NCBI RefSeq assembly: GCF_028747785.1
Contig: NZ_CP118158.1
Coordinates: 4,402,001-4,466,000, forward strand
Reading direction: 5' to 3'
Source of the DNA: Halosimplex aquaticum
GTDB taxonomy: Archaea; Halobacteriota; Halobacteria; Halobacteriales; Haloarculaceae
Length of the DNA stretch: 64,000 nucleotides
Positions 1 through 64,000 of the stretch are shown piece after piece. A program made the translations under genes and the position numbers. Below the pieces are notes generated by a model. It did no database searches. It saw only the letters and a program-made list of their open reading frames with translations, and had not been told where the DNA came from. Positions within the stretch are counted from its first letter, which is position 1. Every line of letters begins with the position of its first letter.

Positions 1-2
1 AC

Positions 3-1217
3 ATCATGGGGACGCTCTCGGTCCTGCGCACCCTCGACGACGCCGACGTGCCCTTCCTGGCGATCGTCGGCAACCACGAGGGCAAACGAGACGCCCAGTG
101 GCTGGACCTCTTCGAGTCGCTCGGCCTCGCCACCCGCCTCGGTCCCGAACCGGTCGCGGTCGGGGACACGGCCTTCTACGGCCTCGACTTCGTCCCTCGC
201 TCGCGCCGCGAGGGTTTCGAGATGGACTGCGACGCCCACGACCGCGACCACGCCGCGCTGGTCACCCACGGTCTGTTCGAACCGTTCGACTTCGGCGAGT
301 GGGACCCGCGGGAGATCTTCGACGCGGCCGACGTCGAGTTCGACGCGCTCCTGCTGGGCGACAACCACCACGCCGACACCGCCGAGGTCGACGGCACCTG
401 GGTGACCTACTGCGGGTCGACCGAGCGGACGAGCACCACCGAGCGCGCCGAGCGGGGATACAACCTCGTCACCTTCGACGGCGACGTGGACATCCGCCGA
501 CGCGGCCTCGACACCCGCGAGTTCGTCTTCGTGGACCTGGAACTCGGCGAGGGCGAGGGCGTCGAGCGCGTCCGCCAGCGCGTCGACGAGTACGACATCG
601 AGGACGCGGTGGTAGTCGTCACCATCGACGGCGAGGGCGAACCGGTCACGCCCGCCGCGGTCGAGGAGTTCGCGCTCGAACGGGGCGCGCTCGTCGCCAG
701 GGTCACCGACCGCCGCGAGACGCCGGAGGAGACCGAACGCGAGGTCACCTTCGCCGACCCGGACGACGCCGTCCGCGAGCGCGTGCGCGAACTCGGCCTC
801 AGCAGCGCCGCACGCTCGCTCGACGAGACCGTCCGCGCCAGCAAGATCGCCGACTCGAACGTCGCCGAGGAGGTCGAGTCGCAGGTCGCCGACCTAGTCG
901 AGGCCGGCGACCCCGCGGAGTTCGCCGCGGCCGACCTCGGCCCCGACGAGAGCGATGCGGGTGACGAGTCGGACGAGCGGAGCGACGGAGGATCGGGTCG
1001 ATCGAGCGACGACGAAGGCGAATCCACGGCGGATCCGGAACCGACGGCGGACAGCGATTCCGCCGGCGCCGACGGTGAACCAGGCGAGGACGCGTCGGCT
1101 GAAACGGGCGCGTCGGCGGAGGTGGACGTATCGGCTGAAACGGACACGTCGACGAAGGAGGGCGAACCGCCGGACGAGGACCCGGAAGACCAGGCAACGA
1201 TGGGTGAGTACCTGTGA
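3..1217 (+). CDS. mre11: DNA double-strand break repair nuclease Mre11 (5' end missing)
   Basis: The frame is open to the left edge, so the N-terminus with the first phosphoesterase motifs lies outside the window. What remains carries the calcineurin-like motif GNHE, soon after the window edge, and LLGDNHH further on; both are metal ligands in the Mre11 nuclease fold. The last ~100 residues are a low-complexity Asp/Glu/Ser/Thr tail, usual in haloarchaeal proteins and probably disordered. With Rad50 it forms the complex that tethers and resects broken DNA ends. The stop overlaps the rad50 start (GTGA at 1214-1217), so the two subunits are translationally coupled. Identity rests on these motifs plus the adjacent rad50. 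Confidence 0.93.
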   Translation: MMGTLSVLRTLDDADVPFLAIVGNHEGKRDAQWLDLFESLGLATRLGPEPVAVGDTAFYGLDFVPRSRREGFEMDCDAHDRDHAALVTHGLFEPFDFGEWDPREIFDAADVEFDALLLGDNHHADTAEVDGTWVTYCGSTERTSTTERAERGYNLVTFDGDVDIRRRGLDTREFVFVDLELGEGEGVERVRQRVDEYDIEDAVVVVTIDGEGEPVTPAAVEEFALERGALVARVTDRRETPEETEREVTFADPDDAVRERVRELGLSSAARSLDETVRASKIADSNVAEEVESQVADLVEAGDPAEFAAADLGPDESDAGDESDERSDGGSGRSSDDEGESTADPEPTADSDSAGADGEPGEDASAETGASAEVDVSAETDTSTKEGEPPDEDPEDQATMGEYL

Positions 1218-3913
1218 GGTTCGAGCGCGTCAGGCTCTCGAACTTCAAGTGCTACGACGACGCGGACCTGCGCCTCGACCGCGGCGTGACGGTCATCCAC
1301 GGACTCAACGGCAGCGGGAAGTCGTCACTGCTGGAGGCGTCGTTCTTCGCACTGTACGGCTCGAAGGGGTTGGACGGTAACCTGGGCGACGTGGTCACCA
1401 TCGGCGCCGACGACACGGAGGTCGAACTCTGGTTCGCCCACGGAGGCGACTCGTATCACGTCGAGCGGCGCGTCCGCGCGACCGGCGACCAGCCGACGAC
1501 GGCGAAGTGCGTCCTCGAAGCGCCGGACGCGACGATCGAGGGGGCCCGCGACGTCCGCGCCTACGTCGAGGACCTCCTCCGCATGGACGCCGAGGCGTTC
1601 GTCAACTGCGCGTACGTCCGCCAGGGCGAGGTGAACAAGCTCATCAACGCCTCGCCCGCCCAGCGCCAGGACATGCTCGACTCGCTCCTCCAGCTGGGCA
1701 AGCTCGAAGACTACCGCGAGCGCGCCAGCGACGCCCGCGTCGGCGTCGGTCGCGTCCGCGACGACAAGCGCGGCGCCCTCTCGCAGCTCGACGAGCAGAT
1801 CGAGGCCAAGGAGGAGAAGGAGCTCCACGCCCGGCTCAACGACCTGCAGAGCGAACACGAGGAGGTCGCCGCCGAGATCGACCGCTTCGACGAACAGCGG
1901 GAGAAGGCCGTCGAGACGCGCGACCGCGCCGTCGAGATCCTCGAAAGCTACGAGGAGAAACGCGAGGAACTCGCGTCCCTCGAATCGGACATCGAGGACC
2001 TTCGCGAGCAGATATCCGAGACCGAACGCGACCGCGAGGAACTGGCCGAGACGATCAGTGACCATCGCGAGACCCGCGAGGAACGCCGCGATGAACTCGG
2101 GGAACTGCTTCCCGAAACGGAACTCGACGGCGACGCCGAGGACCCGCCGAGTCCCGACGCGGTCGACGACCGACTCGACGCGCTCGCCGAGCGGGACGAC
2201 GAACTGCAGTCGGACCTCAACGAGGTCACCTCGGCGGTGACCGAACACACGAATCAGGCCGAGAACCTCCGGGAGAGCGCCGAGGACCTCGAATCGCAGG
2301 CCGAGCAGCGGCGCGAGCAGGCCGCGGAGTTCGAGTCCGACGTGGCCGAGACTCGCGAGTCGCTCGCGGACCGCCGCGAGAAGATCGACGAACTCGGCGA
2401 GCGCGTCGAGGCGCTCGAAGCGGCGTTCGAGGACGCGCCGGTCGAGTTCGGCGAGGCGGCGTCGTTCCGCGAGGACGTCGCCGACGACCTCAGCGAGGCC
2501 CGCGAGACGGTCGCGGGGCTCGAATCCGACGTCGAGAACCGGCGCGAACAGATCGAGGAGGCCGAGGAACTCCTCGATCAGGGCAAGTGTCCCGAGTGCG
2601 GGCAGGACGTCGACGACTCCCCGCACGTCGAGACCATCGACGACGACCGCGAGCGCCTCGCGGCGTTAGAGGACGACCTCGCGGAGGCCCGCGAGCGGCA
2701 GTCGGCCCTCGAAGACCGGCTCGAACGCGCGGAGGACCTCGTCGAGACCGAGTCCGAGATTCGGGAGTGCCGGACGAACCGCTCGAACGTCGAGCAGCTC
2801 GTCGAGCAGCGCGAGGCGACCGTCGAGGAGAAAGTCGAGCAGATCGAGCAGCTCCGCGAGGAGGCCGAGGAACTCGAAGCCGAGGCCGAGCAGAAGCGGG
2901 AAGAGGCAGCCGAGCGCGAGGACGCCGCGGAGGAGTGCCGCGAGCGCGTCGCGGAGATCAACAAAGAGCGCGGGACGATCCGCGAGCGGCGCGAGCGCCT
3001 GGAGCGCGTCGAGGACCTGCTCGACGCCGTCGCGGACGCCACCGACGCCATCGAGCGCCTGCGCGAGCGCCGCGAGCACCTCGAAGAGACGAACGACGAA
3101 CGCCGCGAGCGCCTCGTCGAGAAGCGCGAGCGCCGGTCGGACCTCCAGGAGGAGTTCGACGAGGACCGCATCGAGCAGGCCCGCGAGCAGCGCGAGACCG
3201 CCTCCGACTACGTCGAGAAGGCCGACGCGAAGCTCGAATCGCTGCGCGAGCGCCGCGACGACCTCCAGTCGGCCATCGGCGGCGTCGAGAACGAGATCGA
3301 GGAGCTCGAATCGCTGCGCGAGCGCCGCGACGACCTCGCCGAGCGCGTCGCGTGGCTCGACTCGCTGTACGAGGAGACCGAGCAGCTCCAGCGGATGTAC
3401 GGCGACCTGCGCGCGGAGCTTCGCCAGCGCAACGTCGAGAGCCTGCAGGCGATGCTCAACGAGATCTTCGATCTGGTCTACCAGAACGACTCCTACGCCC
3501 GCATCGAGCTCTCCGGCGAGTACGAACTCACCGTCTACCAGAAGGACGGCGAACCGCTCGACCCCGAACAGCTCTCCGGCGGCGAGCGCGCCCTGTTCAA
3601 CCTGAGCCTCCGCTGTGCCATCTACCGCCTGCTCGCCGAGGGCATCGAGGGCACCGCGCCCATGCCGCCGCTCATCCTCGACGAGCCCACCGTCTTCCTG
3701 GACTCCGGGCACGTCTCACAGCTCGTGGAGCTCGTCGAGGCGATGCGGGAGTACGGCGTCGAGCAGATCCTCGTCGTCAGCCACGACGAGGAACTCGTCG
3801 GCGCCGCAGACGACCTCGTCCGCGTCGAGAAGGACTCGACGACGAACCGCTCCACGGTCGTCCGCGAGGAGCCCGAGGACCGACTCGCCGAAGTCGTCGG
3901 GGCCGGCGACTGA
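1214..3913 (+). CDS. rad50: DNA repair ATPase Rad50
   Basis: This is an 899-residue SMC-like ATPase that partners Mre11 at DNA breaks. The Walker A motif GLNGSGKS lies at residues 30-37. A long Arg/Glu-rich coiled coil is broken at its apex by the zinc hook CPEC (Cys459 and Cys462), where two Rad50 molecules join through zinc. The ABC signature LSGGER is near residue 787, and the Walker B segment LILDEPT with Asp823/Glu824 near 820, followed by the D-loop. Length and domain order match archaeal Rad50. The start is GTG, fixed by its overlap with the mre11 stop. No truncation or frameshift is seen. Confidence 0.97.
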   Translation: MRFERVRLSNFKCYDDADLRLDRGVTVIHGLNGSGKSSLLEASFFALYGSKGLDGNLGDVVTIGADDTEVELWFAHGGDSYHVERRVRATGDQPTTAKCVLEAPDATIEGARDVRAYVEDLLRMDAEAFVNCAYVRQGEVNKLINASPAQRQDMLDSLLQLGKLEDYRERASDARVGVGRVRDDKRGALSQLDEQIEAKEEKELHARLNDLQSEHEEVAAEIDRFDEQREKAVETRDRAVEILESYEEKREELASLESDIEDLREQISETERDREELAETISDHRETREERRDELGELLPETELDGDAEDPPSPDAVDDRLDALAERDDELQSDLNEVTSAVTEHTNQAENLRESAEDLESQAEQRREQAAEFESDVAETRESLADRREKIDELGERVEALEAAFEDAPVEFGEAASFREDVADDLSEARETVAGLESDVENRREQIEEAEELLDQGKCPECGQDVDDSPHVETIDDDRERLAALEDDLAEARERQSALEDRLERAEDLVETESEIRECRTNRSNVEQLVEQREATVEEKVEQIEQLREEAEELEAEAEQKREEAAEREDAAEECRERVAEINKERGTIRERRERLERVEDLLDAVADATDAIERLRERREHLEETNDERRERLVEKRERRSDLQEEFDEDRIEQAREQRETASDYVEKADAKLESLRERRDDLQSAIGGVENEIEELESLRERRDDLAERVAWLDSLYEETEQLQRMYGDLRAELRQRNVESLQAMLNEIFDLVYQNDSYARIELSGEYELTVYQKDGEPLDPEQLSGGERALFNLSLRCAIYRLLAEGIEGTAPMPPLILDEPTVFLDSGHVSQLVELVEAMREYGVEQILVVSHDEELVGAADDLVRVEKDSTTNRSTVVREEPEDRLAEVVGAGD

Positions 3914-4102
3914 ACGACGGGATTCGGGGACTCGACGCGTTCGAGCCCTCCGGGACCCCCGATTCGAAGTTCACGATGGCCGCGATCCTGCGAATCCCGG
4001 CCGAGATCGAGACGGTCGCTCGATTCACGTGGGCCACTCACTCCATCCGCGAAGACGGCTGCTGACCGCGCGAGATTCTGCCGGATCAGTGCACCCGTTC
4101 TC

Positions 4103-4813
4103 TCACCCGGAGATGTCGTACTCCTCGTGGAGGAACCAGTAGTCGTAGTCGCGACCGTCGGGAGCCGGGTCGAACCCGATCTCGACGCCGTAGGGGCCGG
4201 ACGGTCGCTCGTCGGACCGGATCAGTTCGGCGCCGCCCGTTCCGTAGATAGTCGTGACGGCGGTCCCGTTCGTGTGGGTGGCCTCCACCTCGGTCGCGAT
4301 CAGCGCGTGGCCGCTCGTCGACCCCGGCGCGGAGAAGTTCCCGAGCGACCGCTCGCCGGACACCTCCGTCACGTCGACGGTGACCGACTGGGACTCGTGA
4401 CACTCCCCGGTGGGCGTCGGAAGCGGGGTCAGCGTCGGTTTGTACGGTCCCGAGAACACGTCGGGATAGCAGGGCCCGAGGTCGCGTAGCTCGTCGACGA
4501 AGACGACCCGGAACGTCACTTCGACCGACGCGAACTCGTCGGGGATATCGCCGGCGCGGACGACGTATTCGACGGACGTGGGCTCCGATGTCGGCGTCGA
4601 CTGCGTCTGGGTTGGAAGGGCAGTCGACGGCACCGATCCCGGCGTCTTCGTCGCCGTGGGGGTCGGTGAATCGGCCGACTGCTGGGGCGACGGAGACGGC
4701 GCGGGTGACGGTGTGAGGGATGGGACCGTGGACTCCGTACTCGGCTGGCCGGTCGTACAGCCGGCGAGGACCAGCGACGCCGCGACCGCGAACGCGAGGA
4801 CCGTTCGGCGCAT
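4103..4813 (-). CDS. Secreted lipoprotein, function unknown
   Basis: The protein has 236 residues. It begins with MRR, a hydrophobic stretch and a lipobox ending LAGC (Cys near residue 19), so it is probably exported and lipid-anchored. A Ser/Thr/Pro-rich linker covers about residues 20-75, as in haloarchaeal surface proteins. The remainder is a beta-rich globular domain with two cysteines flanking the GPCYPD and GECHES segments, which could form a disulfide. I do not recognise the family. A TATA-like element lies about 27 bases upstream on the minus strand (near 4840). Longer overlapping frames on the same strand lack these features and look like composition shadows. Confidence 0.75.
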   Translation of the reverse strand: MRRTVLAFAVAASLVLAGCTTGQPSTESTVPSLTPSPAPSPSPQQSADSPTPTATKTPGSVPSTALPTQTQSTPTSEPTSVEYVVRAGDIPDEFASVEVTFRVVFVDELRDLGPCYPDVFSGPYKPTLTPLPTPTGECHESQSVTVDVTEVSGERSLGNFSAPGSTSGHALIATEVEATHTNGTAVTTIYGTGGAELIRSDERPSGPYGVEIGFDPAPDGRDYDYWFLHEEYDISG

Positions 4814-4880
4814 GTCCGGGCGGTTTCACCGCCGACTGTAAACGTCTTCTACCCGGCGGACTCGCGGCCCGACCGGTTCG

Positions 4881-5318
4881 TCATCCCTCGTCTTCGGCGG
4901 CGACGAGCGCCGACAGGCCCGCGCGTCCGCGCTCGGTCGTCTCGTAGCCGCGGACCCCCGCGACGTCGGTCTCGGCGATCAGGCCCGCGGCCCGGAACTC
5001 GCTCAGCAGGCCGTGCAGGTCGCTCTCGCAGAGGTCGACGGCGCCCATGAGCGTCCGCACGTCCACGGGACTGCGGGCGTCGATCTCCAGCAGGAGCCCG
5101 AGCGACCGATCGTCGTGGACTGCGCCGACGACTGCGCGGACCGGTTCCGGGACCGCTCGGCTCGCCGTCTCCAGCGGGGACTCCCCGTCGACGGGCTCCA
5201 GCCGGTCGTTGGCGACGTGTCGCTCCTCGCCGGTCTCGGGGTCGCGGACGCGCGAGGAATCGCTGGACTGCTTGAGCAGGAGATAGCGCCGCCCGGACTC
5301 GTCGCGGACCGTTCGCAT
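4881..5318 (-). CDS. Small winged-helix-like haloarchaeal protein
   Basis: This 145-residue acidic protein has two parts. The N-terminal ~50 residues (RRYLLLKQSS, VRDPETGEERHV) look like a small beta domain. The C-terminal ~90 residues read like a winged helix: helices around SLGLLLEI, SPVDVRTLM and LHGLLSEFRAAGLI, then a wing-like segment ending in TTERGRAGL. No metal ligands or catalytic residues are evident. It resembles conserved haloarchaeal proteins of unknown function, and I cannot give a reliable family number. It may be a DNA-binding regulator, which is inference from the fold pattern only. Confidence 0.7.
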   Translation of the reverse strand: MRTVRDESGRRYLLLKQSSDSSRVRDPETGEERHVANDRLEPVDGESPLETASRAVPEPVRAVVGAVHDDRSLGLLLEIDARSPVDVRTLMGAVDLCESDLHGLLSEFRAAGLIAETDVAGVRGYETTERGRAGLSALVAAEDEG

Positions 5319-5399
5319 GTGTGCCCGTAGCCGACTCGCGGGGTTAGCCGTTCCGGTCGAACCCGTAAGCCCGCCGGCCAGATCGCCGCAGCCGCGGTC

Positions 5400-5774
5400 T
5401 CACTCCCTTCCGTCCCGGAACTGTCGATACTCGCGGACGCCGTAGACGAACGCGGCGACGCCGAGGACGAACAGGGGACCGCCGGTGTCCCAGTCGCTCC
5501 TGAAGAAGACGAACATCGGGCCGAGCGACATCGCGAGCAGCGCGACGTCGAAGACGAGGACGAGCCGCCAGAACGTCCGCGAGACCTCCGGATCGACGTC
5601 TCCGTCCAGTGCGCCGGCGTCCGCCTCGTCGGTCTCACCGGCGTCGGCGGCTCCTGGCACGGACGGGATATCGACTTCCGGCACGTCCACCTCGGGGACG
5701 TCGGGGCCGAGCGACGATTCGAACCGCTCGGCGCCGCCCAGCAGGCCGTCGTCCTCGTCCGCGTCGTTCGACAC
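5400..5774 (-). CDS. Small two-helix membrane protein
   Basis: I chose the internal GTG at 5774, giving about 124 residues beginning VSNDADEDD. The 47 codons upstream are Arg-rich and coincide with a decayed repeat, so they are unlikely to be translated. The N-terminal half is acidic and low complexity (VPEVDVPEVDIPSVP). The C-terminal half has two hydrophobic helices (LVLVFDVALLAMSLGPMFVFF and PLFVLGVAAFVYGV) after the motif RTFWRL. It resembles a haloarchaeal membrane family of unknown function, perhaps DUF7322 from memory. It lies in the same orientation as the winged-helix gene downstream. Confidence 0.65.
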   Translation of the reverse strand: MSNDADEDDGLLGGAERFESSLGPDVPEVDVPEVDIPSVPGAADAGETDEADAGALDGDVDPEVSRTFWRLVLVFDVALLAMSLGPMFVFFRSDWDTGGPLFVLGVAAFVYGVREYRQFRDGRE

Positions 5775-5842
5775 ACCCGCCGGTTGCGGACTGGCGGCAA
5801 AAAGGGTTCCCACTCGGTGCACAGCCTCGAATCGCCGGATAC

Positions 5843-5918
5843 TCAGGGCATCTGGCCGAGCGCGGGGGCGTCGTCGGATCCGTCTCAGGGGAGCGCTCTC
5901 CGCGTCGGATACCACCGG
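5843..5918 (-). pseudogene. Decayed partial copy of the 6461-6667 gene's 3' end
   Basis: Bases 5843-5879 match 6461-6497 at 35 of 37 positions in the same orientation, including the stop codon. On the minus strand this copy reads DGSDDAPALGQMP then stop, against ESDDALALGQMA then stop in the intact gene. Weaker similarity continues to about 5918, where a stop interrupts the copy's frame. It is therefore a truncated, degraded duplicate rather than a gene. Confidence 0.7.
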
Positions 5919-5981
5919 GGACTCACAATCAACGATACGTACGACGCGCTCGAAATGGGAACAGGAATTGGGAACCCCGTT

Positions 5982-6191
5982 TCAAGCGTCTCCGCGTGAA
6001 CGCCGCCCGCAATTCGGGCAACTCCACTGGTAACGGGCCCGCTTGGAACTGACTAACGCGCCACCTTCTAGGTCCACTCTCAGGTCGCCGCTGTTTTCCG
6101 CACACCGATAGTGAAATTTCATCCCGCAGTTCCCACACCGATCGTCCACCTCCGTCTCTCCACAGTACTCACACTCTCCCCGAAGTGCCAT
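5982..6191 (-). CDS. Small zinc-finger protein
   Basis: The predicted protein has 69 residues with four Cys/His clusters: CEYCG, CGNCG, HYRC and CPNCG. This is enough for two zinc sites, in a treble-clef or PHD-like arrangement. The start has an AT-rich promoter on the minus strand (TATA-like AAATTTATTATT about 25-35 bases upstream), which suggests a leaderless transcript. Local DNA is clearly richer in AT than its neighbours. The gene also lies between the two copies of a 37-bp direct repeat (5843 and 6461), hinting at a recent insertion. Function is unknown; small zinc fingers in haloarchaea are common and often regulatory. Confidence 0.6.
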   Translation of the reverse strand: MALRGECEYCGETEVDDRCGNCGMKFHYRCAENSGDLRVDLEGGALVSSKRARYQWSCPNCGRRSRGDA

Positions 6192-6212
6192 GCACCTCGC
6201 TAGTATATGACA

Positions 6213-6226
6213 GCCAATAATAAATT
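6213..6226 (-). promoter_or_regulatory. AT-rich promoter of the small zinc-finger gene
   Basis: An AT block (AATAATAAATTTGTG on the plus strand) sits 22-35 bases upstream of the ATG at 6191, the spacing expected for an archaeal TATA box serving a leaderless transcript. Confidence 0.55.
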
Positions 6227-6460
6227 TGTGCGATAGTTAACCGCAACCGTGGCTGAATAAATGAGTGGGTACAGCAGATTTTGCGTGGACTTCCCCTGTT
6301 TCCAGGTCTCAAATGCGGTCTGTGTCTCGCTTCCCTGGAAGCCGCTTTGCCGGCGGGCGTGTCTGGATTATTACCGTGAACTACCAAACCAAACGGGGTC
6401 GGCCTCCGATAGCGTGGGCGACTCCGATACGTCGAGGACAATAGATCGGCGAAGTCGGCG

Positions 6461-6667
6461 TCAGGCCATCTGGCCGAGCGCGAGGGCGTCGTCGGATTCG
6501 ACCCAGGCGAGGGGGTTCTCCACGTCGAAGAGGACCACGCGGTCGTCGACCTCGTAGGCGTCCGTGGCGGCGACGCCGACCGTGTCGGCCGGGGCCGCTC
6601 GCACGTCCGCCGTCGGCTCGCTGTCGCCACTGTCCGACACGTCGCGGGGCGTCGTGTGGTCCGTCAT
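6461..6667 (-). CDS. Small acidic haloarchaeal protein (DUF7331-like)
   Basis: Sixty-eight residues starting MTDHTTPRD, with a disordered acidic N-terminus and a conserved-looking core: DAYEVDDRVVLFDVENPLAW, then ESDDALALGQMA at the C-terminus. It resembles a family of short haloarchaeal proteins of unknown function, which I recall as DUF7331. The name is from memory; the reading frame is clear. The start is divergent from polB, with roughly 127 bases between the two start codons. A decayed copy of its C-terminus is found at 5843-5918. Confidence 0.65.
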   Translation of the reverse strand: MTDHTTPRDVSDSGDSEPTADVRAAPADTVGVAATDAYEVDDRVVLFDVENPLAWVESDDALALGQMA

Positions 6668-6759
6668 GGCTTCGTGCCGGGGTTTGTGACACCGTATCAA
6701 GTATCTTCTGCCTGCAACGACGACGCGAGGGGCGCCGGGCCCGACCGGGCAGACCGCGG

Positions 6760-6770
6760 TTATTTTAATC
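6760..6770 (+). promoter_or_regulatory. TATA box of polB
   Basis: TTATTTTAATC lies 24-34 bases before the polB ATG at 6794. It supports that ATG rather than the upstream in-frame ATG at 6656, which would add 46 untypical residues and overlap this promoter. Confidence 0.65.
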
Positions 6771-6793
6771 GGCGGCCGCCAAGCGGGACCATC

Positions 6794-9529
6794 ATGGAGC
6801 AAACGGAGTTTGGGGACTTCGGGGCCGGCGACGACCGGCCCGCCGAGGAAGCCGCCCACGTCGCCGGTGACGACGGCAGCGGCGGCGAGGTCGCGACGGT
6901 GGTCGACGCCGATTCGGTCCGGTTCCCCGAGGCCGACGGCAGCGTCACGATCACCGTCACGCAGGTCGACTACACCGTCGAGTACAGCGGCGACGACGAG
7001 TTCCCGGTCGTCCACGTCTTCGGCCGCCGGGAGACCGACGAGGGCCGGCCGAAAATCGAACACGTCGAGGTCTACGACTTCGAGCCGTACTTCTACGCGC
7101 CGATCGACAACGTCGACGACGAACGCATCGCCCAGTACGACGGGCTCGTCGACTACCGCGAGACTGACCCCGAGGGAGAACCCTTCGAGTCAATCCGCGG
7201 CGAGCGACTCGCGAAGATCATCGGTCGCACGCCGCGCGACGTGGGCCAAGTGCGCGACGAGTTCGAACACTACGAGGCGGACATCCTCTTCCCCAATCGC
7301 CTGCTCATCGACAAGGACATCGAAAGCGGGATCCGCGTGCCCGAGCGGCGGACCGACGACGGCACCATCCGGATCCCGCACGAGGAGGTCGAGGCCGTCG
7401 ACGCCAACGCCACTCCCCGGGTGAACACCTTCGACATCGAGGTCGACGACCGCAACGGTTTCCCCGAGGACGGCGAGGAGACCATCGTCTGTCTCACCTC
7501 CCACGACTCCTATCGCGACGAGTACATCAACTGGCTGTACAACTCCCCGGACGGCGTCGACGGCCCCGCCGCCCTCGAAGCGTACGACCCCATCGAGGAC
7601 GACATCGACGCCGACGTGCGCGTGTTCGACGAGGAGGCCGAGATGCTCGACTCGTTCATCGAGTATCTCGAGGAGACCGACCCCGACATCCTCACCGGCT
7701 GGAACTTCGCGGACTTCGACGCACCCTACCTGCTGGACCGCATCGAGGAACTGGCAGGCCCGGGCCACGACTACGACCTCGACATCGACCGCCTCTCCCG
7801 GGTGAACGAGGTCTGGCGCTCGGACTGGAACGGCCCGGACATCAAGGGACGGGTCGTCTTCGACCTCCTGCGGGCGTACAAGGCGACGCAGTTCAGCGAA
7901 CTCGAGTCCTACCGGCTCGACGCCGTCGGCGAGGTCGAGATGGGCGTCGGAAAGGAGCGGTACCCCGGCGACATCGGCGACCTCTGGGAGGACGACCCCG
8001 AGCGACTCCTCGAATACAACCTCCGCGACGTGGAGCTGTGCGTCGAACTCGACCGCAAACAGGACATCATCGCCTTCTGGGACGAGGCGCGCAAGCTCGT
8101 CGGCTGCAAGATAGAGGACGCCCCGACCGCCGGCGACGCCGTCGACATGTACGTCCTCCACAAGGCCTACGGCGAGTTCGCGCTCCCCTCGAAGGGCCAG
8201 CAGGAGGCCACCGACGAGTTCGAGGGCGGCGCCGTCTTCGATCCCATCACCGGCGTCCGCGAGAACGTGTCGGTGCTGGACCTGAAGTCGCTCTACCCGA
8301 TGTCGATGACGACCATCAACGCCTCGCCGGAGACGAAGGTCGACCCCGAGACCTACGACGGCGAGACCTATCGCACGCCCACGGGCGTCCACTTCCGGAA
8401 GGAACCCGACGGTATCATCCGGGAGATGGTCGACGAACTCCTCGAAGAGCGCGAGGAGAAGAAGGCGCTGCGCAACGACAACGACCCCGGGTCGGAGGAC
8501 TACGAGCGGTACGACCGCCAGCAGGCCGCGGTGAAGGTCATCATGAACTCGCTGTACGGGGTGTTCGGCTGGGACCGGTTCCGACTGTACGACCGGGAGA
8601 TGAGCGCCGGCGTCACCTCGACGAACCGCGAGGTCATCAGCTTCACCGAACAGGCGTCCAACGAACTCGACAAGGAGGTCATCTACGGCGACACCGACTC
8701 CGTGATGCTGGAGCTCGGCGGCGACACGCCGAAGGACGAGGCCATCGAGCGGTCGTTCGAGATAGAGGAGCACATCAACGACCGCTACGACGAGTTCGCC
8801 CGCGAGGAGCTCAACGCAGACTCCCACCGGTTCCAGATCGAGTTCGAGAAGCTCTACCGGCGGTTCTTCCAGGCGGGCAAGAAGAAGCGCTACGCGGGCC
8901 ACATCGTCTGGAAGGAGGGCAAGGACGTCGACGACATCGACATCACGGGCTTCGAGTACCAGCGCTCGGACATCGCGCCGATCACGAAGGAGGTGCAGTT
9001 GCAGGTCATCGAGATGATCGTCCACGGCGAGGACCTCGAAGACGTGAAAGACTACGTCCACGACGTCATCGAGGACTACCAGTCCGGGAACGTCAGCCTC
9101 GACGACGTGGGCATCCCGGGCGGCATCGGGAAGAAACTCGACAACTACGACACCGACACCGCGCAGGTCCGCGGCGCCAAGTACGCCAACCTCCTCCTGG
9201 GGACCAACTTCGCCAGCGGGTCGAAGCCCAAGCGGCTCTACCTCGACACGGTCCACCCCGACTTCTTCCAGCGAGTCGAGGAGGAACTCGACCTCGACCC
9301 CGCGGAGGACCCGCTGTACGGCGAGTTCAAGCGAGAGGTGGCCGCGGGCGACGGGGTCATCTGCTTCGACTACGCCGACCAGGTCCCCGAGGAGTTCGAA
9401 GTCGACTGGGACAAGATGCTCGACAAGACCCTCAAAGGCCCCATCGCACGGGTCCTCGAAGCGCTCGATATCTCCTGGGAGGAGGTCAAGAGCGGGCAGG
9501 AGCAGACCGGTCTCGAGAGCTTCATGTAG
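6794..9529 (+). CDS. polB: Family B DNA polymerase I
   Basis: This is a 911-residue replicative or repair polymerase with 3'-5' proofreading. Exonuclease motif I (FDIEVDD) has Asp214 and Glu216; Exo II is NFADFDAPYL and Exo III YNLRDVELC. Polymerase motif A is DLKSLYPMSM (Asp496), motif B KVIMNSLYGVFGWDR from residue 581, and motif C YGDTDS at 631-636. All catalytic aspartates are present. None of the usual insertion points in motifs A, B or C holds an intein, although polB inteins are common in halophiles. The C-terminus ends TGLESFM, resembling a PCNA-interaction peptide (inference). The start was chosen from the TATA box at 6760. Confidence 0.97.
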   Translation: MEQTEFGDFGAGDDRPAEEAAHVAGDDGSGGEVATVVDADSVRFPEADGSVTITVTQVDYTVEYSGDDEFPVVHVFGRRETDEGRPKIEHVEVYDFEPYFYAPIDNVDDERIAQYDGLVDYRETDPEGEPFESIRGERLAKIIGRTPRDVGQVRDEFEHYEADILFPNRLLIDKDIESGIRVPERRTDDGTIRIPHEEVEAVDANATPRVNTFDIEVDDRNGFPEDGEETIVCLTSHDSYRDEYINWLYNSPDGVDGPAALEAYDPIEDDIDADVRVFDEEAEMLDSFIEYLEETDPDILTGWNFADFDAPYLLDRIEELAGPGHDYDLDIDRLSRVNEVWRSDWNGPDIKGRVVFDLLRAYKATQFSELESYRLDAVGEVEMGVGKERYPGDIGDLWEDDPERLLEYNLRDVELCVELDRKQDIIAFWDEARKLVGCKIEDAPTAGDAVDMYVLHKAYGEFALPSKGQQEATDEFEGGAVFDPITGVRENVSVLDLKSLYPMSMTTINASPETKVDPETYDGETYRTPTGVHFRKEPDGIIREMVDELLEEREEKKALRNDNDPGSEDYERYDRQQAAVKVIMNSLYGVFGWDRFRLYDREMSAGVTSTNREVISFTEQASNELDKEVIYGDTDSVMLELGGDTPKDEAIERSFEIEEHINDRYDEFAREELNADSHRFQIEFEKLYRRFFQAGKKKRYAGHIVWKEGKDVDDIDITGFEYQRSDIAPITKEVQLQVIEMIVHGEDLEDVKDYVHDVIEDYQSGNVSLDDVGIPGGIGKKLDNYDTDTAQVRGAKYANLLLGTNFASGSKPKRLYLDTVHPDFFQRVEEELDLDPAEDPLYGEFKREVAAGDGVICFDYADQVPEEFEVDWDKMLDKTLKGPIARVLEALDISWEEVKSGQEQTGLESFM

Positions 9530-9620
9530 CGCGGCGGCGGCCGCCGCTCCGGAAGTATCACGGGTTGAAACACTGCCCGTAGATTTTTGACGTGTAGGGT
9601 TTTAAAGACGCTATTGCCCG

Positions 9621-11669
9621 ATGAAGCTAGCTCTCAGGAAACCATCGACGATACTCGTGGTCGCGTCGGACGAGTCCGAACGGGAACCCCTCGTCCGTGC
9701 GGCGGAGGCCTGCGACGGGGCGGACGTGGCGGTCGCCGAGTCGTTCGCGACGGCACGGGACCGCATCGATGGGGACGAGAGCGCTTGCGTCGCGATCGGA
9801 GACGTCGAGGAGGGGCTCATCGAGTTCCTGTCGAGCATCGAGCCCGACGTCCCGATCCTCTACTGCCCGATGGACGGTGACGAACGCACCGTCGCCGCCG
9901 CAGCAGCAGCGGGGGCGGGGTACGTCCCGCGAGTCGACGGATTACACGACCGTCTCGTCAACGCCATGACCGATGCGGTCGAGACCTACCAGGAACGCTG
10001 GGTCAGCGCGACGGAGAGCACGATTCTCGATACCATGCTGTCTGACCTCGATGTCGCGCTCTACGCGAAGGACGAACGGGCGCGTCACGTGAAAGTCGCC
10101 GACATCAAGGGCGGTGTCCCGCCCGGGGAGCAGTACGGAAAGACCGATCGGGAGATATTCGGGGACGACCACCCGTTCGATTCGGACGAAACGTACCGGG
10201 ACGACATGCGGGTCATCGAAACGGGAGAACCGATCCGCGAGAAGATACAGCACCACGGCGAGGAGGTCCCCATCTGGTTGCGGACGACGAAAGTACCGCT
10301 ACGGGACGAGGACGGGCCCATCACGGGCCTCGTCGGCATCTCGGTAGACGTCACCGAACTGAAAGCGCGTATCGGCGCGCTCGAACGACGGATCGAGCGC
10401 CTGGAGCACTTCGTCTCGCACGCACACCACGACCTGAAGAATCCGCTGCAGGTGGCCTCCGGCTTCCTGGAGATCGCCCGCGAGCAGGACGACGACGAGG
10501 TCGCCCTCGAGAAGATCCAGGGGGCTCTCAACCGGATGGAAGAGATGTTCGACGACCTCAGACAGACGTCGCAGGCCGGGACGAGTATCGACAGCCAGGC
10601 GGGGATGGTGCCGCTCACCCCGACCGTCGACGACGTGTGGGCGGCCATCGACACCGAACCGGCGACGCTCGACGTCGCGTTCCCCGACGGCGCCGCGATC
10701 CGGGCCGCCGACTCCGATGTTCGCCCGCTGTTCGAGAACCTCCTGAAAAACGCCGTCGAACACGGTTCGACGAGCAGTCGGTCACAGACCGACGACGCCG
10801 TGGAGCACGGCGGCGAGGGCGTGACCGTGAGGGTCGGGCCCCTCGCGGATGGGTTCTACGTCGCCGACGACGGCCCCGGGATCCCGGCCGAGGAACGCGA
10901 CGCGGTCACGGAACAGGGGTACACGACCGCCGAATCGGGGAGCGGGTCGGGGCTGGCGATCGTCTCGGAGATAGCGACCGACAACGAGTGGGACCTCGTC
11001 GTCACCGAGAGCGAGTCCGGAGGCGCCCGATTCGAGTTCCGGAACGTGATGCTCGTGGCCGAACACCCGGGGCCGACCATCGCCGGCGCGTCACACGAAC
11101 TCGACGAGGCGGTCGACGTGGGCGCGGTCACGACCGGCGACCGCGGGACGTACGACGCCGAAGCGGACCGATGGACGATAGAGTCTGACGGCACCAACAT
11201 CTGGCAGCACGACAACGGCTTCCACTACGTGTTCACACGCGTCTCGGGCGACGTCCGGATCGAAGGGCGCGTGCGAGACGTCGAACGGGTGATCGACTAC
11301 AGCAAGGCCGGGTTCATGATCCGGAGCGGGACCGACGAGGACTGCGCCTACGGACACGTCGGTGCGACTGCGGCGCAGGGCTCCGAGGTGCTCTGGCGCG
11401 GGCGCCCCGGTGCCGGAGGCCGGTCGCAGCTGCTCGGCGACGACGCCGACCGGTTCGAATACTACCGGATCGATCGGGTCGGCGACACGGTCACGTGCTC
11501 GGTGTCCCGGAGGGGGAAAGACTGGTACGCGGTCGACCAGCGACCGGTCGAGTTCGACAAGCAGGTACTCGTCGGAATCGCCGTCTCCAGCCTCTCTCCG
11601 GAATACCCCACGACGGCGGTCGTGGAGGACGTCACCGTCACCTCGCTCTCCGAACCGCAGACCGGCTGA
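9621..11669 (+). CDS. Histidine kinase with receiver-like, PAS and C-terminal DUF1349-like domain
   Basis: The protein has 682 residues. Residues 1-115 resemble a receiver domain (TILVVASDESEREPL), though the usual phospho-acceptor position reads IGDVEE, so it may be a pseudo-receiver. A PAS domain covers about 130-250. The HisKA helix carries SHAHHDLKNPL with His270. The ATPase domain has the N box FENLLKNAVEHG near 372 and the G1 box DDGPGIP near 416. Residues ~490-682 form a separate module with AGFMIRSGTDED and EYYRIDRVGDTVTCSVSRRGKDWY, resembling the DUF1349/concanavalin-like beta-sandwich. No transmembrane helix or signal is seen, so both parts are probably cytoplasmic. A TTTTAAA element lies about 20 bases upstream. 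No response regulator is adjacent. Confidence 0.88.
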   Translation: MKLALRKPSTILVVASDESEREPLVRAAEACDGADVAVAESFATARDRIDGDESACVAIGDVEEGLIEFLSSIEPDVPILYCPMDGDERTVAAAAAAGAGYVPRVDGLHDRLVNAMTDAVETYQERWVSATESTILDTMLSDLDVALYAKDERARHVKVADIKGGVPPGEQYGKTDREIFGDDHPFDSDETYRDDMRVIETGEPIREKIQHHGEEVPIWLRTTKVPLRDEDGPITGLVGISVDVTELKARIGALERRIERLEHFVSHAHHDLKNPLQVASGFLEIAREQDDDEVALEKIQGALNRMEEMFDDLRQTSQAGTSIDSQAGMVPLTPTVDDVWAAIDTEPATLDVAFPDGAAIRAADSDVRPLFENLLKNAVEHGSTSSRSQTDDAVEHGGEGVTVRVGPLADGFYVADDGPGIPAEERDAVTEQGYTTAESGSGSGLAIVSEIATDNEWDLVVTESESGGARFEFRNVMLVAEHPGPTIAGASHELDEAVDVGAVTTGDRGTYDAEADRWTIESDGTNIWQHDNGFHYVFTRVSGDVRIEGRVRDVERVIDYSKAGFMIRSGTDEDCAYGHVGATAAQGSEVLWRGRPGAGGRSQLLGDDADRFEYYRIDRVGDTVTCSVSRRGKDWYAVDQRPVEFDKQVLVGIAVSSLSPEYPTTAVVEDVTVTSLSEPQTG

Positions 11670-11802
11670 ATCGCCGGGACTCGACGCTCCGCGGACGCGG
11701 GTTACGGATTGTGAAACTTATTTTTCGCAATGGCGAATACAGCCAGGAAAAACTCGAAACTATTATCAGCGACAGGACCGTGTTTTAGGATGACCGAAAC
11801 AT

Positions 11803-12729
11803 ATGGCTGTACTCGAAATAGACAACCTGCAGGCGAAAGTCGCAGAGGAGGGCGGTGAGCAGATCCTCGAGGGCGTGGATCTGGAAGTCGAGTCGGGCGA
11901 GATCCACGCGCTGATGGGACCGAACGGGTCCGGGAAGTCGACGCTGGCGAAGATCATCGCGGGCCACCCGGCCTACGAGGTCACGGGCGGCAGCGTCTCG
12001 CTGCACATCGAGGAGGACGAGTTCGAGGACATCGAGGTCCCCGAAGACCTCCAGACGTGGGACCTGCTCGACCTCGAACCGAACGAGCGCGCGGCGCTGG
12101 GCATCTTCCTGGCCTTCCAGTACCCCGCCGAGATCGAGGGCGTCACGATGGTGAACTTCCTGCGGACGGCGCTCAACGCCAAGCTCGAGGAGCGCGAGGA
12201 GCTCTTCGAGGACGAGGACGAAGAGGCCGAGGAGGCCGAGGGCGACACGAACGAGGACGCGGCCGGCTACGAGACGTCGCCGATGGAAGGTCCCGCCGAC
12301 GAGGGCGAGGTCGGCGTCGCCGAGTTTCAGGAGATCCTCCAGGAGAAGATGGAGCAGCTCGACATGGACGAGAAGTTCGCGAACCGTTACCTCAACGCGG
12401 GCTTCTCGGGCGGCGAGAAGAAGCAGAACGAGGTCCTCCAGGCCGCGATCCTCGAGCCGTCGATCGCCGTGCTCGACGAGATCGACTCCGGGCTGGACAT
12501 CGACCGCCTGCAGGACGTCTCGACGGGCATCAACGCCCTGCGCGACGAGCAGGGCGCGGGCATCCTGCAGATCACCCACTACCAGCGCATCCTCGACTAC
12601 GTCGAGCCGGACTACGTCCACGTCATGCTCGACGGCGAGATCGCCAAGTCCGGCGGCGCGGAACTGGCCGAGACCCTCGAAGACGAGGGGTACGACTGGG
12701 TCCGCGAGGAAGTCTACGAGGCCGCATAA
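11803..12729 (+). CDS. sufC: Fe-S cluster assembly ATPase SufC
   Basis: This 308-residue ABC-type ATPase drives the SufBCD scaffold that builds iron-sulfur clusters in the cytoplasm. Walker A is GPNGSGKS at residues 39-46, the signature FSGGEKK starts near 201, and the catalytic glutamate of [10 protein letters not shown] is Glu226. A highly acidic insertion of about 45 residues (~126-175) separates the Q-loop region from the signature; such inserts occur in haloarchaeal SufC. It is first in sufC-sufB-sufD, with a 45-base gap to sufB. AT-rich elements near 11715 and 11758 are promoter candidates. Confidence 0.96.
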
Positions 12730-12774
12730 CGTGCACAGCGTCATAAGGCTCGACACCAAACCTACGACACAACA

Positions 12775-14205
12775 ATGAGTTCAGATCAAGACCACCTCAA
12801 AGAGACAGACACGGAGGCCCGCTTCGAGTTCAAGAAAGAGGAGAAGTCGGCCTTCGAGACCGAGAAGGGACTGACCGAGGAGACGGTCCGTCTCATCTCG
12901 GAGGACAAAGACGAGCCCGAGTGGATGCTCGAGCGACGCCTGCGCGCCCTGGAGCAGTTCCAGGAGATGCCGATGCCGACCGACTGGCCGGGGCAGCCCG
13001 ACCTCTCGGAGGTCGACATCGACGAGATCGTCCCCTACATCCGCCCGGACATCGAGACGCGCGGCGGCGCCGAGAACTGGGAGGACCTCCCCGAGGAGAT
13101 CCAGGACACCTTCGACAAGCTGGGCATCCCGGAGGCCGAGAAGAACGCGCTCTCCGGCGTCGGCGCGCAGTACGAGTCGGAGATCGTCTACCAGAACATG
13201 CAGGAGCGCTGGGAGGAGAAGGGCGTCATCTTCTGCGACATGGACAAGGCCGTCCAGGAGCACGAGGAGATCGTCAAAGAGCACTTCATGACGAAGTGCG
13301 TCCCCCCGAGCGACAACAAGTTCGCCGCGCTGCACGGCGCCATCTGGTCCGGCGGTTCCTTCGTCTACATCCCGGAGGACACCACGGTCAACATGCCGGT
13401 GCAGGCGTACTTCCGGATGAACTCCGAGGGGATGGGTCAGTTCGAGCACACGCTCATCATCGCCGAGGAGGGTTCCGAGGTTCACTACATCGAGGGCTGT
13501 TCCGCGCCGAAGTATTCGGCCTTCAACCTCCACAGCGGGGGCGTCGAGGTCTTCGTCGGTGAGGACGCCCACGTCCAGTACTCGACCGTGCAGAACTGGT
13601 CGAAGAACACGTACAACCTCAACACCAAGCGCGCCATCGTCGAGGCCGACGGGACCATGGAGTGGGTCTCCGGTTCGATGGGCTCGAAGGCGACGATGCT
13701 CTACCCGAGCACCATCCTCAAGGGCCCCGGCGCGACCGACAACCACATCACCATCGCCATGGCCGGCGAGGGTCAGGACATCGACACCGGCGCGAAGGTC
13801 TACCACAACGCGCCGAACACGAACTCCACCATCGAGTCGAAGTCCATTGCCAAGGACGGCGGCCGCACCAACTACCGCGGGCTCGTCCACATGGCCGACG
13901 GCGCCAAGGGCTCGAAAACTAACGTCGAGTGTGACGCGCTGATGTTCGACAACCAGTCCACGTCGGACACCATGCCGTACATGGAGATCAAGGACAACGA
14001 CGTCGACGTCGCTCACGAGGCGACCGTCGGCAAGATCGGCGACGAGGACGTCTTCTATCTCCAGAGCCGCGGTCTGGACGACGACGACGCCAAGCAGATG
14101 ATCGTCGCCGGCTTCATCGAGCCGATCACCGAGGAACTGCCCATCGAGTACGCGGTCGAGCTCAACCGCCTCATCGAACTGGAGATGGAGGGCTCGCTCG
14201 GGTAA
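12775..14205 (+). CDS. sufB: Fe-S cluster assembly scaffold SufB
   Basis: A 476-residue SufB that with SufC and SufD forms the scaffold on which nascent Fe-S clusters assemble. The N-terminus carries KDEPEWMLERRLRALE, the signature of this family. The core is the repetitive beta-helix seen as FEHTLIIAEEGSEVHYIEG and similar strands. The C-terminal part (VECDALMFDNQS, then HEATVGKIGDEDVFYLQSRG) matches the SufB/SufD interface region, with a conserved cysteine in VECDALMF. It overlaps nothing and is followed closely by sufD. Length is normal. Confidence 0.97.
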   Translation: MSSDQDHLKETDTEARFEFKKEEKSAFETEKGLTEETVRLISEDKDEPEWMLERRLRALEQFQEMPMPTDWPGQPDLSEVDIDEIVPYIRPDIETRGGAENWEDLPEEIQDTFDKLGIPEAEKNALSGVGAQYESEIVYQNMQERWEEKGVIFCDMDKAVQEHEEIVKEHFMTKCVPPSDNKFAALHGAIWSGGSFVYIPEDTTVNMPVQAYFRMNSEGMGQFEHTLIIAEEGSEVHYIEGCSAPKYSAFNLHSGGVEVFVGEDAHVQYSTVQNWSKNTYNLNTKRAIVEADGTMEWVSGSMGSKATMLYPSTILKGPGATDNHITIAMAGEGQDIDTGAKVYHNAPNTNSTIESKSIAKDGGRTNYRGLVHMADGAKGSKTNVECDALMFDNQSTSDTMPYMEIKDNDVDVAHEATVGKIGDEDVFYLQSRGLDDDDAKQMIVAGFIEPITEELPIEYAVELNRLIELEMEGSLG

Positions 14206-14220
14206 CCCCCGGTGTCTACC

Positions 14221-15435
14221 ATGAGCACGCAGCTACACGCGAACCTCACGGAGGAGCAAGTACAGCAGATCAGCGACGAGCTCGACGAGCCCGAGTGGCT
14301 CCTCGAGACCCGTCTGGAGGCGCTCGACGCGCTCGACGGCCTGGACATGCCGGACGTCATCACGACGCCGGGTCCGCGCAACTGGACGAACCTCGTCGAC
14401 CTCGACTACGAGACGCTGGTCGACCCCCTGGAGTTCGCCCAGGAGAAAGACCGCGTCGAGGCCGAGGGCGCCGATGTCCTCTCGTGGGACGAGGCGCTCG
14501 CCGAGCACGGCGACCTGATCGAGGAGCACTTCGGCAGCGTCGTCGACCCCCAGCGGGACTTCCTGACGGCCCTCTCCACCGCGCTGTTCAGCGCCGGGAC
14601 GCTCGTCTACGTCCCCGAGGGCGTCGCCGCCGAGGACGTGAAGATCCGCACGACGATGAACAGCCGCTCGCTGTTCAACTACACGCTCGTCGTCGCCGAG
14701 GAGTCCTCCTCGGCCACGATCCTCGAACGCCAGACGACCGGCACGAACATCGACGGCGACCAGTACTACTCGGGCGTCGTCGAGGTCGTCGCCGGCGAGA
14801 ATTCGAGCGTCCAGTACGGCGCGCTGCAGAACCTCGCCGAGGACACCTACAACTTCCAGGTCAAGCGCGGCCACGCCGACGACCACGGCACGGTCGACTG
14901 GATCGAGGGCAACATCGGCTCCCGACTCACCAAGTCCAGCGTCGAGACCCGACTGCTCGGCGAGGGCTCCGAGAGCCAGATCGTCGGCGCCTTCTTCGGG
15001 CACGACGACCAGCACTTCGACATCAACAGCCGCGTCTGGCACGAGAACGAGCACACCACCGCCGACCTCGTGACCCGCGGCGTCCTCGACGACGAGGCCC
15101 GCTCGGTCTACGAGGGCGTCCAAGACGTCGGCCGCGAGGCGTGGGACACCAACTCCTACCAGCGCGAGAACACGCTGATGCTGAGCGACGACGCCGAGGC
15201 CGACGCCTCGCCGAAGCTCATCATCAACAACCACGACACCGAGGCCAGCCACTCCGCGACGGTCGGCCAGGTCGACGCCGAGGAGCTGTTCTACATGACC
15301 TCCCGCGGCGTCGACGAGAAGCGCGCGAAGGACATGCTCGTCGAGGGCTTCTTCGTGCCCGTCTTCGAGGAAGTCGCCGTCGACGAGCTCCGCGACGACC
15401 TCGACGAACTCGTCGTCAAGCGCCTGCAGGAGTAA
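14221..15435 (+). CDS. sufD: Fe-S cluster assembly protein SufD
   Basis: This 404-residue paralogue of SufB is the third gene of the suf operon. It shares the N-terminal motif DEPEWLLETRLEAL and the C-terminal region NNHDTEASHSATVGQVDAEELFY; the His in ASHSATVG corresponds to the residue implicated in cluster assembly in bacterial SufD. I chose the ATG at 14221. An in-frame GTG at 14212, seven bases after the sufB stop, would add three residues (MST) and cannot be excluded. No cysteine desulfurase (SufS) or SufE/U is adjacent, so the sulfur donor must be encoded elsewhere. Confidence 0.95.
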   Translation: MSTQLHANLTEEQVQQISDELDEPEWLLETRLEALDALDGLDMPDVITTPGPRNWTNLVDLDYETLVDPLEFAQEKDRVEAEGADVLSWDEALAEHGDLIEEHFGSVVDPQRDFLTALSTALFSAGTLVYVPEGVAAEDVKIRTTMNSRSLFNYTLVVAEESSSATILERQTTGTNIDGDQYYSGVVEVVAGENSSVQYGALQNLAEDTYNFQVKRGHADDHGTVDWIEGNIGSRLTKSSVETRLLGEGSESQIVGAFFGHDDQHFDINSRVWHENEHTTADLVTRGVLDDEARSVYEGVQDVGREAWDTNSYQRENTLMLSDDAEADASPKLIINNHDTEASHSATVGQVDAEELFYMTSRGVDEKRAKDMLVEGFFVPVFEEVAVDELRDDLDELVVKRLQE

Positions 15436-15528
15436 CGGGACTTCTCGCGGTTTTCGTCTGAAGGGACGCGCTCTTCCACGATTCTCGGTACGCCGCGCCG
15501 TTCCCAGCCCGCGAAAATACGCCGCGAT

Positions 15529-15537
15529 TTTAAATAG
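15529..15537 (+). promoter_or_regulatory. TATA box for the small membrane protein gene
   Basis: TTTTAAATA lies 28-36 bases ahead of the ATG at 15565, in an otherwise GC-rich intergenic stretch after sufD. Confidence 0.6.
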
Positions 15538-15564
15538 AGCCGGCGAACCATACCCACGTAACGG

Positions 15565-15774
15565 ATGCGCCCGATCCACATCGTCCCCCTCGTAGTCGCG
15601 GCGCTCGCTCCCCTCCACGCCGGCCCTCCCCGACTGTTCGCCGACTCGGTGCTGGGGGTGATCGTCGGCGTCGTCGCCGTCGTCCTGTACCTGGCCGCGC
15701 TCCGCTGGACCGGAGGCGACCGTCGGGACACCGGTACCGAGGGGGCACGGAACCGCGACCGCGGGACGAACTGA
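15565..15774 (+). CDS. Small two-helix membrane protein
   Basis: Sixty-nine residues: MRPIHIVPLVVAALAPLHAG forms one hydrophobic helix and SVLGVIVGVVAVVLYLAAL a second, followed by a polar Arg/Asp tail. A good TATA box (TTTTAAATA at 15529-15537) lies 28 bases before the ATG, supporting a real transcript. It has the pattern of haloarchaeal small membrane proteins of unknown role. It stands alone between sufD and the ferritin-like/sirR group. Confidence 0.62.
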   Translation: MRPIHIVPLVVAALAPLHAGPPRLFADSVLGVIVGVVAVVLYLAALRWTGGDRRDTGTEGARNRDRGTN

Positions 15775-15833
15775 CCGCTCCGCTCGAATCGCCGAGGGAA
15801 GCACTTACGTCCCCTGCTCTCCGAGGACTGCGC

Positions 15834-15878
15834 ATGAACGGAGTCGCGCGCGACGACTACCGGGAGGCCGAACGGTGA
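15834..15878 (+). CDS. 14-codon mini-ORF overlapping the ferritin-like gene start
   Basis: ATG at 15834 opens a short frame, MNGVARDDYREAER, which stops at TGA 15876-15878. That stop overlaps the GTG start of the next gene (GTGA at 15875-15878). It could be a translated leader that couples initiation of the ferritin-like gene, or its ATG could mark an ancestral start. Coding status is uncertain. Confidence 0.35.
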   Translation: MNGVARDDYREAER

Positions 15879-16357
15879 GTCTCACCGTCCCGGTCGGGTC
15901 CGACCACCAGTTGGCCCGCCTGTTGCAGATCGGCATCGTCCTCGAAGAGGTCGTCGAGGCCCGCGCCGCCAAACACGCCGCGGACTCCGCCGCAGACCTC
16001 GGTGACGAGGTCACGGCGATGCTCGAAGAGGCGGCCGAGGAGTCGGCCGACCACCGCAACCGCCTGGAAGCGCTGGTCGACGAACTCGACGCGGAGACGG
16101 TCCCCTTCGAGGAGATCGAGATGCTGGTCGAAGCCCAGTACGAGGCCGACGAGGACTTCGACGGCGTCCTCTACGACCAGCTCTGCAACGAGGAGACCGC
16201 CTACAAGTTCTACGACGACCTCATCGACGCGGTCGAGGCCTCGGACGTGCAGTTCGGCATCGACCGCGAGCGGCTCATCGACACGCTCGCGGCGATCCGC
16301 GAGGAGGAGGCCGAGGGCGTCGAGGAAGTGACCCAACTCATGGAGGAACGACGATGA
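15875..16357 (+). CDS. Helical ferritin-like protein (tentative)
   Basis: The protein has 160 residues and reads as four or five amphipathic helices rich in Glu, with metal-ligand-like clusters LEEVVEARAAKHA, EESADHRNRLEAL, EIEMLVEAQYEAD and NEETAYKFYDDLI. This pattern suggests a ferritin/rubrerythrin-like four-helix bundle, but strict ExxH pairs are not obvious, so metal binding is inference. The GTG start overlaps the stop of a 14-codon ORF, and its own TGA overlaps the ATG of a 19-codon ORF leading into sirR. Linkage to a DtxR/SirR metal regulator, a few hundred bases after sufBCD, fits a role in iron or manganese handling. Confidence 0.65.
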   Translation: MSLTVPVGSDHQLARLLQIGIVLEEVVEARAAKHAADSAADLGDEVTAMLEEAAEESADHRNRLEALVDELDAETVPFEEIEMLVEAQYEADEDFDGVLYDQLCNEETAYKFYDDLIDAVEASDVQFGIDRERLIDTLAAIREEEAEGVEEVTQLMEERR

Positions 16358-16413
16358 ACGCCGACGGAACTCCGTTCCGTCGAGCTCACGCGAACCCGGA
16401 GGGATACGCATGA
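16354..16413 (+). CDS. 19-codon mini-ORF bridging the ferritin-like gene and sirR
   Basis: ATG at 16354 lies in an ATGA overlap with the upstream stop (16355-16357). The frame codes for 19 residues beginning MNADGTPF, and its TGA (16411-16413) again forms ATGA with the sirR start at 16410. Both junctions are the four-base overlaps used for translational coupling, so a ribosome could pass through this mini-ORF between the two genes. The peptide itself has no recognisable motif. Confidence 0.4.
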   Translation: MNADGTPFRRAHANPEGYA

Positions 16414-16841
16414 ACACGGCCGACCAGTACCTGAAAGCCATCTACCTCATCCAGCAGATCGAGGATGGGCCGGCATCGACCGGCGACCTCGCCGACCGGC
16501 TCGACGTGAGCCCCGCCAGCGCCAACGAGATGATCGGCAAACTCGAAGACCAGGGGCTGGCCGAACACGAGAAGTACAAGGGCGTCACCCTCTCGGACGA
16601 CGGCATCGTCCGCGCTCGCGACGCCCTCCAGAACTACTGCATCATCGAGCGCTTCCTCGTCGAAGTTCTCGAAGTCGAGGAGTTCCGCGGCGAGGCCCGC
16701 CAGCTAGAGAGCGTCATCGACGAGACCGTCGCCGAGCGCCTCGACACCATCATCGACCGCGACCCGAAGTGCCCCGACTGCTTCGATCCGGAAGACGACG
16801 TCTGCAGCCTGCTGGAAGTCCCGGCGACCGCCGACGACTGA
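16410..16841 (+). CDS. sirR: DtxR/SirR-family metal-dependent transcriptional regulator
   Basis: This 143-residue regulator has an N-terminal winged helix (DQYLKAIYLIQQ, STGDLADRLDVSPASANEMI as recognition region, then HEKYKGVTLSDDG) and a dimerisation and metal-binding domain (RFLVEVLEVEEF, ARQLESVIDETV). The C-terminal cysteine cluster CPDC...DVC is typical of archaeal SirR/IdeR-like proteins and may bind metal. Proteins of this type repress iron or manganese uptake genes when metal is plentiful. The start is fixed by the ATGA overlap with the mini-ORF upstream. The third DtxR domain (SH3-like) is absent, as usual in the short archaeal forms. Confidence 0.88.
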   Translation: MNTADQYLKAIYLIQQIEDGPASTGDLADRLDVSPASANEMIGKLEDQGLAEHEKYKGVTLSDDGIVRARDALQNYCIIERFLVEVLEVEEFRGEARQLESVIDETVAERLDTIIDRDPKCPDCFDPEDDVCSLLEVPATADD

Positions 16842-16935
16842 CCCGTCTCGAAGCGTTGAAGTTCGCCCCCAGTGTACGATTTTGCAGCGAGCGGTTCGAC
16901 AGTCCGGCCAGCGGACGGCCGTTCGAACTGCCGGC

Positions 16936-17008
16936 AGTCCCGTGGTGTAGTGGCCAATCATAGTGGCCTTTGGAGCCACTGACAGCGGTTCGAATCCGCT
17001 CGGGACTA
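16936..17008 (+). tRNA. tRNA-Gln (TTG)
   Basis: A 73-nt cloverleaf: acceptor AGTCCCG pairs with CGGGACT, with discriminator A. The anticodon stem GTGGC/GCCAC encloses loop CTTTGGA, giving anticodon TTG (Gln). The T-arm has the GGTTCGAATCC box. No CCA is encoded and there is no intron. No integrase or att duplication is visible next to it. Confidence 0.95.
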
Positions 17009-17219
17009 TCCTCGGTTCTCAGGCTGTCTACGCACACATTTCCGTCCCGGAGACGACTCCCGGTCGGACGTTGGATTCCCGCCACCCCGGTCACTTTACG
17101 GCAACTCCGCCGCCGACGAACAGATCTGATCAGCACGTCGCAGAATAGTGTCTCTAATTGATGATTACGGTGTGACTATTTTTTGTAACTCCGAATGTAT
17201 TGACATCCGGGTTGCACGG

Positions 17220-19448
17220 ATGCGAACAGTACTGATGGCACTCGTCGTCGTCCTGTCGGCGGTCACGGCAGGCGTCGGCGGCGCGGCAGTGGTATCGCCA
17301 CCGAACGAACGGGCAGGCGCGGTCAGCCCGGCGGACGCGACTGATGCGGCGAACGCGGCGGACGCGGTAATCCCGAAAGAGGACCAGGAGAACACCTCGG
17401 ACGGGTACCGGGCGATCGAACCGACGCGTAACTGGACGGACAAACCGGTCGACCTCGACACGGCGCCCGCGGAGTTCTCCGGCGCGGGGGCGTCGAACGG
17501 GTCCGTGAGCGTCGCGAGGTCGGACTCCATCGCGATGGACCCGAGCGACGAGGACCACCCGCTGGTCGGGACGAGCAAGCAGTACCTCGGGTCCGACCAG
17601 GGAAGCTACTACTTCAAGGAGTACACGCTGCTCTCGGTCGGCGAGAACATCGAGGTCTGGGTGGCGAACGACCTCTCGTGGCCGGCGAACGACACGCGGA
17701 CGGACCCGACCATCTCCGAGGACCAGGCCGAGGCGATGGCCCGGCAGTTCGACGGGAACATCCACCCCGTCGAGTCGGAGACGTTCGGCGAGCCCGCGGC
17801 CCGCAACGGCACGGAGTCGCTGCTCGAACGGTCGGGCACGGTGCCCGAGGACTACTACCAGACCGGCAACGGCTCCGACCGGACGGTCCTGCTCGTGGAC
17901 AACATCCGCGACCAGAACTACTACGACGAGGACCACCCGCTGTACATCGCCGGGTTCTACTCGCCGACGATCCAGCAGTACACCGACCGCAACGCGATCA
18001 CGATCGACGCCTACGGCTGGAACGGAGTCGGCGACTCCGGGGGACAGACGGGCTACGAGGGGACCCTTGCTCACGAGTACCAGCACCTGATCCACGCCGA
18101 CCTCGACGGCGACGAGACCAGCTGGGTCAACGAGGGGATGTCCGACTACGCGGAGTATCTCACCGGTTACGGCGTCCCGCAGGGCCACCTCAACGCATAC
18201 GAGGAGCTGCCCTCGAACTCCCTGGTCAACTGGGAGGACCAGGGGTCGGCGAACGTCCTCGCCGACTACGGTATCGCCTTCACGTGGACGATGTACCTGG
18301 CGGACGAGTACGGCCGGGACTTCGTGACGAATCTCGCTCGGGACGACGCCAACGGGATCGACAGCGTGGAGAACACGCTCGACGAGGTCGGCGCGAAGCG
18401 CGACTTCGAGGACCTCTACCAGGACTTCTCGACGGCGGTCGTGACCGACGACCACAGGACGCCGCGGAAGGACGAGTACCACATCGACGGCGTCGAGGTG
18501 AACGTCAACACCTCGGGGAACGTCGGGACGGCCGGCGTCTGGGGGACGAACTACCGGTCGATCGACACCAGCGACCGCGGACCGATCAGGGAGGTGACCG
18601 TCTCCGGCACGGAGTTCACCGACACGCAGTGGTCGACGGCGACCGATCCCGTGACCGGCCAGGGGGACGTGCTCTACAGCGGTTCTGGGAACCTCTTCGA
18701 CCGCCACGCCATCGTCGAGCGAGACCTCTCCGACGCGGAGCGCCCGACGCTCACCTTCGAGTCGTACCAGCGGATCGAGGCGAACTGGGACTACGGGTTC
18801 GTGCAGGTCTCGACCGACGGCGGCGAGACCTGGCACAGCCTCTCGAATCAGGACACCGACGGCGCGCCCGCTGACGGCGCCCATCCGCTCGTCCGGGAGA
18901 ACGTCCCGGGACTGACCGGGAACACCGACGGCTGGGAACGCCAGTCGTTCGACCTCTCGGAGTTCGCCGGCAACGAGAGCGTCCTCGTCTCCGTCCGGTA
19001 CGTGACCGACTGGGCCGTCGCCCAGCCGGGCTGGTGGGTCAAGAACGTCACCGTCGCCGGGGAGTCGGTCGCTACCAACTCGACGGACCCGTTCATGAGC
19101 GAACGGGAGGCGACCGGTGACAGGGTCGAGTACCAGTTCACGTTCGTCGGGATCAAGCACAACGGCAACTACCAGGTCAAACAGATCGATACGACGACGT
19201 TCGACGAGTCCGGCGAGGAAGACCTGAAGAAGTTCCTGCACAACGGCAACTTCGAGCGCGTCGTCGTGGCGAGCACCTGGGCCGGGGACGAGAGCGAGAG
19301 CGGCCGCGTCCCAGTCGGGATCGAGTTCACGTTCGCCGGCGAGGACGAACGCGCGAACGACCACGGCAATGGTCACGGTAACGGCCACGACAATGGGAAC
19401 GGTAACGGCAACGGCAATGGTCACGGCAACGGCCACGGGGGACGATAA
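17220..19448 (+). CDS. Secreted zinc metalloprotease (immune-inhibitor-A/M6-like)
   Basis: I start at ATG 17220 because MRTVLMALVVVLSAVTAGVG is a clear signal peptide; the 24 codons upstream lie in AT-rich promoter DNA. The mature protein is about 715 residues. The zinc site HEYQH (His285, Glu286, His289) is followed by NEGMSDYAEYL with Glu305 as the likely third ligand, as in M6-like gluzincins. Residues ~440-650 look like beta-sandwich domains (WDYGFVQVSTDGGETWHSL). The C-terminus is a run of Gly/Asn/His repeats (GNGHGNGH), possibly metal binding or disordered. Many NxS/T sequons suggest surface glycosylation. It is convergent with the methyltransferase gene. Confidence 0.85.
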   Translation: MRTVLMALVVVLSAVTAGVGGAAVVSPPNERAGAVSPADATDAANAADAVIPKEDQENTSDGYRAIEPTRNWTDKPVDLDTAPAEFSGAGASNGSVSVARSDSIAMDPSDEDHPLVGTSKQYLGSDQGSYYFKEYTLLSVGENIEVWVANDLSWPANDTRTDPTISEDQAEAMARQFDGNIHPVESETFGEPAARNGTESLLERSGTVPEDYYQTGNGSDRTVLLVDNIRDQNYYDEDHPLYIAGFYSPTIQQYTDRNAITIDAYGWNGVGDSGGQTGYEGTLAHEYQHLIHADLDGDETSWVNEGMSDYAEYLTGYGVPQGHLNAYEELPSNSLVNWEDQGSANVLADYGIAFTWTMYLADEYGRDFVTNLARDDANGIDSVENTLDEVGAKRDFEDLYQDFSTAVVTDDHRTPRKDEYHIDGVEVNVNTSGNVGTAGVWGTNYRSIDTSDRGPIREVTVSGTEFTDTQWSTATDPVTGQGDVLYSGSGNLFDRHAIVERDLSDAERPTLTFESYQRIEANWDYGFVQVSTDGGETWHSLSNQDTDGAPADGAHPLVRENVPGLTGNTDGWERQSFDLSEFAGNESVLVSVRYVTDWAVAQPGWWVKNVTVAGESVATNSTDPFMSEREATGDRVEYQFTFVGIKHNGNYQVKQIDTTTFDESGEEDLKKFLHNGNFERVVVASTWAGDESESGRVPVGIEFTFAGEDERANDHGNGHGNGHDNGNGNGNGNGHGNGHGGR

Positions 19449-19533
19449 CGGCCCGCTGAAGTGACCGGTTCGACCCCGACCCACCGGTCGGGACCCCTCC
19501 TTTTCGTCGGCACCTTCCGATGCGCGAACGCGG

Positions 19534-20571
19534 TCAGATCGGCGTGTGGACGGCCCGGTAGCCGTCTGCGGTACGCTCCACGGACTCGATGGCGTACAGC
19601 CGCAGGTCCCGCTCCTGGCTGGTCCGGACCGGAAAGTCGTAGTGGGTCGCCTCGTAGTCGAGGGAGTCACCGCTCTCGCGGGTCTCGGCAACGAACTCCC
19701 GGTGGCGGTCAAGTCGCTCCCTGACGACCGACCGCGAGAGGGCCGCCACGTCGGTCATCTGGTCGTCGAACACCTCGGTGAAGGCCGCCTCGCGCTCGTA
19801 GCCGATCGAGTTCCGGCCGGCGACGAGGGCGGCGAGCGACGTGGTGCCGGTGCCCCAGAACGGGTCGAGCACGGTGTCGTCGTACACCGAGTACATGTTG
19901 ACGAGGCGGTAGGGTATCTCGAAGGGGAACGCGGCCGAGCGCTCGCGGAGGTCGTCGTGGCCGAGGCCCTGGAGTTCGCCCTGCACGTCGGTCCAGACGT
20001 CAGAGAACCAGCGGTTGCGCTCCTCCCAGAAGTAGGCGGCCTCGTAGCGGCGGTCGGCGCCGGGTTCGAACGACCGCGAGTCGCTCCCGTTGCGGAAGAC
20101 GAGAACGTACTCGTGTTCGAGCGTGACGTAGGCGTTCGGCGGGACCATCCCCGAGCCCATGAACTTCGCGGCGCTGTTGGCGGGCTTGCGCCACAGCACG
20201 TCGGGCAGCGGGTCGAAGCCGAGCGACTGGAACGCCTCGACGACGCGCGCGTGGTTGGGGTAGACGCTGAAGCTATCGCCGACCGTCCGGGTGGCGTCGC
20301 CGACGTTGACGCAGGCGATGCCCCCGTCGACGAGGACGCGCGACACTTCGGCCCAGACGTCGTCGAGGACGCCGTGCATCGCCTCGAACGCGCGGTCGCC
20401 GTCCCCGTCGGCGAGCGCGTCGCCAACGGCTGGATCGAGGGCGGTGAACGTCTCGTCCCACATCTCGATCATCGGGTAGGGAGGCGAGGTGACGACGAGG
20501 TCGACGCTGTCGGCGGCCACGTCCGAGAGGTCGCGCGCGTCGCCCACGACGACCCGGTGACTCGTCTCCAT
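19534..20571 (-). CDS. DNA methyltransferase, probably N4-cytosine type (CTAG candidate)
   Basis: The 345-residue enzyme has catalytic motif TSPPYP at residues 28-33 and the SAM-binding motif DPFWGTGTT from Asp236. This order (catalytic before SAM motif) and SPPY are typical of beta-class m4C methylases. The C-terminal region has no restriction domain and no endonuclease gene is adjacent, so it looks like an orphan methylase. Most haloarchaea carry a conserved CTAG methylase (Zim-like; HVO_0794 in Haloferax). This protein is a candidate for that orthologue, but target specificity cannot be read from sequence. It is divergent from nikR. Confidence 0.82.
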   Translation of the reverse strand: METSHRVVVGDARDLSDVAADSVDLVVTSPPYPMIEMWDETFTALDPAVGDALADGDGDRAFEAMHGVLDDVWAEVSRVLVDGGIACVNVGDATRTVGDSFSVYPNHARVVEAFQSLGFDPLPDVLWRKPANSAAKFMGSGMVPPNAYVTLEHEYVLVFRNGSDSRSFEPGADRRYEAAYFWEERNRWFSDVWTDVQGELQGLGHDDLRERSAAFPFEIPYRLVNMYSVYDDTVLDPFWGTGTTSLAALVAGRNSIGYEREAAFTEVFDDQMTDVAALSRSVVRERLDRHREFVAETRESGDSLDYEATHYDFPVRTSQERDLRLYAIESVERTADGYRAVHTPI

Positions 20572-20689
20572 CGTCCCTGTAGTCTACACCACCCTCCTTG
20601 AGTCTCCCGACCGAGGCGAGGCTGTGCGCCCGGGCCCCCAACCGGGGGTGATATCAATTCTTATCATCTCGACGGCCGTCGCTTAACAT

Positions 20690-21109
20690 ATGACCGTCGT
20701 CAGCGTCTCGATGCCCGACGAACTCCTCGAACGGATCGACGCGTTCGCGGACGAACACGGGTACACCGGGCGGAGCGAGGTCGTCCGCGAGGCGGCGCGC
20801 AACCTGCTCGGCGAGTTCGAGGACAAACAACTCGAAGAGCGCGAACTGATGGGCGTCGTCACGGTCCTGTTCGACTACTCCTCCTCGGGGGTCGAAAACC
20901 GGATGATGAACCTCCGCCACGAGTACGAGAACCTCGTCGCCTCGAACGTCCACAGCCACATCGGCGACCACTACTGCCTCGAACTGTTCATCCTGGAGGG
21001 CTCGCTCGAAGACATCTCGACCTTCGTGGGCAAGATCCGGGCGACCCAGGACACGCTCTCTATCGACTACTCCGTCATGCCGGTCGACCGCATCGACACC
21101 ATCGGGTAG
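20690..21109 (+). CDS. nikR: Nickel-responsive regulator NikR
   Basis: The 139-residue protein has an N-terminal ribbon-helix-helix domain ([29 protein letters not shown]) and a C-terminal ACT-like metal domain ([24 protein letters not shown], then [13 protein letters not shown]). Histidines of [10 protein letters not shown] match the nickel ligands of NikR. It represses nickel uptake when nickel is bound. No nickel transporter is adjacent, so targets lie elsewhere or it regulates itself. A TATA-like element (ATTCTTATCA) lies ~25 bases upstream. Confidence 0.92.
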
Positions 21110-21145
21110 TCCGGCGGTCCGGACGTCCCGGTGGGCTGACGGCCG

Positions 21146-21877
21146 CTACAGGTACGCCGCGTCCCACCGCGTCGCCTTGCGGGCGTTGCCGCAACTGTCG
21201 CACTCGATGCGGCCCATGGCGTCCATCGCGTTCGCCAGCCGGTTGCAGTTGGCACAGAAGTAGCCGTAGTGCTCGGTCGCGTCCTCGTCGGCATAGACGG
21301 CGTAGAACTTCCCCGAAGAGCCCTCGTCCCAGTCGCTCTCGTCGACGTAGACGGTGTCACCGTCGCTCGCCCGGATGGACTGCAGTCCGCCCGCCTCCCC
21401 CTCGGCGTAGACGTTCTCGACGCGCGTCTCTCCGGCGATCTCGACCTCGTCCCGGCCGACTCGTTCGAACCCCTGTGCCTCGTAGAACTCGTTCCCGTCG
21501 GCGTTGTCTTCGAGCACGCGCCCGGCGACGCGGTCGACGCCGGAGGCCGTCAGTCGGTCGTGAGTCCGGTCGAACAGTGCGCTCGCGACGCCTCGGCCGC
21601 GATACGCCGGATCGACGTGGAGCCACAGGAGCGTCGCCGTACCGCCGTCCCCCGAGCGCTCGGACTCGGCGAAGCCGACGACCTGCCCGTCCCGCTCGGC
21701 GACGAGCACCAGTCGGTCGTCGTCGTCGATCGTCTCGTCCAGCGCGTCCTCGTCGTACCATCCGGACACGGCGGTGGTGATCGCCTGGGGACCGAGGGAG
21801 TACGACGCCTGCAACGACCGACGGGCCACGTCCCGGATCGCGGGGCTGTCCTCCGACGCTGCGGTTCGAACTTGCAT
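21146..21877 (-). CDS. GNAT acetyltransferase fused to a zinc-ribbon domain (DUF5816-like)
   Basis: I chose the ATG at 21877 (MQVRTAASED), giving 243 residues. A TTTTATCG element about 25-33 bases upstream on the minus strand fits a leaderless transcript from there. Residues 1-160 are a GNAT fold with the acetyl-CoA motif HVDPAYRGRGVASALF and then NEFYEAQGFERVG. Residues ~165-243 form a second domain: a small beta region (GDTVYVDESDWDEGSSGKFY) and a zinc ribbon with CANC and CDSC. The ribbon is commonly found attached to haloarchaeal acetyltransferases. The substrate is unknown. Confidence 0.82.
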   Translation of the reverse strand: MQVRTAASEDSPAIRDVARRSLQASYSLGPQAITTAVSGWYDEDALDETIDDDDRLVLVAERDGQVVGFAESERSGDGGTATLLWLHVDPAYRGRGVASALFDRTHDRLTASGVDRVAGRVLEDNADGNEFYEAQGFERVGRDEVEIAGETRVENVYAEGEAGGLQSIRASDGDTVYVDESDWDEGSSGKFYAVYADEDATEHYGYFCANCNRLANAMDAMGRIECDSCGNARKATRWDAAYL

Positions 21878-22201
21878 ATGTGGGTTGTTGACACCCATCA
21901 CGATAAAACCACAGCCACGCCGCGGATCGGCTGTCGACTCGTCGGGCCGCGACGGGGATCGGTGGGCGAGCGTGGAATTTGTCGGGGCGAGAGCGGCATC
22001 GACCGGCCCGGAGGGTTCGTCCGTGAGACGAAATCGCAAGACAGTGGCCCTGTCACGGTGGAACATCCCATTCGATGGGACCGCGAGCGACCCCGGAATC
22101 CGGGCGAAACCGGTGGGCCACGGGTGTCGTAACGCCTAAGAGTCGAACGCGCGTTTCTATCCGTAAGATGACTGACGCACGTATCTCTCGGGGGTGGTTC
22201 T
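21878..22201. other. 324-bp divergent intergenic region
   Basis: It separates the acetyltransferase (minus) from the HD-domain gene (plus). Near 21903-21910 is the TATA-like element for the minus-strand gene. From 22168 a 16-codon frame (MTDARISRGWFCGGRD) runs through the GTG start of the HD gene and ends at 22218. It may be a leader or chance. The rest is GC-rich DNA with no recognisable gene. Confidence 0.5.
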
Positions 22202-22912
22202 GTGGGGGTCGAGATTAGGGAGTCGCCGGTCTCCGAGGAGGAGTTCGAGGAGATGAAGGGCTTCGTTCACGACTACCTCGCCGCCAGCGTCGAGAGCGAG
22301 GACGACGGCGGCCGCATGCGGTGGTACCCCTGGCACTCCGCGGAGTACCGGTTCAATCACATCCTGAACGTCGTCGAACTCGCCGAGGAGATCGCCGAGT
22401 CCGAGGGCGCGAACGTGGACGTGACCCGCGTGGCCGCGCTGTTCCACGACATCGCGAAACTGGAGGTCGACCAGGACCTCCACGCCGAGGAGGGCGCCCG
22501 CATCGCCCGCGAGTACCTCACGAGCCACGGCGACTACCCCGCGTCGTTCGTCGACGAGGTCTGCGCCGCGGTCGAGGACCACTCCTATCAGGGCGATCTC
22601 ACCGACCTCTCCCTGGAGACCCAGTGTCTCATCGAGGCCGACCTGCTCGACAAGGTCGGGGCGAACGGCACGGCCCTGATGCTCCTGCGGATGGGCTACG
22701 AGTCCCGCACGCACATCGACGCGGCCGAGATGGTCGGGCGCGTCCTCGAACGCGGCATCGACGCCCGCGAGCGCGTCCGGAGCGACACCGCCGAGAGCAT
22801 CGTCCACCGCCGGCTCAAGCGGGTCAAGTGGTTCAAGGAGTGGCTCGAATCCGAGGTCGCCGACGTCGACCCCGACGGGGACCTGCGCGGCCCGCCCGAC
22901 CGACCGGACTGA
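22202..22912 (+). CDS. HD-domain metal-dependent phosphohydrolase
   Basis: This 236-residue protein has the HD signature: His in YRFNHILNV, HD in FHDIAKLE, His in VEDHSYQG and Asp in EADLLDKVG. The set binds two metals and hydrolyses phosphate esters, often of nucleotides; the substrate is not predictable here. The start is GTG, immediately preceded by a G-rich stretch, and it sits inside a short ORF beginning at 22168. The C-terminal tail is acidic and proline-rich. Neighbours give no functional clue. Confidence 0.85.
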   Translation: MGVEIRESPVSEEEFEEMKGFVHDYLAASVESEDDGGRMRWYPWHSAEYRFNHILNVVELAEEIAESEGANVDVTRVAALFHDIAKLEVDQDLHAEEGARIAREYLTSHGDYPASFVDEVCAAVEDHSYQGDLTDLSLETQCLIEADLLDKVGANGTALMLLRMGYESRTHIDAAEMVGRVLERGIDARERVRSDTAESIVHRRLKRVKWFKEWLESEVADVDPDGDLRGPPDRPD

Positions 22913-22946
22913 CCCGGTCTACCCTTCGCGCCGAGGCCTCCGACAG

Positions 22947-23657
22947 CTACGCGACCGAGCCGAGGAGCGTCCGCGCCGCCGTCCAGCAGAAGGTGGCGCC
23001 GAAGCCCGCGAGTACGACGGCCGAGACGCCTGCGACGGCCGGCGCGAACGAGTCGACGCGTCGGCCGACGCTGACCAGCGTCGCGGGGAAGCCGACGATC
23101 CAGACGCCGATCCCGCCGAACAGCCCCGCGAGTAGCGCCGGACTCCCGGTTCTGACCACCAGCACGCCCGACAGTCCCTCGCCGACGGCGGGCAGGTACG
23201 AGAGCACGTCGACGGTCCCGGGTTCGAGCAGGCCGACGCCGACCGTCAGCCAGAAGAGTATCTGGTAGGGGTTCGTCAGCGCGAGGACGAACGCCTTCGT
23301 GAAGCCGCGAGCGTCGGCGTCGTCCGGGGCGGGCCCTGCGTCGTCGGACAGGAAGTCCGCGCGAGCGTCGCGGACCGCGCCGGCGGCGAAGTAGAGCATC
23401 AGCAGCCCGCCGGCACCGACCATGATCGCCCGGACCGTCCCCGCGTCGTCGAGGAACGCCACCACGCCGGCCAGCGACAGCGCGAAGAAGATCAGGTCGG
23501 CGCTCATCGCGCCCAGCCCGGCCGTGAAGCCGGCGAGCCAGCCGCGGAGGACGCTCTCCTCGGCGATGACCGCGTTCATCGGGCCGGGCGGCGCGGCCAG
23601 CGCCAGCCCGAAGACCACGCCGACGCCGACGGTCTGCGCGGCGGTTGCGACTCCCAT
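22947..23657 (-). CDS. LysE/RhtB-family amino-acid exporter
   Basis: The ATG at 23657 (MGVATAAQT) gives 236 residues and removes 21 upstream polar codons that would precede the first membrane helix. The hallmark motif APPGPMNAVIAEE follows the first helix, and about six hydrophobic helices are seen (for example AIMVGAGGLLMLYFAAGAV and ALTNPYQILFWLTVGVGLL). Members export amino acids such as lysine, threonine or homoserine lactones. The gene is convergent with the HD-hydrolase gene. Confidence 0.85.
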   Translation of the reverse strand: MGVATAAQTVGVGVVFGLALAAPPGPMNAVIAEESVLRGWLAGFTAGLGAMSADLIFFALSLAGVVAFLDDAGTVRAIMVGAGGLLMLYFAAGAVRDARADFLSDDAGPAPDDADARGFTKAFVLALTNPYQILFWLTVGVGLLEPGTVDVLSYLPAVGEGLSGVLVVRTGSPALLAGLFGGIGVWIVGFPATLVSVGRRVDSFAPAVAGVSAVVLAGFGATFCWTAARTLLGSVA

Positions 23658-23750
23658 CGGCGTCGGATACCGACCGGATCGCGAAAAAGGCGTTGCGTCC
23701 GACGCGTCCGAGCCCGCCACGGGGACACAGCGCGGTTCCCGCCCGGCCCG

Positions 23751-24488
23751 CTACTGGTACATCCCGATCGGCTGGGCCTTCGAACTCTCCTCCTGGGCCT
23801 CCTGCATCCGCTGGGCGAGGTTCTCGCGGGCCTCGCTGATCTCCTCGGCCTGCTCGACGAGGTGGTCGGTGTCGACGTCGACGCCCGCGATCGGGCCGAC
23901 GCCGTCCAGCAGGATCACGCGCGCGGCCTCCGGATCGGGGAAGTTCCTGTTGGACTCGACGACCAGCCCCAGCGCGTCGAGGTCGCTGCGGTTCGCCTCG
24001 TAGAGGAGCGCGCCGGTCGGGCCGCTGATGACGCCGCTCTCCGTCGGCGCGGGGATCCCGTGTTCGTCGAGGATCGCGGCCGCGCCGCCGTTCGCGACGC
24101 CGTACAGTTCGGGGACGCCGTCTTTCTCGGCGGGGAGCCCGGAGACGAACAGGGCCGTCGCGTCTCGCTCGCCCAGCCAGGCGGTCAGACAGGTAGCGAA
24201 GTCGTCGGCCGCGTTCGGGGAGACGGGCACGTCGCTCTGCAGGACGAGCAGGTCCCGCGCCTCGTCGGCGTAGATCCGGACCGGCGGCTCGTAGGCGCGC
24301 TCGCCGTCGTTGAAGACGGCCACTTCGGGGAGGCCGTCGCAGTGACACGACGCGTAGTAGGTCATGTCGAGCGCGTCGACGAGGTGGTCGGCCGCGATCT
24401 TGCCGACGAGGCCGACGCCGGGTAGCCCCTCGATCAGCGTCGGCGAGTCGAGTTCGATCCCGTCGTCGTGTACCTGCACGCGTGCCAT
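23751..24488 (-). CDS. PAC2 family protein (proteasome assembly chaperone-like)
   Basis: The protein has 245 residues with the PAC2 signature IEGLPGVGLVGKIAADHLV near residue 19, followed by ADEARDLLVLQSDVP and ending in a helical Glu/Gln tail. Archaeal members are homologous to eukaryotic proteasome assembly chaperones, but their role is not settled. A TTTTAAG promoter element lies about 24 bases upstream. A paralogue occurs at 36968-37723 in the rpl44e operon, so the window carries two. Confidence 0.85.
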   Translation of the reverse strand: MARVQVHDDGIELDSPTLIEGLPGVGLVGKIAADHLVDALDMTYYASCHCDGLPEVAVFNDGERAYEPPVRIYADEARDLLVLQSDVPVSPNAADDFATCLTAWLGERDATALFVSGLPAEKDGVPELYGVANGGAAAILDEHGIPAPTESGVISGPTGALLYEANRSDLDALGLVVESNRNFPDPEAARVILLDGVGPIAGVDVDTDHLVEQAEEISEARENLAQRMQEAQEESSKAQPIGMYQ

Positions 24489-24611
24489 GACGGATCCCCG
24501 GGCTGCCAGCGGCTTAAAACCGCACGCGGCGGAGCGGCCGGCGGCACAGAGACCGACCGTTCCCGGCGCGAGACGAGGGGGTTAACACGGGCGGGAGCGA
24601 ACGGAGCCCCA

Positions 24612-25550
24612 ATGGACGTACTGGAGCGCTACGCGCCGCTCGTCGACGATTTCGACGCCTTCCGCGCGGCCTGCGACCGGCCGCTCCCCTCGGTCGTCCG
24701 CGTCAACACGCTGAAGACGACCGTCGAGCGCGCCCGAGCGGCCCTGGAGGAGGCCGGCATCGCCTACGAGCCCCGCGAGTGGCACGACGGACTGCTCGCG
24801 CTCCCCGAGGACCAGCCGGGGACGAACTGGCCGTACGTGCTCGGCTGGATCCACGGGCAGGAGGAGGTCTCCGCCGTCCCCGCGGAGGTCCTCGACCCCC
24901 AGCCCGGCGAGCGCGTCTGGGACGCCTGCGCGGCGCCGGGCAGCAAGACGACCCAGATCGCCGCGCTGATGGACGACACCGGCCTGCTCGTCGCGACGGA
25001 CAACAACCTCGGCCGGATCTCTGCGCTGCGGTCGAACGCCGAGCGCGCCGGCGCCACCAACGTCGCCGTCACTCACGAGGACGCGCGCAATCACTCGCTC
25101 AAACCGTTTCGCGCGCCCGACGCCGACGAGGGGCGGGAGGGCGCACCGTACGATCGGGCGCTCGTCGACGTGCCGTGTTCCTGCGAGGGGACCATCCGCA
25201 AGAACCCCGACGCGCTCGACGACTGGAACCTCGATCACGTCCACGGCATCGCCGGCGTCCAGAAGGGCGTCCTCCGTCGGGCGATCCAGACCACCCGCGA
25301 GGGCGGCACCGTCGTCTACTCCACCTGCACGTTCGCGCCCGAGGAGAACGAGGCCGTCCTCGACTACGCGCTCGACGAAGAGCCGTGCGAACTCGTCGAG
25401 TTCGACCTGCCGCTCGACTCGCGGCCCGGCGTCACCGAATGGGAAGACGAGACCTACGACGAGTCCGTCCGGAAGGCCAGGCGCATCTACCCGCACCACA
25501 ACGACACCGGCGGCTTTTTCTGCGCGAAACTGGAGGTGACCGCCGAATGA
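24612..25550 (+). CDS. NOL1/NOP2/Sun-family RNA (cytosine-5) methyltransferase
   Basis: I start at ATG 24612, giving 312 residues; the longer in-frame extension lies in promoter DNA. The SAM-binding motif is VWDACAAPGSKTTQIAAL. Motif IV is DVPCSCEGTIRKN with Cys189 and Cys191, and motif VI STCTFAPEENE has Cys239, the expected nucleophile. The enzyme methylates C5 of cytosine in tRNA or rRNA. It lacks the C-terminal RNA-binding PUA-like domain of RsmF-type enzymes; the next gene, which overlaps it by ATGA, appears to supply that domain. Confidence 0.92.
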   Translation: MDVLERYAPLVDDFDAFRAACDRPLPSVVRVNTLKTTVERARAALEEAGIAYEPREWHDGLLALPEDQPGTNWPYVLGWIHGQEEVSAVPAEVLDPQPGERVWDACAAPGSKTTQIAALMDDTGLLVATDNNLGRISALRSNAERAGATNVAVTHEDARNHSLKPFRAPDADEGREGAPYDRALVDVPCSCEGTIRKNPDALDDWNLDHVHGIAGVQKGVLRRAIQTTREGGTVVYSTCTFAPEENEAVLDYALDEEPCELVEFDLPLDSRPGVTEWEDETYDESVRKARRIYPHHNDTGGFFCAKLEVTAE

Positions 25551-26065
25551 GTCCCGACGCCGCGGAGGAAAACGACGGGACTCGATTCGACCGACTCCCC
25601 CCAACGGCCGACGAGCGGACGGTCGAGGGCCGGGCGACCCGCGAGGAAGTGCTGGAGTGGTGGGACGAGCGCTTCGGCGTCCCGCCGGAGACGTTCGAGA
25701 ACCACACCTTCTGGGAGCGCGGGTCGGGGAAGATCTGGGCGTTCGCCGACGACGTGGCCTCGCCGGTGGAGATCGAGGGGCTCGGGCTCGCCTTCCTGCG
25801 GACGCGCCGGGAACACTGGAAACCGACGCTGGAAGCCGTCCAGCGGTTCGGCGACCGCGCCGACGAGTGCGTCGTCCACCTCTCGCGGGAGCAGGCGGCG
25901 ACGTTCGTCGCCGGCGACGACCAGGAACTCGACTGGGACGGCGACTGGGGGTACCTGATCGTCACGACCGACGTCGCGGACGAGCCCGCACCCGTCGGCG
26001 TCGGCCTCTACGTCCACGGCGAACTCCGCTCGCAGGTCCCGAAGGGACGGCGTCGGGAACTGTAG
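25547..26065 (+). CDS. PUA-like partner of the RNA methyltransferase (DUF7122-like)
   Basis: The 172-residue protein starts in an ATGA overlap with the methyltransferase stop, so the two are translationally coupled. Motifs such as EEVLEWWDERFGVPPETFENHT and VEIEGLGLAFLRTR resemble the RNA-binding PUA-like domain found at the C-terminus of RsmF-type methyltransferases. The simplest reading is a split enzyme whose RNA-binding part is a separate polypeptide. The last codons (RRREL) are duplicated just past the stop in a 21-bp tandem repeat. The domain assignment is inference from pattern; the gene call is firm. Confidence 0.75.
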   Translation: MSPDAAEENDGTRFDRLPPTADERTVEGRATREEVLEWWDERFGVPPETFENHTFWERGSGKIWAFADDVASPVEIEGLGLAFLRTRREHWKPTLEAVQRFGDRADECVVHLSREQAATFVAGDDQELDWDGDWGYLIVTTDVADEPAPVGVGLYVHGELRSQVPKGRRREL

Positions 26066-26083
26066 GAGCGGCGTCGGGAACTG
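26048..26083 (+). repeat. 21-bp tandem repeat straddling a stop codon
   Basis: CGGCGTCGGGAACTG at 26048-26062 recurs at 26069-26083, a 21-base (seven-codon) period. The first copy encodes RRREL before the TAG stop. The second lies in frame beyond it and reads RRRELQ. Confidence 0.7.
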
Positions 26084-26177
26084 CAAGAGCGGCGCCGAGC
26101 CGCGGGAGCACACCGACGTGCGCCCGCGATGCCCGACCACGACAACACTTAACAGGAGAACCGAGAATCGTAGTGGT

Positions 26178-26651
26178 ATGTCGTGGTCGCGCCGGATCTG
26201 GGTCGTCCTGGCGGTCATCGCCGTACTCGGCGCCTCGGCCGCAATTCTCGCCTCGCTGTACGGCGACGGCGCCGTCGCCGTCGAGGACGTGACCGTCACG
26301 GGCGCGACGCCGACGAACACCACGGCGAACTGCGAGAACGTCGTCGTCCGGAGCGCGTCCGTCTCAGCCACTGTCAGCCGTCCGGGAGCGAGCGTCGACA
26401 ACCAGCAGTTCTGGGCCGTCGGGGTGGCTGTCCGCGCCTCGGTCTTCGGGGAGACGAAGCGACGGGTCGTCTCGGTCCCGCCCGGCTCCAGTCGGACGGT
26501 GACCGTCCCGTTCACCAGCGTCCGCGAGGGATCTTGGGCGCCGCAGTCGTTCGAAGACGTCGTGATACAGGTCTCACAGGGCAGCGCGACCGTCGCCGAG
26601 CGGACGAAGACGGTGACGCTCGTCCCCGTGAAAGCCGGCCAGGACTGCTGA
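26178..26651 (+). CDS. Membrane-anchored or secreted protein, function unknown
   Basis: The ATG at 26178 gives 157 residues. MSWSRRIWVVLAVIAVLGAS begins with a basic stretch and one hydrophobic helix, an anchor or signal. The rest is beta-rich (VEDVTVTGATPTNTTANCEN, VVSVPPGSSRTVTVPFTSV) and looks like a single Ig-like or CARDB-like sandwich outside the membrane, with two cysteines (in NCEN and at the C-terminus) that may pair. ACTTAACA about 25 bases upstream is a possible promoter element. I do not recognise the family. Confidence 0.7.
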   Translation: MSWSRRIWVVLAVIAVLGASAAILASLYGDGAVAVEDVTVTGATPTNTTANCENVVVRSASVSATVSRPGASVDNQQFWAVGVAVRASVFGETKRRVVSVPPGSSRTVTVPFTSVREGSWAPQSFEDVVIQVSQGSATVAERTKTVTLVPVKAGQDC

Positions 26652-26674
26652 CCGGACGGGCCTCGGTTACGGAC

Positions 26675-28213
26675 TCACTCGTCGCGCTCGCGGACCGTCC
26701 CGCCGCTCAGGCCCTCCCAGGCCACCCGGTACCCCAGCGCCGAGAGCGCGGCGCTGGCGTCGTCGATGCCGTACTCGTCCAGCGCGGTCTCGGCCTCGTC
26801 GAGGTCCATCCCGACCTCGATCCGGCCGGCGAGTTCCCCCAGCACCGCCGGCCTGACGAGGGTGCGTCCGACGCGCTCGTGCTCCGGGAAGGCCTTGTCC
26901 TCGACGGCGCTCTGGCTGACGCCGTACTCCGCGGCGAGCGATTCGATCGTCACCACGTCCGCGTCGGGAACCAGTTCGTCCGGCAACGCGGCGGCGCTCT
27001 CGGCGACGAGTTCGTCCTCGTAGCGCCGGAGGGCGTCGCGAACGTCCTTGACGCGAACCGTCCCGGAATAGGGGATGGCGCGGTGGTCTCGCGCTTTGAT
27101 GGCCTCGCCGGCGCCCAGGTCCTCGTCGACGGCGACGAGCAGCTCGACGTCGTCGATGGCGTCAAGCTGGGCGAGCTTCTTCTCGACGTACTCCGGCGTC
27201 CAGAAGCCCATGATCTCGAAGAACACGCGGAAATCGGCGTGGCGGTAGTCGAAGGCGAAGTCTGGGATAGCGACGCTCGCGCCCGCTTCGAGGGGTTCGG
27301 GCTCGCGGACGAGGTCCCAGTCCAGGTCGAGCGACTCGAAGCGCGTCGCGAACTCCGCCTCGACGCCGCTGTCGTAGCTCACGTCGGTCACGGGCTCGAC
27401 GCCCGGCACCGACACGTCGGCGTCGGTGAGCGTCATCGTCCGCTCGGTGCCGCGGTCGTCGACGGTCGCCTCCAGGCGCCAGTCGTCGGCTTTGGCGACC
27501 GTCCGAAGGAGGCGGGCGAAGCGGGTGCCGTAGCGGCGCGTCGCCCGGAACAGGGCGTCCGGTCCGGTGACGACCACCTCGCGCCCGGCGTCGGTCTTCC
27601 GGACTTCGTACATCAGGCGGAGGCGCTTGACGGCGGAGACGAGCGCCTTCGGGTCGCTCGACCGGACGCGGACCTCCGTGGCGTCAAACAGCGCCGTCTG
27701 GCCCAGCGAGAGGTTGTACTGGGCGACCAGTTCGTCGGGGTCCCAGCGCGGGTCCACCGCGGCGAGGACCTGCCGGTCTTCGAGGTCGGCGTACAGCGAG
27801 TCGGCGACCGCCTCGGCGTCGGTGTCGGCGTCGAACCTCCCCGCGGCCCGTTCGAGCGCCCGCTCGCGGTCCTCGGCGGTGACGACGCCGACGGCCTCGC
27901 TCGCGGCGAAGGCGGCCTCGCGGGCGCGGTGGGGGTCGACCGGCGCGCGCACCTCGAAGCGGGCCTCGCGGTCGAGCAGCTTGGCGAACCCGCGGACCAG
28001 CTTGAAGTCGTCGGCCTCGCGTTCGAGCGACTGGAGGGCGTCGTCGAGCTCCGCCTGCGTGTGGTCGACGTGACCCTGGAAGACGCCGAGGACTCGCGCG
28101 GCGAGCTCGCGCCGGTCGGCGTCGACGAACTGCGGGTGGAAGCCGCCGCCGGCGCGCGAGACGCGCAGCAGGTCCTTCGTCAGCACGGCCGGGAATCGGC
28201 CGCCGACGGGCAT
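26675..28213 (-). CDS. bax1: Bax1 nuclease (DUF790), partner of XPB helicase
   Basis: The ATG at 28213 (MPVGGRFPAVLTKDLLRVSR) gives 512 residues, normal for the DUF790/Bax1 family; longer frames run into the upstream lipoprotein gene's DNA. Bax1 is a structure-specific nuclease that binds archaeal XPB and cleaves DNA in nucleotide-excision-type repair. The nuclease part is seen in SVAIPDFAFDYRHADFRVFFEIMGFWTPEYVEKKL (residues ~320-360), with acidic and lysine residues like PD-(D/E)XK enzymes. The C-terminus has a helix-turn-helix-like segment (SLAAEYGVSQSAVEDKAF). XPB lies upstream on the same strand, but an opposing gene sits between them. Confidence 0.88.
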   Translation of the reverse strand: MPVGGRFPAVLTKDLLRVSRAGGGFHPQFVDADRRELAARVLGVFQGHVDHTQAELDDALQSLEREADDFKLVRGFAKLLDREARFEVRAPVDPHRAREAAFAASEAVGVVTAEDRERALERAAGRFDADTDAEAVADSLYADLEDRQVLAAVDPRWDPDELVAQYNLSLGQTALFDATEVRVRSSDPKALVSAVKRLRLMYEVRKTDAGREVVVTGPDALFRATRRYGTRFARLLRTVAKADDWRLEATVDDRGTERTMTLTDADVSVPGVEPVTDVSYDSGVEAEFATRFESLDLDWDLVREPEPLEAGASVAIPDFAFDYRHADFRVFFEIMGFWTPEYVEKKLAQLDAIDDVELLVAVDEDLGAGEAIKARDHRAIPYSGTVRVKDVRDALRRYEDELVAESAAALPDELVPDADVVTIESLAAEYGVSQSAVEDKAFPEHERVGRTLVRPAVLGELAGRIEVGMDLDEAETALDEYGIDDASAALSALGYRVAWEGLSGGTVRERDE

Positions 28214-28304
28214 AAGCGCGGCGGGTGGTCGTTCGCGCCGGCGGCGCCACCGTCGGGTGGATCCGACGAGAAGATTCTTACCGGACCGTCCCCGGGAGGC
28301 AGGT

Positions 28305-28877
28305 ATGCAACGACGGAGGGTCCTGCGTGGGCTGGCCGCCGTCGCCGCGGGCGCGGCGGCGGGGTGTACGGGCGCCAACAGGGAGGTGCCGGTGACGGCC
28401 CCGGAACCCCCGGACGAAGTCCGCAACGCCGGAAGCGGCGGGAGTTCGAACGGCGGCGAAACGCCAGAGTCGCTGCAGTTTGCCGTGCCCGAGTGGTCGT
28501 ACGAGGCGACCGAAGACGGCGACCTCCGGGTCGTGCTGACGGTCGAAAACCGGGCGCAGAGCCCCGACGAGGCGACGATGACGGTCGTCCTCACGGCGGG
28601 CGACAAGCGATTCACGCCGACGGAGCACGTCTCGCTCCAGCCCGGCGAGTCGCGGGAGATACGGATCGTCGTCCCCGTTGCGTACAGCGAATACGACGCG
28701 GAACCCGGGTTCGAAGTACGGTTCGACCCCGGCGCGCCCGAGACGCCGCTCCCCGAGGGGACGGTCACGCCGTACCCCGAAGACAGGGAGACCGCGACGG
28801 CCTCGTCGACGGGGACAGCGAACTCCACAGCCGTCGCGACGACTGCGAGCGACGGCGACCCGACCGCGACGGAGTAA
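28305..28877 (+). CDS. Tat-type lipoprotein, function unknown
   Basis: A 190-residue protein starting MQRRRVLRGLAAVAAGAAAGC: twin arginines, a short hydrophobic stretch and a lipobox cysteine at residue 21 suggest export by the Tat pathway and lipid anchoring. The central ~100 residues form a beta-sandwich-like domain (EDGDLRVVLTVENRAQS, VSLQPGESREIRIVVPV), reminiscent of haloarchaeal secreted immunoglobulin-like domains. The C-terminal 45 residues are Thr/Ser/Ala-rich and disordered. It stands on the opposite strand between xpb and bax1, with AAGATTCTTA about 25 bases upstream as a possible TATA box. Confidence 0.75.
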   Translation: MQRRRVLRGLAAVAAGAAAGCTGANREVPVTAPEPPDEVRNAGSGGSSNGGETPESLQFAVPEWSYEATEDGDLRVVLTVENRAQSPDEATMTVVLTAGDKRFTPTEHVSLQPGESREIRIVVPVAYSEYDAEPGFEVRFDPGAPETPLPEGTVTPYPEDRETATASSTGTANSTAVATTASDGDPTATE

Positions 28878-28903
28878 CGAGCGGAAAGGAGTCGCCCCGG
28901 AGA

Positions 28904-30313
28904 TCACCGCCGCCGGCGCGCGACCCGTTCTTCGGCCGTCTCCTCGGTGACGATCTCGTACAGCAACGCGCGCTCGCCGAGAGACGACTGCGTCGTCTCT
29001 CGGGCCTCCGAGTCCGTGGACTCGGGGCCGCCGCCGCCTTTCGGCCGCAGGATCCGTCCGAGGCGCTGGGTGAACTCCCGTTCGCTCCCGCTCCCGGAGA
29101 GCACGACGGCCACGTTCGCGTCGGGCACGTCCACTCCTTCGTCGAGGACGTTCGCAGTCACGACGCGGGAGTACTCCCCGGAGCGGAACCGCTCCAGTAT
29201 CTCGCGGCGCTCGCTCGCGCCGGTCTCGTGGGTGATCGCGGGGATCAGGAACCGCTCTGAGAGCCGATAGACGAGGTCGGTGTGGGCGGTGAAGACGATG
29301 ATCCGGTCCGCACGGTGTCTGTCGAGGATGACCCGCAGGCGTTCGACCTTCTCGTCCGCGTTCATCATCACTTCGCGGGCGCGCTGCTTGGCCAGCAGCG
29401 CTTCGCGGGCCCGCGGATCGCTCCCGGAGCGCTTGACGAGTTCCTGGTAGTCGCTGCCCGACCGCATCTGGATGCCCGACTGGGCCAGGTAGTCGGTGAA
29501 CGTCTCCTGGTGGCGCTCGTACACCTCCCGTTCCTCGGGAGTCAATTCGACCTCCAGGCGCTTGATGTCGTAGTCGGCGAGGTGCTCGCCGGCGAGTTCG
29601 TCCACGTCGACCCGGTGGACCAGCGGGCCGACGAGTTCCTCGACGACCTCGTGGGCCCCGTCTGGTCGCTCGAAGGTGGCGGTGAGACCCATGCGAGCGG
29701 GCGCGGCGAGCAGCCGTGCGATGTCGCGGTAGCCCTCGCCGCCGAGGTGGTGGACCTCGTCGAAGACGACGAGACCGAAATGGTCCCCGAGTTCGTCGGC
29801 GCGGAGGTACGCCGAGTCGTACGTCGAGACAGTCACGTCGGCCAGCCGTTGCTCGCCGCCGCCGAGTTGCCCGACTTCGCGGTCGAACTCCCGTTCGAGC
29901 TCCCGGCGCCACTGTTCGAGCAGGTCGATGGTGGGGACGACGACGAGCGTCGGCGTGCCCAGCGCCTCCATCGCGGCGATGCCGATGACGGTCTTCCCGC
30001 TCCCGGTCGGGAGTTCCAGCACCCCGCGGCGGTCGGCGCGCCCCCAGTCGTCGAGCGCTCCCTGCTGGTACTCGCGGAGTTCGTAGGTCGATTCGAGCGG
30101 GAGGTCCGACAGGTCGAGGACGCGGTCGTCGTACGCGACGCCGCCCTCGTCGAGAGCCGTGAGGAGGTCAGTATAGCGGTGGGCCGGCGCTCGGAGGGTC
30201 TTCGAGCGGGCGTCGCGCTCGACGTAGGAGAGGTCGAGCGGGTCGGACTCGCCGAGGTCGGCGGCGCCGGAGATCCGGATGGTCCCTTCCTCGTAGGTGA
30301 GCCGGACGGTCAC
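28904..30313 (-). CDS. DNA repair helicase XPB
   Basis: This 469-residue SF2 helicase has an N-terminal damage-recognition-like domain, then Walker A LPTGSGKT at residues 101-108, DEVHH box near 185, TATFERPDG motif III, and motif VI EFTQRLGRILRP near the end. Archaeal XPB unwinds DNA at damage sites together with the nuclease Bax1, encoded downstream on the same strand. The start is GTG (MTVRLTYEEG). The C-terminal Arg-rich end (ERVARRRR) is intact. XPB genes are normally near bax1; here the intervening lipoprotein gene is inverted. Confidence 0.93.
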   Translation of the reverse strand: MTVRLTYEEGTIRISGAADLGESDPLDLSYVERDARSKTLRAPAHRYTDLLTALDEGGVAYDDRVLDLSDLPLESTYELREYQQGALDDWGRADRRGVLELPTGSGKTVIGIAAMEALGTPTLVVVPTIDLLEQWRRELEREFDREVGQLGGGEQRLADVTVSTYDSAYLRADELGDHFGLVVFDEVHHLGGEGYRDIARLLAAPARMGLTATFERPDGAHEVVEELVGPLVHRVDVDELAGEHLADYDIKRLEVELTPEEREVYERHQETFTDYLAQSGIQMRSGSDYQELVKRSGSDPRAREALLAKQRAREVMMNADEKVERLRVILDRHRADRIIVFTAHTDLVYRLSERFLIPAITHETGASERREILERFRSGEYSRVVTANVLDEGVDVPDANVAVVLSGSGSEREFTQRLGRILRPKGGGGPESTDSEARETTQSSLGERALLYEIVTEETAEERVARRRR

Positions 30314-30479
30314 TGCTGCGGTCTATCCGCGCCCCGGAGTTAAGCGGTGCGGGGTCCGCCGGTTGGTCCGGGCCGTCGGGGGTTCGACCGACGGCGAGTC
30401 GAGCGGCGATGGCGTCTGCTGATCCGTGCCGTCGGTCGGATTCTCAACCCTTTTGTCGCCGCGGCGACTTCCAACGGGT

Positions 30480-31220
30480 ATGACCGAGCAGGACGCGTCC
30501 GACCCCGCTGGGGCCGCTGCAGAGGAGACAGGCGCGACCGCAGACGCCGAGTTCGACGGGGAGGCCGACGACCCCGTCAGTCCCGACGAGGTCATCGACC
30601 CCGACGAGGCCGGCGCGGACGCGGGAGACGGTGAGGGCGCCGCCGACGAGGCGGCCGACATCGACGACGCCGCGGGCGAGGACCTGATCGACCGCGTCGC
30701 CGAGTCCGACCCGGAGTCGGTCGCTCACGAACTCGCCGCGCTCCGGACGCGCGTCGACGGGCTGGAAGACCAGCTGGACGCCCGCGAGGAGGAACTCGAC
30801 GACGTCACCGAGAAGCTCAAGCGCAAACAGGCGGAGTTCAAGAACTACAAGAAGCGGATGGACGAGCGCCGCGAGGAGGAGAAACAGCGGGCGACCGAGG
30901 ACCTGGTCACGCGGCTGCTGGACGTCAGGGACAACCTCCAGCGCGCGCTCGAACAGGACGAGGACGTCGACATCAGGGGCGGCGTCGAGTCCACGCTGCG
31001 GTCGTTCGACGACGTCCTCGACCAGGAGAACGTCGACGTGATCGAACCGGAACCCGGCGAGGACGTCGACCCGCACCGCCACGAGGTGCTCGTCCGCGTC
31101 GAGTCAGCCCAGCCGGAAGGCGCCATCGCCGAGGTCCACCGCCCGGGCTACGTCATGGCCGACAAGGTCATCCGGGAGGCGCAGGTCACCGTCAGCGACG
31201 GCTCCGGCGGCGAGGAGTGA
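30480..31220 (+). CDS. grpE: Nucleotide exchange factor GrpE
   Basis: A 246-residue GrpE that releases ADP from DnaK. The first ~85 residues are an acidic low-complexity leader (typical haloarchaeal), followed by a long coiled-coil (LEDQLDAREEELDDVTEKLKRKQAEFKNYKKRMDER in pieces) and the C-terminal beta domain with HRHEVLVRVESAQPEGAIAEV and GYVMADKVIREAQVTVS. The ATG at 30480 is preceded by CAACGGGT. It lies just upstream of dnaK with its own spacing of 209 bases, so dnaK has a separate promoter. Confidence 0.96.
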   Translation: MTEQDASDPAGAAAEETGATADAEFDGEADDPVSPDEVIDPDEAGADAGDGEGAADEAADIDDAAGEDLIDRVAESDPESVAHELAALRTRVDGLEDQLDAREEELDDVTEKLKRKQAEFKNYKKRMDERREEEKQRATEDLVTRLLDVRDNLQRALEQDEDVDIRGGVESTLRSFDDVLDQENVDVIEPEPGEDVDPHRHEVLVRVESAQPEGAIAEVHRPGYVMADKVIREAQVTVSDGSGGEE

Positions 31221-31303
31221 CGCCCCGGGAACGGGGGCGGCAAGCGCCCCCGGACCTGTCGGACGGGCTAGTTTTGGGCGGTGCAACGCTGGTATTGCGG
31301 TTG

Positions 31304-31401
31304 GATTTATAGGCACCGGTCGGCCGCGCGGTCGGAGACGGAAATCGCCCGTCTGGGGCCGTCTGGGTGGATTCGTGTTCGGTTCATCTAGCAACTTTTA
31401 A
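31304..31401 (+). promoter_or_regulatory. Promoter region of dnaK (two TATA-like elements)
   Basis: CTTTTAA at 31395-31401 lies about 30 bases before the dnaK ATG at 31430. A second element, GATTTATAGG near 31305-31313, could give a longer leader. Two tandem promoters would suit a heat-shock gene; the assignment is from spacing only. Confidence 0.5.
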
Positions 31402-31429
31402 CCGGCGCAATCGGGTATAGTCGGGTAAG

Positions 31430-33352
31430 ATGGCGAGCAACAAGATTCTCGGAATCGACCTCGGGACCACGAACAGCGCGTTCGCGGTCATGGAGGGGGG
31501 CGACCCCGAGATCATCGTGAACTCCGAGGGCGAGCGAACGACGCCGTCCGTCGTCGCGTTCGACGAGGGCGAGCGACTCGTCGGCAAACCCGCGAAGAAC
31601 CAGGCGGTCAAGAACCCCGACGAGACGATCCAGTCCATCAAGCGCCACATGGGCGAGGACGACTACTCGGTCGAACTCGACGGGGAGGAGTACACGCCCG
31701 AGCAGGTCTCGGCGATGATCCTCCAGAAGATCAAGCGCGACGCCGAGGAGTACCTCGGCGACGAGGTCGAGAAGGCCGTCATCACCGTCCCGGCCTACTT
31801 CAACGACCGACAGCGCCAGGCCACGAAGGACGCCGGCGAGATCGCCGGCTTCGAGGTCGAGCGCATCGTCAACGAGCCGACCGCGGCCGCGATGGCCTAC
31901 GGCCTCGACGACGAGTCCGACCAGACCGTCCTCGTCTACGACCTCGGCGGGGGGACCTTCGACGTCTCCATCCTCGATCTCGGCGGCGGCGTCTACGAGG
32001 TCGTCGCGACCAACGGCGACAACGACCTGGGTGGCGACGACTGGGACCACGCCATCATCGACTACCTCGCCGAGCAGTTCGAGGACGAACACGGCATCGA
32101 CCTCCGCGACGACCGCCAGGCGCTCCAGCGGCTGAACGACGCCGCCGAGGAGGCGAAGATCGAGCTCTCCAACCGCAAGGAGACCCGCATCGACCTGCCG
32201 TTCATCACGACGACGGACGAGGGCCCCCTCGACCTCGAGGAGAAGCTCACCCGCGCGAAGTTCGAGTCGCTGACCGCGGACCTCATCGAGCGGACGGTCG
32301 GCCCGACGGAGCAGGCGCTCGAAGACGCCGGCTACGACAAGGGCGACATCGACGAGGTCATCCTCGTCGGCGGCTCCACGCGGATGCCGCAGGTTCAGGA
32401 CAAGGTCGAGGAGATGACCGGCCAGGAGCCCAAGAAGAACGTCAACCCCGACGAGGCCGTCGCGCTCGGCGCGGCCATCCAGGGCGGCGTCCTCTCGGGC
32501 GACGTGGACGACATCGTCCTGCTCGACGTGACGCCGCTCTCGCTCGGTGTCGAGGTCAAGGGCGGCCTCTTCGAGCGACTCATCGAGAAGAACACGACCA
32601 TCCCGACCGAGGAGTCGAAGATCTTCACCACGGCCGCGGACAACCAGACGCAGGTCCAGATCCGCGTCTTCCAGGGCGAGCGCGAGATCGCCAACGAGAA
32701 CGAACTGCTCGGCGAGTTCGCGCTGACCGGCATCCCGCCGGCGCCCGCGGGCACGCCGCAGATCGAGGTCTCGTTCAACATCGACGAGAACGGCATCGTC
32801 AACGTCTCCGCCGAGGACAAGGGCTCGGGCAACGAGGAGAACATCACCATCGAGGGCGGCGCCGGCCTCTCGGACGAGCAGATCGAGGAGATGCAGCAGG
32901 AAGCCGAGGAGCACGCCGAGGAAGACGAGCAGCGCCGCGAGCGCATCGAGGCCCGTAACGAGGCCGAGAGCACGATCCAGCGCGCCGAGACGCTGCTGGA
33001 GGAGAACGAGGAGAACGTCGACGAGGAACTCGTCGAGGACATCGAAGCGGAGATCGACGAGGTTCGCGAGGTCCTCGAAGACGAGGACGCCGACACCGAG
33101 GACTACAAGGACGCGACCGAGAGCCTCGCCGAGGCGCTCCAGGAGATCGGCAAGCAGATGTACCAGGACCAGGCCGCCGAGGGCGCGGCCGGCGCAGGTG
33201 CCGCGGGCGGCGCGGCCGGTGCCGGCGGCATGGGCGGTATGGGCGGCGGACCCGGCGCGGGCGCGGCGGGCGGCGCTGCCGGTGCCGGCCAGGGCGAGGA
33301 GTACGTCGACGCCGACTTCGAAGACGTCGACGAAAACGACGACGACGAGTAA
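31430..33352 (+). CDS. dnaK: Molecular chaperone DnaK (Hsp70)
   Basis: This 640-residue Hsp70 has intact phosphate-binding motifs [28 protein letters not shown] and [14 protein letters not shown], plus the conserved segment [21 protein letters not shown]. The substrate-binding beta-domain and helical lid follow. A Gly/Ala/Met-rich linker ([12 protein letters not shown]) lies near the end, and the acidic tail closes with VDENDDDE. The tail's coding sequence and its downstream region are partly duplicated at 33444-33486. dnaJ itself is not adjacent; a membrane J-protein lies at 36296. Confidence 0.97.
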
Positions 33353-33486
33353 GACGAGTCGAGTCGTTTTCGTCGGCTCGATAGACGAACGCAGTGAGTC
33401 TATCGGTGTCTCGAAGTCCGAGCATCGCGAGGACTTCGAGGTGGACGACGACGAGTAAGACGAGTCGAGTCGTTTTCGTCGGCTCG
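33338..33486 (+). repeat. Partial tandem duplication of dnaK 3' end
   Basis: Bases 33338-33380 and 33444-33486 are identical over 43 bp at a 106-bp distance. The repeat starts with the codons for the DDDE tail and stop, then ACGAGTCGAGTCGTTTTCG. In the downstream copy the preceding codons still read EDFEVDDDE then stop, like the true tail. In the first copy GACGAAAACGAC and GTCGTTTTCGTC form a 12-bp inverted repeat around the stop, which could act as a terminator. Confidence 0.8.
33379..33405 (+). terminator. Hairpin after dnaK (8-bp stem, loop GAACGCAGTGA)
   Basis: CGATAGAC pairs with GTCTATCG around an 11-nt loop GAACGCAGTGA. The same loop and stem length recur at 49185-49211. A third, weaker version with loop GAGCGGGGCGA follows the second dnaK-tail copy (33490-33510). 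It may end transcription or belong to a dispersed hairpin family. Confidence 0.5.
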
Positions 33487-33767
33487 GGGGACGAGCGGGG
33501 CGAGTCTCCTCGCGATCGACGAACACTGAACGGAGTAACGCGTTTCGAAACAGACGACGGCGACGAACACCGCGGATTCGATGAACGCGGACCGGTTGAT
33601 CGGTCTCTCGCGGTGACTGTGAATTCTCACGATTGACTCTGGAGCGGTCCGAGAGATGGCAGTATGTTAACGAGCGGTTGCGGGCCGCTAGCTCACTATT
33701 CGGCCAATATATCGCACGTTGATGCTGTCGGGAGAACACTTAATCATCAAACGACCTCAATGGGCCT
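33487..33767. other. 281-bp intergenic region before the Bat-type regulator
   Basis: It holds the weak hairpin at ~33490-33510, then a stretch without a convincing reading frame. From ~33640 the DNA is AT-richer, and CACTTAATC near 33738 lies ~25 bases before the GTG start at 33768, a probable promoter for a leaderless transcript. A possible ORF 33394-33636 overlaps the repeats and lacks protein-like features. Confidence 0.5.
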
Positions 33768-35810
33768 GTGAGCAAGGACGTCGAGCCCCCCCGGGGGGAG
33801 TGGGGCGATGCAGCGGCGGCGAACGCGGTCGACGAGTCGTTCGTCGACGTGATCGGGGGGACGGTCCTCTCGGAGCTACTTGTCGCGAGCGCTGCGGACT
33901 GTTTCATCGTCGTCGACGAGGCGGGCCGTGTCGTCTTCACGAACCCCGCGGTCCAACGGATCTTCGGATACGGGCCGGAGGAGCTCGTGGATCACCCGTT
34001 GTTCGAGCTGATCCCGGAGCGGTTGCGCGACGCCCACCGGTCGGGGTTCGAGGAGTACTTGCGACGGGGCGAGCGGACGTTCGACTGGGACGACGTGCGG
34101 TTTCGAGGCCGCCACCGGGACGGTCGGGAGGTCCCGGTGGCGATGTGGTTCCGCGAGTTCGCCCACGACGGCGACCGGTACTTCGTCGGCGTCGTCAGGG
34201 ACGTCTCGGCGGAGGTCCAGCGGCGCGAGGAGCTCGCGGCGGAGCGGGCGTTCGTCGGGAGCGTCTTCGACGCACTGCCCGACATCGTCTACGCGTTCGA
34301 CCGGGACGGGCGATTCCTCCGGTGGAACGAGCAGGCGGGTGAGGTCACCGGATACACCGACGAGGAGATCCGGGGGCTGGACCCGCTGGACGTGATCCCC
34401 GAGGAGGACCACGAGCGGGTCGCGGCGTCCATGCAGCGGGTGTTCACCGAGGGCACCGTCGAGACGATCGAGTCGCGGCTCGTCACGAAAGAGGGCACGG
34501 AGATCCCCTACGAGTTCACGGGCGCGCCGCTGGTCGAGAACGGCGAGATCGTCGGCGAAACCGGCGTGGGTCGCGACGTCTCCGAGCGGAAGCGCTACGA
34601 GGAGACGCTGGAGCGGCTGGACGACCTCAACACGGCGATCCGGTCAGTCGACCGGGCGCTCGTCGATGCCGACACGCGCGAGGAGATCACCCGCTCGGTC
34701 TGTACGCGCCTCGTCGAGGAGGGCGCCTACTGCGGGGCGGTCGTCGGGTCGCTGGACGGCGACGGCGTGGGGCTCGACGTTGACGCCTGGGCGGGGCTCG
34801 GGCGGGAGATGGTCGAGGTGGCAGCGGACCGCGCGGAGGACGGCGACGTGCCGTCCATCGTCGAGCGGGCGGCCGAGTCGGGCTCCGTACAGGTCTCCGA
34901 GAACGTCACGAGCGGACCCATGGTCGACGAGACCGAGGGGACGGAACGCTCCCGGACGTTCGCGGTGGTCCCGCTACTCGCGGACGACCAGCGGTTCGGC
35001 CTCCTCGGCGTGTGTACCCATCGGGTACCGGGCCTTTCCGACCGAGAGCGGGCGGTGCTCGGCGAACTCGGGGAAGTGATCGGGAACGCGATCCAGTCGG
35101 CGCTGACCCGGCAGTTGCTCCACTCGGACGCCGTCGTCGAGATCGAACTCCGGTCGCGAGACGCGGACGTGCCGTTCGTCGCGGTCTCCGAAGCGGCCGA
35201 CTGCCGGCTCGACCTCCAGCGGTCGCTCTCGTTCGGGGACGAACAGGTCTTCTACTTCGCGTCGAGCGGCGTTCCGGCGGACCGTATCCGCGACGCGGCC
35301 TCGTCCGTCCCCGCGATCACCGCCGTCGACGCGCTCGACGACGGGCGCTTCGAGTTCCGGACGTGCGGCGGGACGATCACGTCGGTGCTGGCTGAGTTGG
35401 GCGCCAGGACGACCGCCGGCGTCGCGGACCACGGCGAGGCGCGGATCGTCGCGGAGTTGCCGTCCGACGCGGCAGTCCGCGAGGTGGTCGACGCAGTCCA
35501 GGAGCGGTACCCGGACACCGATCTGGCCGCGCGCCACGAGACCGAGCGGTCGCTGCAGCGCCCGGACGAGTTCCGCCGCACGCTCGCGACCGACCTGACG
35601 GAGAAACAGCAGGCCGCGCTGGAGGCGGCGTACTTCTCGGGGTACTTCGAGTGGCCGGCGCGGACGAGCGACGCCGGCGCCGTCGCGGAGACGCTGGACA
35701 TCGCCCCCCAGACGTTCCACCAGCACCTCCGCGTCGCCGAGCGCAAACTCCTCTCGGCGCTGTTCGAGGACGCGAGACGGGGAGACGCTCTCGACCGGAG
35801 CCGTACCTGA
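33768..35810 (+). CDS. Bat-like sensor/regulator (PAS-PAS-GAF-HTH_10)
   Basis: The 680-residue protein has two PAS domains (about residues 35-155 starting AADCFIVVDEAGRVVFTNPA, and 160-280 starting DALPDIVYAFDRDGRFL), a GAF domain (~290-450), the bacterioopsin-activator domain (VVEIELRSRDADVPFVAVSE, ~455-610) and a C-terminal HTH_10 DNA-binding domain (LTEKQQAALEAAYFSGYFEWPARTS as start of the motif). Such proteins sense light, redox or small molecules and bind DNA directly. Its ligand and targets are unknown. The GTG start is supported by a TATA-like element ~25 bases upstream. No bacteriorhodopsin gene is in the window. Confidence 0.9.
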   Translation: MSKDVEPPRGEWGDAAAANAVDESFVDVIGGTVLSELLVASAADCFIVVDEAGRVVFTNPAVQRIFGYGPEELVDHPLFELIPERLRDAHRSGFEEYLRRGERTFDWDDVRFRGRHRDGREVPVAMWFREFAHDGDRYFVGVVRDVSAEVQRREELAAERAFVGSVFDALPDIVYAFDRDGRFLRWNEQAGEVTGYTDEEIRGLDPLDVIPEEDHERVAASMQRVFTEGTVETIESRLVTKEGTEIPYEFTGAPLVENGEIVGETGVGRDVSERKRYEETLERLDDLNTAIRSVDRALVDADTREEITRSVCTRLVEEGAYCGAVVGSLDGDGVGLDVDAWAGLGREMVEVAADRAEDGDVPSIVERAAESGSVQVSENVTSGPMVDETEGTERSRTFAVVPLLADDQRFGLLGVCTHRVPGLSDRERAVLGELGEVIGNAIQSALTRQLLHSDAVVEIELRSRDADVPFVAVSEAADCRLDLQRSLSFGDEQVFYFASSGVPADRIRDAASSVPAITAVDALDDGRFEFRTCGGTITSVLAELGARTTAGVADHGEARIVAELPSDAAVREVVDAVQERYPDTDLAARHETERSLQRPDEFRRTLATDLTEKQQAALEAAYFSGYFEWPARTSDAGAVAETLDIAPQTFHQHLRVAERKLLSALFEDARRGDALDRSRT

Positions 35811-35988
35811 GTGCTCTGGTATGCTCCTCAATGCCCCTCGCGGCCAATATCGGTTGTGCCCGGAGTCGAATCGAAACCGCCGCGTCGACCCCGGTCTGCC
35901 GTCGACGCCCGTGCTGGAACGGTTGGCCGCCGGCGAGGCCCGCCGGAATCGCGGCGCGGACGGGCAGACCTGATCCGGTGAACCACCG

Positions 35989-36264
35989 ATGACAGCTATC
36001 GACGACTGGACAGTCACGAACGCCTACGGGGACGACCCGGTGAGCGAAGCGGTCGTGAGGGCCGTCGCCGCGGCGACCGATCGGTCGGTCGCTGACCTCC
36101 GTCCGCTGTACTACGCCGTCGACTCGGACTCGCTCGACCGCCTCCTGGAGGGAGCGGGCGAGCCGTCGATCAGATTCGACTACGAGGGCTGTCACGTGAC
36201 CGTCACCGAGACGCACGTGCGGGTCAGCGCGACCGACGACGCCGGGATGTCGACGAGCCGATAG
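35989..36264 (+). CDS. HalOD1 output-domain protein
   Basis: Ninety-one residues matching the halobacterial output domain: SEAVVRAVAAATDRSVADL, RPLYYAVDSDSLDRLL and a beta segment IRFDYEGCHVTVTETHVRV. Such stand-alone domains are abundant in haloarchaea and are thought to act in signalling, but their mechanism is unknown. It follows the Bat-like regulator on the same strand after a 178-bp gap and could belong to its circuit (inference). Confidence 0.8.
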   Translation: MTAIDDWTVTNAYGDDPVSEAVVRAVAAATDRSVADLRPLYYAVDSDSLDRLLEGAGEPSIRFDYEGCHVTVTETHVRVSATDDAGMSTSR

Positions 36265-36295
36265 CGTCCGGCGGCGTCGCACGGCCGATCCGTCG

Positions 36296-36898
36296 TCAGC
36301 CGGCGTAGCGCTTGGCGGTCGTGTACGCCTCGCGGACCCGCTTGAACTCGTCCTCGTCGCCGCCCTGGTCGGGGTGGACTTCCTTGACTTTTCGCCGGTA
36401 GGCGGCTTTCACCTCGTCGAGGCTGGCGGAGGCGGGCACGCCCAGTTCGGCGAAGGCGGCGAGCGTCGGGTCCACGCGGTCTTCGTCCTCGTCAGGCCCG
36501 AAGTCGACGTCGGGCACGTCGAACGGGAGCCGCTGGCCCAGCTGGACGCCCGGCATCTCGTGCTCGACGAGCACCGGCACCGTCGGCGAGCGCTCGATTC
36601 GGTAGTACGCCCGGGCGTCGAACGTGATCGCCACGTCCCGTTCCGGGAGGTAGAACGCCACGTGCTGGCCCTCGACGAAGTGGTCCTCGGCGAAGGGCTC
36701 GTCGATGGCTTCGAGGTACTCGCGCAGTTCGGTCCGGCGTCGGCCCTCGCCGCCATGTCGTCGCCGCTGGGCCTGGCGAGCGGGATAGAGTCGGTCGGCG
36801 ACGACGAACAGACAGGCGGCGAGGAGGCTACTCGCGACGCCGAGACCGATCCCGACGAGCAACCACTCGGGCAGCGAGAGCAGGCCGTCCACCACCAC
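36296..36898 (-). CDS. Membrane-anchored J-domain protein
   Basis: The protein has 200 residues. An N-terminal hydrophobic helix (LPEWLLVGIGLGVASSLLAACLF) anchors it, a middle region (~50-140) has no recognised fold, and the C-terminal ~60 residues are a J-domain with the HPD motif in VHPDQGGDEDEFKRV. J-domains stimulate Hsp70 ATPase activity, so this protein may recruit the DnaK encoded 3 kb away to the membrane (inference). Unlike DnaJ it has no zinc-finger or Gly/Phe region, and the J-domain is at the C-terminus. Confidence 0.85.
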   Translation of the reverse strand: MVVDGLLSLPEWLLVGIGLGVASSLLAACLFVVADRLYPARQAQRRRHGGEGRRRTELREYLEAIDEPFAEDHFVEGQHVAFYLPERDVAITFDARAYYRIERSPTVPVLVEHEMPGVQLGQRLPFDVPDVDFGPDEDEDRVDPTLAAFAELGVPASASLDEVKAAYRRKVKEVHPDQGGDEDEFKRVREAYTTAKRYAG

Positions 36899-36967
36899 GC
36901 GCGGGCGTTGGCGTCGCTGAAATATGAAAGTCTCGGGAGCGGCGAACGGCGAACCGGCGGTCTCCGG

Positions 36968-37723
36968 TCACCCGATGTAGCGGAGGTCCTCGTCGGAGGG
37001 GGTCGGGGTGCCCTGGTCCATCTCCTGGATCTTCCGGACGACCTCCTCCATCTCGTCGGCGCGCTCTTCCAGCGAGGCGTAGTCGACGTCGAAGTCGACG
37101 ACCTCCTGGAGGACTTCGAGGACGGCCTGTGCGCTCTTGGGATCGACGAGGTAGCCGCTGGTCTCGCCCATCAGACAGGCCGCTTCGAAGCCGCGGCGCT
37201 CGCCGAGGCCGAGCAGCAGGCCGCTGACGCCGACGATGCCGCCGGCCGGCTCGTCCTCGCGGAACTCGACGCCGACCGCTTCGAGGTCGTCGACGACCTC
37301 GTCCGTCGTCGCCGCTCCGAGGACGGAGTACTCCTCGATGAGTTCGCCGGTGGGGACGCCTCCGAGGGCGAACACGCGCTCGACGCCGTAGTCGTCGGCC
37401 ACGTCGAGGAACGTGTCGGTCAGCCCGTAGTGGCCCTCGCTGTCCTGGGCCTGGTGGTCGCCGGTGAGAACGAGCAGGTCCCGGCCGTCCTCGGGCTGGA
37501 CGGCGTGGAACTCGGCGGAGGCGAGCTCCGTCCGGCCGTCCTCGACGCTCACCTGCGGCGGGAAGTGCGTCGAGTGGACCCGTTCGACCAGCTCGCTGTC
37601 GATCTCTTCGAGGAGGTGCTCGACGGCGAGTTTGCCGACGTGACCGACGCCGGGCAGCCCCTCGACCAGCACGGGCTCGTCGAGGTCGGGGCTCGCCAGC
37701 GCCTCGCGTTCGTATTCGTCCAT
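36968..37723 (-). CDS. PAC2 family protein, last gene of the rpl44e operon
   Basis: The 251-residue protein has the PAC2 signature VEGLPGVGHVGKLAVEHLL near residue 20 and ends with a helical segment (ERADEMEEVVRKIQEM) and GTPTPSDEDLRYIG. It follows nop10 by five bases and so is probably co-transcribed with rpl44e-rps27e-aif2a-nop10. This linkage is widely conserved in archaea and suggests a role tied to ribosome or proteasome assembly. It is a paralogue of the protein at 23751-24488. Confidence 0.88.
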   Translation of the reverse strand: MDEYEREALASPDLDEPVLVEGLPGVGHVGKLAVEHLLEEIDSELVERVHSTHFPPQVSVEDGRTELASAEFHAVQPEDGRDLLVLTGDHQAQDSEGHYGLTDTFLDVADDYGVERVFALGGVPTGELIEEYSVLGAATTDEVVDDLEAVGVEFREDEPAGGIVGVSGLLLGLGERRGFEAACLMGETSGYLVDPKSAQAVLEVLQEVVDFDVDYASLEERADEMEEVVRKIQEMDQGTPTPSDEDLRYIG

Positions 37724-37728
37724 ACGGG

Positions 37729-37911
37729 TTAGTCGCGGCGTCGCCGCTTAAGTGCGCGTCGATACTTCCCGTAGTTGTCCTCGGGCGAGAACGGCGCCGG
37801 CGCGGAGTTGACCGCCTCAGCACCGCACGCCGGACACGTCTCGGCGAGCGTGTAGCGCGGCCGCTCGTGTTCGTCGCGCCACGCCGAGCAGACGAGGATG
37901 TCCGATTTCAT
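37729..37911 (-). CDS. nop10: H/ACA ribonucleoprotein Nop10
   Basis: Sixty residues, normal for Nop10, with the zinc-binding N-terminal part (ILVCSAW and TCPACGAEAV) and the C-terminal RNA-binding stretch APAPFSPEDNYGKYRRALKRR. It is a core subunit of H/ACA RNPs, which make pseudouridine in rRNA and tRNA together with Cbf5, Gar1 and L7Ae. Of the usual four cysteines two or three are seen. It is third to last in the operon, 29 bases after aIF2-alpha. Confidence 0.95.
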   Translation of the reverse strand: MKSDILVCSAWRDEHERPRYTLAETCPACGAEAVNSAPAPFSPEDNYGKYRRALKRRRRD

Positions 37912-37940
37912 GAGAACTGGTGGGCCGCGAGCGACGTCGA

Positions 37941-38741
37941 TTACTCGGCGTCTTCGCGGCGGTCGCGGTGGTACTCGCCGCTGCCGCCGTGGTCACTGAC
38001 GACGGCGATTGCGCGCTCGGCGCTGGTCTCGAGGTGGGACTCGGCCGTCTTGTAGTCGGGCGCCTGCACCTGGATGCGGTACTCGGGCGAGCCGACGTAG
38101 GTCACTTCGAGGTCGACCTCCTCGGGGATCTCGCCGTTGCCTTCCGCGGCCTGGAGCGACTCCTTGATCACGTCGACGCCGTCGCCGCTGGGGCACTCCA
38201 GCGTGACGTAGCCGGTGACGTTGACGTAGGGCACCGAGACGTTCTCCCGAGCGGTCTCGACGATGGCCTCGATCTCCTCGTCGGAGAGGTCGGTCTCGTC
38301 GAGGGCTTCCTCGCCGTGGATGGCGGCCTCCTCGAAGCCCTCGTACATCGAGCCGAAGGCGGCCAGCAACTCGTTGGCGATGGCGGCGTAGGTCTCGTCG
38401 TCGATGTCGTCGCCGAACGCCAGCAGCATCCAGTTGTCGGCCTTCTGCTCGTTTTTCCACTCCTGGATCTTGTCCTTGCGCTGGTGGTCGTTGACGTCCT
38501 TGATCGACAGATCGATCTGCTGGGCATCCTCGTCGACGTCGAGGACCTTCGCGACGACCGTCTGGCCCTCGGAGACGTGGTCGCGGACGTTCTTGATCCA
38601 CCCGGAGGCGACCTCGCTGATGTGACAGAGGCCGCGCTTGTCCTCGTACTCCTGGAGGTCGACGAAGACGCCGAAGTCCTCGATCTCGTCGACGCGTCCG
38701 ACCACCAGTTCGCCGGGGTCGGGCCAGCCGCTGTATTTCAT
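37941..38741 (-). CDS. Translation initiation factor aIF2 subunit alpha
   Basis: A 266-residue subunit of the factor that delivers initiator tRNA to the small ribosomal subunit. Residues ~10-85 form an S1 RNA-binding domain ([35 protein letters not shown]), followed by a helical domain and an alpha-beta domain ([24 protein letters not shown]). The ATG at 38741 overlaps the last base of the rps27e stop codon, so the two are coupled. Confidence 0.96.
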
Positions 38742-38914
38742 TATCGTGCCTCGACGGTCTCTAGAACCTCGCCCTCAATAGCCGCTTTGCCGCCCGTCGG
38801 TCGGGCGAGCGTGTGACCGCAGACCTCGCAGGCGACTTCGGATGCGGCCTTGCCGAAGACGATCTGTTCGTTCTCACAGTCCGGGCACGCGACGGAGTAG
38901 AAGTTGCCTGTCAT
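38741..38914 (-). CDS. rps27e: Ribosomal protein S27e
   Basis: Fifty-seven residues starting [17 protein letters not shown], with the zinc ribbon CPDC and CEVC and ending [10 protein letters not shown], as in archaeal S27e. The start two bases before the rpl44e stop and the one-base overlap with aif2a show a tight operon. I use the MTGNF start; an upstream in-frame extension overlaps rpl44e and is not credible. Confidence 0.95.
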
Positions 38915-38916
38915 CG

Positions 38917-39201
38917 TTAGTCCTGCAGGTCCAGTTTGCCGGCGCGCCATCCCTCGCGGAGGTGGGCCTTGCCGCAGTCGGAACAGCGGTACTTGAGGTC
39001 GGTCTTCTGGGTCGGCTTCCCGCCCGAGGGGACCTTCGAGAACTTGCCCGCGTTCCCGTAGCCCGAGCGCGTTCGCTCGGCCTGTCGCCCGTTGACCTTG
39101 GTCATCCCCGAGGTCCGACCGCTCCGAACGCGCTCGACCTCGTGTTCGTTGTGCTCGTCGCAGTGCGGACAGTACGTGTTAAATCGGCGTGGCATCTCCA
39201 T
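38917..39201 (-). CDS. rpl44e: Ribosomal protein L44e
   Basis: Ninety-four residues with zinc ligands CPHC and CSDC and the conserved segment [20 protein letters not shown], ending [13 protein letters not shown]. It is a large-subunit ribosomal protein near the E site. The start [10 protein letters not shown] is that of haloarchaeal L44e; an ATG two codons later is possible. A TTTTAAGC element about 36-42 bases upstream on the minus strand likely serves the operon rpl44e-rps27e-aif2a-nop10-PAC2. Confidence 0.96.
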
Positions 39202-39335
39202 AGATATCGACCTTGCGAGCGGCTTGGTCGTGCCCGCTTAAAACCCGTTTGGTTCGGGGCGGCGACAGGAGCGCGAAGCGGTGGCTCGGAGGGCGCTTCG
39301 AAGTCACTAAGTACGGTTCCGCCGAATCGACGGGC

Positions 39336-39593
39336 ATGAAGAAGCTGATCGTCCACGGGGACCCCGGATTCCGGAAGGACGCCGTCATCTCGGTCGACGG
39401 CGAGGAGCTGGTCGTCTTCGGCGTCGCTCGCCAGGGCGAGTGGCACGGTCCGGACCGACCCCAGCTGTGGTGCACTGTCGGCACCGAAGACGAGCGCGAC
39501 ACCTACGAGCGCCGCGACTACATCCCCAACTTCCTCGACACGGAGGCCGTCGACGCCGAGGCGGTCGAACTCGTCGAACCGGCGACGGCCTGA
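39336..39593 (+). CDS. Conserved haloarchaeal protein (HAH_0734-like)
   Basis: Eighty-five residues beginning MKKLIVHGDPGFRKDAVISV and containing GEELVVFGVARQGEWHG and DRPQLWCTVGTEDERDTYERRDYIP. It looks like a small beta-rich protein with one cysteine. I recall a conserved haloarchaeal family named HAH_0734 with this start; the name is from memory and the function is unknown. It is divergent from rpl44e and convergent with the KaiC-like gene. Confidence 0.7.
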   Translation: MKKLIVHGDPGFRKDAVISVDGEELVVFGVARQGEWHGPDRPQLWCTVGTEDERDTYERRDYIPNFLDTEAVDAEAVELVEPATA

Positions 39594-39627
39594 GCCGGCC
39601 GCGCCCGACAGTCCCGTTTTTCTCCCG

Positions 39628-40023
39628 TCACACGAGGTCCACGTACGGCGGGTCCTCGGCGTAGTCGACGACGGCGCTCGTCCCCGGCGACCCCGTCGGC
39701 GACTGCTCCAGCGTGAGCCACTCGACGCCGTCGTCGTCGCGCTCCATCGTCTCGCCCGGCTCGGAGTGGACGGTGATCACCGTCAGGTTCTCCGCATTCA
39801 GGTCGAACGGGTAGGGGGCGAGCGCGTCTTCGAGTTCTTCCAGCGTCTGCTCGGTGCTGACGAACAGGCAGTCCTCCCCTCCGTCGAGGCCGGCCTGGAG
39901 GAACTGCATCCCGAGCGTGGTCTTCCCCGTCCCCGGCGAGCCGGACACGAGCAGACTGCGATTCGCCGGCACGCCACCGCCCAGGAGCGCGTTCAGCCGC
40001 TCGCATCCGGTCGAGAGAGGCAT
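39628..40023 (-). CDS. Truncated KaiC/RadA-like ATPase
   Basis: The 131-residue protein starts like a haloarchaeal KaiC-domain ATPase: MPLSTGCERLNALLGG, Walker A GSPGTGKTT at residues 28-36 and FVSTEQTLEELEDAL. But it ends soon after WLTLEQSP with SAVVDYAEDPPYVDLV, and the Walker B strand and rest of the RecA fold are missing. The tail resembles the end of longer relatives, so an internal deletion joining N- and C-terminal parts is possible. It may be a remnant or an altered small protein. A palindrome surrounds its promoter (40028-40074). Confidence 0.65.
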   Translation of the reverse strand: MPLSTGCERLNALLGGGVPANRSLLVSGSPGTGKTTLGMQFLQAGLDGGEDCLFVSTEQTLEELEDALAPYPFDLNAENLTVITVHSEPGETMERDDDGVEWLTLEQSPTGSPGTSAVVDYAEDPPYVDLV

Positions 40024-40027
40024 CGTC

Positions 40028-40074
40028 CCCAAATGCGTTTCAGCGATTAAATCAGTTGTTCCGACACATTTGGG
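40028..40074 (-). promoter_or_regulatory. Inverted repeat flanking the KaiC-like gene promoter
   Basis: CCCAAATG at 40028-40035 and CATTTGGG at 40067-40074 are perfect inverted 8-mers separated by 31 bases. Between them lies ATTTAATC (minus strand, near 40050), a plausible TATA box about 27 bases from the ATG at 40023. The layout is that of an operator or stem around a promoter. Confidence 0.55.
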
Positions 40075-40145
40075 TGCCGTCGCCGGAGAGTTCCGGCCGC
40101 AAAAACGTATCGGGGCGGTGATAGGCGTTCTCGGGCGAAAGAAAC

Positions 40146-40154
40146 GCTTTAATC
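40146..40154 (+). promoter_or_regulatory. Promoter element of tyrS
   Basis: GCTTTAATC lies about 23-31 bases before the ATG at 40177, matching an archaeal TATA box and favouring that start over the upstream GTG at 40162. Confidence 0.5.
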
Positions 40155-40176
40155 TCGCCCGGTGGGACGGGTGGAC

Positions 40177-41211
40177 ATGGACACGGCCGAGCGGCTCGAA
40201 CTCGCGACCCGGAACACGGCCGAGGTGGTCGAGCGATCGGAACTGGAGGCGCACTTCGAGGAGGGGGACCCGTCGGTCTACATCGGCTACGCGCCGACGG
40301 GCGAGATGCACATCGGGCACTTCACGACGATGCGCAAGCTCGCGGACTTCCTCGGCGCCGGGATGGACGTGACGGTCCTGATCGCGGACCTGCACGCCCA
40401 CCTCGACGACAACAAGAGTCCCTTCGACCTGCTCGACGCCCGCTCGGACTACTACGAGGCGTCCATCGAGGCGATGATCGACGCCGCTGGCGCTGACGCC
40501 GACCGGATCTCCTTCGTCCGCGGGAGCGACTTCGAACTCGACCCCGACTACACGCTGGAACTGCTGCGGATGGCCGCCGAGACGACGCTCAGCCGCGCCC
40601 AGCGGGCCGGCAGCGAGGTCGTCCGCGAGTCCGACTCGCCGAAGCTCGGCGGGCTGCTCTACCCGCTCATGCAGACGCTGGACGTGGACGCGCTGGACGC
40701 CGACGTGGCCTACGGCGGTATCGACCAGCGCGGTATCTACATGCTCTCGCGGGAGATCCTCCCCGACCACGGCGGCGAGGCGCCGGTCTGCGTCTTCGCG
40801 CCGCTGCTCTCGGGGCTCTCGGGGGGGAAGATGTCCGCTTCCGACGAGTCCTCGAAGGTCAACCTCAACGACTCCCCGGAGGAAGTCGTCGAGAAGATCG
40901 AGGCCGCCTACTGCCCCGCGGGCGAGCGCGAGGACAACGGCGTCCTGGAGTACCTCGAATACCTCGTCTTCCCGATCCTCGACGAGCGCGGCGAGTCGCT
41001 CGTCGTCGAACGCCCCGACGAGTACGGCGGGAACCTCACCTACGACGACTACGACGACCTGGAGGAAGACTTCCTGTCGGGCGAGCTCCACCCGGCGGAC
41101 CTCAAGCCCTCCGCGGGCGAGGCCATCTCGGACGTCATCGCGCCCGTCCGCGGGCGCCTGAACGACCGGCGCGAACTGCTCCGCGAGGCCTACCCCGAGA
41201 AGTACGACTGA
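40177..41211 (+). CDS. tyrS: Tyrosyl-tRNA synthetase
   Basis: The 344-residue class I synthetase has HIGH at residues 45-48 (EMHIGHFTTM) and the KMSAS loop with Lys218 (GGKMSASDESSK). The central region MQTLDVDALDADVAYGGIDQRGIYM holds the amino-acid and tRNA-recognition helices of archaeal TyrRS. It charges tRNA-Tyr; the archaeal form lacks the bacterial C-terminal S4-like domain, in line with this length. The methyltransferase gene follows 16 bases downstream and may be co-transcribed. Confidence 0.93.
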   Translation: MDTAERLELATRNTAEVVERSELEAHFEEGDPSVYIGYAPTGEMHIGHFTTMRKLADFLGAGMDVTVLIADLHAHLDDNKSPFDLLDARSDYYEASIEAMIDAAGADADRISFVRGSDFELDPDYTLELLRMAAETTLSRAQRAGSEVVRESDSPKLGGLLYPLMQTLDVDALDADVAYGGIDQRGIYMLSREILPDHGGEAPVCVFAPLLSGLSGGKMSASDESSKVNLNDSPEEVVEKIEAAYCPAGEREDNGVLEYLEYLVFPILDERGESLVVERPDEYGGNLTYDDYDDLEEDFLSGELHPADLKPSAGEAISDVIAPVRGRLNDRRELLREAYPEKYD

Positions 41212-41227
41212 TCGGGATGAGCGACCG

Positions 41228-41875
41228 ATGACGCCGGCGGACGGCCCGGACACGCAGGCGGTCCGCGACACCTACGACCGGATCGCCGAGCACTTCTCGT
41301 CGACGCGCGAGTACCCCTGGCCGGAGGTCGAGCGCTTTCTCGACGGCCGATCGGGCGACGTGGGCCTCGACGTCGGCTGCGGCAACGGCCGCCACACCGA
41401 ACTGCTGGCCGAGCGCTGCGATCGCGCGGTGGGTCTCGACGTGAGCCGCGGGATACTCCGCGAAGCGAGCGCTCGGGCCGCGGAGCGGGAGTTCTCGTGC
41501 GCACTCGGACAGGCCGACGCGGCGCGGCTACCCGTCAAAAGCGACGCTATCGACCTCGCCGTGTACGTCGCGACGCTGCCGCACCTGCCGTCGCGGGAGC
41601 GCCGCGTCGCGAGCCTGGACGAACTCGCTCGGGCGCTCGATGCCGACGGCCGGGCGCTCGTGAGCGCGTGGTCGACCGCACACGACCGCTTCGAGGAGGA
41701 CGAGGGCTTCGACACGACCGTCGAGTGGACCCTGCCGGGCGGCGAGACGGTCGACCGCTTCTACCACATCTACGACCCCGAGGAGTTCCGGGCGGACGTG
41801 GCCGCGAGCGGGCTGGCGCTCGTCGAGTTCGAGCTATCCAGCGGGAACTGCTACGCGGTCGTACGACCGGCGTAG
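41228..41875 (+). CDS. Class I SAM-dependent methyltransferase (Trm9-like)
   Basis: The 215-residue protein has SAM motif I LDVGCGNGRHTELL, and the later segments DLAVYVATLPHLPSRERRVASLDELARAL and GRALVSAWST, which resemble Trm9/ALKBH8-type tRNA wobble-uridine methyltransferases. It lies directly after tyrS, consistent with a tRNA-modifying role, but the substrate is inference. It lacks the Trm112-binding partner gene nearby. Length is complete. Confidence 0.8.
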   Translation: MTPADGPDTQAVRDTYDRIAEHFSSTREYPWPEVERFLDGRSGDVGLDVGCGNGRHTELLAERCDRAVGLDVSRGILREASARAAEREFSCALGQADAARLPVKSDAIDLAVYVATLPHLPSRERRVASLDELARALDADGRALVSAWSTAHDRFEEDEGFDTTVEWTLPGGETVDRFYHIYDPEEFRADVAASGLALVEFELSSGNCYAVVRPA

Positions 41876-41899
41876 CCGGCCGATGGGGCAGCCGCCCGT

Positions 41900-42187
41900 T
41901 CAGGGAGCTCGCCGGAAGCCGGACCGGAGAAAACTCAGGCCGAGCGCCGTCGCGGCGACGAGATACAGCGTCGTCGGAATCGTCCCGTAGACGAACGACA
42001 CGGACGAGAACGGTCCGATCGACGTCTGAGACAGGGCGACCGCGCCGGCGGCGAGCCAGCAGACGGCGCCCAGTGACAGTTCGGCCCACCAGACCGATCC
42101 GGTGTCCGGGTCGTCGAGGTTCGCCGCGTCGTCGCTCTCGCTCCGGTCGGCGGACGAGTACGGCCGTCGCGTGGATTCCAGGCTCAT
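41900..42187 (-). CDS. Small two-helix membrane protein
   Basis: Ninety-five residues: a polar, acidic N-terminal 32 residues, then helices around WWAELSLGAVCWLAAGAVALS and YGTIPTTLYLVAATALGLSFL. The start follows a TATA-like palindrome GCTTATAAGC near 42227-42236, the right distance for a leaderless transcript. The family is not recognised. It lies between the tRNA-related genes and the methylaspartate cluster, in the same orientation as mct downstream. Confidence 0.65.
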   Translation of the reverse strand: MSLESTRRPYSSADRSESDDAANLDDPDTGSVWWAELSLGAVCWLAAGAVALSQTSIGPFSSVSFVYGTIPTTLYLVAATALGLSFLRSGFRRAP

Positions 42188-42315
42188 AGCTGTCGTCGAT
42201 ACCGTCTCTCAAGGTGGTCGACCATCGCTTATAAGCGGTCTCCCGCAGCTATCACGGACAATAACGGCGGCAGACGCGCTCTCTACGGTGGGAACCCGTC
42301 CGCTGTCGCACGATC

Positions 42316-43509
42316 TCAGTCGGTGCGTTTCGCCTGTTCGGCGTCGTCGCGGCCCGGTCCCAGGTGGTCCAGCAGTTCGTCGCGGTGTTCGTCCAGCAGC
42401 GGCGCGCGGCGCTCGACGCCCGTCGGCGTCTCGGAGAGCTTGATCGGGTTGCCGGCGACGGTGACCCGCTCGTCGGTGCCGGGCTGGTCGACGGTCGCGA
42501 GCATCTCCCGCGCTTCGACGTGGGGATCCGCGAACACGTCGCTCGTGTCCTGAACGGGGGCCGCGGGCACAGACCCGTCCAGCGCCTCGACGACCGCGTC
42601 CGACGATCGCGTCCGCGTCCACTCGGCGATCTCGCCGCGGAGCGCGTCGCGCTCGGCGAGGCGGTCGGCGCCGTCCGGGTAGTCAGCGGCCAGGTCCGGT
42701 CGCTCCATCGCCTCGCAGAGCGCCCGCCAGTGGCCGTCCGAGAACGCGGCGATCACGACGTGGCCGTCGGTCGTCTCGAAGGCGTTGTAGGGGAACAGGG
42801 TGGGGTGGGCGTTCCCCCGGCGTCCGGGGGCCTCGCCGGTGTAGGAGTACTGGTAGACCGTGCGCTCGCAGAGCGAGACCATCGCGTCGTACATCGCCGT
42901 GTCGACGTACTGGCCCTCGCCCGTGCGGTCGCGGTGATGGACCGCGGCGAGGACGCCCACGGCGTTGAGTACGGCCGTGAACAGGTCGCCGATGCCGGGG
43001 CCGACCTTGGTCGGCGGGCCGTCGGGCCGGCCGGTGATCTCCATCACGCCGCCCAGCGCCTGCGCGACGAGGTCGAACGAGGGCTGTCCCTGCCGGTCGG
43101 TCTCGCCGGTTCGCGGGTCGCCGAATCCGCGGATCGACGAGTAGATCAGGCCGGGGTTGCGCTCGCGCAGCGTCTCGTAGCCGAGGTCGAACCGCTCCAT
43201 GGTGCCCGCGCGGTAGTTCTCGACGACCACGTCGGCCGTCTCGACGAGCGAGAGGAAGTCGGCGCGGTCCTCCCTGTCCCCCAGATCCAGTTCTAGCGAC
43301 CGCTTGTTCCGGTTGACGCTCTGGAAGTAGCCGCCGTAGGCTTCCTCGTCGGCGTCCTCGACGAACGGCGGGTTCGTTCTGATGAGGTCACCGCCAGGCC
43401 GCTCCACCTTCACGACGTCCGCGCCCATGTCCGCCAGCAACATCGTGCAGTACGGCCCGGCCAGGACCTGTGTCAGGTCGATCACGCGCAGGTCCGACAG
43501 TGCGCCCAT
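42316..43509 (-). CDS. mct: Succinyl-CoA:mesaconate CoA-transferase (CoA-transferase family III)
   Basis: A 397-residue family III CoA-transferase (start MGALSDLRVIDLTQVLAGPY). The nucleophilic aspartate in GPGIGDLFTAV is Asp175, and the adenine-binding GGDLIRTNPPF region is intact. In haloarchaea with the methylaspartate cycle this enzyme moves CoA from succinyl-CoA to mesaconate. The assignment rests on its place directly opposite glmS-glmE-mal-mch, sharing their divergent promoter region; alone the family would be less specific. The promoter ATTTTATG lies ~25 bases upstream, giving a nearly leaderless transcript. Confidence 0.88.
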   Translation of the reverse strand: MGALSDLRVIDLTQVLAGPYCTMLLADMGADVVKVERPGGDLIRTNPPFVEDADEEAYGGYFQSVNRNKRSLELDLGDREDRADFLSLVETADVVVENYRAGTMERFDLGYETLRERNPGLIYSSIRGFGDPRTGETDRQGQPSFDLVAQALGGVMEITGRPDGPPTKVGPGIGDLFTAVLNAVGVLAAVHHRDRTGEGQYVDTAMYDAMVSLCERTVYQYSYTGEAPGRRGNAHPTLFPYNAFETTDGHVVIAAFSDGHWRALCEAMERPDLAADYPDGADRLAERDALRGEIAEWTRTRSSDAVVEALDGSVPAAPVQDTSDVFADPHVEAREMLATVDQPGTDERVTVAGNPIKLSETPTGVERRAPLLDEHRDELLDHLGPGRDDAEQAKRTD

Positions 43510-43532
43510 ACCACCCCCAGGCGTTCGCCCGA

Positions 43533-43634
43533 CATAAAATCTAGTGATAAATCATTACATACTCGAATGTTCCGCCGTTCGCGTCTGTGTGAGCGGTTAC
43601 CAAGTCTATAATGAAAGACCATTATATTTATCAC
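43533..43634. promoter_or_regulatory. Divergent promoters of mct and glmS with a shared inverted 9-mer
   Basis: The minus-strand TATA box (ATTTTATG, 43533-43540) serves mct; ATTATATTTA at 43621-43630 serves glmS, with AAAGACC just upstream as a BRE candidate. GTGATAAAT at 43544-43552 recurs inverted as ATTTATCAC at 43626-43634: it lies just upstream of the mct TATA box and over the glmS TATA box. A common regulator could bind both. Confidence 0.6.
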
Positions 43635-43662
43635 GGTGGCCCCCAACGGTGCAGACACTCAC

Positions 43663-44109
43663 ATGGGGCAGACTGTCATCCTCGGTGTGATCGGGTCCGA
43701 CGCCCACGTCGTCGGCATCACGATCCTCGAACAGGCGCTCACAGCCGCCGGGTTCGACGTCGAGAACCTGGGCGTGCAGACGTCGAAGGCCGAGTTCGTC
43801 TCGGCGGCGGAGACCGAGGACGCGGGCGCGGTACTCGTCTCCTCGCTGTACGGGCACGCCGAGCAGGACTGTCGAGGGCTCCACGAGCGCCTCGCCGACG
43901 CCGACTGCGACGCCGTCACGTACATCGGCGGCAACCTCGCCGTCGGCCAGGACGACTGGGCGGAGACGGAGTCGCTGTTCCGCGAACTCGGGTTCGACCG
44001 CGTGTTCGACGCCGAGACCGACCCCGAGTCCGTCGTCGCCGCGCTCGAACGCGACCTCGACCAGCGGACCACCGAGCCCGAGACCGACAGGGTCAGCGTG
44101 AACTCGTAG
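43663..44109 (+). CDS. glmS: Glutamate (methylaspartate) mutase subunit S, B12-binding
   Basis: The ATG at 43663 gives 148 residues; an upstream GTG (43636) would lie between the TATA box and probable transcription start. The cobalamin-binding motif DAHVVG (Asp13, His15, Gly18) is present, followed by GGNLAVGQDDW near the middle. With subunit E it interconverts glutamate and (2S,3S)-3-methylaspartate by a radical mechanism. Its TAG stop abuts the ATG of glmE without a gap. It is the first gene of a five-gene operon for the methylaspartate cycle. Confidence 0.93.
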   Translation: MGQTVILGVIGSDAHVVGITILEQALTAAGFDVENLGVQTSKAEFVSAAETEDAGAVLVSSLYGHAEQDCRGLHERLADADCDAVTYIGGNLAVGQDDWAETESLFRELGFDRVFDAETDPESVVAALERDLDQRTTEPETDRVSVNS

Positions 44110-45594
44110 ATGCTCCGCGACGAACGCATTCCCGGCGAGCAGCTACGGGAGACGGAAGAACGGCTCCGCGACCGCTGGCCGACCGGCGCCGGCGCCGACT
44201 TCGAGGACGCCGTCGAGTTCCACGAGTCGCTGCCCGCGAGCAAGCGCTTCGCCGACGTGCTGGAGTCGGCCGACCGACCGCTCCTCCAGCCCCGCGCCGG
44301 CGTCCCGCGGCTGGACGACCAGATCGGCCTGCTCCGCTACCTCGAAACCGAGGGCGGGGCCGACCTGCTGCCGACGACCATCGACTCGTACACCCGGGAC
44401 AACGAGTACGAGAAGGCCGGACGGGGCCTGGAGGAGGCCCGCGAGTCCGGCGACGACACGCTCAACGGCTTTCCGGCGGTGAACCACGGCGTCGGCGCCT
44501 GTCGGGACCTGGTCCGGTCGGTCGACGCGCCGGTCGAGGTCCGCCACGGGACGCCCGACGCGCGCCTGCTCGCCGTCGTCACGCTCGCCGGCGGCCTCCA
44601 GAGCTTCGAGGGCGGGCCCATCTCGTACAACATCCCGTACACCGAGGAACACGACCTCGCGGAGACGATCGAACACTGGCAGTTCGTCGACCGGCTCTGC
44701 GGCGCCTACACCGAGCGCGGCGTCCGGATCAACCGCGAGCCGTTCGGCCCGCTCACGGGCACGCTGGTCCCGCCGGCCATCGCCATCGCGGTGATGGTCG
44801 TCGAGGGCCTGCTCGCGGCGACCCAGGGCGTCCGCTCGCTCACACTCGGGTTCGGCCAGGTCGGCAACGTCGTCCAGGACGTGGCGGCGCTGCGGGCGCT
44901 GCGCGACCTCGGCGAGGCGTACCTCCCCGACGACGTCGCGGTCACCACCGTCTTCCACGAGTGGATGGGCGGCTTCCCGCCCGACGAGGCCCGCGCGAGC
45001 GGCGTCATCGGCCTCGGCGGCGCGACCGCCGCGCTCGCCCGTCCGGACAAGGTCATCACCAAGTCGCCCCAGGAGTTCCAGGGGGTCCCCACCCGCGAGG
45101 CCAACGCCGCAGGCCTGCGCACCACCAGACAGCTCATCGATATGATGGTCGAACAGGAGATAGTCATCGACGGCATCGGCGAGGAACAGGATCTCATCGA
45201 GCGCGCGGCGCGCTCGCTGATCGAGGCGGTGTTCGACCGCGGCGACGGCGACGTCGCCCGCGGCGCGGTCGCGGCCTTCGAGTCCGGCGCGCTCGACGTG
45301 CCGTTCGCGCCGAGCGACAGCGCGAAGGCGGCCGTCCTGCCGGCCCGCGACGACGACGGGCGGGTCCGCGTCCTCGAATGGGGCGACCTCGCGGTGCCCG
45401 AGGAGGTCAGGGAGGTCCACGAGGCCCGCCTCGACGAGCGGGCGCGCACCGAGGGACGCAACCGTTCGTTCCGGATGGTGGCCGACGACGTCGACGCCAT
45501 CAGCGACGGGAGACTGATCGGTCGCCCGTCCGCGAGCGACGGCGACTCGGGCGACGGCGTCGGCACCCAGGGGGGCGAGAGCGATGCGGATTGA
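44110..45594 (+). CDS. glmE: Glutamate (methylaspartate) mutase subunit E
   Basis: The 494-residue catalytic subunit contains QPRAGVPRLDDQIGLLRYL near the N-terminus, the substrate loop (FEGGPISYNIPYTEEHDL), and the TIM-barrel segments TLGFGQVGNVVQDVAAL and ITKSPQEFQGVPTREANAAG. Length and motifs match the epsilon subunit of glutamate mutase. It has an acidic C-terminal extension typical of halophiles. It starts right at the glmS stop and overlaps mal by 11 bases, so the subunits are made together. Confidence 0.93.
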   Translation: MLRDERIPGEQLRETEERLRDRWPTGAGADFEDAVEFHESLPASKRFADVLESADRPLLQPRAGVPRLDDQIGLLRYLETEGGADLLPTTIDSYTRDNEYEKAGRGLEEARESGDDTLNGFPAVNHGVGACRDLVRSVDAPVEVRHGTPDARLLAVVTLAGGLQSFEGGPISYNIPYTEEHDLAETIEHWQFVDRLCGAYTERGVRINREPFGPLTGTLVPPAIAIAVMVVEGLLAATQGVRSLTLGFGQVGNVVQDVAALRALRDLGEAYLPDDVAVTTVFHEWMGGFPPDEARASGVIGLGGATAALARPDKVITKSPQEFQGVPTREANAAGLRTTRQLIDMMVEQEIVIDGIGEEQDLIERAARSLIEAVFDRGDGDVARGAVAAFESGALDVPFAPSDSAKAAVLPARDDDGRVRVLEWGDLAVPEEVREVHEARLDERARTEGRNRSFRMVADDVDAISDGRLIGRPSASDGDSGDGVGTQGGESDAD

Positions 45595-46873
45595 GTCGGT
45601 CCGGGCGGTCCCCGGCGTCTCCGGCTTCTACTTCGACGACCAGCGGGCCATCAAGGCCGGCGCCGACGAGGACGGGTTCGCCTACGCGGGCGAACCGGTC
45701 ACCAACGGCTTCGACGCCGTCCGCCAGGCCGGCGAGGCGCTGCTCGTCGAACTCGAACTCTCGGACGGGAGCGTCGTCCGCGGCGACTGCGCGGCCGTCC
45801 AGTACTCCGGCGCCGGCGGTCGGGACCCGCTGTTCCGGGCCGAGGAGTACGCCCCGGTCGTGGAGGGCCCCGTCGCCGACGCGCTCCGCGGGCGGGACCC
45901 GCGGGCGTTCGCCGACAACGTCTCCGTCGTCGAACTGCTGCCGTCCGCCGCCGACGACGGCCAGGCGCTCCACACGGCGGTCCGGTACGGCGTCTCGCAG
46001 GCGCTGGCCGCGGCCGCGGCGCGGGTGCGGCGGATCACGCCGACCGGCGTCTTCGCGGAGGCGTTCGGGACCGCTCCCGCCACCGACCCGGTCCCGGTCT
46101 TCGGGCAGTCGGGCGACGAGCGCCGGCGGAACGCCGAGAAGATGCTCGTGAAGGGCGTGCCGGTCCTGCCCCACGGCCTGTTCAACAGCGAGGCGAAGCT
46201 CGGGAGCGACGGCGGGCGGCTGGTCGAGTACCTGGCGTGGCTCGGCGAGCGCGCCGGCGAACTCGGTCCGGACGGCTACCGCCCCCAATTCCACGTCGAC
46301 GTGTACGGGACCGTCGGGGAGGTGTTCGGTCCGCCCTACGACCGCGCGGAAGTCACGGACTACTTCGCCGACCTGGCCGCGGCCGCCGACCCGTATCCGC
46401 TCCAGGTCGAGGGGCCGATGGACGCGGGCGGCCGGAGCGAACAGATCGCCGCGATGGCCGAACTCCGCGACGGCCTCGACGGTGCGGGGGTCTCGGTCGA
46501 CATCGTCGCCGACGAGTGGTGCAACACCTACGGCGACGTGCAGGCGTTCGTCGACGCCGGCGCGGCGGACGTCGTGCAGGTGAAGACGCCCGACCTGGGC
46601 GGGATCCAGCGGAGCGCCCGCGCGGTGACCGAGTGCGACGGGACGGACACACGCGCGTACCTCGGCGGCACCTGCAACGAGACCGCCGTCTCGGCCCGCG
46701 CCTGCGTCCACGTCGCGCTCGCGACCGACGCCGCGCAGATCCTCGCGAAACCGGGGATGGGCTTCGACGAGGGGTACATGGTCGTCACCAACGAGATGCG
46801 CCGGACGCTCGCGCGACGCGAGCGGGCGGACCGAGCGGTGCCAGCCGACGGGTCGGGCGGTGGTCGCCGATGA
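45584..46873 (+). CDS. mal: Methylaspartate ammonia-lyase
   Basis: This 429-residue enolase-superfamily enzyme converts 3-methylaspartate to mesaconate and ammonia. The catalytic lysine lies in VVQVKTPDLGGIQRSA (Lys334), and the metal ligands are in the barrel strands around YPLQVEGPMD and VDIVADEWCNT. The C-terminal segment LGGTCNETAVSARACVHVAL is typical. It overlaps glmE by 11 bases at the start and mch by ATGA at the end. It is a required step of the methylaspartate cycle. Confidence 0.93.
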   Translation: MRIESVRAVPGVSGFYFDDQRAIKAGADEDGFAYAGEPVTNGFDAVRQAGEALLVELELSDGSVVRGDCAAVQYSGAGGRDPLFRAEEYAPVVEGPVADALRGRDPRAFADNVSVVELLPSAADDGQALHTAVRYGVSQALAAAAARVRRITPTGVFAEAFGTAPATDPVPVFGQSGDERRRNAEKMLVKGVPVLPHGLFNSEAKLGSDGGRLVEYLAWLGERAGELGPDGYRPQFHVDVYGTVGEVFGPPYDRAEVTDYFADLAAAADPYPLQVEGPMDAGGRSEQIAAMAELRDGLDGAGVSVDIVADEWCNTYGDVQAFVDAGAADVVQVKTPDLGGIQRSARAVTECDGTDTRAYLGGTCNETAVSARACVHVALATDAAQILAKPGMGFDEGYMVVTNEMRRTLARRERADRAVPADGSGGGRR

Positions 46874-47937
46874 CCGACTGGACCGACCCGGAGACGTTCG
46901 CGGCGGCGCTCGACCGCGCGGACACCCGCGAGAAGGGCCGGTACTTCGAGGACTTCGACGAGGGCGCGGTGATCGAACACGCGCCGGGCCTCCGGCTGAC
47001 TCGCCACGGCTCGGAGACGTGGATGAGCCAGACGCTCAATCACGACCCCGCCTACTGGCGGAGCGACGCCGCGCTCGACCGCGGATTCGACGCCCCGCCG
47101 GTCCACCCGGATTACCTCCTCGCCTGCGTGATGGGCCCGTCCGTCGAGGATCTCAGCGAGAAGGGCGGCTACTTCCTCGGTCGCGACGGCGTGGAGTTCC
47201 ACCGCCACGGCGTCCCGCTCGGAACGGAACTGCGCGTCGAATCCACCGTCGAGACGACGCGACCGTCGAGTAGCCGGCCAGGCTACGGGGTCGTCACCTG
47301 GGAGACGCGCGGTATCGACGCGGCGTCCGGCGAGCCGCTGGTGTCCTACGAGCGGACGAACATGGTCCCGCGCCGCGAACCCGCCGCGACCGACGGCGGT
47401 CGGTCGGGATCGACCGGGGACGACGAGTCCGGGCCGTCGCTCCTCCCGGAGACGCTCGTCGCGCCGGACGGCGGTGCGTTCGAGGACTTCCGCCGTGCGC
47501 TGGACGAGGCCGCCGACCGCGACGCCGCGGTCGCCTACCGGCACGAGCGGGGGCGGACCACGGACGAGTTCACCGTCGCCGCGCTCCCGCTCGCCACGCT
47601 CAACACCGCGCGCCAGCACCACAACGCGGCGGCGATGGCCGATTCGCCGTCGGGCGAACCCGTCGCGTACGGCGACGTGACCCGTTCGACCGCGCTCGGC
47701 CACGCCCGCTCGGACGAGCGGACCTACCGCGAACTCGGCTACGACGGCGAGCGGTTCCACGACTTCGTGACCGCCGGGGACACGGTCTTCGGGTTCACCC
47801 GGGTGCTCGACGCGGACGGGTCCGCCGGTCCGTCGCGCGCCGGCGAAGTCACCTTCGAACACGTCGCGTTCACTGACGACGAGCGGCCGGTGTACTCCGG
47901 CGTTCGTCGAGCGCTCGTCGACCGCGAGGGAGCCTGA
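46870..47937 (+). CDS. mch: Mesaconyl-CoA hydratase (MaoC-like double hotdog)
   Basis: The 355-residue protein has two hotdog halves. The first contains RYFEDFDEGAVIEHAPGLRLTR and NHDPAYWR; the second has a MaoC-like segment after a polar linker. In haloarchaea this hydratase turns mesaconyl-CoA into beta-methylmalyl-CoA. The start is in an ATGA overlap with mal, and the next gene begins six bases after its stop. The assignment is from cluster position together with the double-MaoC pattern. Confidence 0.9.
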   Translation: MTDWTDPETFAAALDRADTREKGRYFEDFDEGAVIEHAPGLRLTRHGSETWMSQTLNHDPAYWRSDAALDRGFDAPPVHPDYLLACVMGPSVEDLSEKGGYFLGRDGVEFHRHGVPLGTELRVESTVETTRPSSSRPGYGVVTWETRGIDAASGEPLVSYERTNMVPRREPAATDGGRSGSTGDDESGPSLLPETLVAPDGGAFEDFRRALDEAADRDAAVAYRHERGRTTDEFTVAALPLATLNTARQHHNAAAMADSPSGEPVAYGDVTRSTALGHARSDERTYRELGYDGERFHDFVTAGDTVFGFTRVLDADGSAGPSRAGEVTFEHVAFTDDERPVYSGVRRALVDREGA

Positions 47938-47943
47938 TCACCA

Positions 47944-48984
47944 ATGCCACGACTCTGCCGCACGTTCCAGACCGCACCGGCCGCCGTTCCCGGCGACGAC
48001 ACGGCGAAGTACCTCGAATCGGGTCTCACCGCCGAGGGGTTCGAGGCGCCCGACTGGCTCGTCCCCGATATCGAAGACGGGACTGCCCCGGACATGAAGT
48101 CGGAGGCCGTCGACAACGTCGTCGATCGGCTCCCCGCGCTCGCCCCCGACTTCGGCGGCGAGATCTGGCCGCGCGTCGAGTGGGCCCACGACGACGCGGA
48201 GTACCGCGAACGCGGCCGATCCCAGATCGAGACGCTGGTCGCGGTGGCCGGCGACCACCTCGACGGCGTCGTCGTGCCGAAGGTCGGCCGGCTGGAAGAC
48301 GTGGAGCGCGCGGCCGTCGCGGTCGCCGAGACCGAGCGGGAATTCGGCTACGACGACGGCAGCATCGAACTCGCGGTCATCGTCGAGACGGCCCCTGCGG
48401 TCTCGGACCTGCCCGACATCGCCCGCCTCGGCGAGACCGATCGGCTGGCCGGGCTGGTGTTCGGCCCCGTCGATTACACGGCGGACCTGGGCGGTCGGTC
48501 GATGGACGGCGAGCGCCCGCGCTGGAGCGGTCTGCTCGAACGCCTGTCGAACGAGGCGTCCGCGGGCGGACTGGTCGCCATCGGCGGGCCGTTCGACCGC
48601 CTGTTCGACGAGCGGGCCGGCGTCACCTACTACAACGCGCCAGGCTACGCGGACCAGGTCGAACGCGAGGCGCGCATCGGCCTCGACGGGTCGTGGTCGC
48701 TGCACCCCAAGCAGACCGCGCAGGCGAACCGCGTCCACATGCCGACGACCGCGGAACTCGAATCCGCCGTCGAGAAGGTCGAGGGCTTCAACGAGGCCAA
48801 GCGCGAGGGGACCGGTGCAGTGGTCCTCGACGGCCAGATGGTCGACGAGGCGACCTACAGGAACTTCGCGAACACGGTCCAGACGGTCCGGGCCATCGAC
48901 CAGGCGCATCCGGCGCAGACGGCCGAGACGTACGACGGGTCGCTTCTCGAACGGGTGCGCTCGGTCGCGCTCGACTTCGGGTGA
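47944..48984 (+). CDS. Beta-methylmalyl-CoA/citramalyl-CoA lyase (HpcH/HpaI family)
   Basis: A 346-residue aldolase-family enzyme with the TIM-barrel segments WLVPDIEDGTAPDMK, IELAVIVETAPAVSDL and FGPVDYTADLGG that carry the metal-binding glutamate and aspartate. In the methylaspartate cycle it cleaves beta-methylmalyl-CoA to propionyl-CoA and glyoxylate. Malate synthase, which uses the glyoxylate, is not in the window. The C-terminal half (SLHPKQTAQANRVHMPTT) fits the CitE/HpcH family. It closes the operon, ahead of a tight hairpin. Confidence 0.88.
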   Translation: MPRLCRTFQTAPAAVPGDDTAKYLESGLTAEGFEAPDWLVPDIEDGTAPDMKSEAVDNVVDRLPALAPDFGGEIWPRVEWAHDDAEYRERGRSQIETLVAVAGDHLDGVVVPKVGRLEDVERAAVAVAETEREFGYDDGSIELAVIVETAPAVSDLPDIARLGETDRLAGLVFGPVDYTADLGGRSMDGERPRWSGLLERLSNEASAGGLVAIGGPFDRLFDERAGVTYYNAPGYADQVEREARIGLDGSWSLHPKQTAQANRVHMPTTAELESAVEKVEGFNEAKREGTGAVVLDGQMVDEATYRNFANTVQTVRAIDQAHPAQTAETYDGSLLERVRSVALDFG

Positions 48985-49063
48985 GACGTCGGCCGTCGCC
49001 TCGGTCGGAAAGGAAACACCCTTAATTAGCGGCGAAAAAAGACGAAGTGAGCGCCGGTGGTGA

Positions 49064-49082
49064 GCGAACGCGGTGCGTTCGC
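49064..49082 (+). terminator. Tight hairpin between the lyase gene and tRNA-Gly
   Basis: GCGAACGC (49064-49071) pairs with GCGTTCGC (49075-49082) around a 3-nt loop GGT. It sits about 80 bases after the methylaspartate operon and 30 bases before tRNA-Gly. No T-run follows, so termination is only a possibility. Confidence 0.45.
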
Positions 49083-49111
49083 GAGCCTCTGGGCGCGAGC
49101 GAGTCGAACGA

Positions 49112-49182
49112 GCGCCGGTGGTCTAGTGGTAGGACCTGAGCCTTCCAAGCTCATGGCCCGGGTTCAAATCCCGGCCGGCGCA
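49112..49182 (+). tRNA. tRNA-Gly (TCC)
   Basis: A 71-nt cloverleaf: acceptor GCGCCGG pairs with CCGGCGC, discriminator A. The anticodon stem TGAGC/GCTCA encloses CTTCCAA, giving anticodon TCC (Gly). The T-arm is CCGGG-TTCAAAT-CCCGG. No CCA or intron. The first bases GCGCCGGTGGT also occur 62 bp upstream (49050-49060), a short direct repeat. Confidence 0.95.
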
Positions 49183-49184
49183 TG

Positions 49185-49240
49185 CGAGGCGCGAACGCAG
49201 TGAGCGCCTCGAACGGCGAACGGGAAACGAAGTGACCCGT
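49185..49240 (+). repeat. Two hairpins after tRNA-Gly with 11-nt loops
   Basis: CGAGGCGC and GCGCCTCG enclose GAACGCAGTGA (49185-49211), the same loop and stem length as after dnaK. A second hairpin, ACGGG and CCCGT around AAACGAAGTGA (49220-49240), has a related loop. The loop consensus (G/A)AACG(C/A)AGTGA recurs in the window. Confidence 0.6.
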
Positions 49241-49674
49241 GAGCGCAGTTCTGCGAGGAACGGACGTGACGAGCGAGCCGCTGGTGGGATTCGTTTCACG
49301 CGGGTCGCAGCCGCAGAACGGTGTGAGTGTCGCCGTCGAGTCCACGTCCGACAGCGTGTGTGAATTATGACAGCATCTGAGATTTATAAGGGGTCGAACG
49401 TCGCGCCGAGAATCGAGATCGATATTCGGGTCAAAGTTCACGGGTGGTTTCGGCGGTCTCGCCGCGAGTAACTGGAAATTACCGTCGGCCGACGGCGTCG
49501 TCGGAGTGCGTGCGTTCGATACGGGTAAGGATGCCCCACTGAGCCGCGTGTGGAACAGGGTGACACAATGAGGGGGCTATCGACGGCGTTCCCGGGAATT
49601 GCCTCGGCTTACGGATCGCGACCTGCCACTGGGCGGAGGATAACAAAGTGTATCTCGCCCCTTTCCTCGGTCGC
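49241..49674. other. 434-bp region between tRNA-Gly hairpins and the DUF4397 gene
   Basis: GATTTATAAGG near 49380-49390 is a good TATA box on the plus strand, yet the next convincing start is ~285 bases further, so a non-coding transcript or long leader is possible. A perfect palindrome CCGTCGGCCGACGG lies at about 49482-49495. I see no SRP, RNase P or riboswitch core. A minus-strand ORF (49151-49441) runs through the tRNA and is spurious. Confidence 0.45.
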
Positions 49675-51171
49675 ATGACTTACGATAAATACACAAAAGC
49701 GATAGTCGGAGCCGTAGCGCTGACACTCGTCGTGAGTACGCTCGCGATGAGCGGCGCTGCGTCGTTCTCCGCACAGCAAGACGACACACAGACGAGCACG
49801 CAGACGCAGGAGACCTCGTACGTTCGGATCGCCCACCTGTCGCCGGACGCGCCGGCAGTCAACGTGACGCTGGGTAACCAGACGGTCGCGTCGAACGTCG
49901 AGTTCGGCAACGTGACCGAGTACATGAACGTCACCGCGGGCACGTACAACGTGAGCATCACTCCCGTGGGACAGCCGACGAACGCGATCTTCGAGGGGAA
50001 CGTGACCATCGAGCCGCGAGTGGTCGCGACGATCGCCGCCAGCGGTGAGTTCTCCTCGGAGTCCATGACGGACTTCGAACCGGCGACCTTCGAGGACAAC
50101 GCCTGGAAGCCGAGCGACGACATGGCGGCAGTGAGTATCGTCAACCTCTCGCCGGACGTGGGTTCGGTCGACGTCGTCGTCACCGAGGGGCCGTCCGACG
50201 GACAGACCGGCGAAGAGACGGAGACCGAGACCGACGTGGTCGGCGAAGAGACCGAGACGGAGACCGAGACTGACGTCGGTGTCGGCAACGAGACCGGGAC
50301 GGAGACTGACGTCGGTGTCGGCAACGAGACCGAGACTGAGACGGAAACTGACGTCGGCATGGGTAACGAGACGGAAACCGCGACAGACGAGGGAATGTTC
50401 CTCGCAGCGCAGGAGGAGACGGACACGGAGACCGAGACCGACGACGGCCTCGGCAACGAGACCGAGACGGAGACTGACGTCGGTGTCGGCAACGAGACCG
50501 AGACGGAGACTGACGTCGGTGTCGGCAACGAGACCGAGACGGAAACTGAGACGGACGTGGTCGGTACCGAAACCGAGACCGAAACTGAGACCGACATGGT
50601 CGGTAACGAGACCGAGACCGATATGGACGAGCAGCTGACCCTCGCCCAGAACGTCACGTTCCGGAACGCTTCGGAGTACATGAACGTCCCGGCCGGTGAC
50701 TACACGCTCGAGATCCGCTCGAACGAGACGGGCGAGACGCTCGCCACCGTCGACCTCTCCGTCGAGGGCGGCAACGCGTACACGGCGTTCCTCGCCGGGT
50801 ACCAGTACCCCGACGAAGCGCCCGCGGGCGCCTCGTTCCAGCTGATCACCGTTCAGGACGCGACGAAGTCTGTCACGCTCCCGACCGTGGAAGCGGGCGC
50901 GGAGACCGAGACCGGAACCGAGACTGACGTGGTCGGCGAAGAGACCGAGACGGAGACCGAGACCGACGTCGGCATCGGTAACGAGACCGAAACCGAGACG
51001 GAAACTGACGTCGGCATCGGCAACGAGACCGAGACCGCGACCGACGACGGCCTCGGCACGGAGACCGAGACGGAAACTGACGTCGGTATCGGCACCGAAA
51101 CCGAGACGGAGACCGACGACGGGCTTGGTGTCGAAACGGAGACGGACACCGCCACCGAAGCCGGCGCATAG
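49675..51171 (+). CDS. Secreted DUF4397-domain protein with Thr/Glu repeat arrays
   Basis: The ATG at 49675 gives 498 residues, starting MTYDKYTKAIVGAVALTLVV, a signal sequence. A first DUF4397 domain covers about 45-155 (YVRIAHLSPDAPAVNVTLG). A second begins with AAVSIVNLSPDVGSVDVVV, is interrupted at ~178-322 by repeats of the form ETETETDVGVGN, and resumes at LAQNVTFRNASEYMNVPAGDYTLEI. A second repeat array (~410-497) ends the protein. NxT sequons are frequent, so glycosylation is likely. The pattern suggests a cell-surface or pilus-like protein with flexible acidic spacers; function is unknown. Confidence 0.8.
   Translation: MTYDKYTKAIVGAVALTLVVSTLAMSGAASFSAQQDDTQTSTQTQETSYVRIAHLSPDAPAVNVTLGNQTVASNVEFGNVTEYMNVTAGTYNVSITPVGQPTNAIFEGNVTIEPRVVATIAASGEFSSESMTDFEPATFEDNAWKPSDDMAAVSIVNLSPDVGSVDVVVTEGPSDGQTGEETETETDVVGEETETETETDVGVGNETGTETDVGVGNETETETETDVGMGNETETATDEGMFLAAQEETDTETETDDGLGNETETETDVGVGNETETETDVGVGNETETETETDVVGTETETETETDMVGNETETDMDEQLTLAQNVTFRNASEYMNVPAGDYTLEIRSNETGETLATVDLSVEGGNAYTAFLAGYQYPDEAPAGASFQLITVQDATKSVTLPTVEAGAETETGTETDVVGEETETETETDVGIGNETETETETDVGIGNETETATDDGLGTETETETDVGIGTETETETDDGLGVETETDTATEAGA
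50203..50640 (+). repeat. Degenerate Thr/Glu/Asp coding repeat, first array
   Basis: Tandem units of roughly 33-60 bases encode ETETETDVGVGNE-like peptides, rich in GAGAC(C/G)GAGAC. One interruption (GMFLAAQEE, near 50395) splits the array. Units share high nucleotide identity, pointing to expansion by slippage or unequal exchange. Confidence 0.75.
50900..51168 (+). repeat. Degenerate Thr/Glu/Asp coding repeat, C-terminal array
   Basis: The same kind of unit (ETETETDVGIGNE, TETETDDGLG) runs to the end of the coding region. It is similar to the first array (50203-50640), consistent with shared origin or exchange between them. Confidence 0.75.
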
Positions 51172-51301
51172 CGAGCGACTGACTCCGCCGACGGATAGAC
51201 GCGAAATCGCCTTTTTTCTGCACCGCCGTTGCACCCCGAGAGGCTCGTCTGAACCGATCGATGTGGCGAGATTCAAGGCGACGGCGACCGAACGTGCGCT
51301 C

Positions 51302-51889
51302 GTGAACGACGACACGCAGGCCGACGACGGGGGGCAGCGACGCGGGGCGGCGTCGTCACCGTCCGAGGACACGTCGGAAGCGGAGCGCGGCGGGTCCACC
51401 GCTCGCTACGATCGGGTGACGCGCCACCCCACGCGGGGGCCGCACAATTCCATCTTTCACTGGACGACGGCGCGCCACCCGCTCCGGGTGATGGTCAACT
51501 ACGTCGTCATCCTCGCCTGTCGGGTCTGTCCGAGCATGCGGTTGAAGAACTGGTTGCTGCGGCGCATCGGCGTGACGGTCGGCGAGGGCGTCGCCTGGGG
51601 GCTGGAGTCGACGCCGGACGTGTTCTGGCCCGATCTCATCACCGTCGAAGACCACGCGATCGTCGGCTACGACGCGACCGTCCTCTGTCACGAGTTCCTC
51701 CAGGACGAGTACCGGACGGGCGAGGTCGTCATCGGCGAGCGGGCGATGATCGGCGCCGGCGCGATCGTCCTGCCGGGCGTCGAGGTCGGCGCCGGCGCGC
51801 AGGTGGCCGCCAACTCGCTCGTGACCGACGACGTCCCGCCCGGCGCGACCGCCGCCGGCGTTCCGGCGACCGTCGAGGACGCCGAGTGA
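51302..51889 (+). CDS. Hexapeptide-repeat acyltransferase (LpxA/CysE-like fold)
   Basis: I use the GTG at 51302 (MNDDTQADDG), giving 195 residues; an in-frame GTG at 51263 is also possible. The C-terminal half has left-handed beta-helix repeats: VGEGVAWGLE, IGERAMIGAGAIVLPGVEVGAGAQVAANSLVTDD, and a conserved His in ATVLCHEFLQDEY. Such enzymes acetylate sugars or amino acids. A Lys/Arg-rich segment (MRLKNWLLRRIG) and a hydrophobic stretch (MVNYVVILACRV) suggest membrane association. Substrate is unknown. Confidence 0.78.
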   Translation: MNDDTQADDGGQRRGAASSPSEDTSEAERGGSTARYDRVTRHPTRGPHNSIFHWTTARHPLRVMVNYVVILACRVCPSMRLKNWLLRRIGVTVGEGVAWGLESTPDVFWPDLITVEDHAIVGYDATVLCHEFLQDEYRTGEVVIGERAMIGAGAIVLPGVEVGAGAQVAANSLVTDDVPPGATAAGVPATVEDAE

Positions 51890-51938
51890 CCGGACGAACT
51901 ACGGGGCAGTGGTCTGACGCCGCGACGGTCGAACGCGG

Positions 51939-52730
51939 TCAGTCGCGGATGCGAACGATGCCCGACTCGAAGACGCTCCGGTTCGGGACGATGTACTCCT
52001 CGCCGTCGCTCTCGATGCGAGTGGTGAACATGTCGACCTCCTGGACGATCCCCTCGCTGTCGTCGATGCGGACGCGGTCGCCGATGCTGTACGGTTCCGT
52101 CAGCAGCAGGTAGACGCCGGCCGCCCCCGAGCGGAGCATGTCCCAGAACGCGACGACGGCGAGGACGACCAGCGAGAACGCGTAGACGGCGAGCAGGACG
52201 AGCAGCGCGTCGGTCTCCACGCCGAGCTGGCCGAGCGCGATCAGTATCGCCACGTAGAAGATGCTGTACTTGACGAGTTCGGGGATGACGCTGACCTCCG
52301 GGAGCTTGACGCTCCGGAGGCGCTCGCCGACGTAGAGCTTCGCCTGGTCGCCGACGACGAGCCCGATGATGAGTGCGAGCGCGGCGATGAACAGGCTCGG
52401 CAGGTACCCCGTGAAGCGCGTCCAGAACACGTCCGGGTTGCCGAGCTGGGCCACGTTGACCGCCAGAACGATGGCGAGCACGTAGACGAAGACCGCCGCG
52501 ATGTTCGAGATGATCCCGATCGTCGAGGTGCCGAAGCCGCGAGCGGTCCGTTCGAACGGCGTCCCCTCGACGGTCTCGGGGATGCCGGCGCTCCTGAGCA
52601 GCGTCCGCGTCCACCGCCAGACGAGGTAGCTGAAGACGAGGCCGAACAGCAGGATCGCGATCGAGGCCACGACCGCTCCCTGGTCGGAGAAGACCGCGCG
52701 GACGAACTCCGCGAGCCAGTCGATCTGCAT
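51939..52730 (-). CDS. MscS-family mechanosensitive channel
   Basis: A 263-residue protein with four or five hydrophobic helices (VASIAILLFGLVFSYLVW, SNIAAVFVYVLAIVLAV, FIAALALIIGLVVG, YVAILIALGQLGVE, LAVYAFSLVVLAVVAF) and a MscS beta domain (YSIGDRVRIDDSEGIVQEVDMFTTRIES). It releases osmolytes when the membrane is stretched. Its ATG overlaps the dacZ stop (ATGA at 52727-52730 on the minus strand), so the cyclase and the channel are co-translated. c-di-AMP control of osmoadaptation gives a functional reason for the pairing (inference). Confidence 0.9.
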   Translation of the reverse strand: MQIDWLAEFVRAVFSDQGAVVASIAILLFGLVFSYLVWRWTRTLLRSAGIPETVEGTPFERTARGFGTSTIGIISNIAAVFVYVLAIVLAVNVAQLGNPDVFWTRFTGYLPSLFIAALALIIGLVVGDQAKLYVGERLRSVKLPEVSVIPELVKYSIFYVAILIALGQLGVETDALLVLLAVYAFSLVVLAVVAFWDMLRSGAAGVYLLLTEPYSIGDRVRIDDSEGIVQEVDMFTTRIESDGEEYIVPNRSVFESGIVRIRD

Positions 52731-53536
52731 CAGTACGCCTCCGGATCGAGCTCCAGGATGAGTTCTCCCGCCTTGAACGCTCGCACGAGACCGTCGCTCT
52801 CGGAGAGGACGATCGCGATGGCGTTCGTGTCCCGCGTGATCGCCCCGGCGGCCATGTGGCGCGCGCCGAGCCCCTTCGGGATGTCGACGCCCTCGGCGGA
52901 GGGTTCGAGGTAGCGATAGGCGGAGACGATCTTCCCGGAGTCGGAGATGACGAACGCGCCGTCGAGCCGCGAGAACTCCTTGAGCATCACGTTGACGATG
53001 GGGTCGCCGACGTGGACGTGGGACTTCTCGAAGGGGTTGTAACTGAGCGGCCGGGACTTGTTCATCACCTTCCCGGCGTCGCCGACGACGAACAGCGCGC
53101 CGACCGGCTTGCCCTTCTGGCCCTTCTTGCCGAGTTCGACCGCCACTTCGAGCACGTCGCGGATGACCGAGGGCTCGGCCCGCGAGTTGGCGAACAGGTC
53201 GTAGACGCCCGACTTCTCGAACTCGTCGGCCCGCACTCGCGTGACCGTGTCGGCGTCCTCGCCGAACACGCCCGCCAGACAGACCAGCTCCGCGTCCTCG
53301 TCGACGTGGCCGTTCTCGACGGCCCCTTCGACGCCGAACCGAACCCGATCGCGCAGGTCCTCGAACTCCAGCGGCAGCTCCACGAACGACTCCGCTTCGA
53401 CGTCGTTGTCCGGGCCGACGACGACGGTCTCCTCGTCCTCGGCCATCGTCTCGTAGTCCGATTTGCCCGGCGAGAAGAGAAACACAGCGTCGGCGTCCGC
53501 GACTAGCTCGTCGAGGAAGTCGTCGAGACCGGTCAT
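52730..53536 (-). CDS. dacZ: Diadenylate cyclase DacZ
   Basis: The 268-residue enzyme makes c-di-AMP from two ATP. The cyclase domain carries LDGAFVISDSG (DGA at 192-194) and GARHMAAGAIT (224-230), matching the DGA and RHR-like motifs of DisA_N enzymes. The first ~110 residues form a separate N-terminal domain found in archaeal DacZ. In Haloferax the orthologue is HVO_1660 and c-di-AMP is tied to osmotic control. The stop overlaps the MscS gene start. A weak TATA-like element lies upstream of 53536. Confidence 0.93.
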   Translation of the reverse strand: MTGLDDFLDELVADADAVFLFSPGKSDYETMAEDEETVVVGPDNDVEAESFVELPLEFEDLRDRVRFGVEGAVENGHVDEDAELVCLAGVFGEDADTVTRVRADEFEKSGVYDLFANSRAEPSVIRDVLEVAVELGKKGQKGKPVGALFVVGDAGKVMNKSRPLSYNPFEKSHVHVGDPIVNVMLKEFSRLDGAFVISDSGKIVSAYRYLEPSAEGVDIPKGLGARHMAAGAITRDTNAIAIVLSESDGLVRAFKAGELILELDPEAY

Positions 53537-53745
53537 TGTCGTATCAACTCATCCGACATGAAAAAGCGTTTCGGCCCGTCTGACCGCCGTCGCACGCTCG
53601 TCATGCGAACGCGCCGAACTCGTCCCGAGGCCGGCCCGCCGCACCCGGAAAAGAACTGCCACCTGACACGTCCGCGTCGGGGGTGGTGTTCCGTCCGCGA
53701 TCGCTCACTGCCGCGACGGACTGCCATGCGACCGCGACGCCCCGA

Positions 53746-54756
53746 TCAGGCGTCGAGCGGGAGCGAGCGGTACCGCTCCAGCACTCGCTCGCGGACGTCG
53801 GCGTCGGACACGCCGGCGGTCCTCGCGAGCGCGAGCGCCCCGCCCATGGCGACGCCTTCCTTCGCCTCGCCGGCGACGTAGCCGTCGAACGCGGGGTGGT
53901 CGCCGGCGTCGAACGCCGGATCGGTCGCGGTCACCGAGAGGTCGAACGCGTCGGCCAGCGCGCCGAGATCCACCGACGGATCGTCGGCGACGTACTGCGT
54001 CGTCGCCAGGTCGAGCGGCCGCTCCTCCCCCGCGTGGCGCAGGACCGCGGCGACCGTCGCCAGCTGGGTCCCACCGGCGAGCGTGACGGCCGTCCCCGAT
54101 TCGAGACAGCCCAGCGCGAGCCCGCTCAGCACGGCCAGCACCGGGTCGCCCATCCGCCGGATCGCCTCCCGGGGGTCGCCGGACAGGTCGCCCTCCGCGA
54201 GCCCGCTCGCGGCGAGTCCCTCGTCGACGACCGCCTCCTTCCGTTCGACCGGGTTCTCCGGCAGCGACGAGGAGACGCTCGCGCCGTCGGCGGTGGCCGA
54301 CCGCTCGCCGAGCGCCGCCTGCACGCCGAGCGCCGTCGTCGTCCCGCCGGGGATCGACTCCCCGAGGTACACCTCGTCGTCGGGCAGCGCCTGCCCGAAC
54401 TCCCGGGCCGCCGCGAACGCCCCCGGCGCAGTCGGGACCGGATCGGCTTCCCGGATGTCGTCGCCGGACCGCGCCCCGACCGTCACCGTCGGCGCGCCGG
54501 TCGGTTCGGCCAGCCCGGCGTCGACGACGGTCACGTCGAACCCGACCAGGTCTCGCACAGCCCGCGTCACCACCGCCGGCGTCGGACAGCCGGTGGGACT
54601 CACCGGCACTACCGGCGACCGGACCGGTTCGCCGTAGCTCACGATCTCGGCGTCGGCGCTCGGCGTGTGGACCATCGCCTCCGGGTCGGCGCCCGCCGCG
54701 CTCAGCCCCTCGATCTCCGCCGTCCGCGTCGTCCCGACTGCCAGAACTACGCGCAC
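53746..54756 (-). CDS. cobT: CobT-family phosphoribosyltransferase (cobalamin nucleotide loop)
   Basis: A 336-residue member of the archaeal CobT family, with [24 protein letters not shown], the segment [22 protein letters not shown] and [20 protein letters not shown]. CobT activates the lower ligand base of cobalamin using nicotinate mononucleotide. The glutamate mutase in the same window depends on B12, though no other cob genes are adjacent. Length is normal. Confidence 0.85.
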
Positions 54757-54893
54757 CTGTCTCCCCTCCCCGTCGCGCTCGGACTGCGTTCCATATCCGT
54801 CGGGTCAGACGGCCACGAGTTAACTCCGTCGGGACGCTCGCCGCAAGAAAGAGGACGCTTCGAACCGGTCCCCCTCGAACCGACTCGGTTTCG

Positions 54894-55607
54894 TCAGATG
54901 AAGTCGTCGACGCTCGGGCCGCCGGCCGAATCGCTGTCCTCGTGTTCGGTCCCGCCGGCCATCAGCGTCAGCGGGTTGCGCGTCTGGAGCCAGACGTGCC
55001 CCTCGCCGGAGAGTTCGGTCACGAAGCCCTCGCCGCCCAGCATCGTCGACTTGATGCTCCCGTCTTTCCGGCGGTCCATCGACAGCCCGTCGGTCCAGGC
55101 CACGAGGTGATCCTCGTCGACCGTCAGCGGCTCCTCCGGCGTCACCTCCTTCTCGTACATCGACCCGTACGAGGAGACGAAGGCCATCCCCTGCCCCGAA
55201 ATGCCCAGCACCGTCAGCTCGCCCGACGAGAACAGGTTCGACCGGTTGTTCATCTCCGTCGACCGCTCCACCAGCGGCTCCCAGGCCAGCAGCGACCCCG
55301 ACTGGGACTTGATCGGTCCCTGCTCGGTGACGTTGATCGCCGTGATGTCGCCCGGGTGGTCCGGCACCAGCGTCACCTCGGCGTCGTCGGCCACCGCGTA
55401 GTACTTGTTCTCGACTAACCCCCGCTCGTCGCTGATCGCCCGCTTCGCCATCCCCATCACGCCGTCGTCGCCGCCGATGCTCGTCTCGTTCTCGATTCCC
55501 GCCGACTGGGTCATCATCGCGCCCGGCTTCGTCTCGATCTCCTCACCCTCCGCGAGACCCACTTCCAGCACCGCGTAACTCGGTCGCTTGTCGATCGTGT
55601 AGCGCAT
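54894..55607 (-). CDS. AIM24/TIGR00266-family protein
   Basis: I use ATG 55607 (MRYTIDKRPSYAVLEV), giving 237 residues; a TATA box at 55634-55646 lies ~27-39 bases upstream, and GGTGAG directly precedes this ATG. The upstream ATG at 55628 would add seven residues. The beta-helix-like family is shown by GAMMTQSAGIENETSIGGDDG, AEVTLVPDHPGDITAINV and GSLLAWEPLVE. Its biochemical role is unknown. The C-terminus ends in an acidic tail, PSVDDFI. Confidence 0.88.
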   Translation of the reverse strand: MRYTIDKRPSYAVLEVGLAEGEEIETKPGAMMTQSAGIENETSIGGDDGVMGMAKRAISDERGLVENKYYAVADDAEVTLVPDHPGDITAINVTEQGPIKSQSGSLLAWEPLVERSTEMNNRSNLFSSGELTVLGISGQGMAFVSSYGSMYEKEVTPEEPLTVDEDHLVAWTDGLSMDRRKDGSIKSTMLGGEGFVTELSGEGHVWLQTRNPLTLMAGGTEHEDSDSAGGPSVDDFI

Positions 55608-55633
55608 CTCACCAGGTATGTCTCTCATCCGTT

Positions 55634-55646
55634 ACTTATATCTTGC
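55634..55646 (-). promoter_or_regulatory. TATA box of the AIM24-like gene
   Basis: AGATATAAGTAAC on the minus strand lies 27-39 bases before ATG 55607. It is the only AT-rich block between the gene and the 120-bp repeat array. Confidence 0.6.
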
Positions 55647-55705
55647 TAATGTTTACGTGCAAACGCCACCGTTCGGGCCTGTTGGCCGCGTTCACGGGAC
55701 AATTC

Positions 55706-56054
55706 GCGGGACCGGATCCGAACCGAACGGGGACGGTCGGCCTAACGTCGCTCGCCCGCTGCGACTCCTCGGGTTCGAATCCGTTGGCGATGTTGCGACT
55801 CGTAGTCTGCTCGCAGCAAAAATGCGCGGGACCGGATTTGAACCGGACCCAGACGTGCTCGCTCCCTGTGGTCGCTGTGCGCGACTGGTAGGGTTCAAAT
55901 CCGCTGGCGATTTTACTGCTCGCGGTTTGCTCGCAGCAAAAATGCGCGGGACCGGATTTGAACCGAGTGGAGACGGTCGGCCTCGCTTCGCTCGGCCGCT
56001 GCGACTCCCCGGGTTCAAATCGCGGTCCTGCTCTTCGCTCACTCCGTTCGCTCA
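55706..56054. repeat. 120-bp tandem array carrying tRNA-Leu 3'-end copies
   Basis: GCGGGACCGGATTTGAACC, the reverse complement of the tRNA-Leu 3' end, occurs at 55826 and 55946 and, with two changes, at 55706. The spacing is exactly 120 bases. GGGTTC(G/A)AATC recurs at 55771, 55891 and 56011, also exactly 120 apart, in the opposite orientation, so each unit can fold on itself. CTGCTCGCAGCAAAAATGC ends the first two units. The fourth copy of the 3'-end sequence is the real tRNA-Leu. No anticodon arm exists in the units, so they are not tRNA genes. ORFs reading MRGTGFEP through them are artefacts. Confidence 0.88.
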
Positions 56055-56138
56055 TGCGCGGGACCGGATTTGAACCGGCGGATCCCTACGGAACAGCGTC
56101 CTAAGCGCTGCGCCTTTTCCTGGCTTGGCTACCCGCGC
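56055..56138 (-). tRNA. tRNA-Leu (TAG)
   Basis: An 84-nt class II tRNA on the minus strand. Acceptor GCGCGGG pairs with CCCGCGC, with discriminator A. The anticodon stem CAGCG/CGCTG encloses CTTAGGA, giving anticodon TAG (Leu). A long variable arm (TTCCGTAGGGATC region) and T-arm CCGG-TTCAAAT-CCGG follow. Its 3' end is next to the 120-bp array, whose units contain the same last ~20 bases. Confidence 0.94.
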
Positions 56139-56178
56139 CCGCTTTCCGCTATCCCCGTCGCGCTCATGAAGGTGTCGC

Positions 56179-57216
56179 TCACGAGTCGCCGACCGCCACC
56201 CCGTGGAACTCGAAGCGGGCGCCGCCGTCAGCCCCCTCTGTCACCTCGACGGTCCAGCCGTGAGCCCGCGCGATCCGTCGGACGCTCACCAGACCGTATC
56301 CGGTCCCGTCGACTGCCGTCGAATACCCCGACTCGAACACCGCTTCCCGCTCTTCCGCCGGGATCCCGCACCCGTCGTCTTCGACGGAGAGGCAGCCGTC
56401 CCCGTCGACGCCGACGCTCACCTCCACCCCGCCGTTCTCGTCACCGATCCCGTGCTCCACCGCGTTGACGAAGAGGTTCTCGAGCAGTTGGGTCAGTCGC
56501 CCGCGGTCGGCCGCGACGGGTCGGTCGTCGCGGACGAACAGCGTCGACTCGCCCGTCGCGACGTGTTCCCAGGCCGAGCGAGCGACCGCGGCGAGCGAGA
56601 CGTACTCGGTGTCGTCGGCCGACGGGTCCGATCCGGTCCTCGCGATCAGGTCGCTCAGCAGTTCGTCCGTCCGGTCGAGCGCCGCGAGGGCGTCGTCGAG
56701 GTGACCGTCGTCGCCCGTCCGGCGGGCCATCTCGATGCGGTGCCTGACCGCGTAGAGCGGATTTCGCAGGTCGTGACCGACGACGCTCGCGAACTCGCCG
56801 ATCTGGTCGGTCTCGGACTGGCGGTACCGCTCGCGCGCCCGCTCCCCCCGGTCGATCGCTCGTTCGACGGCGTCGACGAGCGCCTCGTCAGCTATCGATG
56901 GGACGTACTCCGCGGCGCCCGCCGCGACGGCCCGATGCGCCAGCGATTCGTCCCCCTCGCGTGCGAGTGCGACCACTGCGACGGCCGGATCGGTCTCGCG
57001 GATCGTCTGTATCGCTGCGACTGGGTCCGGACAGCTGTCCGCGTCGACCACCAGACAGTCCGGTCGTCCGGCCGCGACGTCGTCCGCGAGATCGCCGAAA
57101 GCGATCCGTTCGACGGTGAAATCTCTCCGCTGGAACCGCGATTCGGCATCGGCGAAGGCCTCGGTTCGCTCCCCCGGCGCTCCGTCGACCCACGCCACGG
57201 CTCTCTCCCCGTTCAT
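56179..57216 (-). CDS. Receiver-histidine kinase hybrid
   Basis: The 345-residue protein has an N-terminal receiver domain (DCLVVDADSC with Asp58; VAVVALAREGDES) and a C-terminal kinase. The HisKA helix carries FASVVGHDLRNPL with His148. The ATPase domain shows LLENLFVNAVEHG, EDDGCGIPAEERE and GTGYGLVSVRRIA. There is no membrane segment. Such compact receiver-kinase proteins are common in haloarchaea and act as phosphorelay nodes; partners are not adjacent. Confidence 0.92.
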   Translation of the reverse strand: MNGERAVAWVDGAPGERTEAFADAESRFQRRDFTVERIAFGDLADDVAAGRPDCLVVDADSCPDPVAAIQTIRETDPAVAVVALAREGDESLAHRAVAAGAAEYVPSIADEALVDAVERAIDRGERARERYRQSETDQIGEFASVVGHDLRNPLYAVRHRIEMARRTGDDGHLDDALAALDRTDELLSDLIARTGSDPSADDTEYVSLAAVARSAWEHVATGESTLFVRDDRPVAADRGRLTQLLENLFVNAVEHGIGDENGGVEVSVGVDGDGCLSVEDDGCGIPAEEREAVFESGYSTAVDGTGYGLVSVRRIARAHGWTVEVTEGADGGARFEFHGVAVGDS

Positions 57217-57303
57217 TGCAAGCGAGTGCGCCGCCCTCCCGGTTAAAGTATCGTACCGGGATCGGCGGGGCGGTTCGCCAGTCGGGTCGACTGTCCGCGA
57301 GCG

Positions 57304-57882
57304 TCAGTCGGCGCCGACGTTCTCCGTGCTCTCGATGTAGGGCGGATCGGGTTCGATGCTCGCGTACTCGACGGCTCGCTGGCCGAGCGTCCGGACTCGG
57401 TCGCGGTCGCTCTCCTCCCGGAGCGACTCGCCGTCGAACTTGGTCCGCGCCCGCGGCAGCGCGGCCTGGTGGGGGAGGACCCACGCGTTGAGCGAGCGGC
57501 AGACCGACCGGAGGTGGTCGAGGGACGTGACCGGGAACGACCCGCCGGCCACGCAGAGGAGGCCGATCGTCTTGTGTTCGAACTCGTCGAATCCGCAGTA
57601 GTCGAGAGCCGTCTTGAGGACCGACGAGTACGACCCGTGGTAGACGGGCGTCCCCAGGAGGATCGAATCGGCCTGGCCGATCCTGTCGCGGAGTTCCGCG
57701 GCGTCGCCGGCGTCCTCGTCGTCGGGGTCGAACACCGGGAGGTCGAGCGATCGGAGGTCGATCAGGTCGACGCTCGCGCCGGTCTCTTCCGCGGCATCGA
57801 GCGCGATCCGCAGCGCTTTGCGTGTGTAACTCTCCTCGCGCAGGCTACCACAGACGGCGGCGACGTGCGGCTGGTCCGACAT
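57304..57882 (-). CDS. NADPH-dependent FMN reductase-like flavoprotein
   Basis: The ATG at 57882 (MSDQPHVAAVCGSLREES) gives 192 residues. The flavodoxin-like phosphate loop GSLREESYTR, and LLGTPVYHGSYSSVLKTALD with GLLCVAGGSF, match the FMN_red family. Such enzymes reduce flavins or quinones with NAD(P)H. The gene lies between the receiver-kinase and antiporter genes in the same orientation, with short gaps, but a functional link is not evident. Confidence 0.9.
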   Translation of the reverse strand: MSDQPHVAAVCGSLREESYTRKALRIALDAAEETGASVDLIDLRSLDLPVFDPDDEDAGDAAELRDRIGQADSILLGTPVYHGSYSSVLKTALDYCGFDEFEHKTIGLLCVAGGSFPVTSLDHLRSVCRSLNAWVLPHQAALPRARTKFDGESLREESDRDRVRTLGQRAVEYASIEPDPPYIESTENVGAD

Positions 57883-57966
57883 GTGTCCTCGTCGGGGACG
57901 CGAGCCTAAAATTTCGCCGGTTCCGCCGCTTCTCCGGGCGGCAGTGCCGTCGGACCGCGCCGTCAC

Positions 57967-58974
57967 CTATATCCCGATGACGGTGTCGACGACGCCGACG
58001 GTCTCCAGGGTCATCCAGACGAGGAACAGCGCGTACAGTCCGAGGAAGCCGTACGCCTCGGGGTCGGTGAGTTCGAGGCGAGTGCGCGTGAAGACGATGA
58101 ACACGAGCGTCGCGAACGCGAGAAAGCCCATCGTCGGGATCGCCACGAGGAAGTCGATCGTCGCCTCGCCCGCGAGGAGGACGCCGACAGGGATGGCGAC
58201 CAGGAGGTTGAACGTGTTGCTCCCGAGGACGTTCGTGAGGCTGGTGACGTCGTCGTCGTTCTTCGCGGCGTTGACGCTGACGAACGCGTCGGGGAGGCTC
58301 GTCCCGGCGGCGATGACGGTCAGCCCCCACAGGAACGTCGGCGTGTCGAATATCGTCCCGAACGAGAGGGCGGCGCGGACGATGCCCTCGACGCCGACGG
58401 CGATGACCACGAGCGCGACAGCGAGCCGTCCCCACTCGCGGAGCGGATCCACGTCGGGCGCGGCGGCGGCCACGTGCTCGCTCGCGTCCTGCTGGTGGAG
58501 GAAGACGTAGACGACGTAGGTAGCGAGCGGGAGGACGACGAGCGGTCGCGTGAGGACGGCGGCCCTGTTCGTCCCGCCGGGGACGTACGTCGCGCCGAGG
58601 GCGAAGACGATGAACAGGACGAGCACGCTGATGACGTAGAACTGGGCGTCCTTGTGGACCACGTCGCGCGTCGCTTCCAGGTCCTCGCTCGCGAGCGCCG
58701 AGAGCGCGGGGATGACGAGGAGGTTGAAGATGGCGCTGCCGACGATGGCGCCGACGCCGAGGGAGAACTCGTCGTGGACGACCGTGCTGATGGCGATGGA
58801 GCTGATCTCGGGGAAGCTCGACCCGACGGCGACGACGATGGCCCCGTGGACGGCGACGGGTAGCCCGTAGTACCTGCTCAGGCGTTCGGCGGCCCGCTCG
58901 AAGCGCCCGCTCCCCTTCCAGATGACGACCGTCGCCACGACCGCCAGCGCGAGCGAGACGAGGAGACCGGGCAT
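57967..58974 (-). CDS. Sodium/calcium exchanger family antiporter
   Basis: The ATG at 58974 (MPGLLVSLALAVVATVVIW) gives 335 residues; the longer frame upstream covers the start of the large PAS kinase and is a shadow. Two homologous halves carry the exchanger repeats: GSSFPEISSIAIST and GTSLPDAFVSVNAAKNDD, each with an acidic residue for ion binding, plus about ten hydrophobic helices. It exchanges Na+ for Ca2+ or another cation, important for a halophile's ion balance. Confidence 0.92.
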   Translation of the reverse strand: MPGLLVSLALAVVATVVIWKGSGRFERAAERLSRYYGLPVAVHGAIVVAVGSSFPEISSIAISTVVHDEFSLGVGAIVGSAIFNLLVIPALSALASEDLEATRDVVHKDAQFYVISVLVLFIVFALGATYVPGGTNRAAVLTRPLVVLPLATYVVYVFLHQQDASEHVAAAAPDVDPLREWGRLAVALVVIAVGVEGIVRAALSFGTIFDTPTFLWGLTVIAAGTSLPDAFVSVNAAKNDDDVTSLTNVLGSNTFNLLVAIPVGVLLAGEATIDFLVAIPTMGFLAFATLVFIVFTRTRLELTDPEAYGFLGLYALFLVWMTLETVGVVDTVIGI

Positions 58975-59167
58975 CGCCCGGAAATTGCGGACGCGCGCTG
59001 AAGTGAGTGTCCCCTTCGAACGCTTCGCTCGAGCCCGGGCCGCGTTTCGCTCGATACGGCGGCCGAACGGGTCGATTCGCGCTCGCCGGGCCCGGTCGAC
59101 CGGTGACCGATCCGGGGACTGCGGCCAGACAAGAAACTTATCCACCGTGGACCACTGTAGCGTGAAC

Positions 59168-62100
59168 ATGTGCAGACGGGCCGACGCCTCGGGGACGGCG
59201 TTCTGGGGTGAAGTCGACGACACCGAGGCTCGCGAGCGGTATCGAGCCCTGGTCGACGCGATAGACGGTGGGATCGTCCGGATCGACGGCGAGGGACGAG
59301 TCGCCGCCGTCGACGACGTACTCGTCGACCTGACGGGTCGCGAGCGCGAGGACCTCCTCGGGCGGCCCGTCGCCGCGCTCTTCGACGGAGACGCCCCGGC
59401 GATCGAACGCGAGGTCGACCGACTCGCCGCGGGCGAGGCCGGACGAAGCGCGAGGGCCGACATCGCCCTTCGAACCGCGGACGGGAACCGCGTCCCCTGC
59501 GAGATGCGCGTGAACCCGATCGAACTGGACGGCACCGCGGGACTCGTCGGCGTCGTCCGCCGGGACGTCGGACGCGAAGCGGCGGAGGGGGGCGACGCCG
59601 AGGGGGAGTCCAGCGGCGGAGCATCCGCCGACGAACGCGAGCGGAACCACGAGAACGAGAGGAGCGGCCGGGGGCGAGCGATCGACCACGAGCATCTGAT
59701 CACCGCGCTCGAAGCCGCTCGTGAAGGTGTCAGCCTGCTGAACGAGGACGGCGAGTTCGTCTACGTGAACGACGCCTACGCCGAGACGTTCGGCTACGAC
59801 CCCGACGAGATGAGAGGGGAACGCTGGGAGGCCCTCGGCATCGAGGCCGACCCGGAGGGATTTCGCGAGGAGGTCCTCTCGACTATCCACGAGGACGGCC
59901 AGTGGACGGGCACGACGACGTGCGTCCGGAGCGACGGGAGTCGGTTCCGCAGCCACCACTCGCTCGTGTCGACCGGTGACGGGAAGCTACTCTGTTTCGT
60001 CCAGGACGTCACCGACCGGACGGAGCGCGAGCGGGAACTGCGGGAGACCGAGCGGCGCTTCGAGGCGGTGTTCGAGGATCCGAACATCCTGGTCGGGCTG
60101 CTCGAACCGGACGGGACGGTACTGGACATCAACGAGACGGCGATGGAGTACATCGACGCCGACCTCGCCGACGTGCGCGGCGACCCGTTCTGGGAGACGC
60201 CGTGGTGGGGCGAGGGCGACGACGTCCGGTCCGACGTCACCGAGTGGATCTCGCGTGCCGCGGACGGCGAATACGTCGACTTCCAGGCCGATCTCACCCG
60301 TCCGAACGGCGAGCAGTACTCCATCGAAGGCTACTTCCGGCCGGTCACGAACGACGACGGCGAGGTCGTCTCGATCATCGTCTCCGACCGCGACGTGACC
60401 GAGCGCAAGGAGCGCGAGCGGCAACTCGCGGAGTCCGAGCGCCGCTACCGGACGCTCGCCGAGTACTTCCCGAACGGTCTCGTGACGCTGTTCGACCACG
60501 ACCTGCAGTACACGCTCGCCGCCGGCCAGGGGTTCGACAGGATCCCCGTCGACCCGGAGGACGCGGAGGGAGAGCAGTTCAGCGACGTCTGGGACGAGGA
60601 CACCGCAGCGGCGCTCGAACCGCTGTTCCAGGCCGCCCTCGACGGCGAGGAGCGGTCCATCGAGGTCGAGTACGCGGGGCGGGACTGGCTCGTCCACGGC
60701 GTGCCCATCACCGACGAGCGCGGCGACGTCTTCGCGGGCATGACGATGGCCCAGGACGTCACAGAGCGCAAGGAGCGCGAGCGGGCGCTCGACGAGATGA
60801 TAACCGAGCTACGGGAGAGCGAGGAGCGCCTCCAGCTCGCGCTCGAAGCCGGCGAGATGGGGTCGTGGGAACTCGACCTGGAGACCGGCGGTGCGCCCGT
60901 CCGCACCGAGCAGCACGACCAGATATTCGGCTACGAGGAGCCGCTGAACGACTGGGACTTCGAGACGTTTCTCGACCACGTCCACCCCGACGACCGTGAG
61001 CGGGTGGAGCGGCGTTTCGAGCGGGCCTTCGAGACGGGCGAGTGGGTGTTCGAGTGCCGGATCGTCCGAGCCGACGGCGAACAGCGCTGGATCTCCGTCC
61101 AGGGCGAGTTCCACGAGGACGACGACGGCGACCCCGTCAGGGGAATCGGGATCGTCCAGGACATCACCGAACAGAAAGAGCGCGAGCAGTACCTGCGCGA
61201 CGCGAAGTCGCAACTCGAAGCCGCGGCCGAGGCCGGCGCGGTCGGGACGTGGGAGTGGCACATTCCCGAAGACCGGTTCGTCGCCGACGCCTCGCTCGCG
61301 CGGAAGTTCGGCATCGACCCCGAGGAGGCCCGCGAGGGCGTGTCGCTCGACCGGCTCGTCGACTCGATCTACGAGGCCGACCGCGAGCGGGTCGAACGCG
61401 AGATCGAGGCCGCCGTCCAGTCGTGCGGCGAGTACGAGTCGGAGTACCGCGTCTGGAACGCCGACGGCGATCTCCGGTGGGTGGTCGCGCGCGGCCACGT
61501 CGAGTGCGACGAGGACGGGACGCCGGTCAACTTCCCCGGTGCGCTCACCGATATCACCGAACGCAAGGAGTACCAGCAGGAGGTCGAGCGGTCCGAGCGC
61601 CGCTACCGGACGCTGGTGGAGAACTTCCCGAACGGGTCCGTCGGGATGTTCGACGAAGACCTGCGATACACCGTCGTGGGCGGACAGCTCCTGGACAGTC
61701 TCGACATGTCGCCGGATGACCGGATCGGAAAGCGCATCTCCGAGATCCACTCCGACGAACTGCTCGAGGAAATCGAGCCGTACTTCCACGCCGCACTCGA
61801 CGGCGAGATGAACTCCTTCGAGGTCGAATACCGCGGCCGCCGCCTCCACGCTCACACGCTCCCGGTCAGGAACGCCGACGACGAGGTGTTCGCCGGCATG
61901 CTCGTCGTCCAGGACGTCACCGAGCGCCGGGAGGCCCAGCGCGAACTCCGCGAGAGCGAGGCGAAGTTCCGCATGCTCGCCGAGAACCTCGAGGAGATCG
62001 TCTGGATGGCCACCGCGGACGGCGAGGAGTTCGTCTACATCAACCCCGCCTTCGAGGAGGTGTGGGGACTCGACCGACGAGAACTGTACGACGAACCCAC

Positions 62101-64000
62101 GTCCTTCCTCGACGCGGTCCATCCCGACGACCGCGAGCGCGTCCGCGAGGCGTTCGCCGCGCTCCCGGAGCGGGAGTTCGACGAGGAGTACCGGATCCGC
62201 CGAAGCGACGGTGAGGTCCGCTGGGTCCACTCCCGCGGCGCCACCGTGCGAGACGAGGACAGCGGGATGGTTCGCGTCGTCGGCATCGGCGATGACGTGA
62301 CCGAGCGCGTCGAGCGCGAGCGCGAACTAGAACGGAGCGAGCGCCGCTACCGGACGGTCGTCGAAAACTTCCCCAACGGCGCGGTGGGCCTCGTCGACAC
62401 GGACCTGCGGTACGTGACCATCGGCGGGAAACCGCTCACCGAGAGGGATCTGACGGCCGAAGACCTGGAAGGACGGTTGGTCCGTGAGGTGCTGTCGCCG
62501 GAACTGGCCGACCGCGTCGAATCGCTCTACCAGTCGGCGCTCGACGGCGAACCCGCCACGCTGGAGTACAGCCACGAGGACGGAGACAGGCACACTCGGT
62601 ACCGGACGTTCCCCGTTCGGGACGACGACGGGGAGATATTCGGCGCGATGGGGATGTCACAGGACATCACCGAGCAGGTCGAGCGCGAGCGCCGCCTGGA
62701 GGAGTCCGAGCGCCGGTACCGCACGCTCGCCGAGAACTTCCCGAACGGCGCCGTCGCCGTGTACGACGAGGACCTCCGGTTCACGCTCACCCAGGGCGCC
62801 GAACTTGGCGACGTGCTCCCGGAGCGCGACGAACTCGAGGGCCGGACCGTCTCGGAGGTGTTCCCGCGGGGCATCGTCGAGCGCCTCGAACCGCTGTTGC
62901 GGGCCGCCGTCGAGGAGGGCGAGAGCGACAGCGACACCTTCGAGTTCGGCGGCCGGCACTGGCGGACGCGAGCGACCCCGCTGCGCGACGCCGGCGGCGA
63001 GATATTCGCCGGCCTGAGCTTCTCCCAGGACATCACCGAACAGGTCGAGCGCGAGGCCGAACTCGAACGGGCGCTCGACCTGCTGGAGCGGACCGAGCGC
63101 ATCGCCGACGTCGGCGGCTGGGAGATCGACCCGCAAACGCGGGACGTGTTCTGGACAGACCACGTCTTCGACCTGCTGGAGGTCGAGGGCGAGGATGAAC
63201 CGCCGCTGGACGAGGCCCTCGACATGTACCACGCGGACGACCGGGCGATCGTCGAGGAAGCCGTCGACGACGCGCTCGCGTCCGGCGAGTCGTTCGACGT
63301 CGAGGTGCGTCTCCGGACGGGGGCGACCGGCGAGATCCGCTGGCTGCGGCTCCAGGGCGTCCCGGAGGTGGTCGACGGCGACGTCGTCTCGCTCCGCGGC
63401 GCGGCCCAGGACGTCACCGAGCGCAAGCACCGCGAACAGCGCCTCGAAGACCTGATCGAACGACTGGAGGAGTCGAACGAACGGCTCGAACAGTTCGCCT
63501 ACGCCGCCTCGCACGACCTGCAGGAGCCGCTGCGGATGGTGTCGAGCTATCTCCAGTTGATCGAACGCCGCTACGCCGACGACCTCGACGAGGACGGCCG
63601 CGAGTTCATCGAGTTCGCCGTCGACGGCGCCGACCGCATGCGGGACATGATCCAGGGGCTGCTCCAGTACTCCCGCGTGGACACCCGCGGCGACCCCTTC
63701 GAACCGGTCGACCTGGAGGCCGTCGTGTCGGACGTCTGCGACGACCTGCAGGTCCGGATCGAGGAGAGCGGCGCCGAGATAACCGCCGACCCGCTGCCCC
63801 AGGTCGAGGGCGACGGCGGGCAACTGCGGCAGGTGTTCCAGAATCTGTTCGACAACGCGATCGAGTACAGCGGCGACGACCCACCGCGGGTCCGCGTCTC
63901 GGCCGAGCGGGCCGGCGACCGGTGGGAAGTCTCGGTCAGCGACGAGGGCATCGGCATCGACCCCGAGGACGCCGACCGGGTCTTCGAAGTGTTCCAGAGC
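59168..64000 (+). CDS. Giant multi-PAS histidine kinase (3' end missing)
   Basis: The frame is open from ATG 59168 (MCRRADASGTAFWG; a GTG two codons earlier is also possible) to the window edge: 1611 codons without a stop. About eleven PAS domains precede the kinase. Four belong to one subtype, starting RRYRTLxExFPNG (near 60440, 61600, 62340 and 62710); others start MGSWELDLE, GTWEWHIPEDR and VGGWEIDPQ, or are classical PAS such as EGVSLLNEDGEFVYVNDAYAE. The HisKA motif is AYAASHDLQEPLRMV with His1449, and the ATPase N box QVFQNLFDNAIEYSG is near the edge. No membrane segment is seen. The signal sensed is unknown. It starts 193 bases from the divergent antiporter gene. Confidence 0.93.
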   Translation, partial: MCRRADASGTAFWGEVDDTEARERYRALVDAIDGGIVRIDGEGRVAAVDDVLVDLTGREREDLLGRPVAALFDGDAPAIEREVDRLAAGEAGRSARADIALRTADGNRVPCEMRVNPIELDGTAGLVGVVRRDVGREAAEGGDAEGESSGGASADERERNHENERSGRGRAIDHEHLITALEAAREGVSLLNEDGEFVYVNDAYAETFGYDPDEMRGERWEALGIEADPEGFREEVLSTIHEDGQWTGTTTCVRSDGSRFRSHHSLVSTGDGKLLCFVQDVTDRTERERELRETERRFEAVFEDPNILVGLLEPDGTVLDINETAMEYIDADLADVRGDPFWETPWWGEGDDVRSDVTEWISRAADGEYVDFQADLTRPNGEQYSIEGYFRPVTNDDGEVVSIIVSDRDVTERKERERQLAESERRYRTLAEYFPNGLVTLFDHDLQYTLAAGQGFDRIPVDPEDAEGEQFSDVWDEDTAAALEPLFQAALDGEERSIEVEYAGRDWLVHGVPITDERGDVFAGMTMAQDVTERKERERALDEMITELRESEERLQLALEAGEMGSWELDLETGGAPVRTEQHDQIFGYEEPLNDWDFETFLDHVHPDDRERVERRFERAFETGEWVFECRIVRADGEQRWISVQGEFHEDDDGDPVRGIGIVQDITEQKEREQYLRDAKSQLEAAAEAGAVGTWEWHIPEDRFVADASLARKFGIDPEEAREGVSLDRLVDSIYEADRERVEREIEAAVQSCGEYESEYRVWNADGDLRWVVARGHVECDEDGTPVNFPGALTDITERKEYQQEVERSERRYRTLVENFPNGSVGMFDEDLRYTVVGGQLLDSLDMSPDDRIGKRISEIHSDELLEEIEPYFHAALDGEMNSFEVEYRGRRLHAHTLPVRNADDEVFAGMLVVQDVTERREAQRELRESEAKFRMLAENLEEIVWMATADGEEFVYINPAFEEVWGLDRRELYDEPTSFLDAVHPDDRERVREAFAALPEREFDEEYRIRRSDGEVRWVHSRGATVRDEDSGMVRVVGIGDDVTERVERERELERSERRYRTVVENFPNGAVGLVDTDLRYVTIGGKPLTERDLTAEDLEGRLVREVLSPELADRVESLYQSALDGEPATLEYSHEDGDRHTRYRTFPVRDDDGEIFGAMGMSQDITEQVERERRLEESERRYRTLAENFPNGAVAVYDEDLRFTLTQGAELGDVLPERDELEGRTVSEVFPRGIVERLEPLLRAAVEEGESDSDTFEFGGRHWRTRATPLRDAGGEIFAGLSFSQDITEQVEREAELERALDLLERTERIADVGGWEIDPQTRDVFWTDHVFDLLEVEGEDEPPLDEALDMYHADDRAIVEEAVDDALASGESFDVEVRLRTGATGEIRWLRLQGVPEVVDGDVVSLRGAAQDVTERKHREQRLEDLIERLEESNERLEQFAYAASHDLQEPLRMVSSYLQLIERRYADDLDEDGREFIEFAVDGADRMRDMIQGLLQYSRVDTRGDPFEPVDLEAVVSDVCDDLQVRIEESGAEITADPLPQVEGDGGQLRQVFQNLFDNAIEYSGDDPPRVRVSAERAGDRWEVSVSDEGIGIDPEDADRVFEVFQS

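Follow-up and report, generated by a model that had tools for sequence, protein, structure and literature searches.

Hairpin units carrying tRNA tails recur behind tRNA genes across the haloarchaea and may represent gene-less cassettes

The tandem array behind the tRNA-Leu(TAG) gene of Halosimplex aquaticum seems to be a member of a family that runs through nearly the whole class Halobacteria, rather than a local oddity. Each of its units joins a copy of the tRNA's own 3′ tail to hairpins, and the same arrangement is found behind other tRNA genes, in each case with the tail of the tRNA concerned, which shows that the array is not a product of chance. The family layout reads tRNA positions 1–53, then repeats of T54–N73, a spacer hairpin (HP1), an inverted T-arm box and a second hairpin (HP2), and then a last T54–N73. 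The explanation that we favor, with somewhat less than even confidence, is that gene-less hairpin cassettes occupy tRNA 3′ ends class-wide and are spread by a putative recombinase that would use a site in the T-arm, each cassette restoring the tRNA that it enters.

Results

The array behind tRNA-Leu(TAG)

The window, as we call the 64,000-nucleotide stretch analyzed here, carries the array on its minus strand (Table 1). An initial annotation of this DNA had described three units with exact 120-base spacing and had taken a fourth copy to be the functional tRNA. Two programs confirm this arrangement, locating the copies at 55701, 55821 and 55941 (120 + 120) with the tRNA's own tail 112 further, and both ARAGORN and Rfam call the tRNA-Leu(TAG) gene. 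Read on the minus strand from the tRNA 3′ end, every unit consists of HP1 (33 or 41 nt), a 59-nt segment termed INS that comprises the inverted T-arm box and HP2, and 20 nt copied from the tail of that tRNA. The tRNA portion of each unit, previously put at about 20 bases, is 20 nt long and extends from T54 to N73, and it differs from tRNA-Leu(TAG) by 0, 0 and 2–3 mismatches moving away from the gene. The oppositely oriented T-arm-like box reported earlier is present in each of the three units, and the two arms form one 69-nt hairpin per unit, as seen in the matches of our covariance model, R1. The terminal sequence CTGCTCGCAGCAAAAATGC, said to close two units, is exact in one of them and carries one mismatch in the other.

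Table 1. Coordinates of the tRNA-Leu(TAG) array within the window
Feature	Position	Strand	Evidence and remarks
Functional tRNA-Leu (TAG)	56055..56138	−	ARAGORN; Rfam RF00005, 54.2 bits
tRNA tail T54–A73, the stretch copied into every unit	56055..56074	−	Tail comparison
Unit 1 spacer hairpin HP1	56022..56054	−	TGAGCGAACGGAGTGAGCGAAGAGCAGG type; recurs at the same tRNA in related genomes
Unit 1 INS (inverted T-arm box and covarying hairpin HP2)	55963..56021	−	59 nt
Unit 1 match to model R1	55953-56021		81.0 bits; INS DNA fold z −3.35 / −3.53 (two strands)
Unit 1 tail copy	55943..55962	−	0 mismatches
Unit 2 HP1	55902..55942	−	With T-run (TTTTTGCTGCGAGCA...)
Unit 2 INS	55843..55901	−	59 nt
Unit 2 match to model R1	55833-55901		88.8 bits; INS DNA fold z −3.98 / −4.31
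Unit 2 tail copy	55823..55842	−	0 mismatches
Unit 3 HP1	55782..55822	−	With T-run
Unit 3 INS	55723..55781	−	59 nt; decayed, fold no better than shuffles
Unit 3 match to model R1	55713-55781		63.4 bits; INS DNA fold z 0.34 / 0.17
Unit 3 tail copy	55703..55722	−	2–3 mismatches

The fold is lost in unit 3 and retained in units 1 and 2 (z −3.35 to −4.31). In DNA folding, the sense-strand optimum of unit 2 departs from the consensus fold in its inner part. As RNA, positions 55700–56054 fold far more stably than shuffled sequences (z −5.05, 0 of 100 shuffles), and the structure is strand-specific, with unit 2 scoring 88.8 bits on the tRNA strand versus 26.6 bits on the other. A search of positions 55600–56200 against Rfam at E ≤ 1 returns the tRNA itself as sole match and no known structured-RNA family. 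The MRGTGFEP open reading frame (55618–56073, plus strand) runs antisense to the array and looks spurious, as had been suspected.

Extent of the copy and dimensions of the units

The copies end sharply at N73. Across 161 first copies, which were preselected for at most one mismatch in positions 54–71 so that the first 18 profile positions are conditioned, identity to the tRNA is 0.98 at positions 72–73, 0.58 at the next base and then about 0.38. At the inner edge it is 1.0 at position 53, 0.96 at 52 and 0.35 at 51. G52–G53 is nearly universal in tRNAs, and the inner edge may therefore lie anywhere from 51/52 to 53/54; we describe the copied stretch as T54–N73, 20 nt. Since the copies stop at N73 without CCA, reverse transcription of a mature tRNA was rejected as their origin. 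Weak tRNA specificity is also seen in the flank of the inverted box, where the second base outward agrees in 63% of cases versus 26% for other isotypes (116 units).

For 99 of the 101 tRNAs whose nearest copy is no more than 900 nt away, this first copy starts 70–188 nt behind the tRNA, larger distances being covered solely by the unit-centered counts given below. Copies follow one another at 44–174 nt (46 intervals, in chains with gaps below 220–230 nt). HP1 measures 31–109 nt and INS 35–82 nt in 116 units, which leaves no room for genes. INS lengths group at about 42, 51, 59, 68 and 76, and many HP1 start T-rich.

A covarying hairpin with near-fixed motifs

Of 143 parsed units, 44 distinct ones of the commonest, 59-nt type with at most one box mismatch were aligned (alignment A1). 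The named structure forms in 97.2% of the 924 cells of this alignment, 11 of the 21 pairs have changed on both sides, and 116 cells are doubly changed. The covariation score was reached by 0 of 500 shuffles, and controls in which the partner was slid were 17–46% paired. Within this variable stem some motifs are nearly fixed: among 128 distinct units, GA occupies positions 29–30 in 128 and positions 38–39 in 127, and a T-T mismatch stands at 18/49 in 113. The tandem GA stands opposite GA, and the loops are mostly GNA. In DNA, both GNA triloops and tandem GA pairs form very stable structures. In the same 128 units, G-T and T-G make up 20 of 1408 stem cells (1.4%), and A-C and C-A make up 8 of 1408. 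Such rare G-T pairs favor, but do not establish, a structure at the DNA level. The structured RNA that the initial annotation had considered has the stable RNA fold of the array in its favor and is made less probable by the rare G-T pairs.

The hairpin core alone (model positions 14–53 or 19–48, lacking the T-arm boxes) also matches away from called tRNAs at 25 bits: at L013 in the H. aquaticum genome, at L249 on a Halopiger plasmid and at L250 on a Natrinema plasmid. It is therefore the T-arm boxes and the tail, and not the inner hairpin, that tie the unit to tRNAs. HP2 may be drawn from a wider haloarchaeal stock of GNA-loop hairpins with a core of about 30–40 nt.

Units elsewhere in the Halosimplex genome

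Units stand behind 13 of the 46 chromosomal tRNA genes of this genome (70 Rfam matches minus 24 on contig C3), each carrying that tRNA's own tail; those of the remaining chromosomal tRNA loci that were given to the model showed no strong unit. Nine of the 13 have intact tail copies. In the other four, which include a pair of Arg(CCT) genes (L038, L039), the copy is split by a second insert. Insertions of this second type are about 47–59 nt long, consist of two back-to-back hairpins and split the tail copy after TTCAAATCC, TTCGAATCC or TTCAAATTC; they were seen in L052, L046/L008, L038 and L039 of this genome and in L129, L180, L193, L208 and L154. By eye, a similar insert lies inside a tRNA on a Haloarcula plasmid (L067, ~5331–5450).

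A blastn search of the array against its own genome, the check proposed in the initial annotation, gave 48 matches, and 10 of the 12 loci tested for tRNAs have one. It uncovered units behind eight further tRNA genes (L002–L009), namely tRNA-Met, Asp, Leu(CAA), Ser(TGA), Ser(CGA), Lys(CTT), Ser(GGA) and Arg(CCG), with the own tail in each. Of the remaining four loci, L012 and L006 are one and the same Ser(CGA) gene and L011 matches nothing but tRNA sequence; L010 and L013, both without a tRNA, are matches of 22–23 nt to the common hairpin motif.

Distribution across genomes

The family is concentrated in one class. A strict pattern (inverted box, 32–62 nt, direct box) run over 84,980 species genomes found 58 stretches, 56 titled as haloarchaea and 2 as 'uncultured archaeon'. 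A tRNA lies 5′ on the same strand, 30–364 nt away, in 55 of the 60 pattern units, and the copy differs from that tRNA's tail by 0–2 mismatches in 52 of these 55. Inspected by eye, two of the remaining five follow tRNAs with a truncation on the anticodon side (L103, L106), one belongs to an array preceded by a short piece of tail (L135), and two are located in or at tRNA-Asp genes of the metagenome-assembled genome (MAG) Halobacteriales archaeon QS_4_69_31 (L115, L151). Model R1 has at least one match in 284 of 292 class Halobacteria genomes and in 73 of 77 genera. In a draw across the phylum it matched 31 of 33 class genomes and 1 of 163 others, the latter marginally (E = 6e-4), with 144 match-free genomes assigned outside the class from listing order. 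A blastn search with window positions 55400–56180 found matches in 96 of 96 family genomes, a result that says little alone because the query contains the tRNA itself.

R1 matches came from 160 of 246 loci, and removal of 17 duplicates reduced them from 197 to 180. A called tRNA lies at most 600 nt upstream on the same strand in 170 of the 180, and the tail copies at these 170 show 0–1 mismatches out of 18 in 149 and 0–4 in 165. The other ten were inspected by eye. Three have truncated tRNAs upstream (L103, L158, L189), two belong to an interrupted tRNA-Asp locus (L115), three sit in arrays behind tail fragments (one in L135, two in L165), and one follows a partly masked tRNA (L237). The last, L172, lies on the strand opposite to a nearby tRNA-Phe, a placement that can fit because the unit is palindromic. 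The initial annotation had held that units without a tRNA nearby would speak against a tRNA-derived or integration reading; none of the 180 model matches to full units occurs in this way, whereas the bare hairpin core does (L013, L249 and L250). Its suggestion of a tRNA-derived repeat family is strongly supported, and the family is class-wide.

The own tail was recovered at no more than 3 mismatches for 175 of 265 tRNAs, compared with 5 of 265 for the tail of a random other isotype, in fetched loci that had been selected for matching; of all the counts, just the own-genome one and the genome tallies come close to a census. This own-tail rule and the controls rule out a chance origin of the array.

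At L103, L106/L158 and L189, partial tRNA-Thr or tRNA-Gly genes that start in the anticodon arm directly precede units. These truncated genes are likely the right ends of integrated elements, and the truncation sits upstream of the unit, not at it.

We also considered a virus-borne element and rejected it: blastn against phages gave no match, the strict pattern found nothing in viral contigs, and a looser pattern retrieved a single viral contig (L098) with an AT-rich T-arm palindrome of 23 bits and no tRNA within 600 nt.

Insertions inside tRNA genes

Two loci show the insert within a tRNA gene rather than behind it. By eye, the MAG QS_4_69_31 carries an INS inside the T-arm of a tRNA-Asp gene, just before T54 (L115), and in a Haloarcula halophila plasmid array a unit splits a tRNA, missed by ARAGORN, before T54 (L067). 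The 20-nt tail copy present in arrays is absent from both in-tRNA insertions, and no clear BHB-type intron motif was seen at either by eye. The interrupted gene is the only tRNA-Asp pattern match among the 35 tRNA matches of this MAG; either the assembly lacks an intact gene, or the insert is excised from the RNA.

Decay and apparent turnover of units

Copies deteriorate with distance from the tRNA. Of 89 arrays from the fetched loci that hold at least two copies, 42 have a last copy worse than the first, 3 a better one and 44 an equal one; because the loci are related and the arrays are not phylogenetically independent, the p-value of 9e-10 overstates this decay.

Orthologous Halosimplex loci give a more complex picture. 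The INS of window unit 1 is identical to that of unit 1 in genome G056, genome G013 has a different type of INS in its unit 1, and its unit 2 is the partner of window unit 2. Global alignment finds counterparts of window units 1 and 2 in G056 and G013 and none of window unit 3 in either genome. A similar INS is shared by tRNA-Asp loci that are presumably orthologous, as first unit in L155 and as second unit in L003 and L147. These two comparisons suggest that units come, go and swap hairpins. On gain at the tRNA side alone the ortholog comparison is mixed: an earlier reading of blast output, in which extra units always lay beside the tRNA, was dropped after global alignment, as repeated units misalign in blast.

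Cores at different isotypes are hardly closer within a genome than between genomes (0.754 versus 0.730, only 19 pairs), and within-genome bursts of transposition find no support here. Nearest-neighbor cores share an isotype at a rate of 0.388 versus 0.084 by chance, which indicates much local inheritance. Two of the eight pairs of identical 47-nt cores are at different isotypes.

Discussion

Based on the above data, we propose that these arrays can reasonably be read as the product of serial insertion at the tRNA, and that the inserted entity would be a hairpin cassette. A putative recombinase, possibly of the tyrosine or HUH type, would recognize the hairpin, presumably as single-stranded DNA, and strand exchange would take place in the conserved T-arm/T-loop core. 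The incoming cassette would bring its own 20-nt tail, T54–N73, which would leave the tRNA intact, and the old tail would remain behind as a copy. Mobility of this kind would account for the observed layout, the own-tail rule, the sharp copy end, the covarying hairpin and its near-fixed motifs, the restriction to one class and spread throughout it, the decay with distance, and the clusters of INS lengths. The insertions before T54 inside T-arms (L115, L067), the exchange of INS at unit 1, with one INS in the window and G056 and another type in G013, and the identical cores at different isotypes point in the same direction. Against such cassettes stand the lack of a within-genome burst, the local inheritance indicated by isotype sharing, the mixed ortholog comparison with its unpaired window unit 3, the empty phage searches and the core that occurs without T-arm boxes away from tRNAs. 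It is a further and more tentative step, which we rate as possible, to suppose that the cassettes represent a separate recombination system, near-universal in one archaeal class and distinct from integrons, CRISPR and known transposons, in which T-arms genome-wide would load gene-less single-strand hairpin cassettes, each rebuilding its tRNA, by means of a putative recombinase.

Local copying that needs no dedicated enzyme is the strongest of the rivals, though we regard it as doubtful. Template switching during replication at the T-arm palindrome would produce both tail copies and inverted boxes, complementarity of the arms would be maintained by hairpin repair, and identity of the near copies by gene conversion from the tRNA. 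This would explain why nearest cores share isotype, why identity to the tRNA drops with distance, and why identical or near-identical units recur within arrays (L074, L154, L165); double changes with few G-T and A-C intermediates likewise fit a one-step palindrome correction, and the hairpin core does exist outside tRNA ends. However, related HP2 cores are found at unrelated isotypes and genera, pure palindrome correction would erase the near-fixed GA/GA and T-T mismatches, and almost nothing is found outside the class although T-arms are universal.

It is quite improbable that erosion of integrative elements (proviruses, IGEs) left the units as remnants of their ends, each a fusion of left and right att arms whose cargo was lost. 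The logic of att sites does predict that the copy stops where the tRNA stops, and the serial integration that the initial annotation had envisaged is partly right, in agreement with the sharp N73 end, the tandem arrays and the decayed distal copies. Simple att relics nevertheless leave the conserved hairpin unexplained. With the tRNA 30–364 nt from 55 of the 60 pattern units, no space for cargo is left there, and the remaining five involve truncated or interrupted tRNAs or an array. The truncated tRNAs at L103, L106/L158 and L189 end upstream of the unit. The earlier remark that this is not a standard att layout holds: with a hairpin of conserved pairing and units that have no cargo room, ordinary att duplication is insufficient. 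Moreover, the characterized haloarchaeal SNJ2 att site is described, in the available part of its report, as 14 nt long and free of stem-loops (PMC8371274).

In the least probable of the alternatives, the tRNA trailer would contain a functional RNA or an element controlling transcription, whose sense-strand hairpin and T-runs would serve termination, processing or decay under selection for the fold: the specificity for the tRNA strand, the T-rich start of many HP1 and the stable RNA fold suit it, yet only 13 of 46 chromosomal tRNA genes have a unit, G-U-type cells are rare, a copy of the own tail is unnecessary for trailer function, and distal copies decay.

Known systems share parts of this architecture. 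The attC core consensus is RYYYAAC/GTTRRRY. The core of the tRNA units is instead the T-loop, and unlike integron cassettes the units have no ORFs, HP1 and INS being too short for them, enter at a tRNA and each carry a tRNA tail. The likeness lies in the folded palindromic site conserved in structure, although the fold is not that of attC as such. According to the consulted portion of a study that includes archaeal integrons, integron cassettes also share with the units a tandem array, an imperfect palindrome kept in fold and not in sequence, inverted core boxes, and a fixed entry site, which in the tRNA units is the T-arm (PMC9668308).

Casposon and CRISPR-type insertion resembles the arrays in targeting a tRNA 3′ end, in duplicating a repeat per insertion, in building serial arrays and in keeping the best-preserved copy beside the leader, whose place the tRNA takes here, as far as the accessible text goes (PMC6977970). 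There, the duplication produced by the M. mazei casposase spans 14 bp, of which 4 bp are the end of tRNA-Leu and 10 bp lie downstream (PMC6977970). The tRNA units, unlike casposons, duplicate 20 nt, T54–N73, and nothing downstream, in place of 14–15 bp at the very tRNA 3′ end, and a copy-to-copy spacing of 44–174 nt is too short for a gene, so that no element with cas1 and TIRs lies between copies. The proposed mechanism would work like integron cassette loading or CRISPR-type serial insertion, yet we would file it under neither, because ORFs are absent from the cassettes and casposons duplicate a different stretch.

Small mobile elements of Haloquadratum offer another parallel. In the available sections of PMC3119063, SMR-A is an element of ~110 bp, gene-less and with inverted repeats, that strongly prefers palindromic targets, enters IS605/PATE palindromes and has an 'enigmatic' driver, and SMRs show no target duplication. 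The tRNA units are likewise small, gene-less and built of inverted repeats, and differ from SMR/PATE in their association with tRNA genes and in the 20-nt copy seen in arrays. As with integrative elements at tRNA att sites, a copy of the tRNA 3′ part adjoins the gene, duplicated from an internal point to the tRNA end. Integrase-bearing cargo does not lie between the copies, given the position of the first copy in 99 of 101 cases, and compared with the elements in the literature portions at hand, the hairpin family, the tandem layout and the class-wide spread are found only in the tRNA units, which have no integrase. Within the parts of the open-access literature that were available, the family is undescribed; the nearest statement is a sentence on Haloferax gibbonsii, in which tRNA remnants are directly adjacent to full copies (PMC7921747), and other related sources are PMC9897764, PMC3623002 and PMC7230728.

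If the cassette proposal is true, the tRNA 3′ ends of a whole archaeal class would have been shaped by an undescribed cassette system, and the reading of att sites, tRNA 'fragments' and spurious ORFs in this class would change. Which enzyme, if any, recognizes the hairpins is testable in laboratory haloarchaea. A covarying element matched in 284 of 292 genomes deserves annotation even if one of the duller rivals is correct.

Additional observations

Units also accompany plasmid-borne tRNA-Gly and tRNA-Val genes in Natronorubrum bangense. Contig C3 of the H. aquaticum assembly (156,772 bp), a secondary replicon with 24 Rfam tRNA matches, carries two near-alike tRNA gene arrays at ~6.5–9.3 kb and 116–119 kb (L064, L065), which resemble a stretch of 23 tRNAs on a plasmid of Haloarcula halophila, where PolB and TROVE-domain genes lie alongside. 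Elsewhere in the window, the ORF at 49648–51171 contains long in-frame repeats (ETET..., period 36–168 nt) at 50248–51151.
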